Source: Archangium violaceum (GTDB lineage: Bacteria; Myxococcota; Myxococcia; Myxococcales; Myxococcaceae). From it: a stretch of DNA of 64,000 nucleotides. This document shows positions 1 to 64,000 of this stretch, piece by piece. Positions within the stretch are counted from its first letter, which is position 1; each line of letters opens with the position of its first letter. The notes under the pieces were generated by a model. It was not told the DNA's origin. It was given only the letters and a program-made list of their open reading frames with translations, and searched no databases. The stretch lies in assembly GCF_016859125.1 (NCBI RefSeq), contig NZ_CP069338.1, positions 11,349,501 through 11,413,500 on the forward strand, read 5' to 3'. A program made the position numbers and the translations under genes.

Positions 1-97
1 CGCCCGTGGCGATCATCAACCCCGCGACGCCCACCCCCCTCGCGGACCTCCAACCCATCCGGGCGAAACTCCTGCTCCGTCTCTCAGTGTTTGGCAT
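1..97 (-). CDS. N-terminus of an unidentified, probably exported protein (partial)
   Basis: An ATG read leftward from 97 stays open to the window edge, giving 32 codons. It is preceded by a good ribosome site (AGAGGAG, about 8 bases upstream). The peptide begins MPNTERRSRSFARMGW and runs into RGVGVAGLMIATG, a basic stretch followed by a hydrophobic one as in a signal peptide, so export is inferred. The reverse strand reads less convincingly. Too little is present to name a family. The upstream AT-rich stretch (about 150-235) is the lowest-GC DNA here and probably carries its promoter; TTTCAG-17-TATTAA on the minus strand is a weak candidate. It is not hslV, which follows xerC in the Bacillus cluster. 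Confidence 0.5.
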   Translation of the reverse strand, partial: MPNTERRSRSFARMGWRSARGVGVAGLMIATG

Positions 98-237
98 GTC
101 GATACTCCTCTGCGCTACGCCACCAACGGCGCTCTACACAGAGCCCCGTAATGGGTAAAACGGGTTAATACCGACAATTCTCCTTTACTGAAAAACCAAT
201 ATCAGTTCGAATATTTTCTTATGGACATGAATAGAAA

Positions 238-267
238 GGGCCGGGAAGCGCTCTCGCCTCCCGGCCC
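238..267 (-). terminator. Candidate Rho-independent terminator after xerC
   Basis: A 9-bp perfect stem (gggccggga, 238-246, with tcccggccc, 259-267) around a 12-base loop. Read on the minus strand it is followed by TTTCTATTC, a modest U-rich tail. It lies about 80 bases past the xerC stop and upstream of the next leftward gene. Confidence 0.5.
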
Positions 268-290
268 CGGTTCATCCCGAGATTCTCGAT

Positions 291-325
291 ACCCTCACCC
301 CGTCCCTCTCCCAGGGGGAGAGGGG
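291..325. repeat. Dispersed palindromic element, copy A
   Basis: A ~35-bp element of the form ccctcacccc-g-tccctctccc followed by agggggagaggg; the last part (ccctctccc/gggagaggg) can fold into a hairpin. Three relatives occur at 15931-15965, 39834-39868 (inverted) and 40171-40205. This copy begins 23 bases past the xerC stop. Its translation in one frame gives the TLTPxLSQGE-type peptide that often appears as a spurious ORF tail in GC-rich genomes. Confidence 0.75.
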
Positions 326-347
326 AAGGTGCGCGGTGTCAGGGCGC

Positions 348-1256
348 TCAGGCCCTTGGATGCGCCGCGTCGTAGACGGCCTGGAGCTGCTCCCAGCTCA
401 CGTGCGTGTACCGCTGCGTGGTGGAGAGGCTCGCGTGGCCCAGCAGTTCCTGGATGCTGCGGATGTCCGCCCCACCCCCGAGCAGGTGCGTGGCGAACGA
501 GTGGCGCAGCGCATGCGGGCTCACCTTGCGCTGCAGCGCGCACTGCACCACGTACGTGTCCAGGTGCCTCGCGATGCTCCGCGGTGTCAGCCGGCCTCCC
601 CGGTAGTTGAGGAACACCGCCTCCTCGTCCTGTCCGGGGCGAGGCACCGCGAGCAGCTCGCCGCGGCGCGCCAGGTAGGCCTCCAGCGCGCGGATGGACT
701 GCGCGTTCACCGGGCACAGGCGCTCCTTGCTGCCCTTGCCCATCACCCGGATAATGCGGCCACTCCGGTCCACGTCCAGCAGGTTCAGCCCGCACAGCTC
801 GCTGATGCGCAGGCCTCCGCCATAGAGGATTTCCAGAATCGCCTTGTCCCGCAGGCCCAGCACCGTCTTCTGCGACGGCATCTCGAGGATGGCGAACAGC
901 TCGTCCACGGGCAGCACCTTGGGCAGGCTCTTGGGCAGCTTGGGGCTCTTCACCAGCTTCGCCGGGCTGCCCGGCAGCAGCTTCTGCCTCACCAGGTACT
1001 TGTAGAAGCTCTTGATGCTCGCGAGCCGCCGCGAGCGGCTGGACGCCGCATGGTCCACCGCCAGCGTCCCCATGTAGCCGCGGATGGCCGCGTGCGAGGC
1101 CGACAGCAGTGACAGCTTCATGCGCTCGACCAGGTAGCGCTCGAAGTCCACCAGGTCGATCAGGTAGTTGCGAACGGTGTGCGGGCTGGCGCCCTTCTCG
1201 TCCTCGAGGTGGGCGCGGAACTTCTCCAGCAGCGGCGACAGCTCGGCGGTGCTCAT
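348..1256 (-). CDS. xerC: Site-specific tyrosine recombinase XerC
   Basis: Resolves chromosome dimers at dif, normally together with XerD and FtsK. The 302-residue protein has the usual XerC/D length: an N-terminal SAM-like core-binding domain (about 5-90) and a C-terminal catalytic domain. The full active site is readable: R150 (GLRISEL), K174, H248-xx-R251 (HALRHSFATHLL), H274 (LLGHASL) and Y283 (QRYTHV). ATG start with GGAG upstream. It lies 44 bp beyond the lipoprotein gene, so trmFO, the lipoprotein gene and xerC probably share a transcript. A trmFO-xerC neighbourhood is also seen in Firmicutes, which favours housekeeping XerC over a phage integrase; no att site or phage gene is nearby. 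Confidence 0.9.
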   Translation of the reverse strand: MSTAELSPLLEKFRAHLEDEKGASPHTVRNYLIDLVDFERYLVERMKLSLLSASHAAIRGYMGTLAVDHAASSRSRRLASIKSFYKYLVRQKLLPGSPAKLVKSPKLPKSLPKVLPVDELFAILEMPSQKTVLGLRDKAILEILYGGGLRISELCGLNLLDVDRSGRIIRVMGKGSKERLCPVNAQSIRALEAYLARRGELLAVPRPGQDEEAVFLNYRGGRLTPRSIARHLDTYVVQCALQRKVSPHALRHSFATHLLGGGADIRSIQELLGHASLSTTQRYTHVSWEQLQAVYDAAHPRA

Positions 1257-1299
1257 GGGCGGCTCCAGCGTAGACGCAACCGGGCCGCCCGCAAGCTTC

Positions 1300-2898
1300 T
1301 CACGGCTGCGCGGGCGCCACGTACACGCCGGGGTTCCCGCCCTTCAGCACGTACACGGCCAGCGAGTCGTTCGGACCCGCGAAGTACGCCGGCAGCTGCG
1401 CGCCCTGGTCGAGCGTCTTTCGCGCCTGCGTCTTCACGTCGTAGATGGCGACGTCGAAGGTGTCCGAGTCCATCCGCGCCGACGTGGCGAGGATCCGGTT
1501 GCCGTCCTCGGACACCTTGTAGCTGTAGATGCCCTGCAGCCACGTCTGCGGCTCGGCCTTCTCGGCGCGAGGCAGCGGCAGCGCCTTGAAGTCACAGGCA
1601 CGGCCCTCGCGGATGCAGCTCGAGCGGAAGACGAGCGCCGTGTTCCCCGGGGTGAAGCCGTAGCCGAAGACACCCGGCTGGGCCTTCTCCGCCTTCTCCG
1701 CGCCCACCTGGTACAGCATCAGGTCCACCGAGTAGATGGGCTTGAGGAAGCGCGAGAGGAAGGCCACGTACTTGCCGTCGCTGCCCCATATGAAGTTGGG
1801 CACGCGGCTGCCCACCAGCTTCGGCTCGCCGTCCGGCAGCGCCACCACGCCCATCAGCCCCGCGCCCGCCGACTGGTCGTACTTCGCCAGGAAGCCCAGC
1901 GCCCGCGAGTCCGGCGAGAAGGCCAGCTCCTTCACGCGCTCGCCCACCTTGCGCCCCGGCTCGCCCGAGGCCGGGCCCACGTACAGGTCGCCCGTCACCT
2001 CCGGCTTGCTCCCATCGTTGCGCGCCAGCCACTTCGAGTCCGGCGAGAAGGCGAACGCCGTCGTGCCCGTGGCCACCTGGCGGCCCTTCAGCTCCGGCAG
2101 ATCCGCCACGTACAGGTCATACGTGCCCTGCGCCGAGGTGCTGCGCACCTGGTAGGCCACGTGCTTGGAGTCCGGGGAGAACACGAAGTCGCCCACCTGG
2201 TCCGCCAGCTTCAGCGGCTCGCTCGGCTTGCCCTCCGGCACCTCCACCGGCACCGCCAGCAGCCCGCCGGCCGCCGCCAGGCGCCGCTTGAAGAAGAGCA
2301 TCCTCCCGTCGGGGGAGAAGCCCGCCGTGGACACCTCGCCCGCCACCTGGCGGAAGGGCCCCGCCGGCAGCGGCCCCAGCTTCAGCACCCCGCCGTCCAC
2401 GAAGGCCAGCTTCGAGCCGTCCGGGCTCGGCAGGAAGTACGACACCGCCGCCCCGAGCTTCTGGGGCTCCGCGGTGGGCTCGCGCAGCGCCAGCGCGTGC
2501 AACGCGCCGGACTGGTTCGCCACGTTGAACCCCGTGAGGTACAGCACGTGCTTCGAGTCCGGGGTGAAGAGCTGGCCACCGGGGTAGTTGGTCACCCCGT
2601 CGCCCAGCTTGCGCGGCACGCCGCCCGTCACCGGCACCACGTACAGCTCGCCCAGCCGCATCTGGGGCGGAATGCCCTCGACGATCGGCTTGTGCGTCTT
2701 GCGCAGGTACGTGGCGAACTGCCCATCCGCGGTGACGCGCAGGTCATCCGCCGGGCCCTCGGCCAGCATCGAGCCCACGCCCCCCACCGCGCCCGCCCGG
2801 GCGCGCCCCTGCCCTCCACCGCTCTTCTCGTCGCTGCGCTTGCACCCCACCAGCGCGAGCGCCATCAGCGCCCCCGCCACCACCATTCGTCGGCTCAT
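1300..2898 (-). CDS. TolB-like beta-propeller lipoprotein (PD40 repeats)
   Basis: A 532-residue predicted lipoprotein with a short signal peptide ending in a lipobox (ALVGC, Cys about 19). The mature protein contains at least six PD40/WD40-like beta-propeller blades, recognisable by repeated FSPDSK/FSPDGR/PSPDGSK motifs, as in TolB and DPP-IV propellers. This suggests a binding or scaffold role at the outer or inner membrane; no catalytic domain is visible. The start is the ATG at 2896-2898 because it gives the signal peptide and overlaps the trmFO stop as ATGA, implying translational coupling. Ligand unknown. It is not full TolB: the TolB N-terminal domain is not evident and no pal gene is adjacent. 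Confidence 0.8.
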
Positions 2899-4250
2899 GC
2901 AGTCCTCTGGAGCTCCCGTGCGGGAGGCACGCTCGGCAGCCACGCGGCCAGGTCCGCCCTGGCCCGCTCCGCGTACTTCACCCGCTTGTCCGCCTTCTTC
3001 ACCCGCCCCGGCAGCGGCGGGAACAGCCCGAAGATGACGTTCGAGGGTTGGTAGTCGTAGTCCGGCGGGTGCGCCTCGCCCGTCACGTGGCGGTAGAGCG
3101 AGCCCAGGGCCGTGGTGGCCGGCGGCGGGACGAACTCACGCCCCGTCAGCCGCGCGTACACCGCCAGCGCCGTCAGGTAGCCACACGCCGCCGACTCCAC
3201 GTACCCCTCCACGCCGGTGATCTGCCCCGCGAAGAACAGGCGCGGCTCCGCCTTGAGCGACAGATCCCTCCCCAGCAGCCGCGGCGAGTCGATGAAGGTG
3301 TTGCGGTGGATCTGCCCCATCCGCAGGAACTCGGCGTTGGCCAGGCCCGGCACGCACGTGGTGAAGATGCGCTTCTGCTCGCCCCACGTGAGGCGCGTCT
3401 GGAAGCCCACCATGTTCCACGCCGTCCCCGCCCGGTCCTCCATGCGCAGCTGCACCACCGCGTAGGGCTCCTCGCCCGTGCGCGGATCCTTCAGCCCCAC
3501 CGGCTTCATCGGCCCATAGGCCAGCGTGTCGTCGCCTCGATCGGCCATCACCTCGATCGGCAGACACCCTTCGAAGTACCTGGGTTCCTCGAAGCTGTGC
3601 GGCTGCAGCTTCTGGCCCGCCTTCACCTCGGCGATGAACCGGTAGTACTCCTCCTTGTTCATCGGCAGGTTGATGTAGTCGTCGCCCCCTCCCTTGCCGT
3701 AGCGGCTCGCGCGGAAGGCGATCCCCATGTCGATGGAGTCCCCCGCCACGATGGGGGCGATGGAGTCGTAGAAGTAGAGCTTCTCCCCCACGTAGCGCTC
3801 GAGCTCCTTCGTCAGCGCCTCCGAGGTGAGCGGCCCGGTGGCCACCACCACCGTGCCCTCGGGCAACGTGTCCACCTCGCCCGTCACCACCTCCACGCCC
3901 GGGGCCCCGTGCACCGAGCGCGTCACCGCCGCCGAGAAGGCCTCCCGATCCACCGCCAGCGCGTCACCCGCCGGCACCCGGTGCGCGTCCGCGCTCCCGA
4001 GGATCACCGACGACAGCGCCCGCAGCTCCGCGTGCAGCAGGCCGATGGCGCTCTCCGGGTTGTCCGAGCGCAACGAGTTGGAGCACACCAGCTCCGCGAA
4101 CTGATCCGTCTTGTGCGCCGGCGAGCGCCGGTGCGGCTTCATCTCCCTCAGCGTCACCGGTACCCCGCGCCGCGCCAGCTGCCAGGCACACTCGCTGCCC
4201 GCCAGTCCACCGCCAATCACCGTCACCCGCTGAAGCTTCACGTCCTCCAT
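2895..4250 (-). CDS. trmFO: Methylenetetrahydrofolate--tRNA-(uracil-5-)-methyltransferase TrmFO
   Basis: Folate/FAD-dependent enzyme making ribothymidine at U54 of the tRNA T-loop. The 451-residue protein starts with the FAD-binding motif [15 protein letters not shown] (about 8-22), followed by the family hallmarks [15 protein letters not shown] and [11 protein letters not shown]. The ATG at 4250 is chosen because the flavin motif follows directly and GGAGAG lies just upstream on the minus strand. The stop overlaps the next start by four bases. It is transcribed away from the DksA-type gene. In Bacillus the orthologue (gid) sits between topA and codV/xerC; here it keeps the same relative order. 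Confidence 0.95.
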
Positions 4251-4511
4251 CACACTCTCCGCGAGCCCGCTCTCTGGGCCCATCCGGCAACAGTTAGCAG
4301 GACCACCCCGCCCTGTCCCACCCTTCCGCTCCTGGATGTCCACCCTCCGGTCGTCGGGCTCCTGCCTGTCCGCTCCCTCTCCGGCCCTGCGACACGTAGG
4401 ATCTTCGGAAACAGTTTCCCTACCTGCTCGTGGCTCCTAGCTTTTGCCCGTTCATCGCACGGGAAATCCATCCGGGCGACGCAGTGCACCACAGATGAGG
4501 AGCGACGGGCC

Positions 4512-4898
4512 ATGAGCCGAACCAACGACCTTCTGAAGATTCGCGATCTCCTCCAGCGCCGCCGCCGGGACATCCTCAGCGCGACCCTGGGGGCCCAGCG
4601 TGAGCTGACCGCGCTGAAGGATCAGGATCGCGACCCCGAGTACGAGGAGAACGCGCAGGCGGAGCTGGCGGACTACACGCTGTCCAGCCTGATGGAGGCG
4701 CAGCGGCGCGAGGTGATGATGATCGATGCCGCGCTGCGTCGAATGGACACGGGCGTGTTCGGGTCCTGCGTGGACTGCGGCTACGACATCCCCATCGAGC
4801 GGCTGGAGGCCCTGCCCTTCGCCATCCGGTGCGAGGAGGACGCGACGCGTCACGAGCTGGAGCTGCGCGGAGGCCCGCAGGCCACGCCGACGCTGTAG
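4512..4898 (+). CDS. DksA/TraR-family protein with an incomplete zinc finger
   Basis: A 128-residue protein with the DksA layout: an N-terminal coiled-coil region (about 1-75, many Arg/Glu, with DRDPEYEENAQ before the tip) and a C-terminal finger. DksA proteins bind RNA polymerase through the secondary channel and modulate initiation with ppGpp. The finger reads CVDC (86-89) then CEED (107-110): the fourth ligand is Asp instead of Cys, so zinc binding may be altered or absent. Preceded by GAGGAG nine bases before the ATG. It is the only rightward gene in a leftward block and has its own upstream region (4251-4511). Confidence 0.85.
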   Translation: MSRTNDLLKIRDLLQRRRRDILSATLGAQRELTALKDQDRDPEYEENAQAELADYTLSSLMEAQRREVMMIDAALRRMDTGVFGSCVDCGYDIPIERLEALPFAIRCEEDATRHELELRGGPQATPTL

Positions 4899-4946
4899 CG
4901 CCCGCCAGCGCGCGCGGCCTGGTGGGGCGCCGGGAGCCGGGACGCC

Positions 4947-5537
4947 CTACTGCGGCTTGCCCTCGTCCTGGAGGACCACGAACCGGTAGTTCTCCAGCTG
5001 GTTCTGGCCCGCGGTGTAGAGCACCGTGAGGAGCATGTCATAGGGGATGCTCTTGTCCGCGATGACGGAGAGCTCCCCGTTGAAGGGCGCCGCCGGGTTG
5101 CGCTCGGCGATGTACTTCAGCTTCTCCACTTCCTTCTTGAGCTGCGCATCCAGCGGCAGCACCAGCCGGTCCTGGAGCGCCTCGGGGGGGAACTGCCCGT
5201 TCCGCAGCCGCAGCACTTCCTTCTCCCCCACGAGGATGTTCTTGGGGGTGACGGTGACGGCCACGGTGTCCTTGGGCGTGGCGCGCGTGGAGGACACGGG
5301 GGGCCGCACGTCCTCGCTGGCCGTCAGCGAGGCCGACGACGAGGCGAAGGACTTCAGGAGGAACACCAGGAGGATGGTCATCATGTCCATCATCGCGGTG
5401 ATGTTCAGCTCCTTGATTTCCCCTGCCGCCTCGCGCTCCTTGCGCTTCTTGCGCGCGAGCGCCTTGCGGAAGCGCATCCGCTGCAGCGCCTCGTCGTCCA
5501 CTGGTGTCTGGAGGGTGCTCTCGCCCGTCTTCGACAT
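4947..5537 (-). CDS. ExbD/TolR-family proton-channel subunit (second copy)
   Basis: 196 residues. A charged cytoplasmic N-terminus (1-45) precedes a single transmembrane helix (about 47-67) carrying the family's membrane Asp, D51 (NITAMMDMMTILL); the rest is a periplasmic domain. Such subunits surround the TolQ/ExbB pentamer pore and transmit proton flow to envelope work. Its start directly abuts the stop of the other TolR-type gene (5538), so the three genes 6844-4947 form one operon. One TolQ with two TolR-type partners is also the composition of the Myxococcus AglRQS gliding motor. The partner it serves cannot be decided from sequence alone. Confidence 0.88.
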   Translation of the reverse strand: MSKTGESTLQTPVDDEALQRMRFRKALARKKRKEREAAGEIKELNITAMMDMMTILLVFLLKSFASSSASLTASEDVRPPVSSTRATPKDTVAVTVTPKNILVGEKEVLRLRNGQFPPEALQDRLVLPLDAQLKKEVEKLKYIAERNPAAPFNGELSVIADKSIPYDMLLTVLYTAGQNQLENYRFVVLQDEGKPQ

Positions 5538-6068
5538 CTAGATGGCTCCGAGGGTGACGTCCGGGAAGAGCAGGCGGTGCGGCCGCGCCTGCGTCTCGCG
5601 GATGGCGTCCATGGTCTGGATGAGCGCCTCGTAGGGGATTTCGGGGTCCGCGGCGACGATGACCTTCGTCTCCGAGGGGAAGGCCTTCTTGATCTCCACC
5701 ATCTGCGCGTTGAGGGCGGCGTAGTCGTACGAGCCGTCCGCCTTGATGGGGATGGTGGGAGAGGGAGCGCCGTCCTTGCTGCCGAGGATGGCGTTCTCGC
5801 TGTTGACGAAGTGCCCCTTCTTGCTGATGAGCACGCTGAGCGTCAGCTGCGGCTTGTCCGAGTCTTGCTGCTGGGCCACCGTGGAGTTGGGCCCGCCGTA
5901 GCTCGGCGCGTTGACGTTGAGGATGCCGAAGGCCGCCAGCCCGTTGATGGACAGCAGCATGAAGAGGATGAGGTTCATGAGGATGTCGAGGTACGGGACG
6001 ATGTTGAGCTCGCCCGTCTCCTCCTCCTCACGAGGCTTCAGCTTGCGCCGCGAGTAGTGGAACGCCAT
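5538..6068 (-). CDS. ExbD/TolR-family proton-channel subunit (first copy; AglV-like candidate)
   Basis: 176 residues with a short basic N-terminus, one transmembrane helix (about 23-46) with Asp at position 28 (NIVPYLDILMNLILF), then a periplasmic domain. It lies 20 bp after the TolQ-type gene and abuts the second TolR-type gene. From memory, Myxococcus xanthus has TolQ/TolR-type motility genes aglX and aglV a dozen loci from aglZ; here the TolQ-type gene is the eleventh gene from aglZ, which fits. That identification is inference and no symbol is assigned. An ordinary TolR is also possible, but no tolA, tolB or pal follows. Confidence 0.88.
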   Translation of the reverse strand: MAFHYSRRKLKPREEEETGELNIVPYLDILMNLILFMLLSINGLAAFGILNVNAPSYGGPNSTVAQQQDSDKPQLTLSVLISKKGHFVNSENAILGSKDGAPSPTIPIKADGSYDYAALNAQMVEIKKAFPSETKVIVAADPEIPYEALIQTMDAIRETQARPHRLLFPDVTLGAI

Positions 6069-6088
6069 GGCCCCTCCCGACGCGTGGC

Positions 6089-6844
6089 CTAGGCGGCCCG
6101 GGCATCATCGATGGTCGTCTCGCCAGCGGCGCGGCGCGCCAGCAGGTTCTCCAGCTTGAGCGCGTTGAGCTCCATGGTCTCCACCATGCTCTTGGCGTAC
6201 GAGGTGAGGAACAGGTGGAAGATGATGCACAGCACCGCGATGGAGAGCGCGAACGCGGTGTTGTTCATGGCCTTGGAGATACCGTCGGAGAGCAGGGCCT
6301 GCTTCTGCTCGGCGGGCACGTTGCCGAGCGCCTGGAACGTACCGATCAGACCGAAGATGGTGCCGACGAGTCCCACCAGCGTGGCGATGTTGGCCAGCGA
6401 CCACAGCCAGGGGATGCGCGCGCCCACATGCGGGCTGTGCTCGACGAGCGCCTCCTCCACCGACTTGGCGACCTCGATCTCACCGCGGTTGGCGCGGGTG
6501 AGCCCGGCGCGGATGACCTTGGCCAGCGGCGAGTGGGGGGCGGCGGCGCACAGCTTCACGGCGCGGTCCACGTTGCCGGTCATCACCAGCTTGGTGATCT
6601 GCTCCATGAAGGGCGGGGCGTTGAGGTTGTAGCGGAACATCAACGTGACAATCCGCTCCAGGGCCACCGCGAGCGCCGCGGCCAGCCAGAACAGATTGAC
6701 GAACATGAACGGGCCACCGTCCTTGAAGAACTTGATGACGGAATCCACGACGCCGAGCTTGGCCGGCGCGGCCTTCACGGCCTCCGCAGCCGCCGGGACC
6801 TGGGTCAACACCACGTCCAGCAGCTCGCTCACCATGGGAATCAT
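6089..6844 (-). CDS. MotA/TolQ/ExbB-family proton channel protein (AglX-like candidate)
   Basis: 251 residues with three transmembrane helices (about 44-64, 147-170, 194-215) and a large cytoplasmic loop, the TolQ/ExbB topology. The helix 2 region LVGLVGTIFGLIGTFQAL is the family signature and helix 3 carries the usual NNTAFAL segment. It should form the pentameric pore around TolR-type helices and convert proton flow into force on the envelope. Start at 6844 (MIPMVSELL); a longer frame to 6892 exists but lacks similarity to the family N-terminus. First gene of a three-gene leftward operon. Could be aglX, tolQ or exbB; the nearby aglZ favours a motility or envelope-energy role. Confidence 0.9.
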   Translation of the reverse strand: MIPMVSELLDVVLTQVPAAAEAVKAAPAKLGVVDSVIKFFKDGGPFMFVNLFWLAAALAVALERIVTLMFRYNLNAPPFMEQITKLVMTGNVDRAVKLCAAAPHSPLAKVIRAGLTRANRGEIEVAKSVEEALVEHSPHVGARIPWLWSLANIATLVGLVGTIFGLIGTFQALGNVPAEQKQALLSDGISKAMNNTAFALSIAVLCIIFHLFLTSYAKSMVETMELNALKLENLLARRAAGETTIDDARAA

Positions 6845-6971
6845 CGCGAAGAGGGTCCTTTCGACGCCCGGGCCTGTCCTGGGAGCAGGCACTGAACTTC
6901 TAGAGGACCCTCCTCGGAGGTGTCAAGCCAGGGGCGGGCCATGCCCCTGAAATCCTTGAACTTTCAGCGCT

Positions 6972-9569
<2,598 letters not shown>

Positions 9570-9577
9570 GATTTTCC

Positions 9578-10699
9578 TCAAACCTTCTCGAACAACCTTC
9601 CAGGATGCTGGATGACGAGCCCCGACAGCTCGAGCTCCACCAGGGCGCTGGAGAGCGCCGCGGGCGAGAGCTGGCTACCGGCCAGCACCTCATCGAATGA
9701 CCTGGGAACCCTGTCCAACACCTGATAGGCCCCCCTCGCTTCCACCGAGAGCTCATCCCACGACGAACCCTCTGCTGGCGGGACCGACCGCTCGGGGTGG
9801 AACCCCACGGCCCGCCAGACTTCATGAACGGAGAGACAGGCCCGCGCGTGTCCATCACGGATGAGCGCGTTGCAGCCGGCCGCCCCCTCGTTCATCACAT
9901 CACCGGGCAGGGCCAATACCGGCCGTCCCTGCGCTCGTCCCGCCTCCGCCGTGTAGAGGCTGCCAGAAGCGGCCCCCGCGCGGAGGATCAACACCGCATC
10001 CGACGCACCAGCGATGAGCCGGTTGCGCCGGGGAAAGGTCGTCGTGCTCGCCCGGACGCCGGGCGGTAGCTCACTGAAGAACACTCCGCCCCGGGCCAGG
10101 AAGTGCGGCAGCAGCTTCGCCTGGGCGGGATCCAACTCGTCCAGCGCCGAGCCCAGGAAGGCCCACGTCTCCCCGCCCGCGTCCAACGCCCCCCAGTGGC
10201 AGGCGCGATCCACCCCGGCGGCGGCTCCGGACACCACCCCCACCCCGCCCTCGGCCACCTGCCGGGCGAAGCGTCTCGCGAAGGGAAGGAAGCCTTGCTC
10301 CGGGTGCCGGCTGCCCACCATGGCCACCCGGCGGCGCGGCGGCCCCACCTGCCCCCGGTAGAACAGGAGCGGGGGCGCGTCCTCCGTGTCGGCCAGACGG
10401 GCCGGATAGGCCGGCTCTCCCTGGAAGGCCACGCCCATGGACACGGCCGCGCAGCGCTCCATCACCCGATCCGCCAGGGGTCCCAGCTCGGCAACCTCCG
10501 CCAGACGCCGGCGCACTGGCGTGGGCAGTGGCGCCTCCATCAGCCAGTCCTTCACCGGGCAGGCGGCCAGGCGGGCGAGCGCCCCCCCGGCGAAAGCACG
10601 CAGGTTCCCCAGGGTCCTCGGTCCCAACCCGGGGACTGTCCAGAGTGCCAGGAGCGTCCGCTGCTCCGCCGTGTGCGTGTCCGTCGTGATCTCCACCAT
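9578..10699 (-). CDS. dprA: DNA-processing protein DprA
   Basis: Loads RecA on incoming single-stranded DNA during natural transformation. The 373-residue protein has an N-terminal helix-hairpin region (LWTVPGLGPRTLGNL) and a central Rossmann-like domain with VAMVGSRHPEQG, VVSGAAAGVDRACH, PRRNRLIAGASDAVLIL and a C-terminal winged-helix region (VLDRVPRSFDEVL). ATG at 10699 chosen because GGAGGGGG precedes it. Overlong upstream frame rejected. Same order as Bacillus smf-topA. A possible promoter lies at 10760-10788. Confidence 0.93.
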   Translation of the reverse strand: MVEITTDTHTAEQRTLLALWTVPGLGPRTLGNLRAFAGGALARLAACPVKDWLMEAPLPTPVRRRLAEVAELGPLADRVMERCAAVSMGVAFQGEPAYPARLADTEDAPPLLFYRGQVGPPRRRVAMVGSRHPEQGFLPFARRFARQVAEGGVGVVSGAAAGVDRACHWGALDAGGETWAFLGSALDELDPAQAKLLPHFLARGGVFFSELPPGVRASTTTFPRRNRLIAGASDAVLILRAGAASGSLYTAEAGRAQGRPVLALPGDVMNEGAAGCNALIRDGHARACLSVHEVWRAVGFHPERSVPPAEGSSWDELSVEARGAYQVLDRVPRSFDEVLAGSQLSPAALSSALVELELSGLVIQHPGRLFEKV

Positions 10700-10759
10700 A
10701 CCCGACCCCCTCCTGGGCCCACCTATATAGAAGATGGGTCCGACGGCGAGGGGGCGGGA

Positions 10760-10788
10760 CACATAAACACCCGCCCGGCGGTGGTCAA
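10760..10788 (-). promoter_or_regulatory. Possible sigma-70-type promoter for dprA-topA
   Basis: On the minus strand TTGACC (10788-10783) and TATGTG (10765-10760) are separated by 17 bases; the -35 box is close to consensus, the -10 box is weak. Transcription would start about 10753, some 50 bases before the dprA start. An overlapping inverted repeat (gggcggg 10752-10758, cccgccc 10770-10776) could act as an operator or leader hairpin. Confidence 0.35.
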
Positions 10789-10879
10789 GCGGCACGTCCC
10801 CTGCAGTAGGGGGCAGCCGAGCCGATCCAAGGGGTTACGTGCCCCCTCCAGGGAGGCATCCGTCGAGAGGCCCGGGGGC

Positions 10880-12121
10880 TCAGCGCTGGGCGGTGGGCGC
10901 GGAATCGACCCGCATCACCACGGAATCTCCAGGCGCCACCTCCTGGATGGAGTGCGTGATGACGCAGTTGGAGGTGCGCTCCTTCACCTCGGTCACGAGG
11001 CACAGGGCGATGTTCTCCGAGGGCAGCGACGCCTTGTCGTTCTTCCTGCCGCGCGGCTCCAGCTGGAGCACGTCCTGACGGGCGGGGTCGCCCTGGCGGG
11101 TGACGGTGAAGGTGTTGCCCACCTGGACGCCATCGCCACTGCCCCTGTCGATCACCAGGAAGTGGTGCTCGGCGGTGAGGGTCAGGTACGGCACGAGCGC
11201 GGTGACGACGTAGCCCTTGAGCTCCTTCTCGTTACGCCGGGGGACCACCTGCTCCACCATCTTCTCGCCGTACGGGCCCACCAGATCCCCGCGCGAGATG
11301 GCATCCCACGTGTCCGCGACCTGTGCCTTGACGTAGTTGTCGCCGAGCGCCACCACGCGCAGGGTGCCGACGAACTCGGTGAGGTAACCCACCTGCTTGC
11401 CCGTCACCGGGTGCCTCACGTCCTGCACGGTGTGGAACACCACGTACTTGTCCCCGAGCTTCGCGTCCGCCTTGCGCTTGAAGCGCACGTAGGCGACGTC
11501 CGGGAAGGACAGCATCTCCGCCCCGTTGGAGGCCCCCTCGATGCGGCCCGCCTCGTCCAGCTCGCGCGCGGTGACGAAGCCCTGCGTCGTCACCGTGCGC
11601 GACGCCTTGGGCTCGTAGGCGAGCTTTCCACTCACCTGCACCATCTCCTCGCCGCTGGCGGGATCCATCTCGGTGGATTCGGCGATCTCCCCGGCCTCGG
11701 CCACCATCTCCGTGGGCGCCGGACCGATACCCGCCTCCACGCGAGAGGGCACTTCCTCGCCCGCGGGGAAGAAGCGCACCGGGTTGCCCGGGTAGATCCA
11801 GTGCGGGTTGGCGATCTCCGGGTTGTAGGACCAGACCTTGGGCCAATACCAGGGGCTGCCCAGGTAGCGCTGAGAGAGATCCCACAGCGTGTCGCCCCTC
11901 TCCACGGTGTGGATCTCCCCGGGAGCGGACTCACGGCCCCCCTGGCCCGGAGGAATGGCGACCTGGCCGGGACGCGGCCGGGCAGACTGCTCGTCGACGA
12001 CCTCGGACCCTTCGGTCTCGTCGCCAGCCTCGGGTTCCTGATCGTCCACGTCCTGCGCCCACACAGCGGGTGGCGCGAGCACGGTGGCGAGGAGGAGCGA
12101 GGAGAGGATCCGCGAGCGCAT
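10880..12121 (-). CDS. Exported LysM-domain protein
   Basis: A 413-residue predicted periplasmic or outer-membrane-associated protein. A signal peptide (1-22, ending PPAVWA) is followed by an acidic linker and a LysM domain at about 68-118 (HTVERGDTLWDLSQRYLG...NPHWIYPGNPVRF), which binds peptidoglycan. The remaining ~290 residues form a conserved-looking beta-rich domain of no family I can name, with GDKYVVFHTVQDVRHP and several valine-rich segments. ATG at 12121 has AAAGGAAG upstream. It is 22 bp downstream of the CpoB-like gene, suggesting a two-gene envelope unit. Enzymatic activity is not indicated. Confidence 0.8.
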   Translation of the reverse strand: MRSRILSSLLLATVLAPPAVWAQDVDDQEPEAGDETEGSEVVDEQSARPRPGQVAIPPGQGGRESAPGEIHTVERGDTLWDLSQRYLGSPWYWPKVWSYNPEIANPHWIYPGNPVRFFPAGEEVPSRVEAGIGPAPTEMVAEAGEIAESTEMDPASGEEMVQVSGKLAYEPKASRTVTTQGFVTARELDEAGRIEGASNGAEMLSFPDVAYVRFKRKADAKLGDKYVVFHTVQDVRHPVTGKQVGYLTEFVGTLRVVALGDNYVKAQVADTWDAISRGDLVGPYGEKMVEQVVPRRNEKELKGYVVTALVPYLTLTAEHHFLVIDRGSGDGVQVGNTFTVTRQGDPARQDVLQLEPRGRKNDKASLPSENIALCLVTEVKERTSNCVITHSIQEVAPGDSVVMRVDSAPTAQR

Positions 12122-12143
12122 CGGACGACTTCCTTTCGGACTG

Positions 12144-12965
12144 CTAGTGCGAGAGGGACGCGAGCCGCTGCTCCGCCTGGTTGGCGGCGGCCGTCCCCGG
12201 GAACTGGGTGAGGATGCGGGTGTAGAGCGCCCGCGCGTCTTCTTTTTGATCGAGCCGCAGCCGGCACTCGGCCAGCCGCAGCATTCCATCCAGCACGGCG
12301 TCGCCGGCCGGATAGGTCGCGATGAGGCGCTCGAAGCTCTTCGCCGCGGTGGCGTAGTCCTTCAGCCCCATCTGCCCGAGCCCTCCGAAGTAGAGCGCGT
12401 TGTCGGCCCGGGGGTGGCGGGGATTCTCCTGCGCGAAGCCCAGCAGGCGCTCCACCCCGCCCTCCACGTTGCCGGTGCGCAGCGCCGCCACCGCCTGATC
12501 GAACAGGGCGTCCAGCACGATGCTGTCCACCTGCTCCTTCGGCTCGTCCGCGGGAGCACTGTCGCTCTCGGCGGCGGGGCTGATGAACATCTCCATGTCA
12601 TCGGGCGAGGGCTCGACGACGGCCACCCGGGTGGGCAGCGGAGGCGCGGGCTCGTTGCGCGGCTTGAGCTTCACCACCGTCAGCTCGGGCGTGGTGAAGG
12701 CGGGCTCGGGAGCGGCGGCGGGAGGGGTGGACGCGCCCGGGGCCGGAGCCGCGGCGGTGGCGTTGCGGGCCTGGGCCACGCTGGCGTGCAGCTCCATGCG
12801 CTCGAGACGCTTCTCCAGGCGCGCCTGGGTCTCGCGCATGGCGCGCACCTCCGCCCTCAGCTCCTCCAGTTCCGACGTACGAGCGGAACCAGCGGTGGCG
12901 CAGGCGGTCAGCGCGCACAGGGGCGCGATGGAAAGCAGTCGGCGAATGATGCGGTGCTCCGGCAC
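12144..12965 (-). CDS. CpoB/YbgF-like TPR lipoprotein
   Basis: 273 residues. The N-terminus carries a signal peptide ending in ALTAC (Cys about 22), a plausible lipobox. A short coiled coil follows (ELEELRAEVRAMRETQARLEKRLERMEL), as in YbgF, then a Pro/Ala-rich linker and TPR repeats at about 165-270 (NALYFGGLGQMGLKDYATAAKSF; ARALYTRILTQFPGT). YbgF/CpoB proteins connect Tol-Pal function with peptidoglycan synthesis; here the tol-pal genes are absent and the neighbour is a LysM protein. The start is a GTG at 12965 without a strong ribosome site; no better one fits the signal peptide. Confidence 0.75.
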   Translation of the reverse strand: MPEHRIIRRLLSIAPLCALTACATAGSARTSELEELRAEVRAMRETQARLEKRLERMELHASVAQARNATAAAPAPGASTPPAAAPEPAFTTPELTVVKLKPRNEPAPPLPTRVAVVEPSPDDMEMFISPAAESDSAPADEPKEQVDSIVLDALFDQAVAALRTGNVEGGVERLLGFAQENPRHPRADNALYFGGLGQMGLKDYATAAKSFERLIATYPAGDAVLDGMLRLAECRLRLDQKEDARALYTRILTQFPGTAAANQAEQRLASLSH

Positions 12966-13037
12966 GGCGTTCGGGGGTCCGTGCGGAAGGATAGGAAGGG
13001 CGGTCGGAGACCGTCAAGAAATCGGCCCGGACGCCGA

Positions 13038-13808
13038 TCAGAACCGGTGTATCACGAAATTGAGGTGACGGCCCGTGAGCCCCGCGTCACGCCGGTGTGA
13101 GAAGAATCGGCTCGCATCACAGGCAGTGCAGTGCGGGAGCACCTCCACGTGGGCCACCTTCAGACCCGCTCCCAGCAACGTCCCGCGCACCGCCCGTGCG
13201 AGATCCAGCCGCACGTCCCCTCGCTCGCGAACCACCACCTCCGATCCGAAGCGAGAGGAGAAGCGCTCGCCCAGTTCCTCGGAGACGACGTAGCAACAGC
13301 GCTGGATGGAGGGCCCCACCGCCGCCAGCAACCGCTCGGGCCTGGAGCCCCTGGCCACCAGGGCCTCCACCGCCCGCGCCACGATGCGCGCGTCCGTGCC
13401 CCGCCACCCCGAGTGCACCGCCGCCACCCGCCGCCCCTCGGGGTCCACCAGCAGCACCGGCACGCAGTCCGCCGTCCCCACCGCCACCCAATGCTCCGGC
13501 CGCGCCGTCCACAGCGCGTCCGCCTCTCCCTCTGGCGCCCGGAGCGCGCCCATCCCCTCCCCCGCGTCCGCCTCCACCACGCGATCTCCGTGCACCTGCT
13601 TCACCGTGTGCAGCGCGTCCAACGCCGCGCCCGCCGCCACCGCCAGCCTCCGATGGTTCTCCTCCACCCGCTCCCGGAGGTCACCCACCGCGAAGCCCAG
13701 GTTGAGCGAGGCATAGGCCCCCTCGGACACACCACCGGCCCGCGTGGCGAAACCGTGCGGCACGGGGAGGAGCGAGGAGATGACGAAGGACGAGGACGGA
13801 TCGGTCAT
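13038..13808 (-). CDS. pgeF: Peptidoglycan editing factor PgeF (YfiH/laccase-domain family)
   Basis: A 256-residue cytoplasmic zinc enzyme of the DUF152 family, which hydrolyses mis-built UDP-MurNAc-L-Ser and has purine nucleosidase or adenosine deaminase activity in some members. The three metal/catalytic motifs are present: VKQVHGDRV, TADCVPVLL and AAVHSGWRGT. The C-terminal CTACD...FFSHRRDAGLTGRH is typical. Start ATG at 13808; a GTG 39 bases upstream is an alternative and neither has a clear ribosome site. Divergent from the diguanylate cyclase gene. Confidence 0.92.
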   Translation of the reverse strand: MTDPSSSFVISSLLPVPHGFATRAGGVSEGAYASLNLGFAVGDLRERVEENHRRLAVAAGAALDALHTVKQVHGDRVVEADAGEGMGALRAPEGEADALWTARPEHWVAVGTADCVPVLLVDPEGRRVAAVHSGWRGTDARIVARAVEALVARGSRPERLLAAVGPSIQRCCYVVSEELGERFSSRFGSEVVVRERGDVRLDLARAVRGTLLGAGLKVAHVEVLPHCTACDASRFFSHRRDAGLTGRHLNFVIHRF

Positions 13809-13892
13809 GAGCAGGAGTGGATCGGAGCACACCACGCGGCGCGTCACGCAACATCAACGTCCCGGCACCGAATAATTTCCAACGAAGTCCGT

Positions 13893-13922
13893 TTGACAGT
13901 CCGCGTCAGCCGATCCGACAAT
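13893..13922 (+). promoter_or_regulatory. Candidate sigma-70-type promoter for the diguanylate cyclase
   Basis: A perfect -35 box TTGACA (13893-13898), an 18-base spacer and a -10 box GACAAT (13917-13922). Transcription would begin about 13930, leaving a leader of about 55 bases before the ATG at 13985. Confidence 0.5.
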
Positions 13923-13984
13923 CCAAGAACCGTACACCTACAGGGGAATGAAGGCACCGGGCCGAAGCCCCTGCCCTCGCGCAC

Positions 13985-15892
13985 ATGGCATTCGGTGTCG
14001 ACACCGTAGGCAGGAAGCTCCTGTGGAGCATCGCACTGCCCGGGCTGATCGCGGCCCTGCTGGGAGTGGGCTACTTCTGGCGTGAGGCACAACTGGCGGC
14101 GCGGGACGCCACGCACGACGAGGCGATGGAGCTCGCGGAGTTCGTCGGCACCACCTTCCGGCTGCCAACGCCCGAGGGCCTGCCTCCCCACACCCCCGTC
14201 GCCGAGCTGCTGCGCTCGGAGTCCCGGCTGCTTCACGCCACGGCGGAGCTGAACGTGCTGTCGCCCGACGGCCGCATCCGCTGGTCCGTCAGGGCCGGGG
14301 AAGCGGGCACGCGGCACCCCGACGCGGCTCGCCTGACGACCCCCGGTCCCCAATGGGCCCGCTCGGATACCCATGAGACGGAGGTGCTCCGCCCGCTCGG
14401 CGAGAAGGCCTGCGAGGGCTGTCACCCGGGCGCCCACGAGCGTCCCGTGGGCCTGCTGCACCTGCGCGTGAGGGAGCCGGAGGTCCACCGGGAGCTCACC
14501 GATGCCCTCGGCGGCGCGCTGGTGGCGGTGCTCGTGCTGGGCAGCATGCTGATCGTCGCCACCGGGATGTCGCTGCACTTCTTCCTCGCCAGACCCCTGC
14601 ACCGGTTGACGGCCGCCATGCGACGCGCCGAGGAGGGTGACTTCCTGGTGCGCGCGGAGGTGCGGGGCACGGATGAGCTCTCCCGGCTCGCCGCGGCCTT
14701 CAACGCCATGCTGGCGCGCCTCACCTCCATGAAGGCCGAGGAGATCGACACCCACCGCGATCTCCAGGTGACGAAGTGGAAGCTGTCCCTCAAGGAGGAG
14801 CTGGAAGAGCGCATCGCTGAACTGGCCCTGCTCTTCGACGTGGCGAAATCGGTCAACTCCACCATCGAGCTGTCCGAGCTGCTCTCGCGCATCTCCCAGC
14901 TGGTGCCCGAGCGGCTCCACATCCCGCACTTCTCCATCATGCTCGTCAACGCGGACGGGCTGCTGGAGATCAAGAGCACCTTCCCGGAGAACGCGGAGCT
15001 GGACGGGATGACGTTCCGGCTCGGAGAGGGCGCGTGTGGCCGCGCGGCGGAGACCCAGCGCGTGGTGTACGTGCCGGACATCAACGATCCCTCGAGCATC
15101 TTCGCCCGGCGCGGGCTGATGTCGGGGCATGCCACCGGAGCGCTGCTGTGCATCCCCATGGTGCACACGGACTCGGTGCTGGGGGTGCTCAACTTCCAAC
15201 GCCCGGAGGTGGCCAGCTTCGCGCCCGAGGAGCTGGAGCTGCTCACCGCGGTGGCCGACCAGGCCGCCACGGCGGTGAAGAACGCCATGCTCCACGCCGA
15301 GGCGGTACGGCTCACCATGACGGACCCGCTCACCGGGGTGCCCAACCGCCGCCACCTCTTCTCGCGGCTGGAGCTGGAGGTGGCGCGCTCGCAGCGCTTC
15401 GGCACGCCCCTGTCCATCCTCATGGTGGACATCGACCACTTCAAGCGGCTCAACGACGCCGCGGGCCACCGCGCCGGTGACGAGTCGCTGCGCAAGGTGT
15501 GCGACGTGCTGCGCGCCCGCGTGCGCAAGGTGGACACGCTCGCGCGCTACGGCGGCGAGGAGTTCATGCTGGTGCTGTCGAACGTGTCCAGGGAGGCCGC
15601 CTACGAGGTGGCCGAGAAGCTGCGGCGCGCCGTGGTGGAGGCCCCCCAGCTGGCCGCCCCCACCCAGCCCACCGGCCACATCACCGTCTCCATCGGCGTG
15701 GCCACCTTCCCCGACGACGCCACCACCCAGGACACCCTGGTGGACTGCGCCGACGCCGCCCTCTACGCGAGCAAGCGCGGCGGGCGCAATCTCGTCACCG
15801 CCTACTCGCCCGGCATGGAGCTGCACCCGGGCCGCGAGCGCGGGCTCTCCCGCCCCAACGATCCCGCCTCGCCCAGCGTGGCCAAGGCCTGA
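13985..15892 (+). CDS. Membrane diguanylate cyclase with periplasmic CXXCH motif, HAMP, GAF and GGDEF domains
   Basis: Makes cyclic di-GMP from two GTP. Of 635 residues: transmembrane helix at about 13-31; periplasmic sensor domain to about 175 containing C143-EGC-H147, a c-type haem attachment motif; second helix about 179-199; HAMP about 200-255; a coiled segment; GAF about 290-435; GGDEF domain 446-610. The active site is an intact GGEEF (523-527) and the product-inhibition I-site RKVD (514-517) sits exactly five residues before it, so a feedback-controlled active enzyme is predicted. The motif implies haem-based redox or gas sensing. ATG start without a clear ribosome site. Ends at a bidirectional terminator shared with the convergent protease. 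Confidence 0.92.
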   Translation: MAFGVDTVGRKLLWSIALPGLIAALLGVGYFWREAQLAARDATHDEAMELAEFVGTTFRLPTPEGLPPHTPVAELLRSESRLLHATAELNVLSPDGRIRWSVRAGEAGTRHPDAARLTTPGPQWARSDTHETEVLRPLGEKACEGCHPGAHERPVGLLHLRVREPEVHRELTDALGGALVAVLVLGSMLIVATGMSLHFFLARPLHRLTAAMRRAEEGDFLVRAEVRGTDELSRLAAAFNAMLARLTSMKAEEIDTHRDLQVTKWKLSLKEELEERIAELALLFDVAKSVNSTIELSELLSRISQLVPERLHIPHFSIMLVNADGLLEIKSTFPENAELDGMTFRLGEGACGRAAETQRVVYVPDINDPSSIFARRGLMSGHATGALLCIPMVHTDSVLGVLNFQRPEVASFAPEELELLTAVADQAATAVKNAMLHAEAVRLTMTDPLTGVPNRRHLFSRLELEVARSQRFGTPLSILMVDIDHFKRLNDAAGHRAGDESLRKVCDVLRARVRKVDTLARYGGEEFMLVLSNVSREAAYEVAEKLRRAVVEAPQLAAPTQPTGHITVSIGVATFPDDATTQDTLVDCADAALYASKRGGRNLVTAYSPGMELHPGRERGLSRPNDPASPSVAKA

Positions 15893-15895
15893 AAA

Positions 15896-15925
15896 AGGCC
15901 CGTGCCACGGGAATGGCACGGGCCT
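15896..15925. terminator. Bidirectional terminator between the cyclase and HtrA genes
   Basis: A perfect 12-bp stem (aggcccgtgcca, 15896-15907, with tggcacgggcct, 15914-15925) with a 6-base loop. On the minus strand it is followed by TTTTT, so it ends the htrA transcript best; on the plus strand it lies 4 bases past the cyclase stop but lacks a U-tract. Confidence 0.75.
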
Positions 15926-15930
15926 GACTA

Positions 15931-15965
15931 CCCTCACCCCGACCCTCTCCCAGGGGGAGAGGGAG
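15931..15965. repeat. Dispersed palindromic element, copy B
   Basis: Same element as at 291-325: ccctcacccc-ga-ccctctccc then agggggagagggag. It fills the space between the terminator at 15896-15925 and the HtrA stop codon, which it touches. Confidence 0.75.
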
Positions 15966-17423
15966 TCATGGGAGGAGAAGGGCTCGCAGGAAGCGTCCGC
16001 TGCCCGGCACCTCCACGCGCAGCAGCAGCGTGCTGCCCGAGGGCGCCTTGCGGATGATCCTCGCCAGTTCTTCCGCGCTCCGCACCGGCTTGTGATCCGC
16101 CTCCACCACCACCATGCCCGGCTTCAGATCCGCACGCTCCGCCGGAGAGCCCGGCAACACGTCCGTCACCAATGCCCCCTGGGCCGACTTCAGCCCCGCG
16201 CGCGAGACCATTCGCGGATCCAGGTTGCTCAGCGACACCCCCACGCGAGCCTGCGAGGACTCCTCGGAGTCGTCACCGCCACGATTCGGGCGCACGCTCA
16301 GGCCCTCCAGGTCCGGCCGCGTCCCGAGTTGCACCTTCAGCGACTGCTTCTTGCCGTCGCGGAACACGTCCACCGTGGAGGTGCTGCCCGGCGCCTTCAG
16401 CGCCACCGTACGGGTGAGCTGGCCACCCGAGCCCACCGCCTGCCCATCAATGGCCACGATGACGTCATCCGGCCTCATGCCGGCCTTGCTCGCCGGAGAA
16501 TTGTCGTTCACCGAGGACACGATCGCGCCCTCGGAGACGGGCAACTGCATCGCCTTGGCCAGGTCCCGCGTCAGGTCCTGGATGCCAATGCCCAGCCACG
16601 CGCGGGTCACCGCGCCGTCCTTCTCCAGTTGCGGCAGGAGCGCCTTCACCAGGTTGCTCGGCACCGCGAAGCCGATGCCCGTGCCCCCACCCACGATGGC
16701 GGTGTTGATGCCAATCACCTCGCCCTTCATGTTGAAGAGCGGGCCACCCGAGTTGCCCGGGTTGATGGCGGCATCCGTCTGGAGGAAGTCGTCATACGGG
16801 CCGGAGTGGATGTTGCGGGCACGCGCGGAGATGATGCCGCTGCTCACGCTGGAGGCCAGCCCGAACGGGTTGCCAATGGCCACCGCCCAGTCCCCTACCC
16901 TCAGGGCGTCCGAATCTCCCAGCTTCACCGTGGGCAGGTTGCCCACCTTGCCCTTGAGCCGGATGAGCGCCACGTCGGTGAGCGGATCCCTCCCGACGAT
17001 CTCCGCGTCGAAGCTCCGTCCGTCGTCCAGGCGGACGACGATGGACACCGCCCCCTCCACGACGTGGTTGTTGGTCAGCACCAGGCCCTTGGGGTCGATG
17101 ATGAAGCCCGAGCCCGTGCCCTGACGGATGGGCTCGCGCCGTTGCCCTCCCCGGTATCCGCCCTCGCCTCCGAAGAAGCGGTCGAAGAAGGGATTCACCC
17201 AACCCCCGGACATGGAAGCCTTGGACTGCACGTCCACGTTGACGACGGCGCCCTTCACCGACTCGACCAGTGGGGCGAGTGAAGGCAGCGCCTGCGATTC
17301 CCGGGTGACGGGCTGCTGGGGATTCGCGGACGGAGCCGCGGACTGGGCGCCGGCCAGCACCGGCAGCGCAACGAAAAGGGCGCCAGCGAGGGCGCTCCGC
17401 TGAGGGGTCAGTCGCTTGATCAT
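15966..17423 (-). CDS. Periplasmic serine protease of the HtrA/DegQ family
   Basis: Envelope quality-control protease and chaperone. The 485-residue precursor has a signal peptide (1-26, ending LAGAQ), a trypsin-like domain with the complete triad H120 (TNNHVV), D150 (DPLTDVAL) and S225 (NPGNSGGPLF), then two PDZ domains (about 270-360 and 390-475). The stretch NPFFDRFFGG before the protease core resembles the LA loop of DegP/DegQ that controls oligomer state. ATG at 17423 chosen for GGGGAAAG upstream and the signal peptide. Monocistronic and convergent with the cyclase gene. DegP versus DegQ cannot be distinguished. Confidence 0.93.
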   Translation of the reverse strand: MIKRLTPQRSALAGALFVALPVLAGAQSAAPSANPQQPVTRESQALPSLAPLVESVKGAVVNVDVQSKASMSGGWVNPFFDRFFGGEGGYRGGQRREPIRQGTGSGFIIDPKGLVLTNNHVVEGAVSIVVRLDDGRSFDAEIVGRDPLTDVALIRLKGKVGNLPTVKLGDSDALRVGDWAVAIGNPFGLASSVSSGIISARARNIHSGPYDDFLQTDAAINPGNSGGPLFNMKGEVIGINTAIVGGGTGIGFAVPSNLVKALLPQLEKDGAVTRAWLGIGIQDLTRDLAKAMQLPVSEGAIVSSVNDNSPASKAGMRPDDVIVAIDGQAVGSGGQLTRTVALKAPGSTSTVDVFRDGKKQSLKVQLGTRPDLEGLSVRPNRGGDDSEESSQARVGVSLSNLDPRMVSRAGLKSAQGALVTDVLPGSPAERADLKPGMVVVEADHKPVRSAEELARIIRKAPSGSTLLLRVEVPGSGRFLRALLLP

Positions 17424-17537
17424 GGTCTTTCCCCAGATAAGACGGGAAGGCTTCAAGGCAAGGCACATCGGTCTTGCCCGCTCGACTGGGAAACAGTGCA
17501 GCGCCCCTTCTCTTCCCGAGAATGGAAGCAGGGGTCA

Positions 17538-19127
17538 TCAGGCCGGGTGGTACACCCGGTAGTCGATCTCGGGGAAGATGTTGTTCTTGCCCTCGATGTG
17601 GGTCAGCCAGCCCTCGTCGATGCTCCCGTTGCGGATCTGATCGTGCAGCCGCAGGAAGCGCAGGATGTGCTCCTTCGTGCGGCGCACGGCGTAGTCCACC
17701 ATCGTCCCCGTCTTCATGATGAAGGCCCAATCCGAGGACTGTGCCAACAGGAGCTCGCGCGCCGCCTGATTGAGCGCCCGCCGATGGAGCGTGGGAGCAT
17801 CGGGGAAGTCCCGCACCAGGGAGACCATCTTGCGGGCGCAGTGGTGGAGGTGCCGGTAGATCCAGTCATTGGAGCCGTCCAGCCACATGTTGGCGTAGCC
17901 CCCCGCGCCCCAGGAGCTCAGGGGCGGCGTGGCCACCTGGTTCTCCGGGTGCTCGGTCAGGTCGTCAGAGGCCGTTACCAGCTGGAAGGTCTTCTGCTCG
18001 GAGGCCACCTTGCGGATGAGGGCCTCCAGGAACCAGGGGCCCTCGAACCACCAGTGGCCGTAGAGCTCGGCGTCGTAGGGCGCCACCACCACGGGCTTGC
18101 GGCCTCCCACCTTCCCCGAGAGCCACTCGAACTGCTTCTCGCGGTTGAAGAGGAAGTTGCCCGCGTGGGTGACGGCCCGCTCGCGCGCGACATCCGGATC
18201 GTAGGGCTGCTTGTCCTGGGTCATGCCCGTGATGCGGTAGTACTTGAAGCCCGTGTTCTTGCGATCCCCAGTGGGCTGGATGAAGGGCCGGATGTAGTCC
18301 AGGTCCAGGTCCCAGCCGATGTCCCGGTAGAACTCGCGGTAGACGGGGTCGCCGGGGTAGCCGTACTCGGAGCTCCACACCTGCTGGCTGCTCTCGGGGT
18401 CGCGGGCGTACGCGGCCACGCCCGCCTCCGTGTAGATGGGCGCGAACGGACCGTGCAGCGGCCGGGGCGAGGCATCCGTCAGCCCGTGGGTGTCCACGAA
18501 GAAGTAGCGGATGCGCTCGGCCGCGAGGAACTTCTCCACCCCGGGGTAGTAGCCACACTCGGCCAGCCAGATGCCCGGCGCGTCCCGGCCGAAGGTGAGC
18601 CGGTAGTGGTTGGCGGCCACGGAGATCTGCGCGCGCACCGCCTCGGGCGTCTGCTGCATCAGCGGCAGGAAGCCGTGCGTGGCGTTGCTGGTGATGATCT
18701 CCAGGTGCCCCGCGTCCTGGAGACGGCGGAAGGCCCCCACCAGGTCGTGCTTGTAGCGCTCACGGAAGGCGACACGCAGGGACTCGAAGTGGTCCCGGTA
18801 GAAGTGGGCCAACCGGCTGAAGACCGGGTCGTTCCGGGTGCGGTGCACCTCGCGCGCGCCCAGCTCACAGAGCTGATCCAGCTTGCGCGCGTAACGGCCC
18901 ATGAGGAGCTCGTCGCGCAGCATGGTGACGAGCGGGGGCGTGAGCGTCATCGTCACCCGGAAGGGCACGCCCTCCTCCGCCAGCCGATCGAAGACGAGCA
19001 GCAGCGGGAGGTACGTCTCGGAGATGGCCTCGTAGAGCCAATCCTCCTCGAGGAAGTCCTCGTATTCGGGGTGACGGACGAACGGCAGGTGTGCGTGCAG
19101 GACGAGCACTAGCGAGCCGATGCTCAT
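17538..19127 (-). CDS. GH57 1,4-alpha-glucan branching enzyme
   Basis: Introduces alpha-1,6 branches into alpha-glucans such as glycogen. The 529 residues match the usual GH57/DUF1957 branching enzymes. Readable GH57 regions: HAHLPFVRHPEY (11-22), WLAECGYYPG with nucleophile E190, and YDAELYGHWWFEGP with acid/base D352, followed by the C-terminal helical domain. Start ATG at 19127 has GGGGAG upstream and lies 10 bp after the stop of the DUF4912-type gene, so the two are cotranscribed. The divergent gene encodes a glycosyltransferase, so this is probably a glucan unit. 4-alpha-glucanotransferase is a related alternative, less likely from the motifs. Confidence 0.9.
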   Translation of the reverse strand: MSIGSLVLVLHAHLPFVRHPEYEDFLEEDWLYEAISETYLPLLLVFDRLAEEGVPFRVTMTLTPPLVTMLRDELLMGRYARKLDQLCELGAREVHRTRNDPVFSRLAHFYRDHFESLRVAFRERYKHDLVGAFRRLQDAGHLEIITSNATHGFLPLMQQTPEAVRAQISVAANHYRLTFGRDAPGIWLAECGYYPGVEKFLAAERIRYFFVDTHGLTDASPRPLHGPFAPIYTEAGVAAYARDPESSQQVWSSEYGYPGDPVYREFYRDIGWDLDLDYIRPFIQPTGDRKNTGFKYYRITGMTQDKQPYDPDVARERAVTHAGNFLFNREKQFEWLSGKVGGRKPVVVAPYDAELYGHWWFEGPWFLEALIRKVASEQKTFQLVTASDDLTEHPENQVATPPLSSWGAGGYANMWLDGSNDWIYRHLHHCARKMVSLVRDFPDAPTLHRRALNQAARELLLAQSSDWAFIMKTGTMVDYAVRRTKEHILRFLRLHDQIRNGSIDEGWLTHIEGKNNIFPEIDYRVYHPA

Positions 19128-19137
19128 GTCATCTCCC

Positions 19138-20877
19138 CTAACGGCCTTGACCGGAAGAAGTGGGACGCGCCCAGGCCCATCGCTCGGAGGCTCCTGTCGG
19201 GCGTACACCGGCCCCATGCTCGGAAGCCCCCACCGGGCCATACGTCCACACCCACTGCTCGGACGAGCCGGCCGGACCCGCCGACCACGCCCACTGCTCC
19301 GAGGACCCCGCTGGACCCGCCGACCACACCCACTGCTCGGATGACCCGGCCGGACCCGCCGCCCACACCCACTGCTCCGAGGACCCCGCTGGACCCGCCG
19401 ACCGCACCCACCGCCCGGACGCGCCAGCCGGACCCGCCGCCCACACCCACTGCTCGGACGACCCGGCCGGACCCGCCGACCGCATCCACTGTCCGGACGC
19501 GTCAGCCGAACCCGCCGACCATCCCCACTGCTCGGACGAGCCGGCTGGACCGGCGGACCGCATCCACTGCTCGGACGAGCCGGCTGGACCGGCGGACCGC
19601 ATCCACTGCTCGGACGAGCCGGCCGGACCCGTCGGCCGCGCCCATTGCTCCGAGGACCCCTCGGCACGGCGGACGTGCAGGTAATCCTGCCCGGGCGCGC
19701 CCTCGGAGGGAGCACCCGGCCCGATACGCTCTCGCCGATTCTCGGGAATATCCTCGAAACCACCGCTGCCCGGCAGGGGCACGCGGCGCCAGGTGATGTA
19801 CTCGCGCTCCTCGATGGGCGCGTTGCGGGTGGGCGCGGTCGCGGCCACCTTCTCCATGCTGGCGTCCTTCCTGGAGGCGACGATCGGCATGCGCAGGAAC
19901 CGCACCGAGGTGTCCGAGGACGGGCCCGCCGGCGGCAGGAAGATCCGGTTGGAGGAGTGGCCGATGCGGCGCGAACGGCCGCCGTTGCCGACGAAGTGGG
20001 CCTCCACCCGGTAGGGACGGCCGGGCGCCAGGCCATGGATGTAGTAGCTGCGCGACTCGAGCGCCACGTCGAGCACCTTCACCAGGGTGTCCTGGTCGTC
20101 ATAGACGCGCAGCACGGCACGCGGCGACTCCAGCCCGTCCAGGGCACGCTGCCGGGCCGCGGCGCTGAAATCCCAGAGCAGGAAGAGCGTATGCGGGTCG
20201 CGCGGCAACAGCAGGGCCGTGTCATCCCCATAGTCCAGGGGCAGTTCGCCGAGCTGCTCGTCATAGTCCGGCGAACCGAGCGTCTCACGGGGCCCGCGGC
20301 GCTGCGACTCTGTGAGGTGGTGGCGCCAGGCCTCCTGTTCGCCCGCCATGCGCGCCACGAAGAAGCCCTCCACCAGCGGCTCCGCGGCATGCTGGACCGT
20401 GTGGCCAGGCTCCGGGGGAGCGGAAGGCCCGGAGGGCTCGGACGTCTCCACCGGCATCGTGAGGGTGGGCTCCTCGTCGACCGAGAGCCGACCCTGCTTG
20501 GGCTTGGGCGGGAAGTTGACCACCTCCGCGGGCCGCGGCGGGTGGCGGACCGGGGTCTTCTCGTCGTCATCCCCGGGCAGGGGGCTCGCGGGAGCGGAGG
20601 GCTCCTTCGGAGGGCGCTCCTCGGGATTCTCCGTCCGCGAGGCCGCCGAGACGGCGACCGGGACCTTGCGCGCTCCGCGCTGGGCCTTCTTCTGGGCCTT
20701 CCCGTCCTTCACCGTCTCCGACGCCTGGATGCCCGCGAGCTTCGCGAGCCCGGGCACCCGCTTCACGAGAGCCGCGAGCAGGTCCTTCTTGGTCTTGAGC
20801 TTGCTATGCCCGCGCCCCAGATGCTTGCGCGCGAGCTCCCGCAGGTACTCCACCGTAACGCTCTTGAGGTCGGCCAT
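19138..20877 (-). CDS. DUF4912-type protein with C-terminal 13-residue tandem repeats
   Basis: 579 residues. The N-terminus (1-45; VTVEYLRELARKHLG...LKTKKDLLAALV) resembles the small helical Rho-N/SAP-like domain. A charged Pro-rich linker follows, then a beta domain (about 205-330; ALLLPRDPHTLFLLWDFS, YYIHGLAPGRPYRVEAHFVG) of DUF4912 type, possibly a carbohydrate-binding-like sandwich. The last ~170 residues are a tandem repeat of consensus GSSEQWxxSAGPA: about 11 full and 2 decayed units. SD GAGGA precedes the ATG. Cotranscribed with the branching enzyme, which suggests a role in glucan synthesis or its regulation; function is not established. Confidence 0.82.
   Translation of the reverse strand: MADLKSVTVEYLRELARKHLGRGHSKLKTKKDLLAALVKRVPGLAKLAGIQASETVKDGKAQKKAQRGARKVPVAVSAASRTENPEERPPKEPSAPASPLPGDDDEKTPVRHPPRPAEVVNFPPKPKQGRLSVDEEPTLTMPVETSEPSGPSAPPEPGHTVQHAAEPLVEGFFVARMAGEQEAWRHHLTESQRRGPRETLGSPDYDEQLGELPLDYGDDTALLLPRDPHTLFLLWDFSAAARQRALDGLESPRAVLRVYDDQDTLVKVLDVALESRSYYIHGLAPGRPYRVEAHFVGNGGRSRRIGHSSNRIFLPPAGPSSDTSVRFLRMPIVASRKDASMEKVAATAPTRNAPIEEREYITWRRVPLPGSGGFEDIPENRRERIGPGAPSEGAPGQDYLHVRRAEGSSEQWARPTGPAGSSEQWMRSAGPAGSSEQWMRSAGPAGSSEQWGWSAGSADASGQWMRSAGPAGSSEQWVWAAGPAGASGRWVRSAGPAGSSEQWVWAAGPAGSSEQWVWSAGPAGSSEQWAWSAGPAGSSEQWVWTYGPVGASEHGAGVRPTGASERWAWARPTSSGQGR
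19145..19659 (-). repeat. 39-bp tandem repeat array inside the DUF4912-type gene
   Basis: About 13 head-to-tail units of 39 bp (13 codons, GSSEQWxxSAGPA). Adjacent units are near-identical at the DNA level and the ends are degraded, so the array probably grows and shrinks by slippage or unequal exchange without breaking the frame. The antisense frame is open too (repeated HCSDDPAGPA), which is a by-product. Confidence 0.9.
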
Positions 20878-20969
20878 AAGCGGTCCTCGGCTTAGGTCTT
20901 CAACGCTTGGGGGTCAACGAGCGATTTCACTTCTGTTCGTGGTCATACCTCGCGAGCCGTCAGGGGACG

Positions 20970-20999
20970 GTGACAAGCCGGGACCCGGCTTTGTATTCT
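20970..20999 (+). promoter_or_regulatory. Possible promoter of the glycosyltransferase gene, with internal palindrome
   Basis: GTGACA (20970-20975), 18-base spacer and TATTCT (20994-20999). The spacer consists mostly of an almost perfect palindrome, aagccggg-a-cccggctt (20975-20991), a candidate operator. Transcription would start about 21006, only a few bases before the TTG start at 21010, implying a nearly leaderless mRNA. Confidence 0.35.
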
Positions 21000-21009
21000 T
21001 CCGCCCGCC

Positions 21010-23259
21010 TTGAGCGACCTGCCCAGACTCCTGCTGTGCAGCTTCGATGTGATCCCCGGCCCGTCTGGCTCGTCGCGTCGGCTGACGGAGTATTTGAAAG
21101 CCCTGCCCGACCGGTTCTCGGTGGTGGTGCTGTCCGTCAAGACGCCGGACCACTCGCACATCGAGAAATACGAGGGTGCGCGCCTGCTCCGCGTGCCGGT
21201 GGGCGCCGGGGACCTCGCCTCGCGCATCCAGGCCTTCGAGCGCGCCGTGCGCCGCCAGTTGGAGAGCGAGGACTACGCGCTCGTCCACTTCACCGACCCC
21301 TTCGGTGGCTACGCCCTGTGCGAGCTGAAGGGCGACTACGGCTACCGCCTCGTCTACGAGGCCCAGGGCTTTCCCTCCCAGGAGCTGCGCTACACCCACC
21401 CCCAGCTCGAGGGGGACCGGAAGTTCCTCTCCAAGGTCCGGCGCCAGGAGCTGTTCTGCCTGATGAACGCCGACCTGGTCGTCACCGGCTCCCCCACGAC
21501 GAGCGCCTTCATCCAATCCCTGGGCGTGTCCGGGGAGTCGGTGCGCGTGGTGCGCGCGCCGGTGGACCTGGGGCCCTACACGCCCGAGACGCTCGGAACG
21601 CCCGATGGTTCCCCCATGCGGCTGATGTACCTGGGCAGCCAGGTGGCATGGCAGGGGCTGGCCGGCCTGCTCCGGGGGCTGGCACTGGCGGTGAAGCAGG
21701 TCGACGTCCGGCTCACGCTCGTGGGTGCGCGCCACCCGGACTGGCAGCCCCACCTGGAGGACCTCGTCGCCGAGTTGGAGCTCAAGCAGCACGTCGAGTT
21801 CCAGCCCCCCGTGGGGCATGACGACCTGGCCAAGGTGCTCACGCTCGCGGACGTGGGCGTGCTGCCGCTCGACGACGTGGACCGCAACCGCGTGCAGGGC
21901 GGCGCGCTCGCCAAGGTGTCCGAGTACCTCGCCGCGGGTCGTCCGGTGCTCGCCACCGACCTGCCCGTGGCCCGCGAGCGCATCCCCTCCTCGGCCGGCG
22001 TCTTCTACCCGCCCGGTGACGCGCAGGCGCTCGCGGAGCGCATCATCGAGCTGGCGCGGGACGTGCCCCGGCGCGTCGCGCTCGGAAAGCAGGCCCGAGC
22101 CCATGCGAACCAGTGGCTCGACGCCGGCCTCATCCGCGGTCAACTGCTGGACATCTATGATGGCCTGCTCGGAAAGAGGCCGGTGCCGACGGAGAGCGCC
22201 TCCGAGCGCGAGCTCAACCCGACGATGACGGGCACCCCCACCAACCGCATCCTTGGGCTCGAGGGCAATGTGAGCGCGGGCCCCCCGGAGCCCGAGGCCC
22301 CCACCTCCCTCGCGGAGCCGCCCGGGAGCGAGCCCGTCCCGGACACGGATCCGGGACACGGAGGACCCGTGAGCGAGGAGCCACCACTCATCGTGGGCCA
22401 CGCGCTGCGGGAGGAGGGCCTCGACACCCGGCTCATCAAGACGGAGCCCGCGACCTCGCGGCCGGATGGGCCTCCCGTGGTGATGGGGCTGCCCCTGCGC
22501 GAGCCCTCGGCTCCGGACAACGCTCCGACCGAGCAGGAGGTGCGGCCGAGCGGACCTCCCGTGGTGATGGGACTGCCCCTGCGCGAGCCCCCCGCTTCAC
22601 CGCCTCCCATTCCGCCCCGTGCGAGCATGAGCACCCGCGCGGTCCCCGAGAGCCGCCCGGCTCCGCCAGCTCCGGCCCCGGTACCCGAGCCCGCGGCGGC
22701 ACGGCCTCCCGCGCTTCCTCCCATTCCGCCCCTTCCTCCCCGGCGCGAGGAGCGCCCCACACCGCGACCGCCGGAGCCTTCCGTGCTCCGTCCGTCCATC
22801 TCCATTCCCCCGCTGCCTCCTCGGTCCCGGCCCGCCAGCGGCTCCCGTCCCGCGGTGCCCCCGGTGCTCCCGCCCGTGGAGACTCCCGCCGCCCCTCCCC
22901 CGTTGGCGCGCGCGCCCGTCAAGGCCGATGAGCCCGAGGAGATCTCCGAGGCCGAGGCCCAGGAGGTTCAGGAGGTAGACGCCTCTCCGACACCCACCGA
23001 TGTGCAACCCCTCGAGGATCTGGAGGAGATCAGCAGCGCGGAGATCCACGAGGCCGAAACGCCGGAGACGCCGCCCCGGGAGCCGCCCGAGTCACGGTTG
23101 AACCCATGGTTCGCCCAGCTGGCCCATGGCTACTGCCCACCCGAGGGGACGCAGTTCGCCCGCCACACGCCGCCCACCACCATGCCCGGCCGTGACGACG
23201 ACCCCGTCTCGCCCCCTGCCCCCAAGGACCAGGGCGCCGCCCGCGGCAAGCCCTCGTAG
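21010..23259 (+). CDS. GT4-type glycosyltransferase with long disordered C-terminal extension
   Basis: 749 residues. Residues 1-390 are a GT-B fold glycosyltransferase: N-terminal Rossmann domain (LLLCSFDVIPGPSGSSRRLTEYL), second domain with MRLMYLGSQVAWQG, VDVRLTLVGA, ADVGVLPLDD and AKVSEYLAAGRPVLATD, the usual nucleotide-sugar site of GT4 enzymes. Residues ~395-720 are Pro/Glu-rich and disordered, with three copies of a short motif (PPLIVGHALREE, PPVVMGLPLREP twice). The extreme C-terminus (NPWFAQLAHGYCPPEGTQF) looks ordered. Start is TTG with no ribosome site, compatible with the nearly leaderless promoter. Divergent from the branching-enzyme operon. Acceptor unknown; glucan or polysaccharide synthesis inferred. 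Confidence 0.85.
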   Translation: MSDLPRLLLCSFDVIPGPSGSSRRLTEYLKALPDRFSVVVLSVKTPDHSHIEKYEGARLLRVPVGAGDLASRIQAFERAVRRQLESEDYALVHFTDPFGGYALCELKGDYGYRLVYEAQGFPSQELRYTHPQLEGDRKFLSKVRRQELFCLMNADLVVTGSPTTSAFIQSLGVSGESVRVVRAPVDLGPYTPETLGTPDGSPMRLMYLGSQVAWQGLAGLLRGLALAVKQVDVRLTLVGARHPDWQPHLEDLVAELELKQHVEFQPPVGHDDLAKVLTLADVGVLPLDDVDRNRVQGGALAKVSEYLAAGRPVLATDLPVARERIPSSAGVFYPPGDAQALAERIIELARDVPRRVALGKQARAHANQWLDAGLIRGQLLDIYDGLLGKRPVPTESASERELNPTMTGTPTNRILGLEGNVSAGPPEPEAPTSLAEPPGSEPVPDTDPGHGGPVSEEPPLIVGHALREEGLDTRLIKTEPATSRPDGPPVVMGLPLREPSAPDNAPTEQEVRPSGPPVVMGLPLREPPASPPPIPPRASMSTRAVPESRPAPPAPAPVPEPAAARPPALPPIPPLPPRREERPTPRPPEPSVLRPSISIPPLPPRSRPASGSRPAVPPVLPPVETPAAPPPLARAPVKADEPEEISEAEAQEVQEVDASPTPTDVQPLEDLEEISSAEIHEAETPETPPREPPESRLNPWFAQLAHGYCPPEGTQFARHTPPTTMPGRDDDPVSPPAPKDQGAARGKPS

Positions 23260-23382
23260 TGTGAAATTGTCCGCAACGTGTGTAGCAACCGACCGAGCTT
23301 GGCACGGAAACTTTCCAAGCCTCTTCGCGCGTGCATAGGATGTGCCGGTTTTCATTGCACTTTTCCTGGGTAAAAGGGCTGC

Positions 23383-26300
23383 ATGGAGCGCCGGGTCCTC
23401 ATCGTCGAAAGCCAGAACGACTTCGCCCTCAGCATGGCAACCGTGCTCAAGAGCGCGGGTTATCAAACTGCCATGGCGGCCAACGCCGCTGACGCACAGC
23501 GTGAGATGGAGAAGCGCCGGCCGGATCTCATCGTGGTCCGGGCCGAGTTGCCGGATCAGTCCGGCTTCACCCTTTGCGGGCAGATCAAGAAGGGCAAGTG
23601 GGGCCAGAACCTCAAGGTCCTGCTGCTGTCCTCGGATACGGGCATCGAGGGGCTCAACCAGCACCGCCAGACGCCCGGTGCCGCGGATGGCTACCTCATC
23701 ATCCCCTTCGAGATGGGGGAGCTGGCCTCGATGAGCGTCGGCATCCTGCCTCCCGAGGAGGAGCCGCAGCCGGACGCCGAGCCGCGCGACGGTCCTCCGG
23801 CCATGCCGCCTCCGCTGAAGGCCGCCCCCGGCCCCGCGGGCAGCCCTCCGAGGCTGCCCAAGCGCGAGCGCCGCAGCGCCATCACCGAGGAGGATCGCGG
23901 CTTCCTCGAGCGCGCCTTCCAGTCCATCGCGGACCGCAAGGCCGAGCTGCTCGCCGAGTCCCGCCAGCTCAAGCGTTCGCCCCCGCGGCGCGACCTGATG
24001 GGCACGCCCGAGGGCAAGGTCCAGCTGCTGCGCGACGAGCTCAAGGTGCGCGAGGCGCAGATCGCCCGCCTCTCTGAAATCTGGAACGTCCGCGAGCGCG
24101 AGCTGGTCTCCGTCGAGGACCGGCTCCACGAGAAGGACGTGGAGCTGCAGGGCCTGAAGATGCAGGTGGACGACCTGCTGCGCCGCTTCAACGAGGCCCA
24201 GCAGTCCATGCTGCAGAAGGAGCGCGAGCACGGCGCGACCGTGGACGACCTGCTCCTGCAGAAGTTCTCCGCCGAGAAGGATCTCATCGAGGTGGTGGCC
24301 TCCAAGGAGAAGGACATCAACGTCCTTCGCCGCGAGGTGTCCAGCCGCGATGACGAACTGGCGCGCCGCGCCGGCGAGCTGGATTACGCCCGCGAGGAGT
24401 ACGACAAGCTCGAGAAGCACCTGGGCGTCGTCACGCTCGAGTTCGAGGTCAAGGAGCAGAAGCTCACCGAGACGGTGCAGGCCCACGAGGCCGAGCTGGG
24501 CCGCCGCCAGCAGCGCATCGAGAGCCTGGAGGGCGAGCTCGCCCACACCATCAGCGATCGCGACCAGCGCTACGCCGAGCTGAGCGGGGAGATCCAGGCG
24601 CTGCAGGAGCGGCTGGCGCAGACCGAGCAGGAGCGCGACACCACCGTGCGCGCCCTGGAGGACCGTGCCGCCGCGGCCGAGGCGCACGGCGCCCAGGCGG
24701 ACGCGGAGATCCTCCGCATCACCGAGGAGCGCAACGCGCTCGAGGCCCGGCTCAACGAGCAGATCGCCGGCCTGGAGTCGGACCTGGCCCGCATGACGGG
24801 CGAGCGCGACCAGCTCCAGCAGGACAAGGACGCCCTCGAGAGCGATCTCACCCAGCGGCTGGAGGAGCGCGACGCGAAGGTCGCCACGCTCGAGCGCGAG
24901 CTGCAGGAGACCATCGCCCGCAACGAGCACACCGAGGCCGAGCTCAACGCCAACATCCAGCAGCAGATGGAGCGCATCGGCGAGCTGGAGGGCGAGGTCG
25001 AGGCCGTCAAGGCCCACCTGGCCGACCGCGAGGCCGAGCTCACCGGCGAGCTCGAGGCCCTCTCCCAGGCCCGCAGCGAGCTGGAGGCCGCCAAGGACGC
25101 CCTGGAGGCCGAGCTCAACGGTCAGATCCAGGCGCTCCAGGAGACCGTCGCCGACCGCGACACGCAGATCTCCAACCTGCGCGGCGAGCTCGAGGCCACG
25201 TCCCAGACGCTGGCCGACACGCAGAACACGCTCGCCCAGACCGAGGAGACCCTCGCCACCACCCGCGGCGAGCTGGACGCCACCACCCAGGCGCTCTCCG
25301 AGACGCAGAACACCCTCTCCGAGACGCAGGCCACCCTCGCCGACACGCAGAACCGGCTGGCCCAGACCGAGGAGACCCTCGCCACCACCCGTGGCGAGCT
25401 GGACGCCACCACCCAGGCGCTCTCCGAGACGCAGAACACCCTCTCCGAGACGCAGAACCGGCTGGCCCAGACCGAGGAGACCCTCGCCACCACCCGCGGC
25501 GAGCTGGACGCCACCACCCAGGCGCTCTCCGAGACGCAGAACACCCTCTCCGAGACGCAGGCCACCCTCGCCGACACGCAGGGCCGGCTGGCCCTGACCG
25601 AGGAGACCCTCGCCAGCACCCGCGGCGAGCTGGATGCCACCGCCCAGTCTCTGGCCGAGACGCAGAACACGCTCTCGCAGACCGAGGAATCCCTGGCCAG
25701 CACGCGCGGGGAGCTCGAGGCCACCAGCCAGTCGCTCGCGCAGACGCACGAGACCCTCGTCAACACGCAGGGTCAGCTCGAGCAGACCCGCGACGAGCTC
25801 GCCCGCACCATCCAGGAGCGCACCGAGCGCGAGAACGAGCTGAGCGCCGCCCACGCGGAGATCACCCGCGTCACCGGCGTCCTGAACGAGACCGAGGCCC
25901 TCAAGGCCGCCATGGAGGAGGAGCTCTCCGAGCAGCTCGGCCAGGTGCGCAACGAGCTGGCCGAGACGCAGGGAGCCCTCGCGGCCACGCGCGACGCGCT
26001 CGCCGGCGAGCAGTCCGCCCACGTGCAGACCCAGCAGCAGGCCTCCGCCGTCCAGGCGGACCTGGAGGCCCAGCTCGCCCAGACGCGCGATCAGCTCCAG
26101 GAGCAGGAGGAGCAGCTCTTCCTCACCAAGCAGGAGCTGGGCAGCCGCGTCGCCGAGGTCACCCAGCTCGGCTCGCAGCTCGCGCAGTCCGAGGAGGAGC
26201 GCCACAGCCTGGAGGAGCGCTTCAACACGCTCTCCGCCGAGTCGCAGCGCCGCATCGAGTTCCTGGAGCAGGACTCCGCCAGCAAGAACCAGGAGCTGTC

Positions 26301-27429
26301 GGACACCCTCCAGAAGCTCAGCATCGTCACGCAGGAGAAGGAGCGCCAGCGCGAGGCCCTCTCCCGCGAGGTGGCCGCGAGGACCGAGCAGCTCAAGCAG
26401 CTCGAGGCCCGTCGCCAGCAGGACACGGAGCAGGCGAAGCGGAACATCGACGAGCTCAACCGGCAGGCCGCCGCCCTCAATGGCGAGCTGGACAACACGC
26501 GCAAGCAGCTGGCCGCGCGTGAGGAGCAGCTGCGCGTCGCGGGCAACAACCAGGCGAAGCTCCAGTCCGAGCGCGATGGGCTGGCCGCTCAGCTCGCCGA
26601 GGCCCATGAACAGATGCAGGCGTTCCAGCAGGCCCAGCTCCAGGAGCGCTCCGAGGCGAAGCGCGCCGCGGACGAGCTGGCCGCGAAGCTGGCTCGCGCC
26701 GAGGCCCGTGCCGCTCAGCTCACCCAGGAGGTGCAGACCCGCGCCGCCGAGGCCGACGCCAAGGTCAAGGAGGCGCAGGCCCAGCTCACCGCCCGAGCGA
26801 AGAAGATCCAGGAGCTCGAGCTCGCGGTGGAGAACGCGGCCGGCGCCAGGGCCCGCGTGGAGAAGGAGCTCAACGCGAAGGTGGCCGCCGCCGACGCCAA
26901 GGTCAACGAGGCCGCCACGAAGCTCGCCGCCGCCCAGAAGGAGCGCAAGGAGCTGGAGGCCCGGCAGCAGAAGGAGCTGGAGGACCTCTCCGCCCGTCAG
27001 AAGGCGGAGCTGGAGCGCCGCGACGCCCTGAAGGCCCAGGAGATCGCCCGCCTGCAGCAGTCGGTGCAGGAGAAGAGCAAGGCGCTCAAGGTCGCCGAGC
27101 TGGAGCTGGCCCGCTACAAGACGAAGGCACCCTCCGCCGGTGGCACTCCGGCCGGGAAGGCCGTCACCAAGCCGCCCGTGGAGGGCGATGACGCCCTGCT
27201 CACCACGCAGGTCAACACCATCGCCCCCGCCGCGCCGGCCCGCACCGCCGCCGCCCGTCCCGCCGCGAAGGTCCCGAACACCGTGGCGAAGAAGACCGCG
27301 GCGCCTCCTCCTGTCGCCGAGGAGGAGCCGTCCGATCGCACCGTCGTGATGCAGATCCCCGCGGATCCGGCCGCCACCTCCTCGGATGAGGCCGACTGGA
27401 CCTCCCTGGTGGACGAGCTCGACAAGTAG
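23383..27429 (+). CDS. aglZ: Gliding-motility protein AglZ (pseudo-receiver plus long coiled coil)
   Basis: AglZ is a cytoplasmic scaffold of the myxobacterial adventurous (A) gliding machinery that works with the polarity GTPase MglA at focal adhesions. The 1,348 residues match the known ~1,395-residue M. xanthus protein. Residues 1-115 are a receiver domain (RRVLIVESQNDFALSMATVL) that lacks the phosphoacceptor: the expected Asp is R53 (LIVVRAELPDQSG) and the conserved Lys is Ile (IIPFEM). After a Pro-rich linker comes an almost unbroken coiled coil (about 200-1260), then an Ala/Pro-rich tail. ATG with AAAGGG upstream. FrzS has the same design but is less than half the length. Contains in-register repeats (25234-25760). 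Confidence 0.93.
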   Translation: MERRVLIVESQNDFALSMATVLKSAGYQTAMAANAADAQREMEKRRPDLIVVRAELPDQSGFTLCGQIKKGKWGQNLKVLLLSSDTGIEGLNQHRQTPGAADGYLIIPFEMGELASMSVGILPPEEEPQPDAEPRDGPPAMPPPLKAAPGPAGSPPRLPKRERRSAITEEDRGFLERAFQSIADRKAELLAESRQLKRSPPRRDLMGTPEGKVQLLRDELKVREAQIARLSEIWNVRERELVSVEDRLHEKDVELQGLKMQVDDLLRRFNEAQQSMLQKEREHGATVDDLLLQKFSAEKDLIEVVASKEKDINVLRREVSSRDDELARRAGELDYAREEYDKLEKHLGVVTLEFEVKEQKLTETVQAHEAELGRRQQRIESLEGELAHTISDRDQRYAELSGEIQALQERLAQTEQERDTTVRALEDRAAAAEAHGAQADAEILRITEERNALEARLNEQIAGLESDLARMTGERDQLQQDKDALESDLTQRLEERDAKVATLERELQETIARNEHTEAELNANIQQQMERIGELEGEVEAVKAHLADREAELTGELEALSQARSELEAAKDALEAELNGQIQALQETVADRDTQISNLRGELEATSQTLADTQNTLAQTEETLATTRGELDATTQALSETQNTLSETQATLADTQNRLAQTEETLATTRGELDATTQALSETQNTLSETQNRLAQTEETLATTRGELDATTQALSETQNTLSETQATLADTQGRLALTEETLASTRGELDATAQSLAETQNTLSQTEESLASTRGELEATSQSLAQTHETLVNTQGQLEQTRDELARTIQERTERENELSAAHAEITRVTGVLNETEALKAAMEEELSEQLGQVRNELAETQGALAATRDALAGEQSAHVQTQQQASAVQADLEAQLAQTRDQLQEQEEQLFLTKQELGSRVAEVTQLGSQLAQSEEERHSLEERFNTLSAESQRRIEFLEQDSASKNQELSDTLQKLSIVTQEKERQREALSREVAARTEQLKQLEARRQQDTEQAKRNIDELNRQAAALNGELDNTRKQLAAREEQLRVAGNNQAKLQSERDGLAAQLAEAHEQMQAFQQAQLQERSEAKRAADELAAKLARAEARAAQLTQEVQTRAAEADAKVKEAQAQLTARAKKIQELELAVENAAGARARVEKELNAKVAAADAKVNEAATKLAAAQKERKELEARQQKELEDLSARQKAELERRDALKAQEIARLQQSVQEKSKALKVAELELARYKTKAPSAGGTPAGKAVTKPPVEGDDALLTTQVNTIAPAAPARTAAARPAAKVPNTVAKKTAAPPPVAEEEPSDRTVVMQIPADPAATSSDEADWTSLVDELDK
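25234..25760 (+). repeat. Near-identical in-frame repeats in the aglZ coiled coil
   Basis: The segment LAQTEETLATTRGELDATTQ recurs with starts at 25234, 25360, 25465, 25591 and (diverged) 25675. The spacings are 126, 105, 126 and 84 bp, i.e. 42, 35, 42 and 28 codons, all multiples of seven, so the heptad register is kept. The DNA of the first four units is almost identical. Confidence 0.88.
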
Positions 27430-27440
27430 TGCCGTACTCC

Positions 27441-27470
27441 GGCCGCGCGGGGCCTTCGTGCCGCGCGCGG
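27441..27470. terminator. GC-rich hairpin between convergent aglZ and small membrane gene
   Basis: ggccgcgcgg (27441-27450) can pair with ccgcgcgcgg (27461-27470) across a 10-base loop. It lies between the aglZ stop and the stop of the convergent gene at 27496. There is no U-tract on either strand, so intrinsic termination is uncertain. Confidence 0.35.
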
Positions 27471-27495
27471 TCGGGAAGGCCCGCCCGTGGCGTGA

Positions 27496-27714
27496 CTACA
27501 GCGCGGCGCGGGCCTGCCGGACCAGGTCCTTGAGTTCCAGGGTGGCGAGCACGTCCCGGAAGGACACCTCGGTGCCGTTCTTCCGGGCCTGGAGCTGGGC
27601 CTGCCGCCAGCGCTCCCACATGGTCCGGGTGGAGACGTAGGCGAGCAGCAGCACGAAGGCTCCTGGAATCAGGGCCACCGCCACCACCAACATCATCCGC
27701 ACCCACCAGGACAT
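27496..27714 (-). CDS. Small single-pass membrane protein, function unknown
   Basis: 72 residues: an N-terminal transmembrane helix (about 4-27; VRMMLVVAVALIPGAFVLLLAYV) followed by a basic, soluble tail (RTMWERWRQAQLQARKNG) ending in an amphipathic helix. The ATG at 27714 is supported by a strong ribosome site (GGAGG, six bases upstream); a longer open frame runs antisense to the MoxR gene and is rejected. Codon usage fits the neighbours. Alone on its strand between aglZ (convergent) and the MoxR gene (divergent). No family recognised; an anchored adaptor is possible but unproven. Confidence 0.7.
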   Translation of the reverse strand: MSWWVRMMLVVAVALIPGAFVLLLAYVSTRTMWERWRQAQLQARKNGTEVSFRDVLATLELKDLVRQARAAL

Positions 27715-27900
27715 GACCGCCGCCTCCGAGGACTGAACGCGCGGCTCTATTGCACGCCCCATGCCCACCGTGGCGAAATAATTTCCCAAGTCATTCCGGC
27801 CACTTGGAGAGCGAGCAAGCGCGGGTGTGGCCTTGAAAAGGCGGCAGGTCTGGCATTTTTGCCGCAGTGGCCTGAAAACCCTTCGGTTAAGTTCAGGGGC

Positions 27901-28842
27901 GTGACCACCCCTACCCCTTCGACTGAAGCGCACCTCCTGACCAGCGTGGAGGACGCGGAGACGCGCCTCGAGCAGGTGGGCTACCTGGTGTCCCCGGAGA
28001 TCGCCACCGCGAGCTTCCTGGCGGACCGGTTGGAGAAGCCCATCCTGGTGGAAGGCCCGGCGGGTGTAGGCAAGACGGAGCTGGCCAAGGCGCTGGCGCA
28101 GGCACTGGGGCGGGAGTTCATCCGCCTGCAGTGCTACGAGGGCCTGGACGAGGCCAAGGCGCTCTATGAGTGGGAGTACGCCAAGCAGCTGCTCTACACC
28201 CAGCTCCTGAAGGACAAGATCGGGGAGATGGTGCAGGGCGCGGGGACGCTGACCGAGGCGGCGGACAAGCTGGCCACGAGCGACGCGGTGTTCTTCTCGG
28301 AGCGCTTCCTGCTGCCGAGGCCGGTGCTGAAGGCGCTGCTGTCGCCCCGGCCGGCGCTGCTGCTGGTGGACGAGATCGACAAGGCGGATCCGGAGTTCGA
28401 GGCCTTCCTGCTGGAGGTGCTGTCGGACAACGCGGTGACGATTCCGGAGCTGGGGACGTTCAAGGCGAAGCACGTGCCGCGGGTGCTATTGACGTCGAAC
28501 AACGCGCGGGAGCTGTCGGACGCGCTGAAGCGGCGGTGCCTGCACCTGCACATCGACTTCCCGGACCGTGAGCGGGAGCTGCGGATCATCCGCAAGCGGC
28601 TGCCCGAGGTATCGAGGACGCTGGCGGAGCAGGTGGTGGAGGCGGTGGCGGAGATCCGCAAGCTGGACCTGAAGAAGGCTCCGTCGATCAGCGAGACGCT
28701 GGACTGGGTGCAGAGCCTGGCGCTGCTCAACGCGGAGACGCTGTCGGCGGACCTGGTGGCGGCGACGTTGAACCTGGTGCTCAAACACGAGGGGGACATC
28801 GAGAAGGCGAAGAGCAACCTGGCGCAGATCGCGCAGGCATGA
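27901..28842 (+). CDS. MoxR-family AAA+ ATPase
   Basis: 313 residues. AAA+ core with Walker A GPAGVGKTEL (about 51-60), Walker B LLLVDEIDKAD, sensor 1 region RVLLTSNNARELSDAL and the arginine-finger segment KRRCLHLHI; MoxR/CoxD-type proteins are chaperone-like ATPases that mature metalloenzymes or envelope complexes, usually with a VWA-domain partner. No VWA gene is adjacent. Start GTG at 27901 preferred because AGGGG precedes it; an upstream TTG has no such site. Its stop overlaps the glnE start as ATGA, so the two are translationally coupled. Confidence 0.88.
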   Translation: MTTPTPSTEAHLLTSVEDAETRLEQVGYLVSPEIATASFLADRLEKPILVEGPAGVGKTELAKALAQALGREFIRLQCYEGLDEAKALYEWEYAKQLLYTQLLKDKIGEMVQGAGTLTEAADKLATSDAVFFSERFLLPRPVLKALLSPRPALLLVDEIDKADPEFEAFLLEVLSDNAVTIPELGTFKAKHVPRVLLTSNNARELSDALKRRCLHLHIDFPDRERELRIIRKRLPEVSRTLAEQVVEAVAEIRKLDLKKAPSISETLDWVQSLALLNAETLSADLVAATLNLVLKHEGDIEKAKSNLAQIAQA

Positions 28843-31800
28843 CCTGGACCGAGGAAACGCTGGGCGCGGAGGGTTTCGAGAACCCGAAGCGCGCCGCCAA
28901 GGAGCTCTCGGCCCTGGCGGCCACACTGGGCGCTCCAGTGGCCGAGCGGCTCCACGAGGCCTCGAAGCGAACCCCGGTCCCCGACGAAATCATCGCGGCC
29001 TTCGATCGAGTCCAGGAAGGACTCCAGGGCCTGCCCGGACCCGCCCTCTCGCGCCTGCTGGACTGGCTGCCGGCGATCTTCCACGCGAGCACCTTCGCGC
29101 CGCGCCTGCTGGCCGCACGCCCCGGCCTGCTGCGCTGGCTCGCGGGCTCGCGCACCCTGACCCGGGAGAAACCCCGGGAGCACTACCGCCGCGAGGCCCT
29201 GGCGGCCACCCGCCGCATCGCCCCGATGGATGCGGCGGGACTGCGACGCCGCCTGCGCCGCTACAAATACCGCGAGCTCCTGCGCCTCATGGTCCGGGAC
29301 GCGACCCTGCGCGCGCCGATGGCGGAGCTGGGCCGGGAGCAGACGGCGCTGGCGGATGCGCTCATCGGTGCCGCGCTGGCATGGGCCGAGCGCTCCGTCC
29401 AGGCGAAGTACGGCACGCCGGATACGCCGGGCTTCTGCATCCTCGGCATGGGCAAGCTGGGAGGCGAGGATCTCAACTTCAGCTCGGACGTGGACCTCGT
29501 CTATCTGTACCGGGCGGACGGCCACACGACGGGCGGCAGCGCGGGAGCCCTGCCCAACGTGCAGTACTACACGCGGCTGGGCGAGGCGGTGACACAGGCG
29601 CTCACCCAGGTGACGGAGGACGGCTTCTGCTACCGGGTGGACCTGAACCTGCGCCCACAGGGGCGCGCCGGGGCCATGGTCCTCTCGCTGTCGGCGTCTC
29701 TGGCGTACTACGAGTCGTTCGGACGCATGTGGGAGCGGGCGGCGCTCCTCAAGGCGCGGGTGGTGGCGGGAGACACGAGGCTCGCGGAGGAGCTGCTGAA
29801 CGAGCTGGGGCCGTTCATCTGGCGGCGGAGCCTGGACCTGTCGGCGGTGGACGGCCTGCGAGACCTGAAGGCGCAGATCGACCTGCGCGGCAAGGCGAGC
29901 GCGGATGACGTGAAGCTGGGCCCCGGGGGAATCCGCGAGGTGGAGTTCTTCGTCAACGCGCTCCAGCTGTTGCAGGGAGGCAAGGATCCCACGCTGCGAG
30001 AGACCCGGACGATGCGGGCGCTGCGCAAGCTGGAGCGAGCGGGCTTCGTCTCGGGGCCGGACGCGGACGCGCTGGAGGAGGCATACGTCTTCCTGCGCCG
30101 GGTGGAGAACCGGCTGCAGATGCTGGAGGAACGGCAGACGCAGGCGCTGCCCTCGGGCGAGCGCGAGCGCCGCCGGCTGGCCACCTCGCTGGGCTACCCG
30201 GACTGGGACACCTTCAGCGCCGAGCTGGAGCGGCACCGGCGCTTCGTCCTGGAGGCCTTCAACACGCTGCTGGGCCAGACGGCACGGGACGAGCTCCCCG
30301 ATGAACCCCTCCTGGCCCTCGCGTTGGATCCGGACGTGCCACCGGAGGAGCGCCAGGCGGCACTCGGCAAGCGGGGCTTCGGGGACCCGGAGCGGGCGCT
30401 GGCCGAGCTGGAGCGGCTCGCCCGGGTCCCCCACTCGCCTTTCATGCATGGGGGCTCGGGGGTGAAGGCGGTGCGGCTGCTGTCGGAGCTGGCCCAGACG
30501 CCGGATCCGGATCAGGCGCTGCTGCACTTCTCGGACTTCCTCGCGCGGCTGCATCAACCCGAGGGCTACCTGGCGCTGCTGACGAGCATGCCGCGAGCGA
30601 GCCGCCGCCTCTTCAACCTCTTCGGGCAGAGCGACTACCTGTCGCGCATCTTCCTGCGGCACCCGGAGCTGCTGGACGCGCTGGTGCAGGCGCAGCTCGA
30701 CGAGGCGATGAAGTCGCCCGAGCGCATCCGGCAGGAGCTGGCGGCGCGGATGGGGCGGCACACGGACGCGGAGGACAAGCACGCGTCGATGCCGCGCTTC
30801 AAGAACGAGGAGTTGCTGCGCATCGGGATCAACGACATCGGCGGCGACCTCTCGGTGCCGGAGGTGGCGCGGCAGCTCACGGCCGTGGCGGACGCCATCC
30901 TCGACGAGTGCCTCTTCCTGGCACTGGAGGAGCAGCGCGAGCGTTACGGCCTGCCTCTGGACGCGAGCGGGCAACGCGAGGGGCTGGTGGTCATCGCCAT
31001 GGGCAAGCTGGGCGGGTACGAGCTGGGCTACCACTCGGACCTGGACCTCATCTTCGTCTACAGCGGCAACGGCCAGGCGGAGACGAGCGGAGGCAGCCGC
31101 GGCGTCATCACCCACCACGAGTACTTCGCCAAGACGGTGCAGCGGTTGATGACGCTGCTCCAGGTCCAGCTGCGCGAGGGGCACCTCTACAAGATCGACG
31201 CGCGGCTGAGGCCCTCGGGGAACCAGGGGGCGCTGGTGGTGAGCCAGGATGCCTTCCGCGAGCACCACCAGAAGCGGGCACAGCTCTGGGAGCGGCAGGC
31301 GCTCATCAAGGCGCGTCCAGCCGCGGGGGACGCCACGCGCTTCCGAGCCCTCCAGGACGAGGTGCTCACCCCACTCGTCTACGAGCGTCCCCTGCCCCCG
31401 GACGCGGCGGCGGAGATCGACCGGCTGCGCATGCGCATGGAGCGCGAGCTGGCCCACGAGAACGCTCAGCAGCTCAACCCGAAGCTGGGCCAGGGCGGGC
31501 TGGTGGACGTGGAGTTCACCGTCCAGTACCTGCAGCTGGTGCACGGCCGGGACTTCCCCCGGGTGCGGAGCACCAACACGCTCGCGGCGCTGGAGGGGCT
31601 CCAGGCCGAGGGCCGCCTCACCCCCGAGGACGCCGAGGTCCTCCGCCAGGGATACCTCTTCCTGCGGCGGGTGGAGAACCGGCTGCGGCTCGTGCACGCC
31701 AGCTCCCTGGCGCACATGCCCACCAGTGGCCGTCCCCTGGCGCAGCTCGCGCGCCGCATGGGGGTGATTGGCCCCACTCCGGGAGAAACGTTCCTCGCCC

Positions 31801-31871
31801 GCTATCGCGCCTGCGCCGCGAGCGTGCGGGACGTGTATGCTCGGGTGCTGCGCGCCCCGCGCCGTGCCTGA
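28839..31871 (+). CDS. glnE: Bifunctional glutamine synthetase adenylyltransferase/deadenylylase GlnE
   Basis: Adenylylates and deadenylylates glutamine synthetase in response to nitrogen status. The 1,010 residues carry two nucleotidyltransferase domains: N-terminal deadenylylase with GMGKLGGEDLNFSSDVDL (about 205-222) and C-terminal adenylylase with AMGKLGGYELGYHSDLDLI (about 720-738), each followed by a helical GlnD/PII-uridylyltransferase-type domain (for example LGPGGIREVEFFVNALQL and LGQGGLVDVEFTVQYLQL). Length is slightly above the E. coli enzyme. ATG overlaps the MoxR stop by four bases. glnA and glnB are not in the window. Confidence 0.95.
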   Translation: MTWTEETLGAEGFENPKRAAKELSALAATLGAPVAERLHEASKRTPVPDEIIAAFDRVQEGLQGLPGPALSRLLDWLPAIFHASTFAPRLLAARPGLLRWLAGSRTLTREKPREHYRREALAATRRIAPMDAAGLRRRLRRYKYRELLRLMVRDATLRAPMAELGREQTALADALIGAALAWAERSVQAKYGTPDTPGFCILGMGKLGGEDLNFSSDVDLVYLYRADGHTTGGSAGALPNVQYYTRLGEAVTQALTQVTEDGFCYRVDLNLRPQGRAGAMVLSLSASLAYYESFGRMWERAALLKARVVAGDTRLAEELLNELGPFIWRRSLDLSAVDGLRDLKAQIDLRGKASADDVKLGPGGIREVEFFVNALQLLQGGKDPTLRETRTMRALRKLERAGFVSGPDADALEEAYVFLRRVENRLQMLEERQTQALPSGERERRRLATSLGYPDWDTFSAELERHRRFVLEAFNTLLGQTARDELPDEPLLALALDPDVPPEERQAALGKRGFGDPERALAELERLARVPHSPFMHGGSGVKAVRLLSELAQTPDPDQALLHFSDFLARLHQPEGYLALLTSMPRASRRLFNLFGQSDYLSRIFLRHPELLDALVQAQLDEAMKSPERIRQELAARMGRHTDAEDKHASMPRFKNEELLRIGINDIGGDLSVPEVARQLTAVADAILDECLFLALEEQRERYGLPLDASGQREGLVVIAMGKLGGYELGYHSDLDLIFVYSGNGQAETSGGSRGVITHHEYFAKTVQRLMTLLQVQLREGHLYKIDARLRPSGNQGALVVSQDAFREHHQKRAQLWERQALIKARPAAGDATRFRALQDEVLTPLVYERPLPPDAAAEIDRLRMRMERELAHENAQQLNPKLGQGGLVDVEFTVQYLQLVHGRDFPRVRSTNTLAALEGLQAEGRLTPEDAEVLRQGYLFLRRVENRLRLVHASSLAHMPTSGRPLAQLARRMGVIGPTPGETFLARYRACAASVRDVYARVLRAPRRA

Positions 31872-31883
31872 CTCCCCCCGCCC

Positions 31884-33308
31884 GTGCTCCTGAAGCAACG
31901 CTTCCAGATCCTCCGGCCGCTCGAAGAGATGGAGATGGCCCTGGTCCGCGCGACGGTGGACTCGCCATCGCTGCTGGACTCGCGCGAGGAGGCCGTGCTG
32001 CGCACCGCGCTGTCGCTCTCGCGCCTCTACAAGCTCCGCCACGAGGGCCATGACCACTCGGTGGAGACCTGGACCGCGCCCTTGCGCGAGAACGTGTCGC
32101 GGAGGCTCGGCCCGGTGCTGCTCGGCAAGCGCCGCATCACCCGGGATCAGCTCGTGCCGCACGTGCGCGACCTGCGTGCCCCGCTCCTGAAGCTGCGCGC
32201 CGAGCTCGTCCAGCACCTGCACGGGCGCGTGCCCGAGGAGGTGCTCCACCGCGAGTTGCAGCACAAGTCACTGGTGGTGGTGGCCGGCGGCGGCGGGGGC
32301 ACGGCCTACGTGTACATGGGCGTGATGAGCCTGCTGGACGAGCACGGCCTGAAGCCGTCGCTGCTGGCGGGCACCTCCATGGGCGCCATCCTGATGCTGA
32401 TGCGCTCGAGGATGGCACGCTTCGACCAGGGCGAGCTGGTGGGCATCATCCGCAACCTCTCCTGGCGGAAGCTCTTCCGGTTCATCTCCACGGAGAACCG
32501 CTACGGGATGCCGGCGGCGATGCGGCTGTTCCTGCGCGCGGGCCTGGGCCGCTACTTCAACGCGGGTCCGGGCTCACCGCTGGACGCGGGCCTGCGGCTG
32601 AAGGACCTGCCGGTGCCCATCATCGTCGCGGTGGGCGGCATCCGGCGGGGCATGCTGCCCAGGCCGCTCGAGTACTACGAGCGCCTGCTGGGCGCGAGCC
32701 CGGTGAGCCTGCTGAGCCCCGCGGGCGTGGCGCGCCGCATCCAGGCGGTGATGGGAACGCTGGCCGAGTTCTTCACCCGGCCGGAGATCATGGTGCGGCT
32801 CCACCTGGGCCTGGACGAGAAGACGGCCGAGTTCGATGCCATCGACGCGGCGGGCTTCTCCTCGTCCCTGCCCGGCGTCATCCACTACGACATGCTGCGC
32901 GAGGACGCGCACATGCAGGGCCTGCTCGACGGGCTGATGGAGGAGAAGGGCATCTTCCGGCTGATGGACGGAGGGCTGGTGGACAACCTCCCGGTCAAGG
33001 CGGCGTGGAAGGCGGTGCACCACGGCAACATCGGCACGCGCAACGCCTTCGTCCTCGCGCTGGACGGCTTCGCGCCCCGGCTGAGCACGCCCTTCTGGTT
33101 GCCCCTGCAACGGCTCGCGGCCATGACGGTGGCGCCCAACCTCACCTACGCCCATCTGGTGAAGCGCTTCGGCACCACCCTCTCGCCCCTGGAACTGGTG
33201 CCCTCCGTGGAGCTGGCCACCAAGGCCATGCACTTCGGCCGCAAGCAGCTCGGCCCGGACATGCCCTTTTTGACGCGCATGCTCGCTCCACTTCCGAGCA
33301 TTGGCTGA
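31884..33308 (+). CDS. Patatin-like phospholipase
   Basis: 474 residues. A ~130-residue N-terminal helical region precedes the patatin domain: glycine-rich oxyanion loop VVVAGGGGGTAYVYMGV, nucleophile elbow G-T-S165-M-G and the catalytic Asp in MDGGLVDN (D362), i.e. an intact Ser-Asp dyad, so lipid acyl hydrolase activity is predicted. No signal peptide; probably cytoplasmic or peripheral at the membrane. Start GTG, 12 bp after glnE, likely the same transcript. Substrate unknown. Confidence 0.88.
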   Translation: MLLKQRFQILRPLEEMEMALVRATVDSPSLLDSREEAVLRTALSLSRLYKLRHEGHDHSVETWTAPLRENVSRRLGPVLLGKRRITRDQLVPHVRDLRAPLLKLRAELVQHLHGRVPEEVLHRELQHKSLVVVAGGGGGTAYVYMGVMSLLDEHGLKPSLLAGTSMGAILMLMRSRMARFDQGELVGIIRNLSWRKLFRFISTENRYGMPAAMRLFLRAGLGRYFNAGPGSPLDAGLRLKDLPVPIIVAVGGIRRGMLPRPLEYYERLLGASPVSLLSPAGVARRIQAVMGTLAEFFTRPEIMVRLHLGLDEKTAEFDAIDAAGFSSSLPGVIHYDMLREDAHMQGLLDGLMEEKGIFRLMDGGLVDNLPVKAAWKAVHHGNIGTRNAFVLALDGFAPRLSTPFWLPLQRLAAMTVAPNLTYAHLVKRFGTTLSPLELVPSVELATKAMHFGRKQLGPDMPFLTRMLAPLPSIG

Positions 33309-33392
33309 GCGGGACGCTTTGATTTCAAAAGGTCTCCTGGAAGAATACCGCCCGCCAAGCGGTCTCCCCCATCACGAAGAGGACCCCCGTTC

Positions 33393-34340
33393 ATGAGCTC
33401 GACTTCCTCCAACGTCGTGCGCGCCGATCAGATCTGGCTCGATGGCAAACTGGTGAAATGGGAGGAGGGCCACGTGCCCGTCATGACCCACGCCCTGCAT
33501 TATGGGTTGGGGGTCTTCGAGGGCATCCGTGCCTATCGCACCCACGACGGCCGACTTGCCGTGTTCCGCCTACGCGAGCACATCGAGCGACTCTTCGACT
33601 CGGCCCACATCTGCATGATGAAGCTCCCCTTCACGACGGAGCAGCTCATGGAGGCGTGCCTGGAGCTGCTGCGCGAGCAGAAGGAGCTCTTCGCCAACGG
33701 GGCCTACCTGCGCCCCATCGCCTTCATGGGTGACGGCGCCATGGGCCTGGGCGCCATCAACCCCACCCGCGTGGCGATCACCGCCTGGGACTGGGGCGCG
33801 TACCTCGGGGACAAGGGCATCCGCGAGGGCATCCGCGCCAAGGTGAGCTCCTTCACCCGCATGCACGTCAACGTGAACATGGTGCGCGGGAAGATCTCCG
33901 GCCAGTACGTCAACTCCATCCTCGCCAAGCGCGAGGCCGTGCTCGCCGGCTATGACGAGGCCATCCTCCTGGACATCAGCGGCTTCGTCGCCGAGGCCTC
34001 CGGCGAGAACATCTTCCTCGTCAACAAGAAGGGCGTCATCAAGACCCCGCCCCTCTCCTCGCCCATCCTCGACGGCATCACCCGCGAATCGGTGCTCAAG
34101 ATCCTTCGCGACTCGGGCCGTCAGGTGGAGGAGGTCACCGTCACCCGCGACGCCCTCTACATCGCCAACGAGGTCTTCTTCACCGGCACCGCGGCGGAGA
34201 TCACCCCGGTGCGCGAGGTGGACAACCGCACCGTGGGCACCGGCAAGCCCGGTCTCATCACCCAGTACGTCCAGGAGACCTACTTCCGCGCCGTCCGGGG
34301 CCTGGAGCCGCGCTACACCGAGTGGCTCACCTACGTCTGA
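33393..34340 (+). CDS. ilvE: Branched-chain amino acid aminotransferase
   Basis: Transfers the amino group between glutamate and the keto acids of Leu, Ile and Val. The 315-residue class IV aminotransferase has HALHYGLGVFEGIRAY (34-49), the PLP lysine K167 in RGKISGQYVNS, the EASGENIFLV cofactor-binding segment and FFTGTAAEITPV near the C-terminus, all canonical for IlvE. ATG with GAAGAGGA upstream. No attenuator or other ilv gene is seen in the flanks. In myxobacteria branched-chain catabolism also feeds iso-fatty acid synthesis, so the enzyme may work both ways. Confidence 0.95.
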   Translation: MSSTSSNVVRADQIWLDGKLVKWEEGHVPVMTHALHYGLGVFEGIRAYRTHDGRLAVFRLREHIERLFDSAHICMMKLPFTTEQLMEACLELLREQKELFANGAYLRPIAFMGDGAMGLGAINPTRVAITAWDWGAYLGDKGIREGIRAKVSSFTRMHVNVNMVRGKISGQYVNSILAKREAVLAGYDEAILLDISGFVAEASGENIFLVNKKGVIKTPPLSSPILDGITRESVLKILRDSGRQVEEVTVTRDALYIANEVFFTGTAAEITPVREVDNRTVGTGKPGLITQYVQETYFRAVRGLEPRYTEWLTYV

Positions 34341-34341
34341 C

Positions 34342-34357
34342 CCCTGGGCAACCAGGG
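34342..34357 (+). terminator. Short hairpin after ilvE
   Basis: ccctgg-gcaa-ccaggg, a 6-bp stem closed by a GNRA tetraloop, directly behind the ilvE stop. It lacks a U-tract, so it may stabilise the 3' end more than terminate. Confidence 0.35.
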
Positions 34358-34408
34358 ACTCTCGGGACGTACCCGAAAGGGGGGCGGATCGGCTAGAAGT
34401 AGAAACCG

Positions 34409-35743
34409 ATGCGCCCCGAGTACGACCCCCCCCAGAATCCCTTCAATCTCGAGAACCCGGCCATCCTCGACATCGCTCCTCCGGAGCCCAAGTCGCTGGA
34501 GGAGACGGGCCTGAAGATTGGCCTGCTGTCGGACATCGCCCTGCGCTACCTCTACTACCAGGGCACCGGCACGGGCATGGACATCGCCCAGGAGCTGCGG
34601 CTGCCCTGGCCCGGCGTCATCGAGCGCGTGGTGGACTTCCTCGCCGCCGAGAAGCTGGTGGATCTCCGGGGCGGCAAGGGCTTCGGGCGCGCCTCGGTGG
34701 ACTTCATCCTCACCGAGAAGGGCCGCGAGTACACCCGCGGCGCCATCGAGCGCAGCACCTATGTGGGCCCCGCCCCCGTCCCCATCGAGCAGTACAACGC
34801 CCTCATCACCGCCCAGACGGAGGAGAGCCCCGTCATCAGCCGCGAGGACCTGGTGATGGGCCTGGCCCACCTCACCGTCAACGCGGACCTGATGGACAAG
34901 CTGGGGCCGGCGGTGAACTCGGGCCGCTCGCTCTTCCTCTACGGCCCTCCGGGCAACGGCAAGACGAGCCTCGCCGAGGCCATCAGCCGCATGTTTGGCG
35001 GCGAGGTCTTCATCCCCCACTGTCTGGAGATCGACAACCAGATCATCAAGGTCTTCGACGCCCTCAACCACACCCCCATCACCCTCGAGTCCGAGCGAGA
35101 CGCCGCGGGCCGCCGGGCCACCCTGGAGATGGACCACCGCTGGCAGTTGTGCCGCCGCCCGGCCGTGGTGGTGGGAGGTGAGTTGACGCTCGAGACCCTG
35201 GATCTCATCTACTCGCCCACCGCTCGCTTCTACGAGGCCCCGTTCCAGGTGAAGGCCAACGGCGGGATGCTCCTCATCGACGACTTCGGCCGCCAGAAGG
35301 TCCACCCCACGGACCTGCTCAACCGGTGGATCGTCCCCCTGGAGAAGCGGGTGGACTTCCTCACCCTGCACACCGGCAAGAAGTTCGAGATCCCCTTCGA
35401 TCAGCTGCTCGTCTTCTCCACCAACCTGGACCCCAAGGAGCTGGTGGACGAGGCCTTCCTGCGCCGCATCAAGTACAAGATCGAGGTGACCAACCCCGAC
35501 GAGGAGATCTACCGGGAAATCTTCGCCCGGGTGTGTGAGGCGGCGGGCATTCCCTACGTGGATCAGGCCGTCACCTACCTCATCGAGCACTACTACAAGC
35601 CGCGCAGCATGCAGATGCGGGCCTGCCACCCCAGGGATCTGGTGCAGCTCATCAAGGACGCCGCGCGTTACAGACAGATTCCGCCCGCCCTCTCCAAGGA
35701 TCTGCTCGACCAGGCATGCGAGGTCTTCCTGGTCAGCCTATGA
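34409..35743 (+). CDS. AAA-type ATPase with N-terminal winged-helix-like region
   Basis: 444 residues. The N-terminal ~130 residues look like a winged helix (IALRYLYYQGTGTGMDIAQEL...VDFILTEKGREYTRGAIE). The ATPase core has Walker A LYGPPGNGKTSLAEA (about 177-191), Walker B GGMLLIDDFGRQ, a sensor-like FSTNLDP and an arginine-rich FLRRIKYKIEV. The C-terminus is a helical lid. The layout recalls ATPases found near type II/IV secretion or Flp pilus genes, but no such genes are present here. Partner and function unknown; expression appears independent of ilvE. Confidence 0.8.
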   Translation: MRPEYDPPQNPFNLENPAILDIAPPEPKSLEETGLKIGLLSDIALRYLYYQGTGTGMDIAQELRLPWPGVIERVVDFLAAEKLVDLRGGKGFGRASVDFILTEKGREYTRGAIERSTYVGPAPVPIEQYNALITAQTEESPVISREDLVMGLAHLTVNADLMDKLGPAVNSGRSLFLYGPPGNGKTSLAEAISRMFGGEVFIPHCLEIDNQIIKVFDALNHTPITLESERDAAGRRATLEMDHRWQLCRRPAVVVGGELTLETLDLIYSPTARFYEAPFQVKANGGMLLIDDFGRQKVHPTDLLNRWIVPLEKRVDFLTLHTGKKFEIPFDQLLVFSTNLDPKELVDEAFLRRIKYKIEVTNPDEEIYREIFARVCEAAGIPYVDQAVTYLIEHYYKPRSMQMRACHPRDLVQLIKDAARYRQIPPALSKDLLDQACEVFLVSL

Positions 35744-35760
35744 GCCAGGTAGCGTTTTAA

Positions 35761-35789
35761 TTGTCCTAAACACCTGGAATTTCTACAAT
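35761..35789 (+). promoter_or_regulatory. Promoter with overlapping dyad for the fic-nfo-DHH-nifS run
   Basis: TTGTCC (35761-35766), 17-base spacer, TACAAT (35784-35789), a good sigma-70-type match in locally AT-rich DNA; start expected about 35796. The -35 box is bracketed by an inverted repeat, CCAGGT (35745-35750) and ACCTGG (35772-35777), which could be a repressor site or a weak terminator for the upstream gene. Confidence 0.55.
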
Positions 35790-35877
35790 CAGGAGTTAGT
35801 TGTCCCCGCTGGTCGGGCTGTTCCAGATCCGATCCGCCGGTCATGCAGGGGAGCCGGTGTGAAGGAGCGTCACGTCC

Positions 35878-36717
35878 GTGAAGGAACGCTACCAAGAGAT
35901 TGACGAGAAGAACGAAACGCTGCGCGACTACCTTGGCATCTACAAGGAGAAGGGCCGCGAGTTCCTCGAGCGGTTCGAGATGTCGTGGATCTACCACGAC
36001 GCGGCGCTCGAGGGGACGGTGTACACCCAGCAGGAGCTGGAGGCGGCACTGTTCCCCGAACGCGCCAGCATGGACCCGGCGATGATCCCCGTGGTGCTGG
36101 AGATCCGCAACCAGAAGGCCGCGTGCGACTTCCTGCGCGAGGACGCCTCGTCCACGGGCAAGAAGCAGACGCAGATCACGCTGACCACCATCAAGCGCAT
36201 CCATGATCTGCTGTGCGGCAACACGCCGGAGGCCCAGGCGGTCCGCGCCAACATCGAGCGGCGCGAGCGCACGGAGAAGGAGCTGGCCAAGGAGCGCGAG
36301 CGCAGTGGCTACCGCAAGGACATGCCCCTGCACCGCACGTACTTCCACGAGATCGCCCAGCCCGCGAAGATCCAGCCCCTGCTGGAGAAGCTGGTGGATT
36401 ACACCGGCAGCGCCGAGTTCCGCGAGTTCCACCCCATCAAGCAGGCGGCGGTGGTCCAGCACAGGTTCATGCAGATCTTCCCCTTCACGGAGAACAGCGG
36501 GAAGGTCGGCCGGATGCTCACCAACCTCGTGTTGCTGCGCAACGGGTACATGCCGGCGATCATCCACTCCATCGATCGCCAGCGGTACTACGAGTCCCTG
36601 CGAGGCGCCGAGGGTGTGTTCCGCACGCTGCTGATGGACGCCATCGAGAACTCGCAGGACAACGGCGTGAAGTACTTCAAGGACATGGCGCGCCGCTACA
36701 AGGCCATCAACAACTAG
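35878..36717 (+). CDS. Fic-domain protein lacking the catalytic histidine
   Basis: 279 residues with the Fic fold helices. Fic enzymes usually transfer AMP using HPFxx(D/E)GNGRxxR. Here the equivalent segment reads HRF-MQI-F201-PFTENSGKVGR: the catalytic His is Phe, and GNGR is NSGK (206-209), although P, F and the last Arg remain. The Glu-Gly of the N-terminal inhibitory motif is kept (HDAALEGT). AMP transfer is therefore unlikely; a pseudoenzyme or different chemistry is inferred. GTG start with AAGGAG about ten bases upstream. First gene of a run with nfo (3 bp downstream). The reading frame is otherwise intact and normal in composition, so it is not simply decaying. Confidence 0.85.
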   Translation: MKERYQEIDEKNETLRDYLGIYKEKGREFLERFEMSWIYHDAALEGTVYTQQELEAALFPERASMDPAMIPVVLEIRNQKAACDFLREDASSTGKKQTQITLTTIKRIHDLLCGNTPEAQAVRANIERRERTEKELAKERERSGYRKDMPLHRTYFHEIAQPAKIQPLLEKLVDYTGSAEFREFHPIKQAAVVQHRFMQIFPFTENSGKVGRMLTNLVLLRNGYMPAIIHSIDRQRYYESLRGAEGVFRTLLMDAIENSQDNGVKYFKDMARRYKAINN

Positions 36718-36720
36718 ACC

Positions 36721-37554
36721 GTGCGCGTCGGGGCTCACGAGTCCATCGCGGGAGGCGTGAGCCGGGCGCTGGCACGTGCCGAGGCGCATGGCGCGCGCGG
36801 CCTGCAGGTCTTCACGAAGAACGCGCGGGGCTGGAAGGCCCCTCCCCTCACCGAGGAGGAGTGCCACGCCTTCCGCGAGGAGGTGCGGCGCACGGGGCTG
36901 CCGGTGGTGGCGCACGGCAGCTACCTGGTGAACCTCGGCACGGAGGAGCCGGCGCAGCGCGAGAAGTCGCTGGACTGCGTCGTCGAGGAACTCACCCGCT
37001 GCGAGCGCCTCGGCATCCCCTTCCTCGTCCTCCACCCCGGCGGCCACCCGGACGAGCAACGCGGGCTGACGTTGATCGCCCAAGCCCTGGACGAGGTGCA
37101 CGCGCGCACCCCGCGCTTCCAGTCCCGTGTGTGCCTGGAGGTGACAGCGGGCCAGGGCAACTGCCTGGGCTGGCGCTTCGAGCACCTGGCCGAGGTGCTA
37201 TCCCGGACGGGAGACGCGGGGCGGCTGGGCATCTGTTTGGATACCTGCCATCTGTTCGCCGCCGGATACGATTTGTCGACGGAAGCCGGTTACCATGAGG
37301 TGATGGCCGAGTGTGACCGGGTGCTGGGGCTGGAGCGGGTGCACTGCATCCACCTCAACGACAGCAAGAAGCCGTTGGGCTGCCGGGTGGATCGCCACGA
37401 GGAGGTGGGCAAGGGAGCGATCGGGCTCACGCCCTTCCGCTGCCTCATGAAGGATCCGCGGTTCGTCAACACCATTGGAATCCTGGAGACACCTTTTCCC
37501 GAGCGTTATCCAGAAGCCATCAGTCTTCTCGAATCGCTCCGCGGGAGGAAGTAA
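36721..37554 (+). CDS. nfo: Endonuclease IV (deoxyribonuclease IV)
   Basis: Cleaves abasic sites during base-excision repair. The 277-residue AP endonuclease has all nine metal ligands in place: H65 (VVAHGSYLVNLG), H105 (LVLHPGG), E140 (CLEVTAGQG), D174 and H177 (CLDTCHLFAAGYD), H211 (CIHLNDSK), D224 and H226 (RVDRHEEVGKG) and E256 (ILETPFP). GTG start 3 bp after the fic stop. The DHH phosphoesterase follows 11 bp later, so the repair and nuclease genes probably share the promoter at 35761. Confidence 0.95.
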   Translation: MRVGAHESIAGGVSRALARAEAHGARGLQVFTKNARGWKAPPLTEEECHAFREEVRRTGLPVVAHGSYLVNLGTEEPAQREKSLDCVVEELTRCERLGIPFLVLHPGGHPDEQRGLTLIAQALDEVHARTPRFQSRVCLEVTAGQGNCLGWRFEHLAEVLSRTGDAGRLGICLDTCHLFAAGYDLSTEAGYHEVMAECDRVLGLERVHCIHLNDSKKPLGCRVDRHEEVGKGAIGLTPFRCLMKDPRFVNTIGILETPFPERYPEAISLLESLRGRK

Positions 37555-37565
37555 ACAGCGCCCCC

Positions 37566-38690
37566 ATGCCTGCTACACCAACAGCCAACAGCCGCAGGAC
37601 GCCAGGAGGCGGAGAGGGCTCGGACCCCCCGCCACGGATCGCGACCCTGCCGGCGCGAGCCAAGCTGGAGCGGCTGCTCCGGGTGGCCAAGGGTCACAAG
37701 AAGGCCCTGGTCCTCACCCATGACAACCCGGATCCCGACTCCATCGCCTCCGCGGTGGCCCTGGCCCATCTGTTGAAGGAGCGGGCGGGCTTGGAGGAGG
37801 CCCGGGTGGGTTACGGCGGCATCATCGGCCGCGCGGAGAACATCGCCTTCGTGAAGGTGCTCCGCCTCCCCGTGGTGCCCATCGCGCAGCTCGACCTGGA
37901 CGAGTACGACCTGCTGGCGCTGGTGGACACCCAGCCGCCCACGGGCAACCACGCCATCCCCCCGCGTCTGCGAGGCGAGGTGGACATCGTCATCGACCAC
38001 CACCCGCTGCGCGACGAGAGCCTCGAGGCCCCCTTCGCGGACGTGGGAGGCGACTTCGGCGCCACCTCGACGATGCTCGTGGAGTACCTGCGCGCCGCGA
38101 GGATCGAGCCGTCGACGGAGGTGGCCACCGCGCTCTTCTACGGCCTGAAGGCGGACACGCGAGACCTGGGGCGCGAGACGACCCAGACGGACATCGACAC
38201 GTACCTGTGGCTGTTCCCGCGGATGGACAAGCAGCTGCTGGGACAGATCGAGCACCCGGAGCTGCCCGCGCGCTACTTCCAGCTGTACCACACGGCCTAC
38301 GAGCGGGCGAAGGTGTACGGGGACACGGCCATTGTGACGGACCTGGAGGAGGTCTACTCGCCGGACATGGTGGCCGAGGTAGCCGAGCGGCTGATGTTCC
38401 TCGAGGGGATGAAGTGGTCGCTGGCATACGCCACGTACCGCAACCAGCTCTTCCTGTCGTTGAGGGTGAAGGATCGGCGGATGAACGCGGGCCGGCTCAT
38501 CCGGGAGATCTGCGAGGACTACGGGGGCTCGTCGGGAGGCCATGGCAGCATGGCGGGCGCGCGGATTCCGCTGTCGGGGCGGGCGACGCAGCGCAAGGCG
38601 CTCAAGCGCGAGCTGGTGCGCCGCTTCCTCGAGGCCTTTGGAGTGTCGGACGAGCGGCCCGTGGGCCTGCTGTCCGCGCCCTCGCCGTGA
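37566..38690 (+). CDS. DHH/DHHA1-family phosphoesterase (NrnA/RecJ-like)
   Basis: 374 residues. DHH domain with HDNPDPDSIAS, a central DTQPP and the family name motif DHHPLRDES, then a DHHA1 domain with GGSSGGHGSMAGARIP. These manganese enzymes degrade nano-RNA, linear dinucleotides (pApA, pGpG) or single-stranded DNA; NrnA-like activity is the best guess from the length. It could link to the cyclic-di-GMP turnover implied by the diguanylate cyclase, but that is inference. The first ~25 residues are Pro/Gly-rich and disordered. Its stop overlaps the next start as GTGA. Confidence 0.88.
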   Translation: MPATPTANSRRTPGGGEGSDPPPRIATLPARAKLERLLRVAKGHKKALVLTHDNPDPDSIASAVALAHLLKERAGLEEARVGYGGIIGRAENIAFVKVLRLPVVPIAQLDLDEYDLLALVDTQPPTGNHAIPPRLRGEVDIVIDHHPLRDESLEAPFADVGGDFGATSTMLVEYLRAARIEPSTEVATALFYGLKADTRDLGRETTQTDIDTYLWLFPRMDKQLLGQIEHPELPARYFQLYHTAYERAKVYGDTAIVTDLEEVYSPDMVAEVAERLMFLEGMKWSLAYATYRNQLFLSLRVKDRRMNAGRLIREICEDYGGSSGGHGSMAGARIPLSGRATQRKALKRELVRRFLEAFGVSDERPVGLLSAPSP

Positions 38691-39832
38691 TCTACTGGGA
38701 CCACAACGCGGCCGCGCCGGTGCGGCCGGAGGTCGCCACGCTGCTGGCGCGGACGTTCTCCGAGGGAGGTTGGGGCAACGCCTCCAGCGTGCACCGGAGC
38801 GGGCGAGAGGCCCGGGGCCGGCTGGACGCGGCGCGGGCCCGGGTGGCGCGCGTGCTGGGATGCGAGCCGAAGGAGGTGTGCTTCACCGGCTCGGGCTCGG
38901 AGGCGGACGCACTGGCCTTGAAGGGGGCCTGGCTCGCGCGGAAGGAGCCGCGGCGGCGACGCGTGGTGACCTCGACCCTCGAGCACCCGGCGGTGCTGGC
39001 GGCGCTGAAGCAACTGGAGACGCAGGGCGCGGAGGTGGTGCGGGTGGGCCCGGGGCGGGACGGCCGGGTGGCGCTGGAGGCGATGCTGGAGGCGCTGACG
39101 CCGGAGACGGTGCTCTGCTCGTTGATGTGGGCGAACAACGAGACGGGCGTGGTGCAGCCGGTGGCGGAGCTGTCGAGGGCCTGCCGGCAGCGGGGCATCC
39201 TGTTCCACACGGACGCGGTGCAGGCGGCGGGGAAGCTCCCCACGAACCTGCGCGAGGTGGACGCGGACCTGCTGACCCTGTCGGCGCACAAGTTCGGAGG
39301 CCCCGCGGGAGCGGGCGTGCTGGTGGTGCGCAAGGGCGTGGAGCTCCAGGCGCTGACGCCGGGACACCAGGAAGCGGGGCTGCGCGGAGGGACGCAGAAC
39401 GTGCCCTACGCGGAGGCCCTGGCACTGGCCCTGGAGCTGGCCCACGAAGAGCAGCCGGCACACGCGGAACGGGTACGGACACTGCGGGACACCTTCGAGC
39501 ACGAAGTACGCTCGCGCATCGCGGATGTGACGGTGAACGGAGAGGGAGCGCCGCGGGTGCCGAACACGAGCAACCTGTGCTTCCACGGAGCGGACGGCGA
39601 AGCACTGCTGATCGCGCTGGACCTGGAGGGAATCTGCGTGTCGTCGGGAGCGGCGTGCGCCTCGGGGACGCTGACCCCCTCGCACGTGTTGCTGGCGATG
39701 GGCCTCACCCCCGCGCAGGCACACGGCTCCCTGCGCTTCTCACTCGGTCCGGCGACGACGGAGGCGGAGGTGACGCGGGTCGTGGAGGCGCTGGCCACCC
39801 ACGTCCCGAGGGCCCGTGAACTGAACGTATAA
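38687..39832 (+). CDS. Cysteine desulfurase (NifS/IscS family)
   Basis: PLP enzyme that removes sulfur from cysteine for Fe-S clusters and thio-modifications. 381 residues: IYWDHNAAAPV at the N-terminus, cofactor His/Asp region LEHPAVL...FHTDAVQAAGK, PLP lysine K202 (LSAHKFGGP) and catalytic loop with C324 (SSGAACASGTLTPSHVL). GTG start overlaps the DHH stop by four bases, implying coupling. No iscU, iscA or thiI lies nearby, so it may serve tRNA thiolation or general sulfur transfer; the short loop (class I/NifS-like) is noted. Ends 1 base before a palindromic element. Confidence 0.92.
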   Translation: MIYWDHNAAAPVRPEVATLLARTFSEGGWGNASSVHRSGREARGRLDAARARVARVLGCEPKEVCFTGSGSEADALALKGAWLARKEPRRRRVVTSTLEHPAVLAALKQLETQGAEVVRVGPGRDGRVALEAMLEALTPETVLCSLMWANNETGVVQPVAELSRACRQRGILFHTDAVQAAGKLPTNLREVDADLLTLSAHKFGGPAGAGVLVVRKGVELQALTPGHQEAGLRGGTQNVPYAEALALALELAHEEQPAHAERVRTLRDTFEHEVRSRIADVTVNGEGAPRVPNTSNLCFHGADGEALLIALDLEGICVSSGAACASGTLTPSHVLLAMGLTPAQAHGSLRFSLGPATTEAEVTRVVEALATHVPRARELNV

Positions 39833-39833
39833 G

Positions 39834-39868
39834 CCCCCTCTCCCCCTGGGAGAGGGCTGGGGTGAGGG
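39834..39868. repeat. Dispersed palindromic element, copy C (inverted)
   Basis: ccccctctccccctgggagagggctggggtgaggg begins 1 base after the cysteine desulfurase stop; shown in pieces: ccctctcccc, tgggagaggg, tggggtgaggg. Inverted relative to copies A, B and D. Likely serves as a 3'-end hairpin. Confidence 0.75.
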
Positions 39869-39920
39869 TATCTCCTCCCCTGTGCCCCGACTCCGCCCCC
39901 GTGAACCAGAAGCCCCTGAC

Positions 39921-40088
39921 TCACCACTTCTGATCGGGGAGCTGCTTCTCGCGAACGTCACCTGGGGGCTGGCCATAACCCGGAGAGCCCTCGTGGGCCT
40001 CGTTGGGGTTGTCCGGCTTGTGCTCGACCTTGCGCTCCGTATCGGCCTCGCGGGTCTCCTGCGGCTTCTTCTCCTTCTCGGTCGCCAT
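39921..40088 (-). CDS. Small hydrophilic protein of 55 residues
   Basis: A 55-residue protein made almost entirely of Lys, Glu, Asp, Pro, Gln and Gly (MATEKEKKPQETREADTERK ... ending LPDQKW), with no hydrophobic core, so predicted disordered. The ATG at 40088 has a strong ribosome site (GGAGGA, about 7 bases upstream), which supports reality despite the size. It lies between palindromic copies C and D, downstream of the kinase gene on the same strand but separated from it by 122 bases including the element. Composition recalls small stress-related hydrophilins; no family recognised. Confidence 0.65.
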   Translation of the reverse strand: MATEKEKKPQETREADTERKVEHKPDNPNEAHEGSPGYGQPPGDVREKQLPDQKW

Positions 40089-40170
40089 CTCGAATCCTCC
40101 CTCGTGGAGGGGAAGATCGGCATCGAGGGAACGACCGGCATCCAGGAGCGGGCAGACAGGGGAGCGCAGA

Positions 40171-40205
40171 CCCTCACCCCCGCCCTCTCCCTGAGGGAGA
40201 GGGAG
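40171..40205. repeat. Dispersed palindromic element, copy D
   Basis: ccctcacccc-cg-ccctctccc then tgagggagagggag, ending 5 bases before the stop codon of the leftward kinase gene. Together with copy C it flanks the 55-residue gene in opposite orientation. Confidence 0.75.
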
Positions 40206-40210
40206 ATGGC

Positions 40211-41152
40211 TCACTTCGCGTCGGTGATCCCGAACAGCCCGCGGACGACGGCGGCGATGGCCAGCGGCGTGCCCACCCGCTCGTCGTAATGCGGCGCCAG
40301 GGCCTCGGCGAAGGCCTCGGCGGAGGGGAATCGATCCTCGGGATTGACCGAGAACCCCCGGTGGATGATCTCGTCCAGGGCCTCGGAGATCTCCGGGCGG
40401 ATGAGACTCGGCGGCAGGTAGTCCCGGTAGACGATCTTCGTGAAGACCTCTTCCGGGGTGGAGCCGGTGAAGGGGCGCTGCAGCGTCAGCAGCTCGTAGA
40501 GCACGACGGTGGCGGCCCACAGGTCCACCTGTGGGGAGATGGCCCCCTGCAGGGCCTCCGGCGACAGGTAGTAGGGCTTGCCAAGGACCTCGCCGCCCTG
40601 GAGCACGCCATCCACGCGCAGGCGGGCCACGCCGAAGTCGCCCAGCTTGATGTCGCCCAACCGCGAGATGAACAGGTTGGAGGGCGAGATGTCGCAGTGG
40701 ACGATGCCCAGCGGCTCGTCCTGGGGGCCGGTGACGGAGTGGGCGTAGGCCAGGGACTCGAGCAGCACCCGGCCCAGGTAGATGGAGAAGTCCAGGGGCA
40801 GGTGGATGCCGCGCAGCTTGCAGCGACGGAGGATGTGACCCAGGTCCCTCCCGTCCACCAGCTCCATGACGATGAAGTACTGGCCCTCGACCAGGCCCAC
40901 GTCGAGCACCTGGACGATGTTGGGATGATCCAACTGCTTGGTGAGACGGGCCTCGGCGGCGAAGAGGGCGACGGAGGCCGGATCCTTGGTGAGGGCGGGC
41001 AACAGCCGCTTGAGGGCCACGGTCCAGCCCTGACGCGGTCCGGAGCGGACGCGAGCGCGGAAGACCTCGGCCATGCCCCCCTTGCCGAGCTGCGATAGGA
41101 TTTCGTAGTTGCCGAGGATCCGGGGGATCCGCGGCGTGGGAGAGGTGCTCAC
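40211..41152 (-). CDS. Eukaryote-type Ser/Thr protein kinase (HCD variant)
   Basis: 313 residues, essentially a bare kinase domain: glycine loop LGKGGMAEV, K48 (VALKRLL), E68, catalytic loop H152-C153-D154 (VHCDISPSN), DFG at 172-174 and APE-like LSPEAL. The Arg of HRD is Cys, making it a non-RD kinase that would not need activation-loop phosphorylation in the usual way. No transmembrane or sensor domain, so cytoplasmic. GTG start, 4 bp after the TPR gene stop, so they form an operon and the TPR protein may be its partner or anchor. Confidence 0.9.
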   Translation of the reverse strand: MSTSPTPRIPRILGNYEILSQLGKGGMAEVFRARVRSGPRQGWTVALKRLLPALTKDPASVALFAAEARLTKQLDHPNIVQVLDVGLVEGQYFIVMELVDGRDLGHILRRCKLRGIHLPLDFSIYLGRVLLESLAYAHSVTGPQDEPLGIVHCDISPSNLFISRLGDIKLGDFGVARLRVDGVLQGGEVLGKPYYLSPEALQGAISPQVDLWAATVVLYELLTLQRPFTGSTPEEVFTKIVYRDYLPPSLIRPEISEALDEIIHRGFSVNPEDRFPSAEAFAEALAPHYDERVGTPLAIAAVVRGLFGITDAK

Positions 41153-41156
41153 GCGC

Positions 41157-42092
41157 TCACGGTCCCGTCTGTTGCCGCCTTCCGGCAGAAGCCTTGGAGT
41201 GGTTGGTGAAGGCCTGTTGGGTCAGCTGGACGTACTTCCCGAGGGACGCGGGATCCGACCCCAACAGCTTGTCCAGCTCGGCGTCCTGGGTGCCCTCGGC
41301 GATGGCGAAGCCGAGCTTCACCGCCATCCCCAGGTGGGACAGGGCCTGCTTCTTGTCGCTGATCCGGCTGTAGGCACAGGCCAGGTTGTAGTGGATGCGC
41401 GCATCACGCGGATTGAGCGCCCAGGCCCGGTTCAGGGCCTCGATGGCGTCGGAGGCCTGGCCCCGCATCAACCAGGCGGTGCCCAGGCCGAAGAAGGCCA
41501 CCCAGTTGCGATCGTCGTAGGAGAGGCTCCGCTCGAACTCGGCGGCCGAACCGCCCCAGTTCTTCTCCCCCAGCAGCCGGTTGCCCCGCTCCAGCGCCGC
41601 CTTGGCGGCCTCGGGGTTGCGCTTCTCCGAGCGCAGGCGCGACATGGCGGCTCCCCCGCCACGCACCGAGGACGCGGGAGGTGCCTCCGTCACCGGCTGC
41701 AGCACCATCAGGCCCCCCTTGCCCAGCACCGGCGCCTGACACCCCGCCCGAGGCCGCACGTAGGCCGTCAGCGTCCGATCCTCCGGGCTGAACAGGGCGA
41801 GGATGGGCAGGGTGTCCATGGTGGGGCAGGACGTCCCCTCCAGGCACAGGGTGAGTTGCCCCACCAGCACGTTGCCCTGGAGCACCCCTTCCAGCACCCG
41901 GCTCCGGGGGGCGAAATCGCAGGGGCCTCCTCCGGTGGTGAATGCCACGAGCCGATCCTTCTCCGTGCTCAGCTCCACCCGCCCCAGTACGCTCGCCTGG
42001 TAGCTCCCCTGAGGAACCGACTCCGCGCTGGCGGCTCCGGGGGCTGCGGCGACGAAGGCCGCGAGGCCGATTGTTCTGGATACGGACGCCAT
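41157..42092 (-). CDS. Exported TPR protein
   Basis: 311 residues. Signal peptide (1-23; TIGLAAFVAAAPGAASA) followed by a ~130-residue beta-rich domain with paired cysteines (GGGPCDFAP, LCLEGTSCPTM, RAGCQAP) and then three TPR units at about 180-285 (AKAALERGNRLLGEKNWGGS; NWVAFFGLGTAWLMRGQASDA; ARIHYNLACAYSRISDKKQA). Likely periplasmic scaffold. The ATG at 42092 is chosen for the signal peptide and a GGAGCGG upstream; ATGs at 42110 and 42113 are possible. Operon with the Ser/Thr kinase, which is cytoplasmic, so a direct interaction would require the TPR part to stay inside. Confidence 0.78.
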   Translation of the reverse strand: MASVSRTIGLAAFVAAAPGAASAESVPQGSYQASVLGRVELSTEKDRLVAFTTGGGPCDFAPRSRVLEGVLQGNVLVGQLTLCLEGTSCPTMDTLPILALFSPEDRTLTAYVRPRAGCQAPVLGKGGLMVLQPVTEAPPASSVRGGGAAMSRLRSEKRNPEAAKAALERGNRLLGEKNWGGSAAEFERSLSYDDRNWVAFFGLGTAWLMRGQASDAIEALNRAWALNPRDARIHYNLACAYSRISDKKQALSHLGMAVKLGFAIAEGTQDAELDKLLGSDPASLGKYVQLTQQAFTNHSKASAGRRQQTGP

Positions 42093-42152
42093 GGGTGGGA
42101 GCCGCTCCATCATAGGAGGGGGTCGGCTGGCTTGTAAACGTGCGCCAATGGC

Positions 42153-42181
42153 TTGACCCATCCCCCCTGCGTTCTTATCAT
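42153..42181 (+). promoter_or_regulatory. Strong sigma-70-type promoter upstream of the candidate 6S RNA
   Basis: TTGACC (42153-42158), exactly 17 bases, TATCAT (42176-42181). Among the best promoter matches in the window and not placed at a protein start: the next coding start is nearly 300 bases away. Start expected about 42188, giving a precursor with ~65 bases before the folded RNA. Confidence 0.65.
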
Positions 42182-42252
42182 TCCTCCAGCGATTCCTGGG
42201 TTTCTCCAGGAGTTTCAGGGATTTGCAGTAAGGAAAGGCTTGTTGAAGGGCT

Positions 42253-42442
42253 GTCCCCTGCGGGGCGCGTGATGCCCAGCAGAAATTCGAACCGATACGT
42301 CCATATCGGGGTCCGTTTCGGGCTCCATGTGCAAGCCCTCCCCTCACGGGATGAGGGAAGCCTACGGAGCCACGACTTCGAACCCCACCTGGCTTTTTTA
42401 GGGTTCAATGGACGCTAGGCACACGGCCATGCTGCGGGGGAC
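42253..42442 (+). ncRNA. ssrS: Candidate 6S RNA
   Basis: 6S RNA binds the sigma-70 polymerase holoenzyme by mimicking an open promoter. This ~190-base segment closes on itself: gtcccctgc (42253-42261) pairs with gcgggggac (42434-42442), followed by TTTTTCTT. Next inward, gtg-a-tgcc (42269-42276) pairs with ggcacac (42418-42424). A long apical arm has ggctcc/ggagcc (42321-42326, 42366-42371) and ccctca/tgaggg (42341-42346, 42352-42357). On the 3' side of the central open region sits the small hairpin gaaccc/gggttc (42380-42385, 42401-42406), as in known 6S RNAs. The gene for 5-formyltetrahydrofolate cyclo-ligase follows, the conserved ssrS-ygfA order. Alternative: a long leader of that gene. 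Confidence 0.65.
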
Positions 42443-42472
42443 TTTTTCTTACTCTTGTCGGGAGCGGGGCAG

Positions 42473-43099
42473 GTGGCGAGCGAGACGGTGGCACAAGAGG
42501 GGACGGCTCGGAAGGTGTCGCTGCGCGAGGAGCTGACGGCGCGGCGTAAGGCGATGACGCCTGACATCATCGACGAGCGGGGGCTGAAGGTTCAGGCGCG
42601 GTTCCTGGCCACGCCCTACTACCAAAAGGCGAGGACGGTGGCGCTCTACGCTCCCATTCGGGGCGAGGTGCCCACACGGGACATCCTCATCGCGGCGCTG
42701 CAGGACGAGAAGATCGTCTGCTACCCGCTGTCCCACGTCCATGGACGCATCCTGTCCTTCCGGGCCATCAAGTCCGAGGCCGAGCTGGAGCCGGGGCGGC
42801 TCGGAGTGCGCGAGCCCACCAACTCCGCGGAGCTCATCCCGGTGGACCAGATCGATCTGTTCGTGGTGCCCGGGCTGGGCTTCACGCGCGACGGCAAGCG
42901 ACTGGGCCGGGGTGGCGGCTATTACGACGCCACGCTCAAGGCGGCCTCGGCACGCAGCCGCCGGGTGGGGCTGGCCTTCGGCGATCAGATCGTCGATACC
43001 ATGCCGACGACGAATGACGACGTGGACATGGACCTCGTCGTCACCGAGTCGGAGACAATGCGCGGGCTCTACCGCGACTGGGATTTCCTCGACACGTGA
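42473..43099 (+). CDS. 5-formyltetrahydrofolate cyclo-ligase
   Basis: Converts 5-formyl-THF to 5,10-methenyl-THF with ATP (YgfA/MTHFS family). 208 residues with LREELTARRKAM near the N-terminus, ALYAPIRGEVPTRDI, the phosphate/folate loop LGFTRDGKRLGRGGGYYDATL and VGLAFGDQIVDTMPTTNDDVDMD at the C-terminus. Start GTG at 42473 is preferred because GGGAGCGGGG lies 8 bases upstream; a TTG at 42455 is the alternative. It directly follows the candidate 6S RNA. Stop overlaps the next start as GTGA, implying coupling with the YmdB-type gene. Confidence 0.92.
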   Translation: MASETVAQEGTARKVSLREELTARRKAMTPDIIDERGLKVQARFLATPYYQKARTVALYAPIRGEVPTRDILIAALQDEKIVCYPLSHVHGRILSFRAIKSEAELEPGRLGVREPTNSAELIPVDQIDLFVVPGLGFTRDGKRLGRGGGYYDATLKAASARSRRVGLAFGDQIVDTMPTTNDDVDMDLVVTESETMRGLYRDWDFLDT

Positions 43100-43887
43100 A
43101 AGTACTCTTCATGGGTGATGTGGTGGGCAGGCCGGGAGTCACGGCCGTGCGCACCCTTCTGCCCAAGCTCATCGCGCGCCACTCGGTGGACCTGGTCGTC
43201 GCCAACGCTGAAAACAGCGAAGGCGGCGCCGGGATCTCCCCCGAGTCGGCCGAAGCGCTGCTCGCCAGTGAGGTCAACCTCCTGACGAGCGGCAACCATT
43301 TCTGGACCAAGAAGCAGATCCTCCCCTGGGTTCAGGACAACCCGAACCTGCTGCTGCGCCCGGCCAACTACCCGAAGGGGGCGCCGGGCAAGGGGCACAC
43401 CGTCATCCAGACGCCGGACGGGCGCAAGCTCGGGGTGCTCAACCTCGAGGGGCGCGTCTTCATGAAGCCGCTGGACAACCCGTTCACGGTGGCGCCGGAT
43501 CTGGTGGCGGAGCTGCGCAAGCAGACGCCCTGCATCCTGGTGGACATGCACTGCGAGGCCAGCAGCGAGAAGAACGCCATGGGCGCGCACCTGGATGGCA
43601 AGGTGTCCGCCGTGGTGGGCACGCACACGCACGTGCAGACGGCCGACGAGCGGATATTGCCGGGTGGCACGGCCTTCATCACCGACGTGGGCATGTGTGG
43701 CCCGCTGGACTCCGTGATCGGGGTGAAGAAGGAGCTCTCCATCGAGCGCTTCATCACCCTGCGCAACACGCCCTACGAGGTGGCCAAGAACCTCGTCTAC
43801 CTGCAGGGCGTGGTCATCGACATGGATGACAAGACGGGGAAGGCGCGGAGCATCGAGCGCATCCGCGAGCACCTGCCGGGTACGTAG
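43096..43887 (+). CDS. YmdB-family metallophosphoesterase (cyclic nucleotide phosphodiesterase type)
   Basis: 263 residues of the TIGR00282/YmdB family, whose Bacillus member hydrolyses 2',3'-cAMP and influences biofilm and motility programmes. Metal motifs: FMGDVVGRPG at the N-terminus, ANAENSEGGAG, LLTSGNHFW, VDMHCEASSEK and VVGTHTHVQTADE, all intact. GTG start overlapping the cyclo-ligase stop. Possible role in RNA turnover; in many genomes it neighbours rny, which is absent here. Confidence 0.92.
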   Translation: MKVLFMGDVVGRPGVTAVRTLLPKLIARHSVDLVVANAENSEGGAGISPESAEALLASEVNLLTSGNHFWTKKQILPWVQDNPNLLLRPANYPKGAPGKGHTVIQTPDGRKLGVLNLEGRVFMKPLDNPFTVAPDLVAELRKQTPCILVDMHCEASSEKNAMGAHLDGKVSAVVGTHTHVQTADERILPGGTAFITDVGMCGPLDSVIGVKKELSIERFITLRNTPYEVAKNLVYLQGVVIDMDDKTGKARSIERIREHLPGT

Positions 43888-43946
43888 GCCCTCCCCTCGC
43901 CTTCTGTGTCAACCCGGCCGGGTTTTCGGCTAGGTTGCGCGGCGCC

Positions 43947-45209
43947 ATGTCCGAAAATCCGCTGCGCAAGGCGACCCCCCAGGAGCAGTTCGAGGAAGTG
44001 ACCCGAGGCACCGTGGACATCCAGGTGCCCGAGGATCTGAAGAAGAAGCTCGAGCGCTCGTATGAGACGGGCAAGCCGCTCGTCATCAAGGCGGGCTTCG
44101 ATCCGAGCCGTCCGGACCTGCACCTGGGCCACTCGCTGCTGCTCACGCGCATGCGGCGCTTCCAGGACTTCGGCCACCAGGTGGTATTCCTCATCGGCGA
44201 CTTCACCGCGCTGATCGGCGATCCCTCGGGGAAGAACGTCACGCGCCCCGCGCTCACCCGCGACGAGGTGAAGGTCAACGCCCAGACGTACCAGGACCAG
44301 GTCTTCAAGGTGCTGGACGCGTCGAGGACGCAGGTGCGCTTCAACTCCGAGTGGTTGGACAAGCTGGGCACGGAGGGGATGATCCGCCTGGCGGCGCGCT
44401 ACTCGGTGCAGCGCATGCTGGAGCGCGATGACTTCAAGAAGCGCTTCCGCGAGAACCGCACCATCTCCATCCACGAGTTCCTCTACCCACTGCTGCAGGG
44501 CTACGACTCGGTGGCGCTGAAGGCGGACGTGGAGCTGGGCGCGACGGACCAGCTCTTCAACCTGCTGGTGGGCCGGCAGCTCATGAAGGACGAGGGAATG
44601 GAGCCGCAGGTCATCATGACCGGGCCCATCCTCGAGGGCCTGGACGCGAAGATGGTCGACGGGAAGATCGTCGGCGACAAGATGTCCAAGAGCCTGGACA
44701 ACTACGTGGGCATCAGCGACTCGCCGGATCAGATCTACGGCAAGCTGATGAGCATCACGGACGATCTGATGTGGCGGTACTACGAGCTGCTGTCGTCCCG
44801 AACGCTCAAGGAGCTGGCCGAGCTGAAGGCGAAGGTGACGAGCGGGGAGCTGCACCCGAAGGCGGCGAAGTCCGGGTTCGCACTGGAGATGGCGGCGCGC
44901 TTCCACGACGAGGAGTCGGCGCGCAAGTCGATGCAGGCGTGGGAGGAGCGCTACTCGCAGAAGAAGATCGTCGCCGAGGATCAGCCGCTGGTGGAGCTGT
45001 CGCTGGGCGGGACGCCGAAGATGCTGCTGGCCAAGGCCCTGGCGGAGGCGAAGCTGGTGGCGTCGCTCACGGAGGGTCGCAAGCTGATGGGCCAGGGCGG
45101 CGTGCGGGTGAACGGGGACAAGGTGTCCGACCCGAAGCACGAGCTGGACGCGGGCGAGTACCTGGTGCAGGTGGGCAAGCACAAGTCCGCGCGCATCAAG
45201 CTGGCCTGA
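43947..45209 (+). CDS. tyrS: Tyrosyl-tRNA synthetase
   Basis: Charges tRNA-Tyr. 420 residues, class I synthetase: GFDPSRPDLHLGHSLLL with the HIGH-type HLGH, GDFTALIGDPSGK, and the KMSKS loop (GDKMSKSLDNYVG), placing it in the TyrZ-like subgroup with KMSKS and not KFGKT. The C-terminus has an S4 RNA-binding domain (LTEGRKLMGQGGVRVNG). ATG at 43947 preferred over an upstream in-frame codon at 43935. A T-box leader was looked for in the 59 bases upstream and is not present. The stop is followed by a direct repeat, tgagcgctctc twice (45207-45217, 45220-45230). Confidence 0.95.
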   Translation: MSENPLRKATPQEQFEEVTRGTVDIQVPEDLKKKLERSYETGKPLVIKAGFDPSRPDLHLGHSLLLTRMRRFQDFGHQVVFLIGDFTALIGDPSGKNVTRPALTRDEVKVNAQTYQDQVFKVLDASRTQVRFNSEWLDKLGTEGMIRLAARYSVQRMLERDDFKKRFRENRTISIHEFLYPLLQGYDSVALKADVELGATDQLFNLLVGRQLMKDEGMEPQVIMTGPILEGLDAKMVDGKIVGDKMSKSLDNYVGISDSPDQIYGKLMSITDDLMWRYYELLSSRTLKELAELKAKVTSGELHPKAAKSGFALEMAARFHDEESARKSMQAWEERYSQKKIVAEDQPLVELSLGGTPKMLLAKALAEAKLVASLTEGRKLMGQGGVRVNGDKVSDPKHELDAGEYLVQVGKHKSARIKLA

Positions 45210-45255
45210 GCGCTCTCCCTGAGCGCTCTCAAGCAGGGCGGGTATTCTGCGCGGC

Positions 45256-46281
45256 ATGCGGATCCCGACCCTGCTGCTCATCGCCCTGTGCACCCTCCCC
45301 TTCCGCGCCCACGCCTCGGGCGCCTTCGTGTCCGGCACCCGGCTGGAGGCCGTGTCGGAACCCGACTCCACGAAGGTCGTCTTCACCGTCGAGCCGGACA
45401 CGGCCTACCCGGTCATCAAGAAGGGGGGCCCCGGACGGACGTGGTGCAAGCTGAAGGGCGCCACGGGCGAGGGCTGGGTGAAGTGCGACGGCACGGCGGA
45501 GCTCCCGGACAAGCCTCGCCTCAGTGGTGAGTTCCTGGCCTCGAGGGATCGGGCCCCCGAGGCCGCGCCCCTGCCGGCCGACGTCCCCCAGGCCCGGGGC
45601 TGTGCCGCCCGCTGCGACAACCCTCCCCTCTTCCGCCAGGCACCCACGCTCACGCCCGTGGATCGCGAGGTGCTCGGGATGTGCCCGGCGCGACCCGACG
45701 CCTCGGTGAGCCGCGGAGACGTGCAGCGCTTCATCTCCGCTCACTACGACGACCCGCGCATCCAGCGCGCCCTGTCCGTGGCGGGGCGCCCGGGCTCGCG
45801 CCAAGCCAACATCGAGTGGCTCACCGGCCTCTGGGTGAGCACGGGGCCGCGCAACGCCTTCACCCACGTCTTCTGCGGTGACGACTGGACCACCCGGACC
45901 GTCGGCGGGCTGCACTACCTGCCGCGTTACGCGCAGCTCGAGTCCGAAGGGAAGCTCTGCTTCGACGGCCCGGGCCGCAAGGGCAAGGCGCTGCAGGGCT
46001 CGCAGTACCTCATCCGCTTCCGCGGCGTGGCGCCCTGGTCCTGCGCGGAGAAGAAGCTCGGAGGTTTCACGCAGGAGACGGACCCGGTGGCCATGGTGGC
46101 CGTCGGCACCCGAGCCTTCGCCCGCTGCTGCGCGCGCGATGGCGCCAAGAAGGAGGGCGGCGTGTACTCGGCTCCGGACCTTGGCGGCACCTCGTGGCGC
46201 ATCTGGTGCGGCACGCGCAATGGCACCTACGGCATCGCCTCGCTCTACCCCACCGACGAGCGGTCCACCTGCGGCGAGTAG
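45256..46281 (+). CDS. Secreted protein with SH3-like and EndoU-like regions
   Basis: 341 residues. Signal peptide (1-20; LLLIALCTLPFRAHA), a bacterial SH3-like segment (about 25-80; VFTVEPDTAYPVIKK, GEGWVKC) and a C-terminal domain with FTHVFCGDD (H204) and GGLHYLPRY (H220), spaced and flanked like the two catalytic histidines of EndoU ribonucleases (HVFxGE...GxH), followed by KGKALQGSQYLIRF. Nine or more cysteines suggest disulfides. An extracellular or periplasmic nuclease is therefore possible. No immunity-like gene is obvious: the nearest downstream gene is convergent. EndoU assignment is by motif only. Confidence 0.65.
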   Translation: MRIPTLLLIALCTLPFRAHASGAFVSGTRLEAVSEPDSTKVVFTVEPDTAYPVIKKGGPGRTWCKLKGATGEGWVKCDGTAELPDKPRLSGEFLASRDRAPEAAPLPADVPQARGCAARCDNPPLFRQAPTLTPVDREVLGMCPARPDASVSRGDVQRFISAHYDDPRIQRALSVAGRPGSRQANIEWLTGLWVSTGPRNAFTHVFCGDDWTTRTVGGLHYLPRYAQLESEGKLCFDGPGRKGKALQGSQYLIRFRGVAPWSCAEKKLGGFTQETDPVAMVAVGTRAFARCCARDGAKKEGGVYSAPDLGGTSWRIWCGTRNGTYGIASLYPTDERSTCGE

Positions 46282-46290
46282 TCGACCCGC

Positions 46291-46974
46291 TCAGGAACGG
46301 GCGCGGCGTGGCAACAGGGCCAGGGCCATCAGCGCGACCGCGCCCACCGAGGCGCCACCGCCGGCGCTGCCGCAACCCCAACCCAGTGGGGAGAGCTTCT
46401 CCTCGTCCGTCTGTCCCGGGTCGACGCCCGCGTCACCCGGTCCGGGAGTGCCCCCATCCTGGCCGGGCGTGGTTCCTCCGTCCTGGCCGGGCGTGGTGCC
46501 TCCATCCTGACCCCCACCACGGGGACCCCGCCGCGAAGGGTCGGCGATGAGGTCGTCCCGACGATGTAGAGCTGCTGCTCCTGGGAGCTATCGAACGCCA
46601 ACCGCCGGCCCGTGTCATCGAAGTCGCCCCCGAACATCCGGGTCCACTCCACGCCCCCATCCCTGCCGAGCCGGGTGACGAAGGCGTCCTGTCCCCTGGC
46701 GGCCATGGGTGGAGCCGTGTTCCCGGGAAACTGGGGAGCGTTCGTCCTGCCCGTGACGAAGGCCACACCGTCCCTGTTCGTGAGGATGCCTTCCGGCCAT
46801 TCGTCCGTGGCGCTGGGACTGCCATCCGCCGCGGTACCTCCCAGGTAGGTGTTCCAGGTGACGCTGGGGGGTCGAAGACGTTTGCGCGCTGGCCTGTCCC
46901 GGCGGCACGACGAGCGCGAGTGGAACGAGGCCAGCCATCACGGCGGCGGTGCGAAGGAGGCGGCGAGCGGACAT
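46291..46974 (-). pseudogene. Frameshifted SBBP-repeat protein with MYXO-CTERM tail
   Basis: The product would be ~227 residues, but three frames are needed. Frame 1 gives the start and signal peptide (MSARRLLRTAAVMAGLVPLA...ASAQ). A one-base change at a run of six Cs (46866-46871) moves to a second frame encoding an SBBP-type beta-propeller repeat (TWNTYLGGTAADG; DAFVTRLGRDGGVEWTRMFGG; LYIVGTTSSP). A second single-base shift near 46511-46524 restores the first frame for a linker (GGTTPGQDGGTTPGQD) and the sorting tail GWGCGSAGGGASVG-hydrophobic-PRRARS. Net length stays a multiple of three. Either a recent pseudogene or two sequencing errors at homopolymers. Lies 27 bp after the alpha-2-macroglobulin gene. 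Confidence 0.75.
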
Positions 46975-47001
46975 GGAAGTTCTTCCCTCGCCGAGTATGC
47001 C

Positions 47002-50000
47002 CTACTCGCGGCCGACCGTGAGCACCGCCCCCTTCGAGTAGGCCGTGAACTCGGGCGCGTACATCGATTGGACCGTCGCGGGTCCCACCCGGAACGTGCC
47101 CACCATGTTCGCCCTCAGCCGGTAGCGCAACGTGTACTCGCCCGCGGGCAGCCACTCGAAGAAGAAGCTCGTCCCCGAGTCCCTCGGCTCCTCGTACCAG
47201 ACGATTCCCAGCTCGTACCGGTGCCGGGACTCCGTACGCTCCGGCTCCAGTCCCGCCGCACGTGGATCCCTCACGTGCACGTACTCCGCGGCGTGCTTCG
47301 TCCTCACCGAGAGTTGCACCTCCACCTCGTCCCCCGGCGCCACCACCGCCCCCTCCGCCAACGGCCGCAACACCGCTTCCTTCCCCACCCGCTCACGCAG
47401 GAAGTAGCGACGGGACACCTCGAAGAAGTCTCCCCGCTCCTCCTCCGGCAGCCGCTCCGTCGAGAAGTGCCAGGTGGCCGAGGCGAACGCGAGCCCCTTC
47501 CCCTCCTTCTCCACCCTCACCACGCTGCCCGTCTCCGGCTTCACCTCCGGCCCCGGCACCACCACCCGGTTCCCCTTCCCCGTGTACGTGTCCGGCTCGA
47601 AGGCGAACGCCACCGTCCGGCCTCCCACCGTCACCTTCGCCTCCTCGCGATCCTTCAGCGCCCCCTCGCGCTCCAGGTACCGCACCAGCGCGTATACCGC
47701 CTCCGCCGTGGCCCTCGTGGACTTCCAGTGGCCCAGCTTGCGATCCAACAGCAGCCACTGCGCCAACCCGTGCCGCCGCTCGTCCCGCGGGTTCAGCTCC
47801 ATCAGCGTGCGCAGCGCGAAGGACTGTGTCTCCGTGGTGTCGTTGTACCAGAGCCAGCTCCGCGCCTCCGGCGCCCAGTACGTGCCCAGCTCCTCGCTCG
47901 TCTTCGCCGAGCTCATCACGCTCTCGAAGACGCGCCGCGCGTCCGTCTCCCGCCCCGCGCGCTTCAGCGCCAGCGCCAGGTAGCCCTTCAGGTACGGCGA
48001 GTGCTCCTTCCAGTGCTGGAAGCTGAAATCGCGGATGCGCGCGCGCTCCTCGGCACTGAGCGCGTTGCCCGTGTAGCGCGCGTCCGGGAAGCTCGAGGCC
48101 ACGTACTCGAGGAAGGTGAGGAACTCCCAGCAGCAACCCTCCTTCCGCATCCGCTCCGCGTAGTCCGAGCGGAAGTGTTGCGCGAGGTACTCCCACGCCC
48201 GCATCGTCATGTCGCGGTCCACCTCCACCCCGTGCTCCGCCGCACGTGAGAGCCCATGGAGGATGTAGAGCGTCATGTACGGCGACGGCGGACCTCCCGG
48301 CCACCAGGAGAAGGCTCCGCTCGGCGACTGCGCCTGACGCAGCTTCACCATCGAGGCCTCGCGCTCGGCCTTCGCCACTTCCGGATCCAACACCTTCGCC
48401 AGTTGCTCCACCTCCTCGCTCCCACCCCGCGACTCCTCCAGCCAGGGCGACTCCTCCAACACCATCTTCCGGTTGGGGTCCACCGCGTCCCATGTGTCGA
48501 AGCGCGTCGCGCGCGTGCTCAGCGACTTCGCCAGCTTCGCCATCTCGGGGTAACGGCCATACAGACTGGAGAGGATGCCCGTGGACACGAAGCGGTTGAG
48601 GGTCTGCTCGGTGCACTCGTAGGGATGGTTCACCAGGTACGGCATCGCCCCCAGCACCGCGTGGAAGAGCTGCGCGTCCACCGACACCACGAGTTGCTCG
48701 TGACGCAGGCTCGGATCGTCTCCACGCCGCATGTCCGGGAACTCCATCACCTCGTGCTCCCCGCCTCGCAGTGCCACGAAGCGCGATTGCGTCAGGTGCA
48801 TGCGGCCGGGCAGCACGGGCAGCGGGCGCAGCTCCCCATCACTGAAGTCCCCGGCGCTCGCGGTGACCCGGAAGGCCACCGGCCCCAGCTCCGCCGGCGT
48901 CACCAGCGGGAAGCGCACCGTCGTCCCCTTCCCCGCCTCCACCCGGAAGGACTGGCGCGCCGTCTTCACTTCGAAGCGGGACAGCAGGCTCGCGTTCGTC
49001 TCCGGCTCCACGATGTCCAGTGCGAGCGAGCCCTCCAGCGCGGCCTCGCCCGCGTTGTTCACCACCACCTCCAGCACCGCACGGTCACCCTCGCGCAGGA
49101 AGCGCGGCACGTACGGGCGCACCATCAGCTCCTTCACGCTCCGGGTCTGGCGCGTCAAGGAGCCTCCCTTCAGGTCCTTCGTCAGCGCGTGCACCCAGAC
49201 GTTCCACGCCGTCACCGAGTCCGGCACGGTGAACTCCAGCACCGCCGAGCCGTCCGGCCCCGTGAGCAGCTGCGGTACCCAGAAGGCCGTCTCCGCGAAG
49301 TTGCCGCGCACCGCGTCCTTCGGCACCGCCCCGCTCACCGCCAGCTCCGGCTTGGGAGCTTCCTGGTTCCTGGAGAGATCGCCGAGGGCGAAATCCAGCT
49401 CCTCGCTGGGACTGGGGGCGGCCCTGGCTGCTCGAAGGGGGAGCTGGATGATCTCCCTGCGCCTCATGTCTCTGTGCAGCGATCCCACCGCCAGGCCAGG
49501 GAGGCCACCCCACCCGGGCCCACCGAGGCCCTTGTCGTCCTCGAACAAGAGCTCGTCTCCCTGGGGATGGCGCCAGTCCGGCAACGCCCGGAGCCCCTGG
49601 CCATAGAGCCACCGGGAAGAAATCTCCTTCGGGCTCGCATCCAGGTACACCTCCCCCGCGCGCTGCGGGTAGTAGTCCGCCACGGCCGGCGGCGAGTGCC
49701 GTGCGAAGAGCTCCAACGAGTGATCGTACATGTACGCGAGCAGCTCGGCGGCCCCCGCATCCACCCTCTCTCCCCGGGGCCCCTTCACCGTCACCCGCCA
49801 CGTCTCCTTCGCGCCCGGACGCAGCCGATCCCGGAAGGTGGCGAACTCCAGGTGCAGCTCCTTGTCGTCGAAGGGCACGAACACCGACTGCTCGAACCGC
49901 AGCACCTGATAGTCCCGCACCGCCACCAGGGTCACCGTGAAGCCGCCGCGCAGGGACTCGGTGACGGGAACCTCCAGCACCGCCGGACTCTTGCCTCCGG

Positions 50001-53000
50001 TGAGCACACGGCGCTGCACGAACCGCCCTCCTTGCGAGATGTCCAGGAACAGCGGCTGCCCCTCGAAGCCGGAGAAGGCCAGCAGGCGCGCCGTCTCGCC
50101 CACTTTGACCGAGGTGCGCTCGGTCCTCAGCAACGCCGGCACGGCGATCGGTGCACGCTCGCCCGCGACCAGCACCTCGCGCGAAATGCTGAAGCGCTCC
50201 CCGAAGGCATCCTCCGTTTCGTAATGCACGCGATAGATGCCAGGGCTCAACACGGGCAGCTTCACCCGCGCGAGCCCCTGCGCGTCATGCACCACCGCGC
50301 CCCGGGCCATCTCCTCGTCATCCGCCCAGTCCCGGAAGGCCTCCTCCTCGGAGGGTTCCACCGGCCAGCGGGGCCGCGACAGATCTCCCGGCGTGGTGAC
50401 ACGGGCGTCCGCGTCCACGCTCGCCTCGGAAGGGAGCCGCATGGGCAGCTCGTCGGGCATTCGGGGCTTCGCGGGCTGCTTCAGCGTCACCAACCGCCAC
50501 CGGCCCGCCCCGGACAGCGGCACGCCATCGAGGTTCGCGCGCATCAGCCGAACCTCCGGGGCCATGCCCTCGCGGAAGAAGCCCTCGTCCATGTCCACGC
50601 GGCCCTCCACCGCCACCAGTCCGAGCCGGAAGCCGCGGCTCGCCGAGCGTGTCTCCCCGCCCTCGTCCGTCACGTCCGCCTCCACCCGGTAGCTCCAGGA
50701 AACCTCGCGCGAGGAGGGGGCCCGCTCGTCCGCGTCCGGAGTGAAGGTGAGCTGGAACCCACCGTCTTCACCCACGGGCGAGGTGCCGCTGGCCACCACC
50801 CGGGAGTACGTGGGGAGGTCGTGCGCGTGAGACCACCAGAAGGGATAGCGGGGCTCGCGGTGGACGCGCCAGCGCACGGTGCCGCGCGTCACCGGCAGCC
50901 CGAAGTAGTAGCGGGCCTCGCCCCGGAAGGTGGCCGGGCGGTTGAGGCGCAACGTCGCGTCCGAGTCCTTCAACGTCACCTCGAAGGTGGGACGCTTGTA
51001 CTCCTCCACGCGCACCCGCGCGGTGCCCACCGCGACCTTGCCCACGTGCGCCACCATGCGCCACGCGCCGAGCAGCCGCCCCGCGGGCACGGTGAATTCA
51101 CCGGCCACCGAGCCGAAGCCGTTGGTCCGCACCTCACGCTTCTCGACGGCCTGACCGTTCGCGTCCATCAGCGACACCGTCAGCCGCTGCGCTGGCAGTG
51201 TCCGATAGCGTGACTGATCTCCCCTCCCTCGGAAGGGCACCACCTTCCACCGCACCTTCTGCAACGGGCGGTACACGCCACGATCCGTGAAGACGAGCGC
51301 CTGTGTCCGCTCCCGTCCTGACCCTTCACTCCCGTCGCCGTAGAACGACTCCGAGCCGACCAACGCCCGCTGGCCCCGGCCCACGACGAGGAAGGCCCGC
51401 GCCCCAAGCTTCTGGAACAGCACCACCCCTCGGGCATCCGTCTTCAGGGTCCGCACCACGCGGCTCTCGCTGTCCACGTCCATCAGGCGAACCTCGACAC
51501 CCGGCGCGGGCTGGCCCGTCTCGCCCTCCACCACCCGCACCTCCAGGCGGCTGTCCGCGTCCATCCGAGTGACGAAGACCCACGGCGTCACCGTCATCAA
51601 CGTCGCGAGCACCTGGTTGTGCGCTTCCCGGAAGTCCTCGTGCACCGAGGCGACGATGAGGTAGCTGCCCGGCTCCGTCAGCGGCGGCACCACGAAGGTG
51701 CGGTGCGAGCGCAGATCCGGTGTCCCAGGCAGGGATGCACTCCAGGCCGCCACGGGCCTCCGCTTCTCGATGAACGAGCGCAGCCGCTCCCCGGAGTCCC
51801 CGTCCAGGTCCTCCTCTCCGTCCTCTGCCAGGAACTCGTCGTAGAAGCTGCCCCTGGCGAGCCTCGACTCCACGTCGTACGCATAGGCCCGGAAGTGCAG
51901 CCGCGGCAGGTTCCGGTGCGTCACCTCGATGGAGCGCTTGCGTGCACCATCGGACCGCATGCTGGAGAGCGAGAACTCCGGCGCCTCGAGTTCCGCCACC
52001 ATCCGCGCGCACCACCTGCCTCCGACACTGTCCGGGAAGGCCGCCGCGCATGCCTTGCCCATCGCGTGCGCGCGCACCGGCCGATCCGCGGACCTCTCGC
52101 GATCCGCCAACCAGGCCTGTCCCATGGCCCACCACGGCACGTCCCGGTAGCCCTCGAGATGCTCGGTCACGTGACGGCGGATGCGGGCCCTGTCCACCAC
52201 CTCGCGGAAGGCCTCGTGGAGCGACTGGCTGCGCGCCAGGTGTGCCTCCAGGGCCGCCTCGCGCCGGCCCGAGGCGCGGTGCCAGGCCTCCAGGTCCCCC
52301 AGGACGGCGGCCACCTTGCGCAATGGATGCACCGACGGGTCCACGAGGTCCACGCTCTTCGGAGTGCCCTCCAGCAGCTCGCCCAGGTCCAGGTGGTGCA
52401 GCTCATCGGACTGCCCGGGCCGCCACTGGCCCTGGTCCGAGAGCATTTCCACCCAGAGGTACGTCACCGCGTCGCGCAACGTGTCGCGGATGCCCGGAGG
52501 ATAGGTGTTCGGAGAGAGGAAGCCCGCGAGCGCCTCGACCTTCTCCCCCCCCAGCCGCTCCCGTGCCGCCCACGCATCCGCGAGCGCGCGCCGGGCCTCG
52601 GTGAAGATCTGCTCGGCCGTCCACTGCTTCAGGTCCACCGTTCCACTGGAGACCACCTGCTCGCGCCGGCTCACCTCCCAGCGCTTGTAGCTCGCGTACT
52701 GCAGGAGCACGCCGGCGTAGTAGAGGTCGAGCGCGGTGCGCGGCAGCACGCCCTTCGGCCACGGCTGCTCCCGGAGGAACCGAACGTTCGCCTCGAACTC
52801 GTGCAGCCCGCTCCGCAGCTGCACCGAGCGGATGAGCGCCCGCGCCCACTCGTCCTCGTTGCCCTGCGCGCGGGCCTGCGCCAGACGCGCCTCGGCGCCC
52901 TGGATGGCGGCCTCGAGCTTCTGGTCATCCGCCAGCGCGTCGATGTCCTTCCACGTGGGCACGGGTGACTGTGCCCGCGCGGACGGGACGGCGAGCACGA

Positions 53001-53055
53001 GGGTGGTGAGCGTCAGGAGGACGATGAAGGAGCGAGCGACCTGAAGTGGTGACAT
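47002..53055 (-). CDS. Bacterial alpha-2-macroglobulin family protein (MG2/YfaS type)
   Basis: A 2,017-residue exported protein: signal peptide 1-29 (FIVLLTLTTLVLAVPSARA), a helical N-terminal region, MG2-type beta domains (VFTDRGVYRPLQKVRWK is the MG2 hallmark; YKRPTFEVTL), the A2M region (PQLLTGPDGSAVLEFTVPDSVTAWNVWVHAL) and the thioester C1481-T-E-Q (HPYECTEQTLNRF) in an alpha-toroid (GAFSWWPGGPPSPYMTLYIL). The intact thioester suggests covalent trapping of attacking proteases. There is no lipobox, so it is likely periplasmic and soluble. The usual partner gene pbpC is absent. The ATG at 53055 is chosen for the signal peptide; no clear ribosome site. Larger than E. coli YfaS (~1,530). Confidence 0.92.
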   Translation of the reverse strand: MSPLQVARSFIVLLTLTTLVLAVPSARAQSPVPTWKDIDALADDQKLEAAIQGAEARLAQARAQGNEDEWARALIRSVQLRSGLHEFEANVRFLREQPWPKGVLPRTALDLYYAGVLLQYASYKRWEVSRREQVVSSGTVDLKQWTAEQIFTEARRALADAWAARERLGGEKVEALAGFLSPNTYPPGIRDTLRDAVTYLWVEMLSDQGQWRPGQSDELHHLDLGELLEGTPKSVDLVDPSVHPLRKVAAVLGDLEAWHRASGRREAALEAHLARSQSLHEAFREVVDRARIRRHVTEHLEGYRDVPWWAMGQAWLADRERSADRPVRAHAMGKACAAAFPDSVGGRWCARMVAELEAPEFSLSSMRSDGARKRSIEVTHRNLPRLHFRAYAYDVESRLARGSFYDEFLAEDGEEDLDGDSGERLRSFIEKRRPVAAWSASLPGTPDLRSHRTFVVPPLTEPGSYLIVASVHEDFREAHNQVLATLMTVTPWVFVTRMDADSRLEVRVVEGETGQPAPGVEVRLMDVDSESRVVRTLKTDARGVVLFQKLGARAFLVVGRGQRALVGSESFYGDGSEGSGRERTQALVFTDRGVYRPLQKVRWKVVPFRGRGDQSRYRTLPAQRLTVSLMDANGQAVEKREVRTNGFGSVAGEFTVPAGRLLGAWRMVAHVGKVAVGTARVRVEEYKRPTFEVTLKDSDATLRLNRPATFRGEARYYFGLPVTRGTVRWRVHREPRYPFWWSHAHDLPTYSRVVASGTSPVGEDGGFQLTFTPDADERAPSSREVSWSYRVEADVTDEGGETRSASRGFRLGLVAVEGRVDMDEGFFREGMAPEVRLMRANLDGVPLSGAGRWRLVTLKQPAKPRMPDELPMRLPSEASVDADARVTTPGDLSRPRWPVEPSEEEAFRDWADDEEMARGAVVHDAQGLARVKLPVLSPGIYRVHYETEDAFGERFSISREVLVAGERAPIAVPALLRTERTSVKVGETARLLAFSGFEGQPLFLDISQGGRFVQRRVLTGGKSPAVLEVPVTESLRGGFTVTLVAVRDYQVLRFEQSVFVPFDDKELHLEFATFRDRLRPGAKETWRVTVKGPRGERVDAGAAELLAYMYDHSLELFARHSPPAVADYYPQRAGEVYLDASPKEISSRWLYGQGLRALPDWRHPQGDELLFEDDKGLGGPGWGGLPGLAVGSLHRDMRRREIIQLPLRAARAAPSPSEELDFALGDLSRNQEAPKPELAVSGAVPKDAVRGNFAETAFWVPQLLTGPDGSAVLEFTVPDSVTAWNVWVHALTKDLKGGSLTRQTRSVKELMVRPYVPRFLREGDRAVLEVVVNNAGEAALEGSLALDIVEPETNASLLSRFEVKTARQSFRVEAGKGTTVRFPLVTPAELGPVAFRVTASAGDFSDGELRPLPVLPGRMHLTQSRFVALRGGEHEVMEFPDMRRGDDPSLRHEQLVVSVDAQLFHAVLGAMPYLVNHPYECTEQTLNRFVSTGILSSLYGRYPEMAKLAKSLSTRATRFDTWDAVDPNRKMVLEESPWLEESRGGSEEVEQLAKVLDPEVAKAEREASMVKLRQAQSPSGAFSWWPGGPPSPYMTLYILHGLSRAAEHGVEVDRDMTMRAWEYLAQHFRSDYAERMRKEGCCWEFLTFLEYVASSFPDARYTGNALSAEERARIRDFSFQHWKEHSPYLKGYLALALKRAGRETDARRVFESVMSSAKTSEELGTYWAPEARSWLWYNDTTETQSFALRTLMELNPRDERRHGLAQWLLLDRKLGHWKSTRATAEAVYALVRYLEREGALKDREEAKVTVGGRTVAFAFEPDTYTGKGNRVVVPGPEVKPETGSVVRVEKEGKGLAFASATWHFSTERLPEEERGDFFEVSRRYFLRERVGKEAVLRPLAEGAVVAPGDEVEVQLSVRTKHAAEYVHVRDPRAAGLEPERTESRHRYELGIVWYEEPRDSGTSFFFEWLPAGEYTLRYRLRANMVGTFRVGPATVQSMYAPEFTAYSKGAVLTVGRE

Positions 53056-53100
53056 GGACGGATGGCGCGAGAACGTCGAACCCAGGGCATAATGCGCGCC

Positions 53101-53793
53101 ATGTGTGGCCGCGTCACCATCCAGACCCCCGCCCTGGCGATCGCGCGTGAGTTCGCCCTCACCGGCGTCCGCTCCGCGCTCGATCGCCCTCGCTACAACC
53201 TCGCCCCCACCCAGCTGATGCCCGTGGTCATCAACGACGGCGAGCGCATGCTGGATGCCTATCGCTGGGGCCTCATCCCCTCCTGGGCGAAGGAGGCCTC
53301 CATCGGCAACAAGCTCATCAACGCCCGCGGCGAGACGGTGGCGGAGAAGCCCAGCTTCCGCTCCGCGCTCAAGCGCCGGCGCTGTCTGGTGCTCGTGGAT
53401 GGTTGGTTCGAGTGGAAGCAGAGCACGAAGCCCAAGACGCCCTACCTCTTCCGCCGCAAGGACGGCCGGCCCATGGCCTTCGCCGGCCTGTGGGAGGAGT
53501 GGACCGCCCCCGACACCGGAGAGGTGCTGCGCACCTGCACCGTCATCACCACCGGCCCCAACGCGTTGATGGCCCCCATCCATGACCGCATGCCCGTCAT
53601 CCTCCGGCCCGAGGCCCGGGAGGTGTGGCTGCGTCCGGAGCCCCAGGAGGCCTCGGTGCTACAGCCCCTCCTGGTCCCCAACGAGGACGAGCCCCTGGAG
53701 CTCTGGGAGGTGTCGCGCGTGGTGAACTCGCCGACGAACGACGTACCCGCCTGTATCGAACGCGTGGCGAGTCAGGCCCCGCTCCTGACCTGA
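53101..53793 (+). CDS. SRAP/HMCES-family abasic-site protein (YedK)
   Basis: Forms a covalent thiazolidine link with abasic sites in single-stranded DNA and shields them. The 230-residue protein begins Met-Cys (MCGRVTIQT), and the family requires Cys2 after Met removal, which fixes the start at 53101. Other active-site residues are present: N in LINARGET, E in VDGWFEWK and H in APIHDRMPVIL. Divergent from the alpha-2-macroglobulin gene with only 45 bp between starts. Complements the base-excision enzyme Nfo elsewhere in the window. Confidence 0.95.
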   Translation: MCGRVTIQTPALAIAREFALTGVRSALDRPRYNLAPTQLMPVVINDGERMLDAYRWGLIPSWAKEASIGNKLINARGETVAEKPSFRSALKRRRCLVLVDGWFEWKQSTKPKTPYLFRRKDGRPMAFAGLWEEWTAPDTGEVLRTCTVITTGPNALMAPIHDRMPVILRPEAREVWLRPEPQEASVLQPLLVPNEDEPLELWEVSRVVNSPTNDVPACIERVASQAPLLT

Positions 53794-53794
53794 G

Positions 53795-54415
53795 CTAGGG
53801 CGATGTGGGCGCGGAGGCGGCCTTGCGGCGCAGGCCGATGACATACACCTCCATGCTGGCGCCGCGGGTGGCCTCGGGACGCACCAGCTTCACCTCCTCG
53901 AAACTGGCGCGAACCTCGTCGCGGAACTCCTCGAACTCGCCCCCCATGAAGAGCTTGGCCACGAAGGCCGAGCCGGGGCGGCCCCGCGTGACGGCCACCT
54001 CGAGCGCCTTGCGCGCCAGCCGCAGACTGCGCGCCTCGTCGGTGGTGCGGATGCCACTCGTCTTGGGCGCCATGTCCGAGATGACGGCGTCGAAGGGCCC
54101 GTCGTACAGCTCGCGCAGCTTCGCGTCGAAGTCGTCGGCCAGCACGTCCAGCACCGCCGTCTTCACGTGCTGCTGGGAGAAGGGCCGGATGGCGACGATG
54201 TCCACCCCGATGACCCGGCCGTTCGGGCCCACCGCGTCGGCCAATATCTGCAGGAAGCCGCCCGGAGCCGCCCCCAGGTCGAGCACCGCGGCCCCCTTCT
54301 TCAAGAAGGGGTAGCGCTTGAGGATTTCGTCCACCTTGAAGGCGGAACGGGCTCTCAGCCCTTCTTGCTTGGCTTTCTTGAAATAGTGGTCTTTCGGACG
54401 GTAGGGCTTGCCCAT
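53795..54415 (-). CDS. rlmE: 23S rRNA (uridine-2'-O-)-methyltransferase RlmE (FtsJ/RrmJ)
   Basis: Methylates U2552 of the ribosomal A-loop using SAM. 206 residues with the SAM motif VLDLGAAPGGFLQ, and the K-D-K-E tetrad: K in RSAFKVDEI, D in ISDMAPKTSG, K in FVAKLFMGGEFEEF, E in SMEVYVIG. ATG at 54415 (MGKPYRPKDHYF) fits homologues; an ATG 21 bases upstream is also possible, and neither has a good ribosome site. Convergent with the SRAP gene (1 base between stops). Confidence 0.93.
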   Translation of the reverse strand: MGKPYRPKDHYFKKAKQEGLRARSAFKVDEILKRYPFLKKGAAVLDLGAAPGGFLQILADAVGPNGRVIGVDIVAIRPFSQQHVKTAVLDVLADDFDAKLRELYDGPFDAVISDMAPKTSGIRTTDEARSLRLARKALEVAVTRGRPGSAFVAKLFMGGEFEEFRDEVRASFEEVKLVRPEATRGASMEVYVIGLRRKAASAPTSP

Positions 54416-54510
54416 GGCGGAGGAGGTCCCTACCATCGGCTACTGTCTTCGGGAAGCCGGAGCAGCGACGGGTGTCGGGCATCCGTGAAACGGCGGTCCG
54501 GAGGGGTGTC

Positions 54511-54918
54511 ATGCGACTGTCCAGCGTGACGACAGCGGTCTGTATCTCCCTGTTGTCCGTGGCGTGTACCGTGGGGTGCTGGTACCGCGCGGATCTGCTG
54601 CGTTCCGAGGCGGCCTGGCTGATGGAGCGCGGCAAGGCGCAGGCCGCCGAGTACGCCACGAGCTTCGACGACGCGCTCGCCACCCAACAGCTGGAGACGT
54701 TCGCGAAGCGCCGGGCGGTCATGGAGCGGGCCCACCTGTGGCAGCGCGGCCAATCGCTTGGCATCCTGTTCGCGGTGGCGGCGGCGGTGGGCGCGTGGAT
54801 GCTCCACATGCTGCGCCGGCTCAACGGGGAGCTGGACGAGGCGAGCGAGGAGCTGGAGACGGAGCGGTCCTCCGAGCCGGTCCCCGTGCGTGCGTCCGTC
54901 CGCCCCTCGCGCACCTAG
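54511..54918 (+). CDS. Two-helix membrane protein, function unknown
   Basis: 135 residues. ATG at 54511 with a strong ribosome site (GGAGGGG). An N-terminal signal anchor (about 6-27; VTTAVCISLLSVACTVGC) and a second helix (about 85-104; SLGILFAVAAAVGAWMLHML) flank a ~55-residue helical segment that would lie outside the membrane; a charged Glu-rich tail follows. No recognised domain. The layout resembles a four-helix-bundle sensor without an output domain, but this is only shape. The next gene starts 63 bp later. Confidence 0.7.
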   Translation: MRLSSVTTAVCISLLSVACTVGCWYRADLLRSEAAWLMERGKAQAAEYATSFDDALATQQLETFAKRRAVMERAHLWQRGQSLGILFAVAAAVGAWMLHMLRRLNGELDEASEELETERSSEPVPVRASVRPSRT

Positions 54919-54981
54919 ACGACTCGCGGTCCGAGGAGACCACTGCTATGGACTGCTTCACCCCTGAGCGGGAGGTGGAGC

Positions 54982-55269
54982 ATGCCGGGTTGTGCACACT
55001 GCGGAGGGAGACTCGACATCGTAGGCAACCAGGTGGGGCGGCGCGACACGTGCCCCCACTGCGGCGAGGAGCTGCGCTCGTGCCGCAACTGCCGCCACTT
55101 CGACGAGGCGGCGGCGAAGCAGTGCAAGGAGCCCTTCGCCGAGGTGCCCTCGGACAAGGACGGGGCCAACTTCTGCGAGCTCTTCCAGATCAGCGAGGGC
55201 GGCCTGCACGCGAAGCAGCGCACGGACGAGTTGCTTTCCGCCGCCGAGGCGCTCTTCAAGAAGAAGTAA
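54982..55269 (+). CDS. Small zinc-ribbon protein
   Basis: 95 residues with eight cysteines: CAHC (4-7), CPHC (24-27), CRNC (34-37) and single Cys at about 48 and 65. The first two pairs form a classic zinc ribbon (CAHCGGRLDIVGNQV...CPHCGEEL); the second set (CRNCRHFDEAAAKQCKEP) may bind another metal. The C-terminus is a Lys-rich helix (LLSAAEALFKKK). GGAGG precedes the ATG. Probably DNA, RNA or protein binding; function unknown. Confidence 0.82.
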   Translation: MPGCAHCGGRLDIVGNQVGRRDTCPHCGEELRSCRNCRHFDEAAAKQCKEPFAEVPSDKDGANFCELFQISEGGLHAKQRTDELLSAAEALFKKK

Positions 55270-55449
55270 CGGGCGCCGCGAGCACACGAGCCCCCTGCCC
55301 CAAGGTCTCGTAACGGCCAGGGGTACTTCTCCGGAAGGCCGCCCCGTTCTAATGTTCAGAAGAGAGCGGGTGCGGCGGAGCCGCGCTGGGGAGCCATCGC
55401 GCCGCCGAGGTGCAGCGCGCGTCATCGACTCCCACCCGTGGGGGGTTAC

Positions 55450-58400
55450 ATGATGCGGCAGCTACCAGGCGGGGGCCTTTCATCTTCCGACCCCCGAGCC
55501 TCTCAGGAGATCCACCGCGGACGCCGCTTCGTCGTGTCCCGCGTGTGGACGGCGGAAGGCGCCTCCCTGGTTCTCAAGCAGGCCCGGAGGGGCCCCTTCG
55601 CATCCAGCAGTCTGGCGATGCTCCACCACGAGCTCACGCTGCTGCGGGAGCTGTGGGACTCGGGCGTGCCGGGGGTGGTGAGGCCGCTCGCCCTGGAGGA
55701 GGTGGCGGACACGCCCACGCTCGTCCTCGAGGACGCCGGTCCGTACGATCTGCGGGAATGGCTCCGGCGCAACCCGCTCGAGCTCGACACCTTCCTGGAG
55801 CTGGCCCTTCAACTGGCGGAGAGCCTCGAAGGCATCCACCGGCACCACGTCATCCACCACGACTTCAACCCCTCCAACATCATCGTGGCCGCGGGGGTGC
55901 CACACGTGACGGTCATCGACTTCGGCCTCGCCACCAGGGTCCCCGGGCCCTTCCATTCCGCGAGAACCCTCGGGGAGTTCGAGCTGGCGCTGCCCTATGT
56001 CGCGCCCGAGCAGACGGGGCGCATGGATCGCCTCGTCGACCACCGCGCCGACCTCTACTCCCTGGGCGCCACCTTCTACGAGATGCTCACCGGCCAGCCG
56101 CCCTTCACCTCGACGGATGCCGCCGAGCTCGTGCACGCCCATCTGGCGCGCCCTCCCCTTCCTCCGGCCCTCGCCAACCCACAGGTCCCGCCACTCATCT
56201 CGGACCTCGTGCTCAAGCTGCTCGCGAAGATGCCCGAGGAGCGCTACCAGAGCGCCGAGTCCCTCCTGTCCGATCTCCTGGAGGCCCGGAGACGGCAGCG
56301 GGCCTCGGGTGAGCTCGAGCCCTTCGAGCTCGGCGGGCTCGAACAGGCCCAGCAGCTCACCCTCCCGGAGCGGCTCTACGGACGTGAGCGCGAGCTGGCG
56401 CAGCTCGAGGCCGCGCTGGCGCGGGTCCGGGCGGGTCCGAGTGAAACGGCCGTGCTCTCGGGGACGGCGGGCATTGGCAAGTCGGCGCTCGTCCACGCCC
56501 TTCGCCAACGCACGGGACACGAGGCCCGGTTCCTCTCGGGCAAGGTCGATCGGCTCCAGCGCAACGTGCCCTATGCCCCGTGGGTGGATGCCTTCCAGGG
56601 CCTCGTCCATGAATTGCTGAACGAGCCGGCCCACATCCGGCACATGTGGCGGCGCCGGCTCCTCAAGGCCCTGGGCCACCACGGCCGTATGCTGCTGAGC
56701 ATCGTCCCGGAGTTGGAGCAGCTCACCGGGGTGCTCCCTCCCGTGGCCGAGCTCCGGCCCGCCGAGGCCGAGAACCGGTTGCACCTCACCTTCCAGGCCT
56801 TCGTCAGGGCGCTCGCCTCTCCCGAGCATCCGTCCGTGTTGTTCCTGGATGATCTTCATTGGGCCGATCCCGCCTCGATCGAGCTCTTCCGGAGCCTCGC
56901 GTCGGACCTGGACTCCCGGCACGTATTGCTCGTGGGCGCGTATTGTCCCGAGGAGGTCGGACCGGAGCATCCGCTCGCCGGCGCCCTCGCGGCCCTCCAG
57001 GAGGCGGGAGCGACCCTCCGACCCCTGGAGCTGTCACCGCTCACACCCGAGGCGCTCACGACGATCCTTCGCGACACCCTGCGCCGCGAGCCCGGGTACC
57101 TCCGCCCCCTGGTGGAGCTCATGCAGAGGAAGACGGCGGGCAATCCCCTCTTCGTCTCCCGGTTCCTGCGCTACCTCCACCAGTCCAACCTGCTGCGCTT
57201 CGACCTCGAGCGCGGCACGTGGGTGTGGGAGCTCGCGGGGGCCGAGCAGGTATGCGAGACCGGGAACGTCCTCGAGCTCATGCTCGCCATCCTCCGCCAG
57301 CTTCCCGCGCGCACCCAGGACGTCTTGAAGATCGCGGCCTGCCTGGGCAATCGGGTGGAGCTGCCGCTGCTCTCCGGCTTGATGGACATGCCCGTGGGCG
57401 ACACGGCCGCGGCGCTCTGGAGCGCCCTCCAGCAGGGGCTCCTCGTCCCCGAGGGTAAGGCCGTCTACCGCTTCGCGCACGATCGCATCCAACAGGCCGC
57501 GTACTCCCTGCTTCCCGACGAGCAGAAGAAGCGGCTGCACCTCGAGGTGGGACGCCGGCTGAGGGGTTCCGCCGAGCGCGAGCTCGACGAGCGGCTCTTC
57601 GAGACCGTCGGCCAGTTCGAGCTGGGCGCGGAGCTGCTGACGGAGGACGCGGAGAAGCTGGAGCTGGCCACGCTCAACCTCCGGGCCGGCAGCAGGGCCA
57701 AGGCCTTGTCCGCCTTCCGGTCCGCTCGAGGGTTCCTCGCCCGGGGCATCGACCTGCTCCCGCGGGACGCGTGGCGGTCCCACTACGAGCTGACCTTCCG
57801 CCTTCACCGCGAGGCGGCGGAGTGCGCCTATTTCACGGGAGATCAGCGGCTCGTGGATCAGCTGCTCGCCTCCGCGCTGACCCATGCCCGGTCCCGCTTC
57901 GACAAGGCGGACCTCTACACCCTCCAGCTCCTCTCCTGCACGATCAGACGCGCCGTCCCGGAGGCGATCCGGTGGGGGCGAGAGGGGCTGAGGTTGTTCG
58001 GCGTGGAGCTGCCGGAGAAACACGACGTCCCCCAGGCCCTCCTGGCCGAGCTCGCCGCGGTGAAGGAGAACCTGCGGGGCCGCACGCCCGAGCAGCTCCT
58101 GGAGGCACCCCGGACGGAGGACCCGGAGCTGCTCGCCTGCCTGCGGCTCCTCTCGGAGCTCAGCCCGTCGGTCTTCTTCTCCGACGCGTCCCTGCTCGCC
58201 TTCGTCAACGCCCGCGTCGTCAACCTCACCCTGAAGCATGGCAACACGATCTACGCCGCCCCGTCGTACACCAGCTACGGGCAGATGCTCGAGCTGCTCG
58301 AGGGGGACTACGCGTCCGGGCACGCCTTCGGCCGCCTGGGCGTGGAGCTGTGCCGGCGGTACGGCGAGCCGCGGCAGGAGAGCAAGACGCTCCTCACCTT

Positions 58401-61179
58401 CGCGGCGCACATCAACCATTGGAGGGCACCGCTGCGGACCGACGTGCCCTTCTACCTTCAAGCCTTCGCCACCGCGCTCGCGTGTGGAGACCTCCACTTC
58501 GCCAGCTACACGGTCCCGATGACGGCGCATACTCAGTTCTCGATGGGGACCGGGCTCTCCCACCTGCTCTCCGGGCTCGAACCCGGCCTCGCATTCCTCC
58601 GCAGGTCCGGCTTCCTCGGGATGGCCACTCCGCTCGTCGGCCTGCGCCACGTCATCCGCTGCCTGCAGGACCGGACCCACGAGCGGGCCCGCTCCGAGGA
58701 CGACGCGTTCGACGAGGACGCCTTCCTCGTATCGATCCAGAACCTCCCCGTCACGCGCTGCACGTACAGGCTCCTGCGCCTGCAGATGTCCTATCTGCTG
58801 GGAGACATCGAGGACGCCCGGAAGATGGCGCGGGAGACGGACCCGTTCCTCGAGGACATCCAGGGCTGGTACTTCGTCGCCGATCACAACTTCTACACGT
58901 CGCTGACGCTGGCGGCGTACTGCGACAAGGTCCCTCCTCCGGAGAGGGCCGGACTCCTGGAGCGGATCTCCGCCAACCAGCGTCAGCTCGGCCTGTGGGC
59001 GGAGAACTGCCCGGAGAACTTCCGCCACAAGCACCAGCTCGTCAGCGCCGAGCTCGCCCGGCTCGAAAGGCGTCACGTCGAGGCCCTGCGGCTCTACGAG
59101 CAGGCCGTCGAGGGGGCCCACCGCGAGGAGTTCCTCCAGGACGAGGCGCTCGCCAACGAGCTGGCGGGCCGCTACTACCGCACCGTTGGAGGCAAGCGCC
59201 TCGCCCACGTCTACCTGCGCGCCGCCCTCGAGGGCTATGCCCGCTGGGGCGCCCAGGCCAAGGTGTCGGCACTGGAGGAGGAGTTCCCGGACCTCACGCC
59301 CCTCGAGCCGGCCTTCTGGAAGGCGCCTCCCCTCAACCCGGAGAGCGCCGCGTCGGGTTGCACGCTCGATCTCATCACCCTCCTCAAGTCCGCCGAGACG
59401 CTCGTGAGCGAGGTGGTGCTGGAGCGTCTGCTCGAGAAGCTCATGGCGGTGTGCCTCGAGGCGGCCGGAGCCCAGCGTGGCGCGCTCGTGCTCGAGGAGC
59501 AGGACACCCTCTGGGTGCGCGCGGTGGGCGCGGTGTCCGAGCCCGTCTCGCTGCCGCACACCCTCCTGAAGGAGTCGGACCAGGTCCCCGGCACGCTCAT
59601 CGAATACGCCTTCCGCTCGGGCGAGTCACTCGTCCTGGCCGATGCCGCCCACCAGGGGAGGTTCAGCTCCGACCCGTACGTGGCCCGGCGCGCCATGAAG
59701 TCCGCCCTCGCCGTGCCCATCCAACGCCCCGCCCGGACGGTGGGCGTGCTCTACCTCGAGAACAACCTCGTCACCCGCGCCTTCACCCCCGAGCGCGTCC
59801 GGGTACTGCGCCTGCTGTCTTCCCAGATCGCCATCTCCCTGGAGAACAGCCTCCTCTTCGAGCGGCTGCGCGTCGAGGTCGAGGAGCGCAGGCGCGCGGA
59901 ACAGGCCGTGCGCTTCCTGGCCGAGTGGAGCCTGATGTTGGCCGAGTCCCTGGACTTCGAGACGACCCTGGACAAGGTGGCCCGCTCGGTCGTGCCCTTC
60001 CTGGCCGACTGGTGCATCATCGACGTGGTCCAGAAGGACGGGACGATCCGCCCCGTCTCCATGACCCATGTGGATCCCGTGAAGGAGCGACTCCTGCGCG
60101 AGCTCATGGAGCTGGATCCTCCCACGTGGGACTCACCCGCGCCGCTCGCCCACGTGTTGCGGACGGGACAGCCCCTGCTCTTCGAGGAGGTCAACGAGAC
60201 GGTCCTGCGGGAGACCAACGCCGGCCGCGAGGAGCGCTTCTTCGACATCGTCCGGAAGCTCTCCCTGCGCTCGGGCATGATTGTTCCGCTCGTGGCACGC
60301 GGGAAGACGCTCGGGGCCATCCTCTTCGCGTCGGCGACCACGGGGCGCCGTTACGGAGAGGCGGAGCTGAACCTGGCGCAGGAGCTGGCACGCCGCGCCG
60401 CCGTCTGCATCGACAACGCGCGGCTGTACAGCGAGTCCCAGGAGGCCATCCAGCTGCGCGATGACTTCCTGTCCGTCGCCGCTCACGAGCTCTACACGCC
60501 CATCACCTCGCTCCGGCTCTCGGTGCAGGGGCTGCTGCGCCGCGGTGACTCCAACCTGCCGCAGCCCCTGACGCGGGGCATCCAGAGCGCCGAGGCCCAG
60601 ACCCGCCGGCTCGCGAGGTTGGTCGAGGAGCTGCTCGACGTGACGCGCATCCAGGCCGGACGCCTCCACCTCCACCTGGAGGAGGTGGAGCTGTCGACCG
60701 TGGTCCGCGAGGTCACCGAGCGCTTGAGAGAGTCGCTGACACGGGCCCACTGCCCCCTCTCGCTCCATCTCCAGGACGGAGTGGTGGGACGGTGGGATCG
60801 CACCCGGCTGGAGCAGGTGGTCACCAACCTGCTCTCCAATGCCCTCAAGTTCGCGGCGGACAAACCCATCGCCATCTCCATCGAGCGGGACGCGGACCTG
60901 GCGCGGCTGCGGGTGAGGGATCAAGGCATCGGCATCGCGCCGGACCGCCTTCCCTATGTCTTCGATCGCTTCGAGCGCGCCGTCCCGGTGGACCACTATG
61001 GGGGCCTCGGCCTGGGCCTGCACATCGTGAGGGAGATCGTCATGGCCCTGGGAGGCTCGGTCCGGGTGGAGAGCGAGCCCGGCGTGGGAACCACCTTCAC
61101 GGTGGAGCTGCCGTGCCAGGGCCCCGCCCCCTCCCACTCCGCCCCTCCCATGACCCCTCCCTGCGTGGGGACCGCATGA
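55450..61179 (+). CDS. Hybrid Ser/Thr kinase - AAA ATPase - GAF - histidine kinase protein (first of pair)
   Basis: 1,909 residues in one polypeptide: Ser/Thr kinase domain (about 25-285; catalytic loop H136-H137-D138, N of PSN, DFG 157-159); STAND-type ATPase (Walker A SGTAGIGKSALV about 336-347; Walker B VLFLDDLHWADP); a long TPR-like helical region (about 600-1290); two GAF domains (about 1315-1480 and 1488-1655); HisKA with phospho-His H1679 (AAHELYTPITSL); and HATPase with VVTNLLSNALKFA, DQGIGIAPD and GGLGLGLHIV. No transmembrane segment. ATG at 55450 preferred (GGGGGG upstream); GTG at 55438 possible. Such multi-sensor proteins are typical of myxobacteria and cyanobacteria. Stop overlaps the next start by ATGA. 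Confidence 0.93.
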   Translation: MMRQLPGGGLSSSDPRASQEIHRGRRFVVSRVWTAEGASLVLKQARRGPFASSSLAMLHHELTLLRELWDSGVPGVVRPLALEEVADTPTLVLEDAGPYDLREWLRRNPLELDTFLELALQLAESLEGIHRHHVIHHDFNPSNIIVAAGVPHVTVIDFGLATRVPGPFHSARTLGEFELALPYVAPEQTGRMDRLVDHRADLYSLGATFYEMLTGQPPFTSTDAAELVHAHLARPPLPPALANPQVPPLISDLVLKLLAKMPEERYQSAESLLSDLLEARRRQRASGELEPFELGGLEQAQQLTLPERLYGRERELAQLEAALARVRAGPSETAVLSGTAGIGKSALVHALRQRTGHEARFLSGKVDRLQRNVPYAPWVDAFQGLVHELLNEPAHIRHMWRRRLLKALGHHGRMLLSIVPELEQLTGVLPPVAELRPAEAENRLHLTFQAFVRALASPEHPSVLFLDDLHWADPASIELFRSLASDLDSRHVLLVGAYCPEEVGPEHPLAGALAALQEAGATLRPLELSPLTPEALTTILRDTLRREPGYLRPLVELMQRKTAGNPLFVSRFLRYLHQSNLLRFDLERGTWVWELAGAEQVCETGNVLELMLAILRQLPARTQDVLKIAACLGNRVELPLLSGLMDMPVGDTAAALWSALQQGLLVPEGKAVYRFAHDRIQQAAYSLLPDEQKKRLHLEVGRRLRGSAERELDERLFETVGQFELGAELLTEDAEKLELATLNLRAGSRAKALSAFRSARGFLARGIDLLPRDAWRSHYELTFRLHREAAECAYFTGDQRLVDQLLASALTHARSRFDKADLYTLQLLSCTIRRAVPEAIRWGREGLRLFGVELPEKHDVPQALLAELAAVKENLRGRTPEQLLEAPRTEDPELLACLRLLSELSPSVFFSDASLLAFVNARVVNLTLKHGNTIYAAPSYTSYGQMLELLEGDYASGHAFGRLGVELCRRYGEPRQESKTLLTFAAHINHWRAPLRTDVPFYLQAFATALACGDLHFASYTVPMTAHTQFSMGTGLSHLLSGLEPGLAFLRRSGFLGMATPLVGLRHVIRCLQDRTHERARSEDDAFDEDAFLVSIQNLPVTRCTYRLLRLQMSYLLGDIEDARKMARETDPFLEDIQGWYFVADHNFYTSLTLAAYCDKVPPPERAGLLERISANQRQLGLWAENCPENFRHKHQLVSAELARLERRHVEALRLYEQAVEGAHREEFLQDEALANELAGRYYRTVGGKRLAHVYLRAALEGYARWGAQAKVSALEEEFPDLTPLEPAFWKAPPLNPESAASGCTLDLITLLKSAETLVSEVVLERLLEKLMAVCLEAAGAQRGALVLEEQDTLWVRAVGAVSEPVSLPHTLLKESDQVPGTLIEYAFRSGESLVLADAAHQGRFSSDPYVARRAMKSALAVPIQRPARTVGVLYLENNLVTRAFTPERVRVLRLLSSQIAISLENSLLFERLRVEVEERRRAEQAVRFLAEWSLMLAESLDFETTLDKVARSVVPFLADWCIIDVVQKDGTIRPVSMTHVDPVKERLLRELMELDPPTWDSPAPLAHVLRTGQPLLFEEVNETVLRETNAGREERFFDIVRKLSLRSGMIVPLVARGKTLGAILFASATTGRRYGEAELNLAQELARRAAVCIDNARLYSESQEAIQLRDDFLSVAAHELYTPITSLRLSVQGLLRRGDSNLPQPLTRGIQSAEAQTRRLARLVEELLDVTRIQAGRLHLHLEEVELSTVVREVTERLRESLTRAHCPLSLHLQDGVVGRWDRTRLEQVVTNLLSNALKFAADKPIAISIERDADLARLRVRDQGIGIAPDRLPYVFDRFERAVPVDHYGGLGLGLHIVREIVMALGGSVRVESEPGVGTTFTVELPCQGPAPSHSAPPMTPPCVGTA
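56029..56180 (+). repeat. 152-bp tract identical to 61737-61888
   Basis: Bases 56029-56180 in the first hybrid kinase gene equal 61737-61888 in the second without a mismatch, at the same place in the kinase domain (RLVDHRADLYSLGATF through PPALANP). The flanking DNA of the two genes differs markedly, even at silent positions. Confidence 0.9.
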
Positions 61180-64000
61180 CGCAGCATCCTCTCAGCGAAG
61201 GCCCGAATGGCACCCAGGAGATCTACCGTGGGCGCCGGTATGTCGTGTCCCGCTGGACGGAAGATGCCATCACCCTGGTGCTCAAGCAGCCGCGCCGGGG
61301 CGCTCTCGCCACCAGCAGCACCGCGCTGCTCCAACACGAGTACCAACTGCTGCGGGAACTGGAGGAGCTGCGGACACCCGGCATCGTGAAGGCGTTCGCG
61401 CTCCAGGACATGCAGGGCATGCCCGTGCTCGTCCTCGCGGACGCCGGCCCGTACGATCTGCGGGAGTGGCTGAAGCGCAACCCCTTCGAGCCCGGCACCT
61501 TCCTGGAGCTGGCCCTCCAGCTGGCCGGAATCCTCGAGGGACTCCACCGGCACCACGTCATCCACCGCGACTTCAACCCCTCCAACATCATCGTGGCCAG
61601 GGGCATGCCGCGCGTGACGGTCATCGACTTCGACCTCGCCATCAAGCTCTCCGGTACCGCCACGTCCGAGAGCCTCCTCGGCGAGCTCGATTCGACGCTG
61701 CCCTACATCGCGCCCGAGCAGACGGGACGCATGGACCGCCTCGTCGACCACCGCGCCGACCTCTACTCCCTGGGCGCCACCTTCTACGAGATGCTCACCG
61801 GCCAGCCGCCCTTCACCTCGACGGATGCCGCCGAGCTCGTGCACGCCCATCTGGCGCGCCCTCCCCTTCCTCCGGCCCTCGCCAACCCCAAGGTCCCGGA
61901 GCTCCTCTCGGAGCTCGTGCTCAAGCTGCTCGCGAAGATGCCCGAGGAGCGCTACCAGAGCGCCGAATCCCTCCTGTCCGACCTTCAAGAGGCCCGGAAA
62001 CGACTGCGGGCCTCGGGAGCGCTCCATCCCTTCGAGCTCGGCGGGCTCGACCGGGCGCGGCAGCTCTCCTTCCCGGAGCGGCTCTACGGACGTGAGCGCG
62101 AGCTGGCACAGCTCGAGGCCGCGCTGGCACGAATCCGGACGGGCCCGAGTGAGACGGTGATGGTCACGGGGACGGCGGGCGCTGGCAAGTCGACGCTCGT
62201 GCAGGCCCTGCGTCAACGACTCGGAGCCGGGTGCTGGTTCCTCTCCGGCAAGTTCGACCAGCTCCAGGGCAATGTGCCCTACGCCCCACTGGTGACGGCC
62301 TTCCAGGGCCTGCTCGGGGAGTTGCTGAGGACGCCCGCCGAGCACCAGGACGGGTGGCGGCGCCGGCTCCTGGAGGCGTTGGGCACCGACGGCCACGTCC
62401 TCCTCGGTGTCGTCCCGGAATGGGAACAGCTCCTCGGCGCGCAACCTCCCGTGGCCGGGTCCGGACCGGTGGACGCCGAGCGCCGTCTTCATCGAACGTT
62501 CCAGGCCTTCGTCCAGGCACTCGCCACACCCGAACACCCACTCGTTCTGTTCCTGGATGACCTCCACTGGGCCGATCCGGCCTCGCTCGAGCTCTTCCGG
62601 AGCCTCGCCTCGAATCCGGACTCCCGGCATGTGTTGTGGGTGGGCTCCTATCGCACCGAGGAGGTCGGGCCGGAGCATCCCGTCGCGCGGATCCTCGCGG
62701 CCCTCCAGGAAGCGGGGGCGGCCGTCCACTCCATCGCGATACCGCCCCTGGACCTCGAGGCACTCACGGCGCTCTGCGGCGACACCCTGCACCGCGAGCC
62801 CGAGCACCTGCGGCCCCTGGCCCGGCTCGTGTTGAGCAAGACAGCGGGCAATCCCCTCTTCGTCATCCGCTTCCTGCGCTACCTGCACCACTCCGGCCTG
62901 TTGCGCTTCGACGCCGGCCGCGGCACCTGGGACTGGGACCTCGCCCGGATCGCCCGGGTGGACATGACCGAGAACGTGGTCGAGCTGATGGTCGCCACCA
63001 TCCGCCAGCTTCCCGAGAGGACCCAGAGCCTGCTGAAGGTCGCCGCCTGCCTGGGCAACCGGGTGGAGCTCCCACTGCTCGCGGCCTTGATGGACATGCC
63101 CAGGGGTGACACGGCCCGAGCGCTCCGGAGCGCCTACCAGGAGGGACTCCTCGTCCATGAGGGCGAGGCCGTCTACCGCTTCTCGCACGACCGCGTCCAA
63201 CAGGCCGCGTACTCCCTGCTCACCGAGGACCAGAAGAAGCGGCTGCACCTCGAGGCGGGACGCCAGATGCGGGGCTCCATCGGGCGCGAGCCCGACGAGC
63301 GGCTCTTCGATGTGGTCGACCAGCTCGACCTGGGCGCGGAGCTGGTCACGGACGAGGCGGAGCGGCTGGAGCTGGCGTGGCTCAACTTCCGGGCGGGCTG
63401 CAAGGCCAAGGAGTCGGTGGCCTTCCGCTCCTCGCTGGGCTACCTCACCCGGGGCATCGCACTCCTCCCCCGGGATGCCTGGCGAGCGAACCACTCGCTG
63501 GCCTTCTCCCTTCACCGCGAGGCGGCCGAGTGCGCGCACCTCGCGGGCGATCAGCGGCTCGCCGAGAGGCTCGTCTCCTCCGCGATGACACATGCCGCGT
63601 CTCGCGCCGAGAAGGCGGACCTCTACACCCTCCAGCTCATCTCCTGCATGGCGAGGCAGGCCTTCCAGGAGGGAATCCGGTGGGGACGCGAGGGGCTGCG
63701 TCTGTTCGCCCTGGAGTTGCCCTCGAGGCAGGACGCCGCCCAGGCCATCCAGGCCGAGTTCGCCGCGGTGAAGGAGAACCTGCGAGGCCGCTCCACCGCG
63801 GAGCTCCTCGAGGAGCCCCTTTCAGAGGATCCGGATCATCTCGCCTGCCTGCGGCTCCTGTCCGAGGTGGGCCTCGTGCTCTTCTACCTGGATCCCTTCC
63901 TGTTCGCCTTCACCAACGTCCGTGTCGTCAACCTGTCGTTGAAGCATGGCAACTCGGTCCACTCCTCCGTGCCATATGCGGTGTATGGAGGACTGCTTCC
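61176..64000 (+). CDS. Hybrid Ser/Thr kinase - AAA ATPase protein, second of pair (partial, runs off the edge)
   Basis: Open from the ATG at 61176 (overlapping the previous stop as ATGA) to the window end: 941 residues visible, colinear with the first half of its neighbour. Kinase domain with H130-R131-D132 and N in DFNPSNII, but the Mg-binding loop is D151-F152-D153 (VIDFDLAIKL), where Gly of DFG is replaced. ATPase with Walker A TGTAGAGKSTLV (about 330-341) and VLFLDDLHWADP. Then the helical region (KENLRGRSTAELLEEPL). By analogy GAF and histidine-kinase modules should follow outside. Tandem duplicate of the upstream gene with a 152-bp identical tract. Confidence 0.9.
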   Translation, partial: MTQHPLSEGPNGTQEIYRGRRYVVSRWTEDAITLVLKQPRRGALATSSTALLQHEYQLLRELEELRTPGIVKAFALQDMQGMPVLVLADAGPYDLREWLKRNPFEPGTFLELALQLAGILEGLHRHHVIHRDFNPSNIIVARGMPRVTVIDFDLAIKLSGTATSESLLGELDSTLPYIAPEQTGRMDRLVDHRADLYSLGATFYEMLTGQPPFTSTDAAELVHAHLARPPLPPALANPKVPELLSELVLKLLAKMPEERYQSAESLLSDLQEARKRLRASGALHPFELGGLDRARQLSFPERLYGRERELAQLEAALARIRTGPSETVMVTGTAGAGKSTLVQALRQRLGAGCWFLSGKFDQLQGNVPYAPLVTAFQGLLGELLRTPAEHQDGWRRRLLEALGTDGHVLLGVVPEWEQLLGAQPPVAGSGPVDAERRLHRTFQAFVQALATPEHPLVLFLDDLHWADPASLELFRSLASNPDSRHVLWVGSYRTEEVGPEHPVARILAALQEAGAAVHSIAIPPLDLEALTALCGDTLHREPEHLRPLARLVLSKTAGNPLFVIRFLRYLHHSGLLRFDAGRGTWDWDLARIARVDMTENVVELMVATIRQLPERTQSLLKVAACLGNRVELPLLAALMDMPRGDTARALRSAYQEGLLVHEGEAVYRFSHDRVQQAAYSLLTEDQKKRLHLEAGRQMRGSIGREPDERLFDVVDQLDLGAELVTDEAERLELAWLNFRAGCKAKESVAFRSSLGYLTRGIALLPRDAWRANHSLAFSLHREAAECAHLAGDQRLAERLVSSAMTHAASRAEKADLYTLQLISCMARQAFQEGIRWGREGLRLFALELPSRQDAAQAIQAEFAAVKENLRGRSTAELLEEPLSEDPDHLACLRLLSEVGLVLFYLDPFLFAFTNVRVVNLSLKHGNSVHSSVPYAVYGGLL
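61737..61888 (+). repeat. 152-bp tract identical to 56029-56180
   Basis: Second copy of the identical tract, offset 5,708 bp. A further similar stretch follows it (gcgaagatgcccgaggagcg). Confidence 0.9.

Follow-up and report, generated by a model that had tools for sequence, protein, structure and literature searches.

What is encoded in the gap upstream of the 5-formyltetrahydrofolate cyclo-ligase gene (ygfA/fau) of this Archangium genome is the question raised by the 64,000-nucleotide stretch of DNA analysed here (the window). The first-pass annotation described the gap as 380 bases long and as containing a 6S RNA candidate. The length is confirmed, from the likely ATG of a divergent TPR-protein gene, the upstream neighbour, at 42092 to the likely GTG of the cyclo-ligase gene at 42473, and the candidate is borne out by a full-length match to the Rfam 6S model (RF00013) together with compensatory changes among relatives. 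The match lies at 42252-42444 on the forward strand and covers model positions 1-187 of 187, with 60.3 bits (E 1.9e-9) where the curated gathering score is 46.4 bits; the covariance-model scan that had been proposed for the locus thus returns a match above the gathering score, and the predicted length of 193 nt fits the ~160-200 nt expected of a 6S RNA. It is the sole Rfam match at gathering scores across the window, and a search of the whole 12,677,854-base genome with RF00013 gives a single 6S copy. The score is moderate, and several pairs in the match are non-standard. In our judgement it is close to certain that the region encodes the one 6S RNA of this soil myxobacterium, acting by the steps set out further below; judged by its sequence, the gene at 42252-42444 is well conserved and ordinary. 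An open reading frame of 92 amino acids (42140-42418) was judged to have arisen by chance because homologues differ by insertions and deletions that do not come in threes. Routine annotation would find this 6S gene by means of the Rfam model; in the literature searched, no study of a myxobacterial 6S RNA was found by title or abstract, and papers elsewhere are possible. The features of the locus are collected in Table 1.

Table 1. Features of the 6S RNA locus, in window coordinates.
Feature	Position	Strand	Basis or remark
-35 box TTGACC of 6S promoter	42153..42158	+	exact promoter in 17/51 loci
-10 box TATCAT, spacer 17	42176..42181	+	sequence, conservation
Predicted 5' leader of 6S precursor, ~64 nt	42188..42251	+	start placed from the -10 box
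Leader hairpin TCCTGG/CCAGGA, lineage-restricted	42194..42211	+	fold, conservation
6S RNA (ssrS)	42252..42444	+	RF00013 full length, covariation
Closing stem, 5' arm	42253..42261	+	fold, covariation
GAACC, 5' central bubble	42289..42293	+	can pair with GGTTC 42402-42406
CCGATA, predicted pRNA template start	42292..42297	+	T42296 equivalent to E. coli U44
Apical arm (would carry -35-like contact)	42309..42385	+	helices 4-7 of covariation analysis
Conserved small hairpin, 3' central bubble	42388..42403 (42388-42390 with 42401-42403)	+	helix 8
GGTTC, 3' central bubble	42402..42406	+	partner of 42289-42293; overlaps 3' hairpin
Closing stem, 3' arm	42434..42442	+	fold, covariation
T-run TTTTTCTT at 6S 3' end	42443..42450	+	possible termination/processing point
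5-formyltetrahydrofolate cyclo-ligase gene (ygfA/fau)	42473..43099	+	PF01812, 134.3 bits, frame read from 42455

For the 193-nt segment the predicted folding energy is -92.5 kcal/mol (z -4.66), a stability reached by none of 200 shuffles. The closing stem of nine base pairs, one of them U.G, is present as the annotation had drawn it, with the T-run directly behind. Conservation of the structure was assessed in an alignment (A1) of 51 homologues, 49 of them distinct, which make up 51 of the 53 matches among relatives, the window included; G052 and G055 were left out, and L084, which repeats G006, was also unused. The same 51 loci underlie the promoter and synteny counts given below. RNAalifold predicts 37 pairs from A1, with two-sided change at 20 of them; 93.3% of cells are paired as against 83.9% in shuffles, 180 cells are double-changed as against 70.1, and none of 500 shuffles reaches the observed value in any of five structure measures. 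When partners are slid by one column, pairing falls to 50.9-55.9%, a comparison in which the structure is favoured over the slid controls since it was derived from the same alignment. In other words, the stems carry the compensatory changes that a comparison of myxobacterial sequences had been expected to reveal, and the rod of the 6S family, with its closing stem, central bubble and apical arm, is recovered with covariation. On the 3' side of the bubble, the gaaccc/gggttc hairpin of the annotation does appear in the minimum-energy fold of the window sequence, but its 5' strand varies, and it was rejected as a conserved element, the alignment read by eye showing that it is not kept in relatives. 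The conserved 3'-side hairpin is instead the inner CCU/GGG of helix 8, with 95.2% of cells paired.

The two strands of the central bubble can also pair with one another, GAACC with GGTTC, and the Rfam model likewise contains a pairing between these strands. Across 25 distinct strand pairs the longest bubble helix has a mean of 6.12, as against 5.20 in shuffles, and none of 2000 shuffles reaches it; moreover, in other clades GAACC/GGTTC is replaced by GTGCCC/GGGCAC or GGGCC/GGTCC. In 25 of the 51 loci, the window included, the longest bubble helix is another register of 5-6 bp with G.U pairs, which ties with GAACC/GGTTC or exceeds it by one pair, and in those 25 loci the sequence does not decide between the registers. 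Because GAACC/GGTTC takes up bases that the 3' hairpin also needs, the helix and the hairpin are mutually exclusive. The bubble helix covaries and would be one of the bubble-collapse type.

Within the 5' strand of the bubble lies what appears, by sequence alone, to be the template start of a pRNA. The window reads GAACCGATA where ssrS of E. coli K-12 reads GAGCCGATA, such that G-x-x-CCGATA is kept minus two middle letters, and CCGATA places a T at nt 44 in E. coli and at mature nt 45 (42296) in the window. The E. coli pRNA start site is given as U44 in a passage of PMC8876501. A pRNA starting AUCGGUUCGAA is accordingly predicted from T42296, its sequence being 5'-AUCGGUUCGAAUUUCUGCUGGGCAU, while the E. 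coli pRNA, derived likewise, begins AUCGGCUCAGG. The predicted pRNA has GG at positions 4/5 and an A next to the start, both of which match the Gram-negative references in an excerpt of PMC8414754. Among the 51 loci, the template site is CCGAT in 42, CCGAC in five, CCTAT in two and none of these in the remaining two.

At its 3' end, the RNA gene runs close to the cyclo-ligase gene. TTTT stands at the 6S 3' end in 40 of the 51 loci. The likely GTG start of the cyclo-ligase lies behind GGGAGCGGGG, 28 nt past the 6S end, and is favoured because near relatives share both this GTG and the SET(V/A) frame that comes after it; further downstream come genes for a YmdB-like phosphoesterase and then a tyrosyl-type tRNA synthetase. 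The order of ssrS and ygfA to which the annotation appealed is found in 45 of the 51 loci, where the cyclo-ligase frame follows on the strand of the 6S, and also in E. coli K-12, and many relatives likewise have a short gap. The cyclo-ligase frames were sought by tblastn at E 1e-3 with the window's protein as query and the best match only, a search that a distant frame could escape. At this threshold, L005, L009, L012 and L015 have no cyclo-ligase within 1500 nt downstream; in L002 the best match lies upstream on the other strand, and in L014 a contig end 160 nt past the 6S cuts off the downstream region. The link, which is common and not universal in the 6S family, has been published, as excerpts of PMC2848244 and PMC4064990 record.

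It is this proximity, on the same strand and with a gap short in many relatives too, that would speak for reading the structure as a cis-acting leader of the cyclo-ligase mRNA, that is, a riboswitch-like 5' UTR with no free 6S. Against such a leader, the region matches the 6S model over its whole length and no riboswitch model, the pRNA template motif and the bubble helix are kept, and five of the 51 loci (L002 together with the four named above) have no cyclo-ligase found within 1500 nt downstream. A riboswitch or plain mRNA leader was rejected because RF00013 alone matches and because of these five loci, and we regard it as very improbable. Co-transcription as such is no argument against a 6S RNA, since the E. 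coli 6S is itself co-transcribed with ygfA according to a passage of PMC2848244.

The 6S RNA gene is preceded by a strong promoter-like sequence, TTGACC-17-TATCAT at 42153-42181, just as first annotated. The exact sequence occurs once in the 12.68-Mb genome, at the 6S gene, and its backwards control does not occur at all. With up to two mismatches there are two matches in the window, one exact and one with two mismatches, as against 0.61 expected, and at least two such matches are seen in 9 of 100 shuffles of the window. Among the 51 loci, 17, the window included, have the exact promoter within the 130 bases that precede the 6S. A scan of these bases, which gave just the best site per locus, picks this distant promoter as the best sigma-70-like site for the window; a second promoter near the mature 5' end was discounted, the best site being the distant one and nothing closer being evident by eye.

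The promoter region was compared further in an alignment (A2) of 16 of the 51 loci picked for an exact or one-off TTGACC-17-TATCAT, a choice by which A2 leans towards conservation; L013 and L046, which also have the exact promoter, were left out. The distance from the -10 box to the 6S is 67-75 bases in 15 of the 16 rows and 42 in L038. Elsewhere the best site, in several loci a weak one, lies 2 to 95 bases from the 6S, mostly at 23-40 or 45-63. From the conserved spacing in A2, the window is expected to have a leader of about 64 nt. The 6S is thus likely to be made with such a leader, which would then have to be removed, and a processed precursor is plausible because the distant promoter scores best and is conserved.

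The leader alone folds like its shuffles (z -0.45, with 61 of 200 as stable). Its tcctgg/ccagga hairpin, put forward in the first-pass annotation, is predicted by folding, but is whole only in the nearest lineages, with all six pairs in 9 of the 16 A2 rows. Covariation in it is weak: 46 of 500 shuffles reach its number of pairs with two-sided change, and a register slid by -2 outscores it. As a conserved element it is weakly supported and fails outside those nearest lineages. L038 (G015) keeps the promoter and the leader hairpin and lacks some 28 leader bases after the hairpin, from which that part of the leader seems dispensable. Next to the 6S promoter, a divergent promoter-like TTTACA-18-TATGAT was seen by eye on the reverse strand (42109-42138) before the TPR-protein gene; its -35 overlaps TGTAAACG, a stretch ahead of the 6S promoter that is identical in all 16 A2 rows. 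That the locus is a degenerate or inactive 6S relic, as its moderate model score with non-standard pairs might suggest, is scarcely credible when promoter, closing stem and template motif are conserved throughout the genus and in much of the family, and the stems show compensatory change.

The distribution of the 6S RNA was followed in four overlapping sets of genomes, under stricter filters by which weak matches are lost. Genomes with an RF00013 match number 53 of 59 among the relatives (a set that contains the genome of the window), 91 of 96 in the window's family, 126 of 145 in the order (19 being without a match) and 123 of 144 in a sample from the phylum at a completeness of at least 90%; in all four sets there is one 6S match per matching genome. 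The five family genomes without a match were re-examined with a single short 6S pattern only. In G060 the 5' part of the 6S gene runs into a contig end. The other four (G071, G010, G063 and G115) gave no RF00013 match and no match to that one pattern, and in them the missing 6S may be a real loss, a gap or a filter miss; G071 and G115 are rated 99-100% complete.

Three relatives from the window's family carry shortened 6S RNAs: 133 nt at L044:2958-3090 (+) in G006, 147 nt at L046:3025-3171 (+) in G013 and 130 nt at L048:1709-1838 (-) in G007. All three matches still span RF00013 from end to end, and what they lack is most of the apical arm, in whose place L044 and L048 have an 8-bp hairpin with a 6-nt loop and L046 has a stem of 7 plus 4 bp. 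The closing stem and the cyclo-ligase neighbour are kept in each; of their best promoter-like sites, that of L046 is strong and those of L044 and L048 are weaker. With lengths read by eye, 6S RNAs below 160 nt make up 3 of the 126 matches in the order and 1 of 123 in the phylum sample, again G006. The assemblies of G006, G013 and G007 are fragmented, at 670-1060 contigs, and loss in assembly is therefore possible; in other words, the shortened forms may be natural minimal 6S RNAs or assembly losses. Excerpts of PMC8876501 report that a truncated B. subtilis 6S-1 still cycles, with ~10-fold lower affinity, and that, in E. coli, binding could no longer be resolved on gels once the distal apical stem was truncated. 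A more far-reaching proposal, which we consider doubtful, is that the myxobacterial 6S is a variant in both biogenesis and size: the core lineages would make it only by way of a precursor, which starts at a single distant promoter, carries a conserved ~60-70-nt leader and has to be cut to mature, and the 130-147-nt forms of L044, L046 and L048 would have been kept by selection with most of the apical arm gone, even though the -35-like contact that the E. coli 6S needs lies in that arm. If real, the shortened relatives offer a test of how much apical arm a 6S RNA needs.

Returning to the 6S RNA of the window, its life would begin with transcription from the strong housekeeping-sigma promoter, whose conservation argues for its use, followed by 5' trimming of the ~64-nt leader and formation of a 3' end at, or close to, the T-run that immediately precedes the cyclo-ligase gene. 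The fold and covariation describe a rod with an open central bubble, which would resemble an open promoter. Once growth stops for want of nutrients, the RNA would be expected, as a member of its family and on the model of E. coli and B. subtilis, to bind the holoenzyme of the housekeeping RNA polymerase and hold it back. On recovery, the polymerase is predicted to copy the 6S from T42296 into the pRNA, after which the bubble would collapse through the covarying helix of its two strands, freeing the polymerase. The basic biology of this 6S RNA is expected to be ordinary. For Archangium and related bacteria, whose development is driven by starvation, the 6S RNA is now firmly annotated and its pRNA precisely predicted.

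Set beside known systems, the RNA stands closest to 6S/SsrS of E. coli (RF00013, ssrS b2911), with which it aligns along its length and shares the CCGAUA template motif at U44. In E. coli the cyclo-ligase gene (fau) also lies directly downstream on the same strand, at a gap of 75 nt as against 28 nt in the window, whereas the upstream neighbour is zapA rather than a divergent TPR-protein gene; the window further differs from E. coli ssrS in that its best promoter sits 70 bases upstream of the mature RNA. Like the window, 6S-1 of B. subtilis has a 3'-bubble hairpin and a central-bubble collapse helix, as an excerpt of PMC8876501 describes, and the mutual exclusion of the bubble helix and the 3' hairpin in the window resembles that in 6S-1 as described there. 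The pRNA start of 6S-1 is put at nt 40 in the same excerpt, as against a T at mature nt 45 in the window, a comparison of the numbering. Ms1 RNA of Actinobacteria is structurally related and binds RNA polymerase, according to a passage of PMC9130861. Ms1, however, associates with the core enzyme and lies beside other neighbours, whereas the region of the window matches RF00013 itself.
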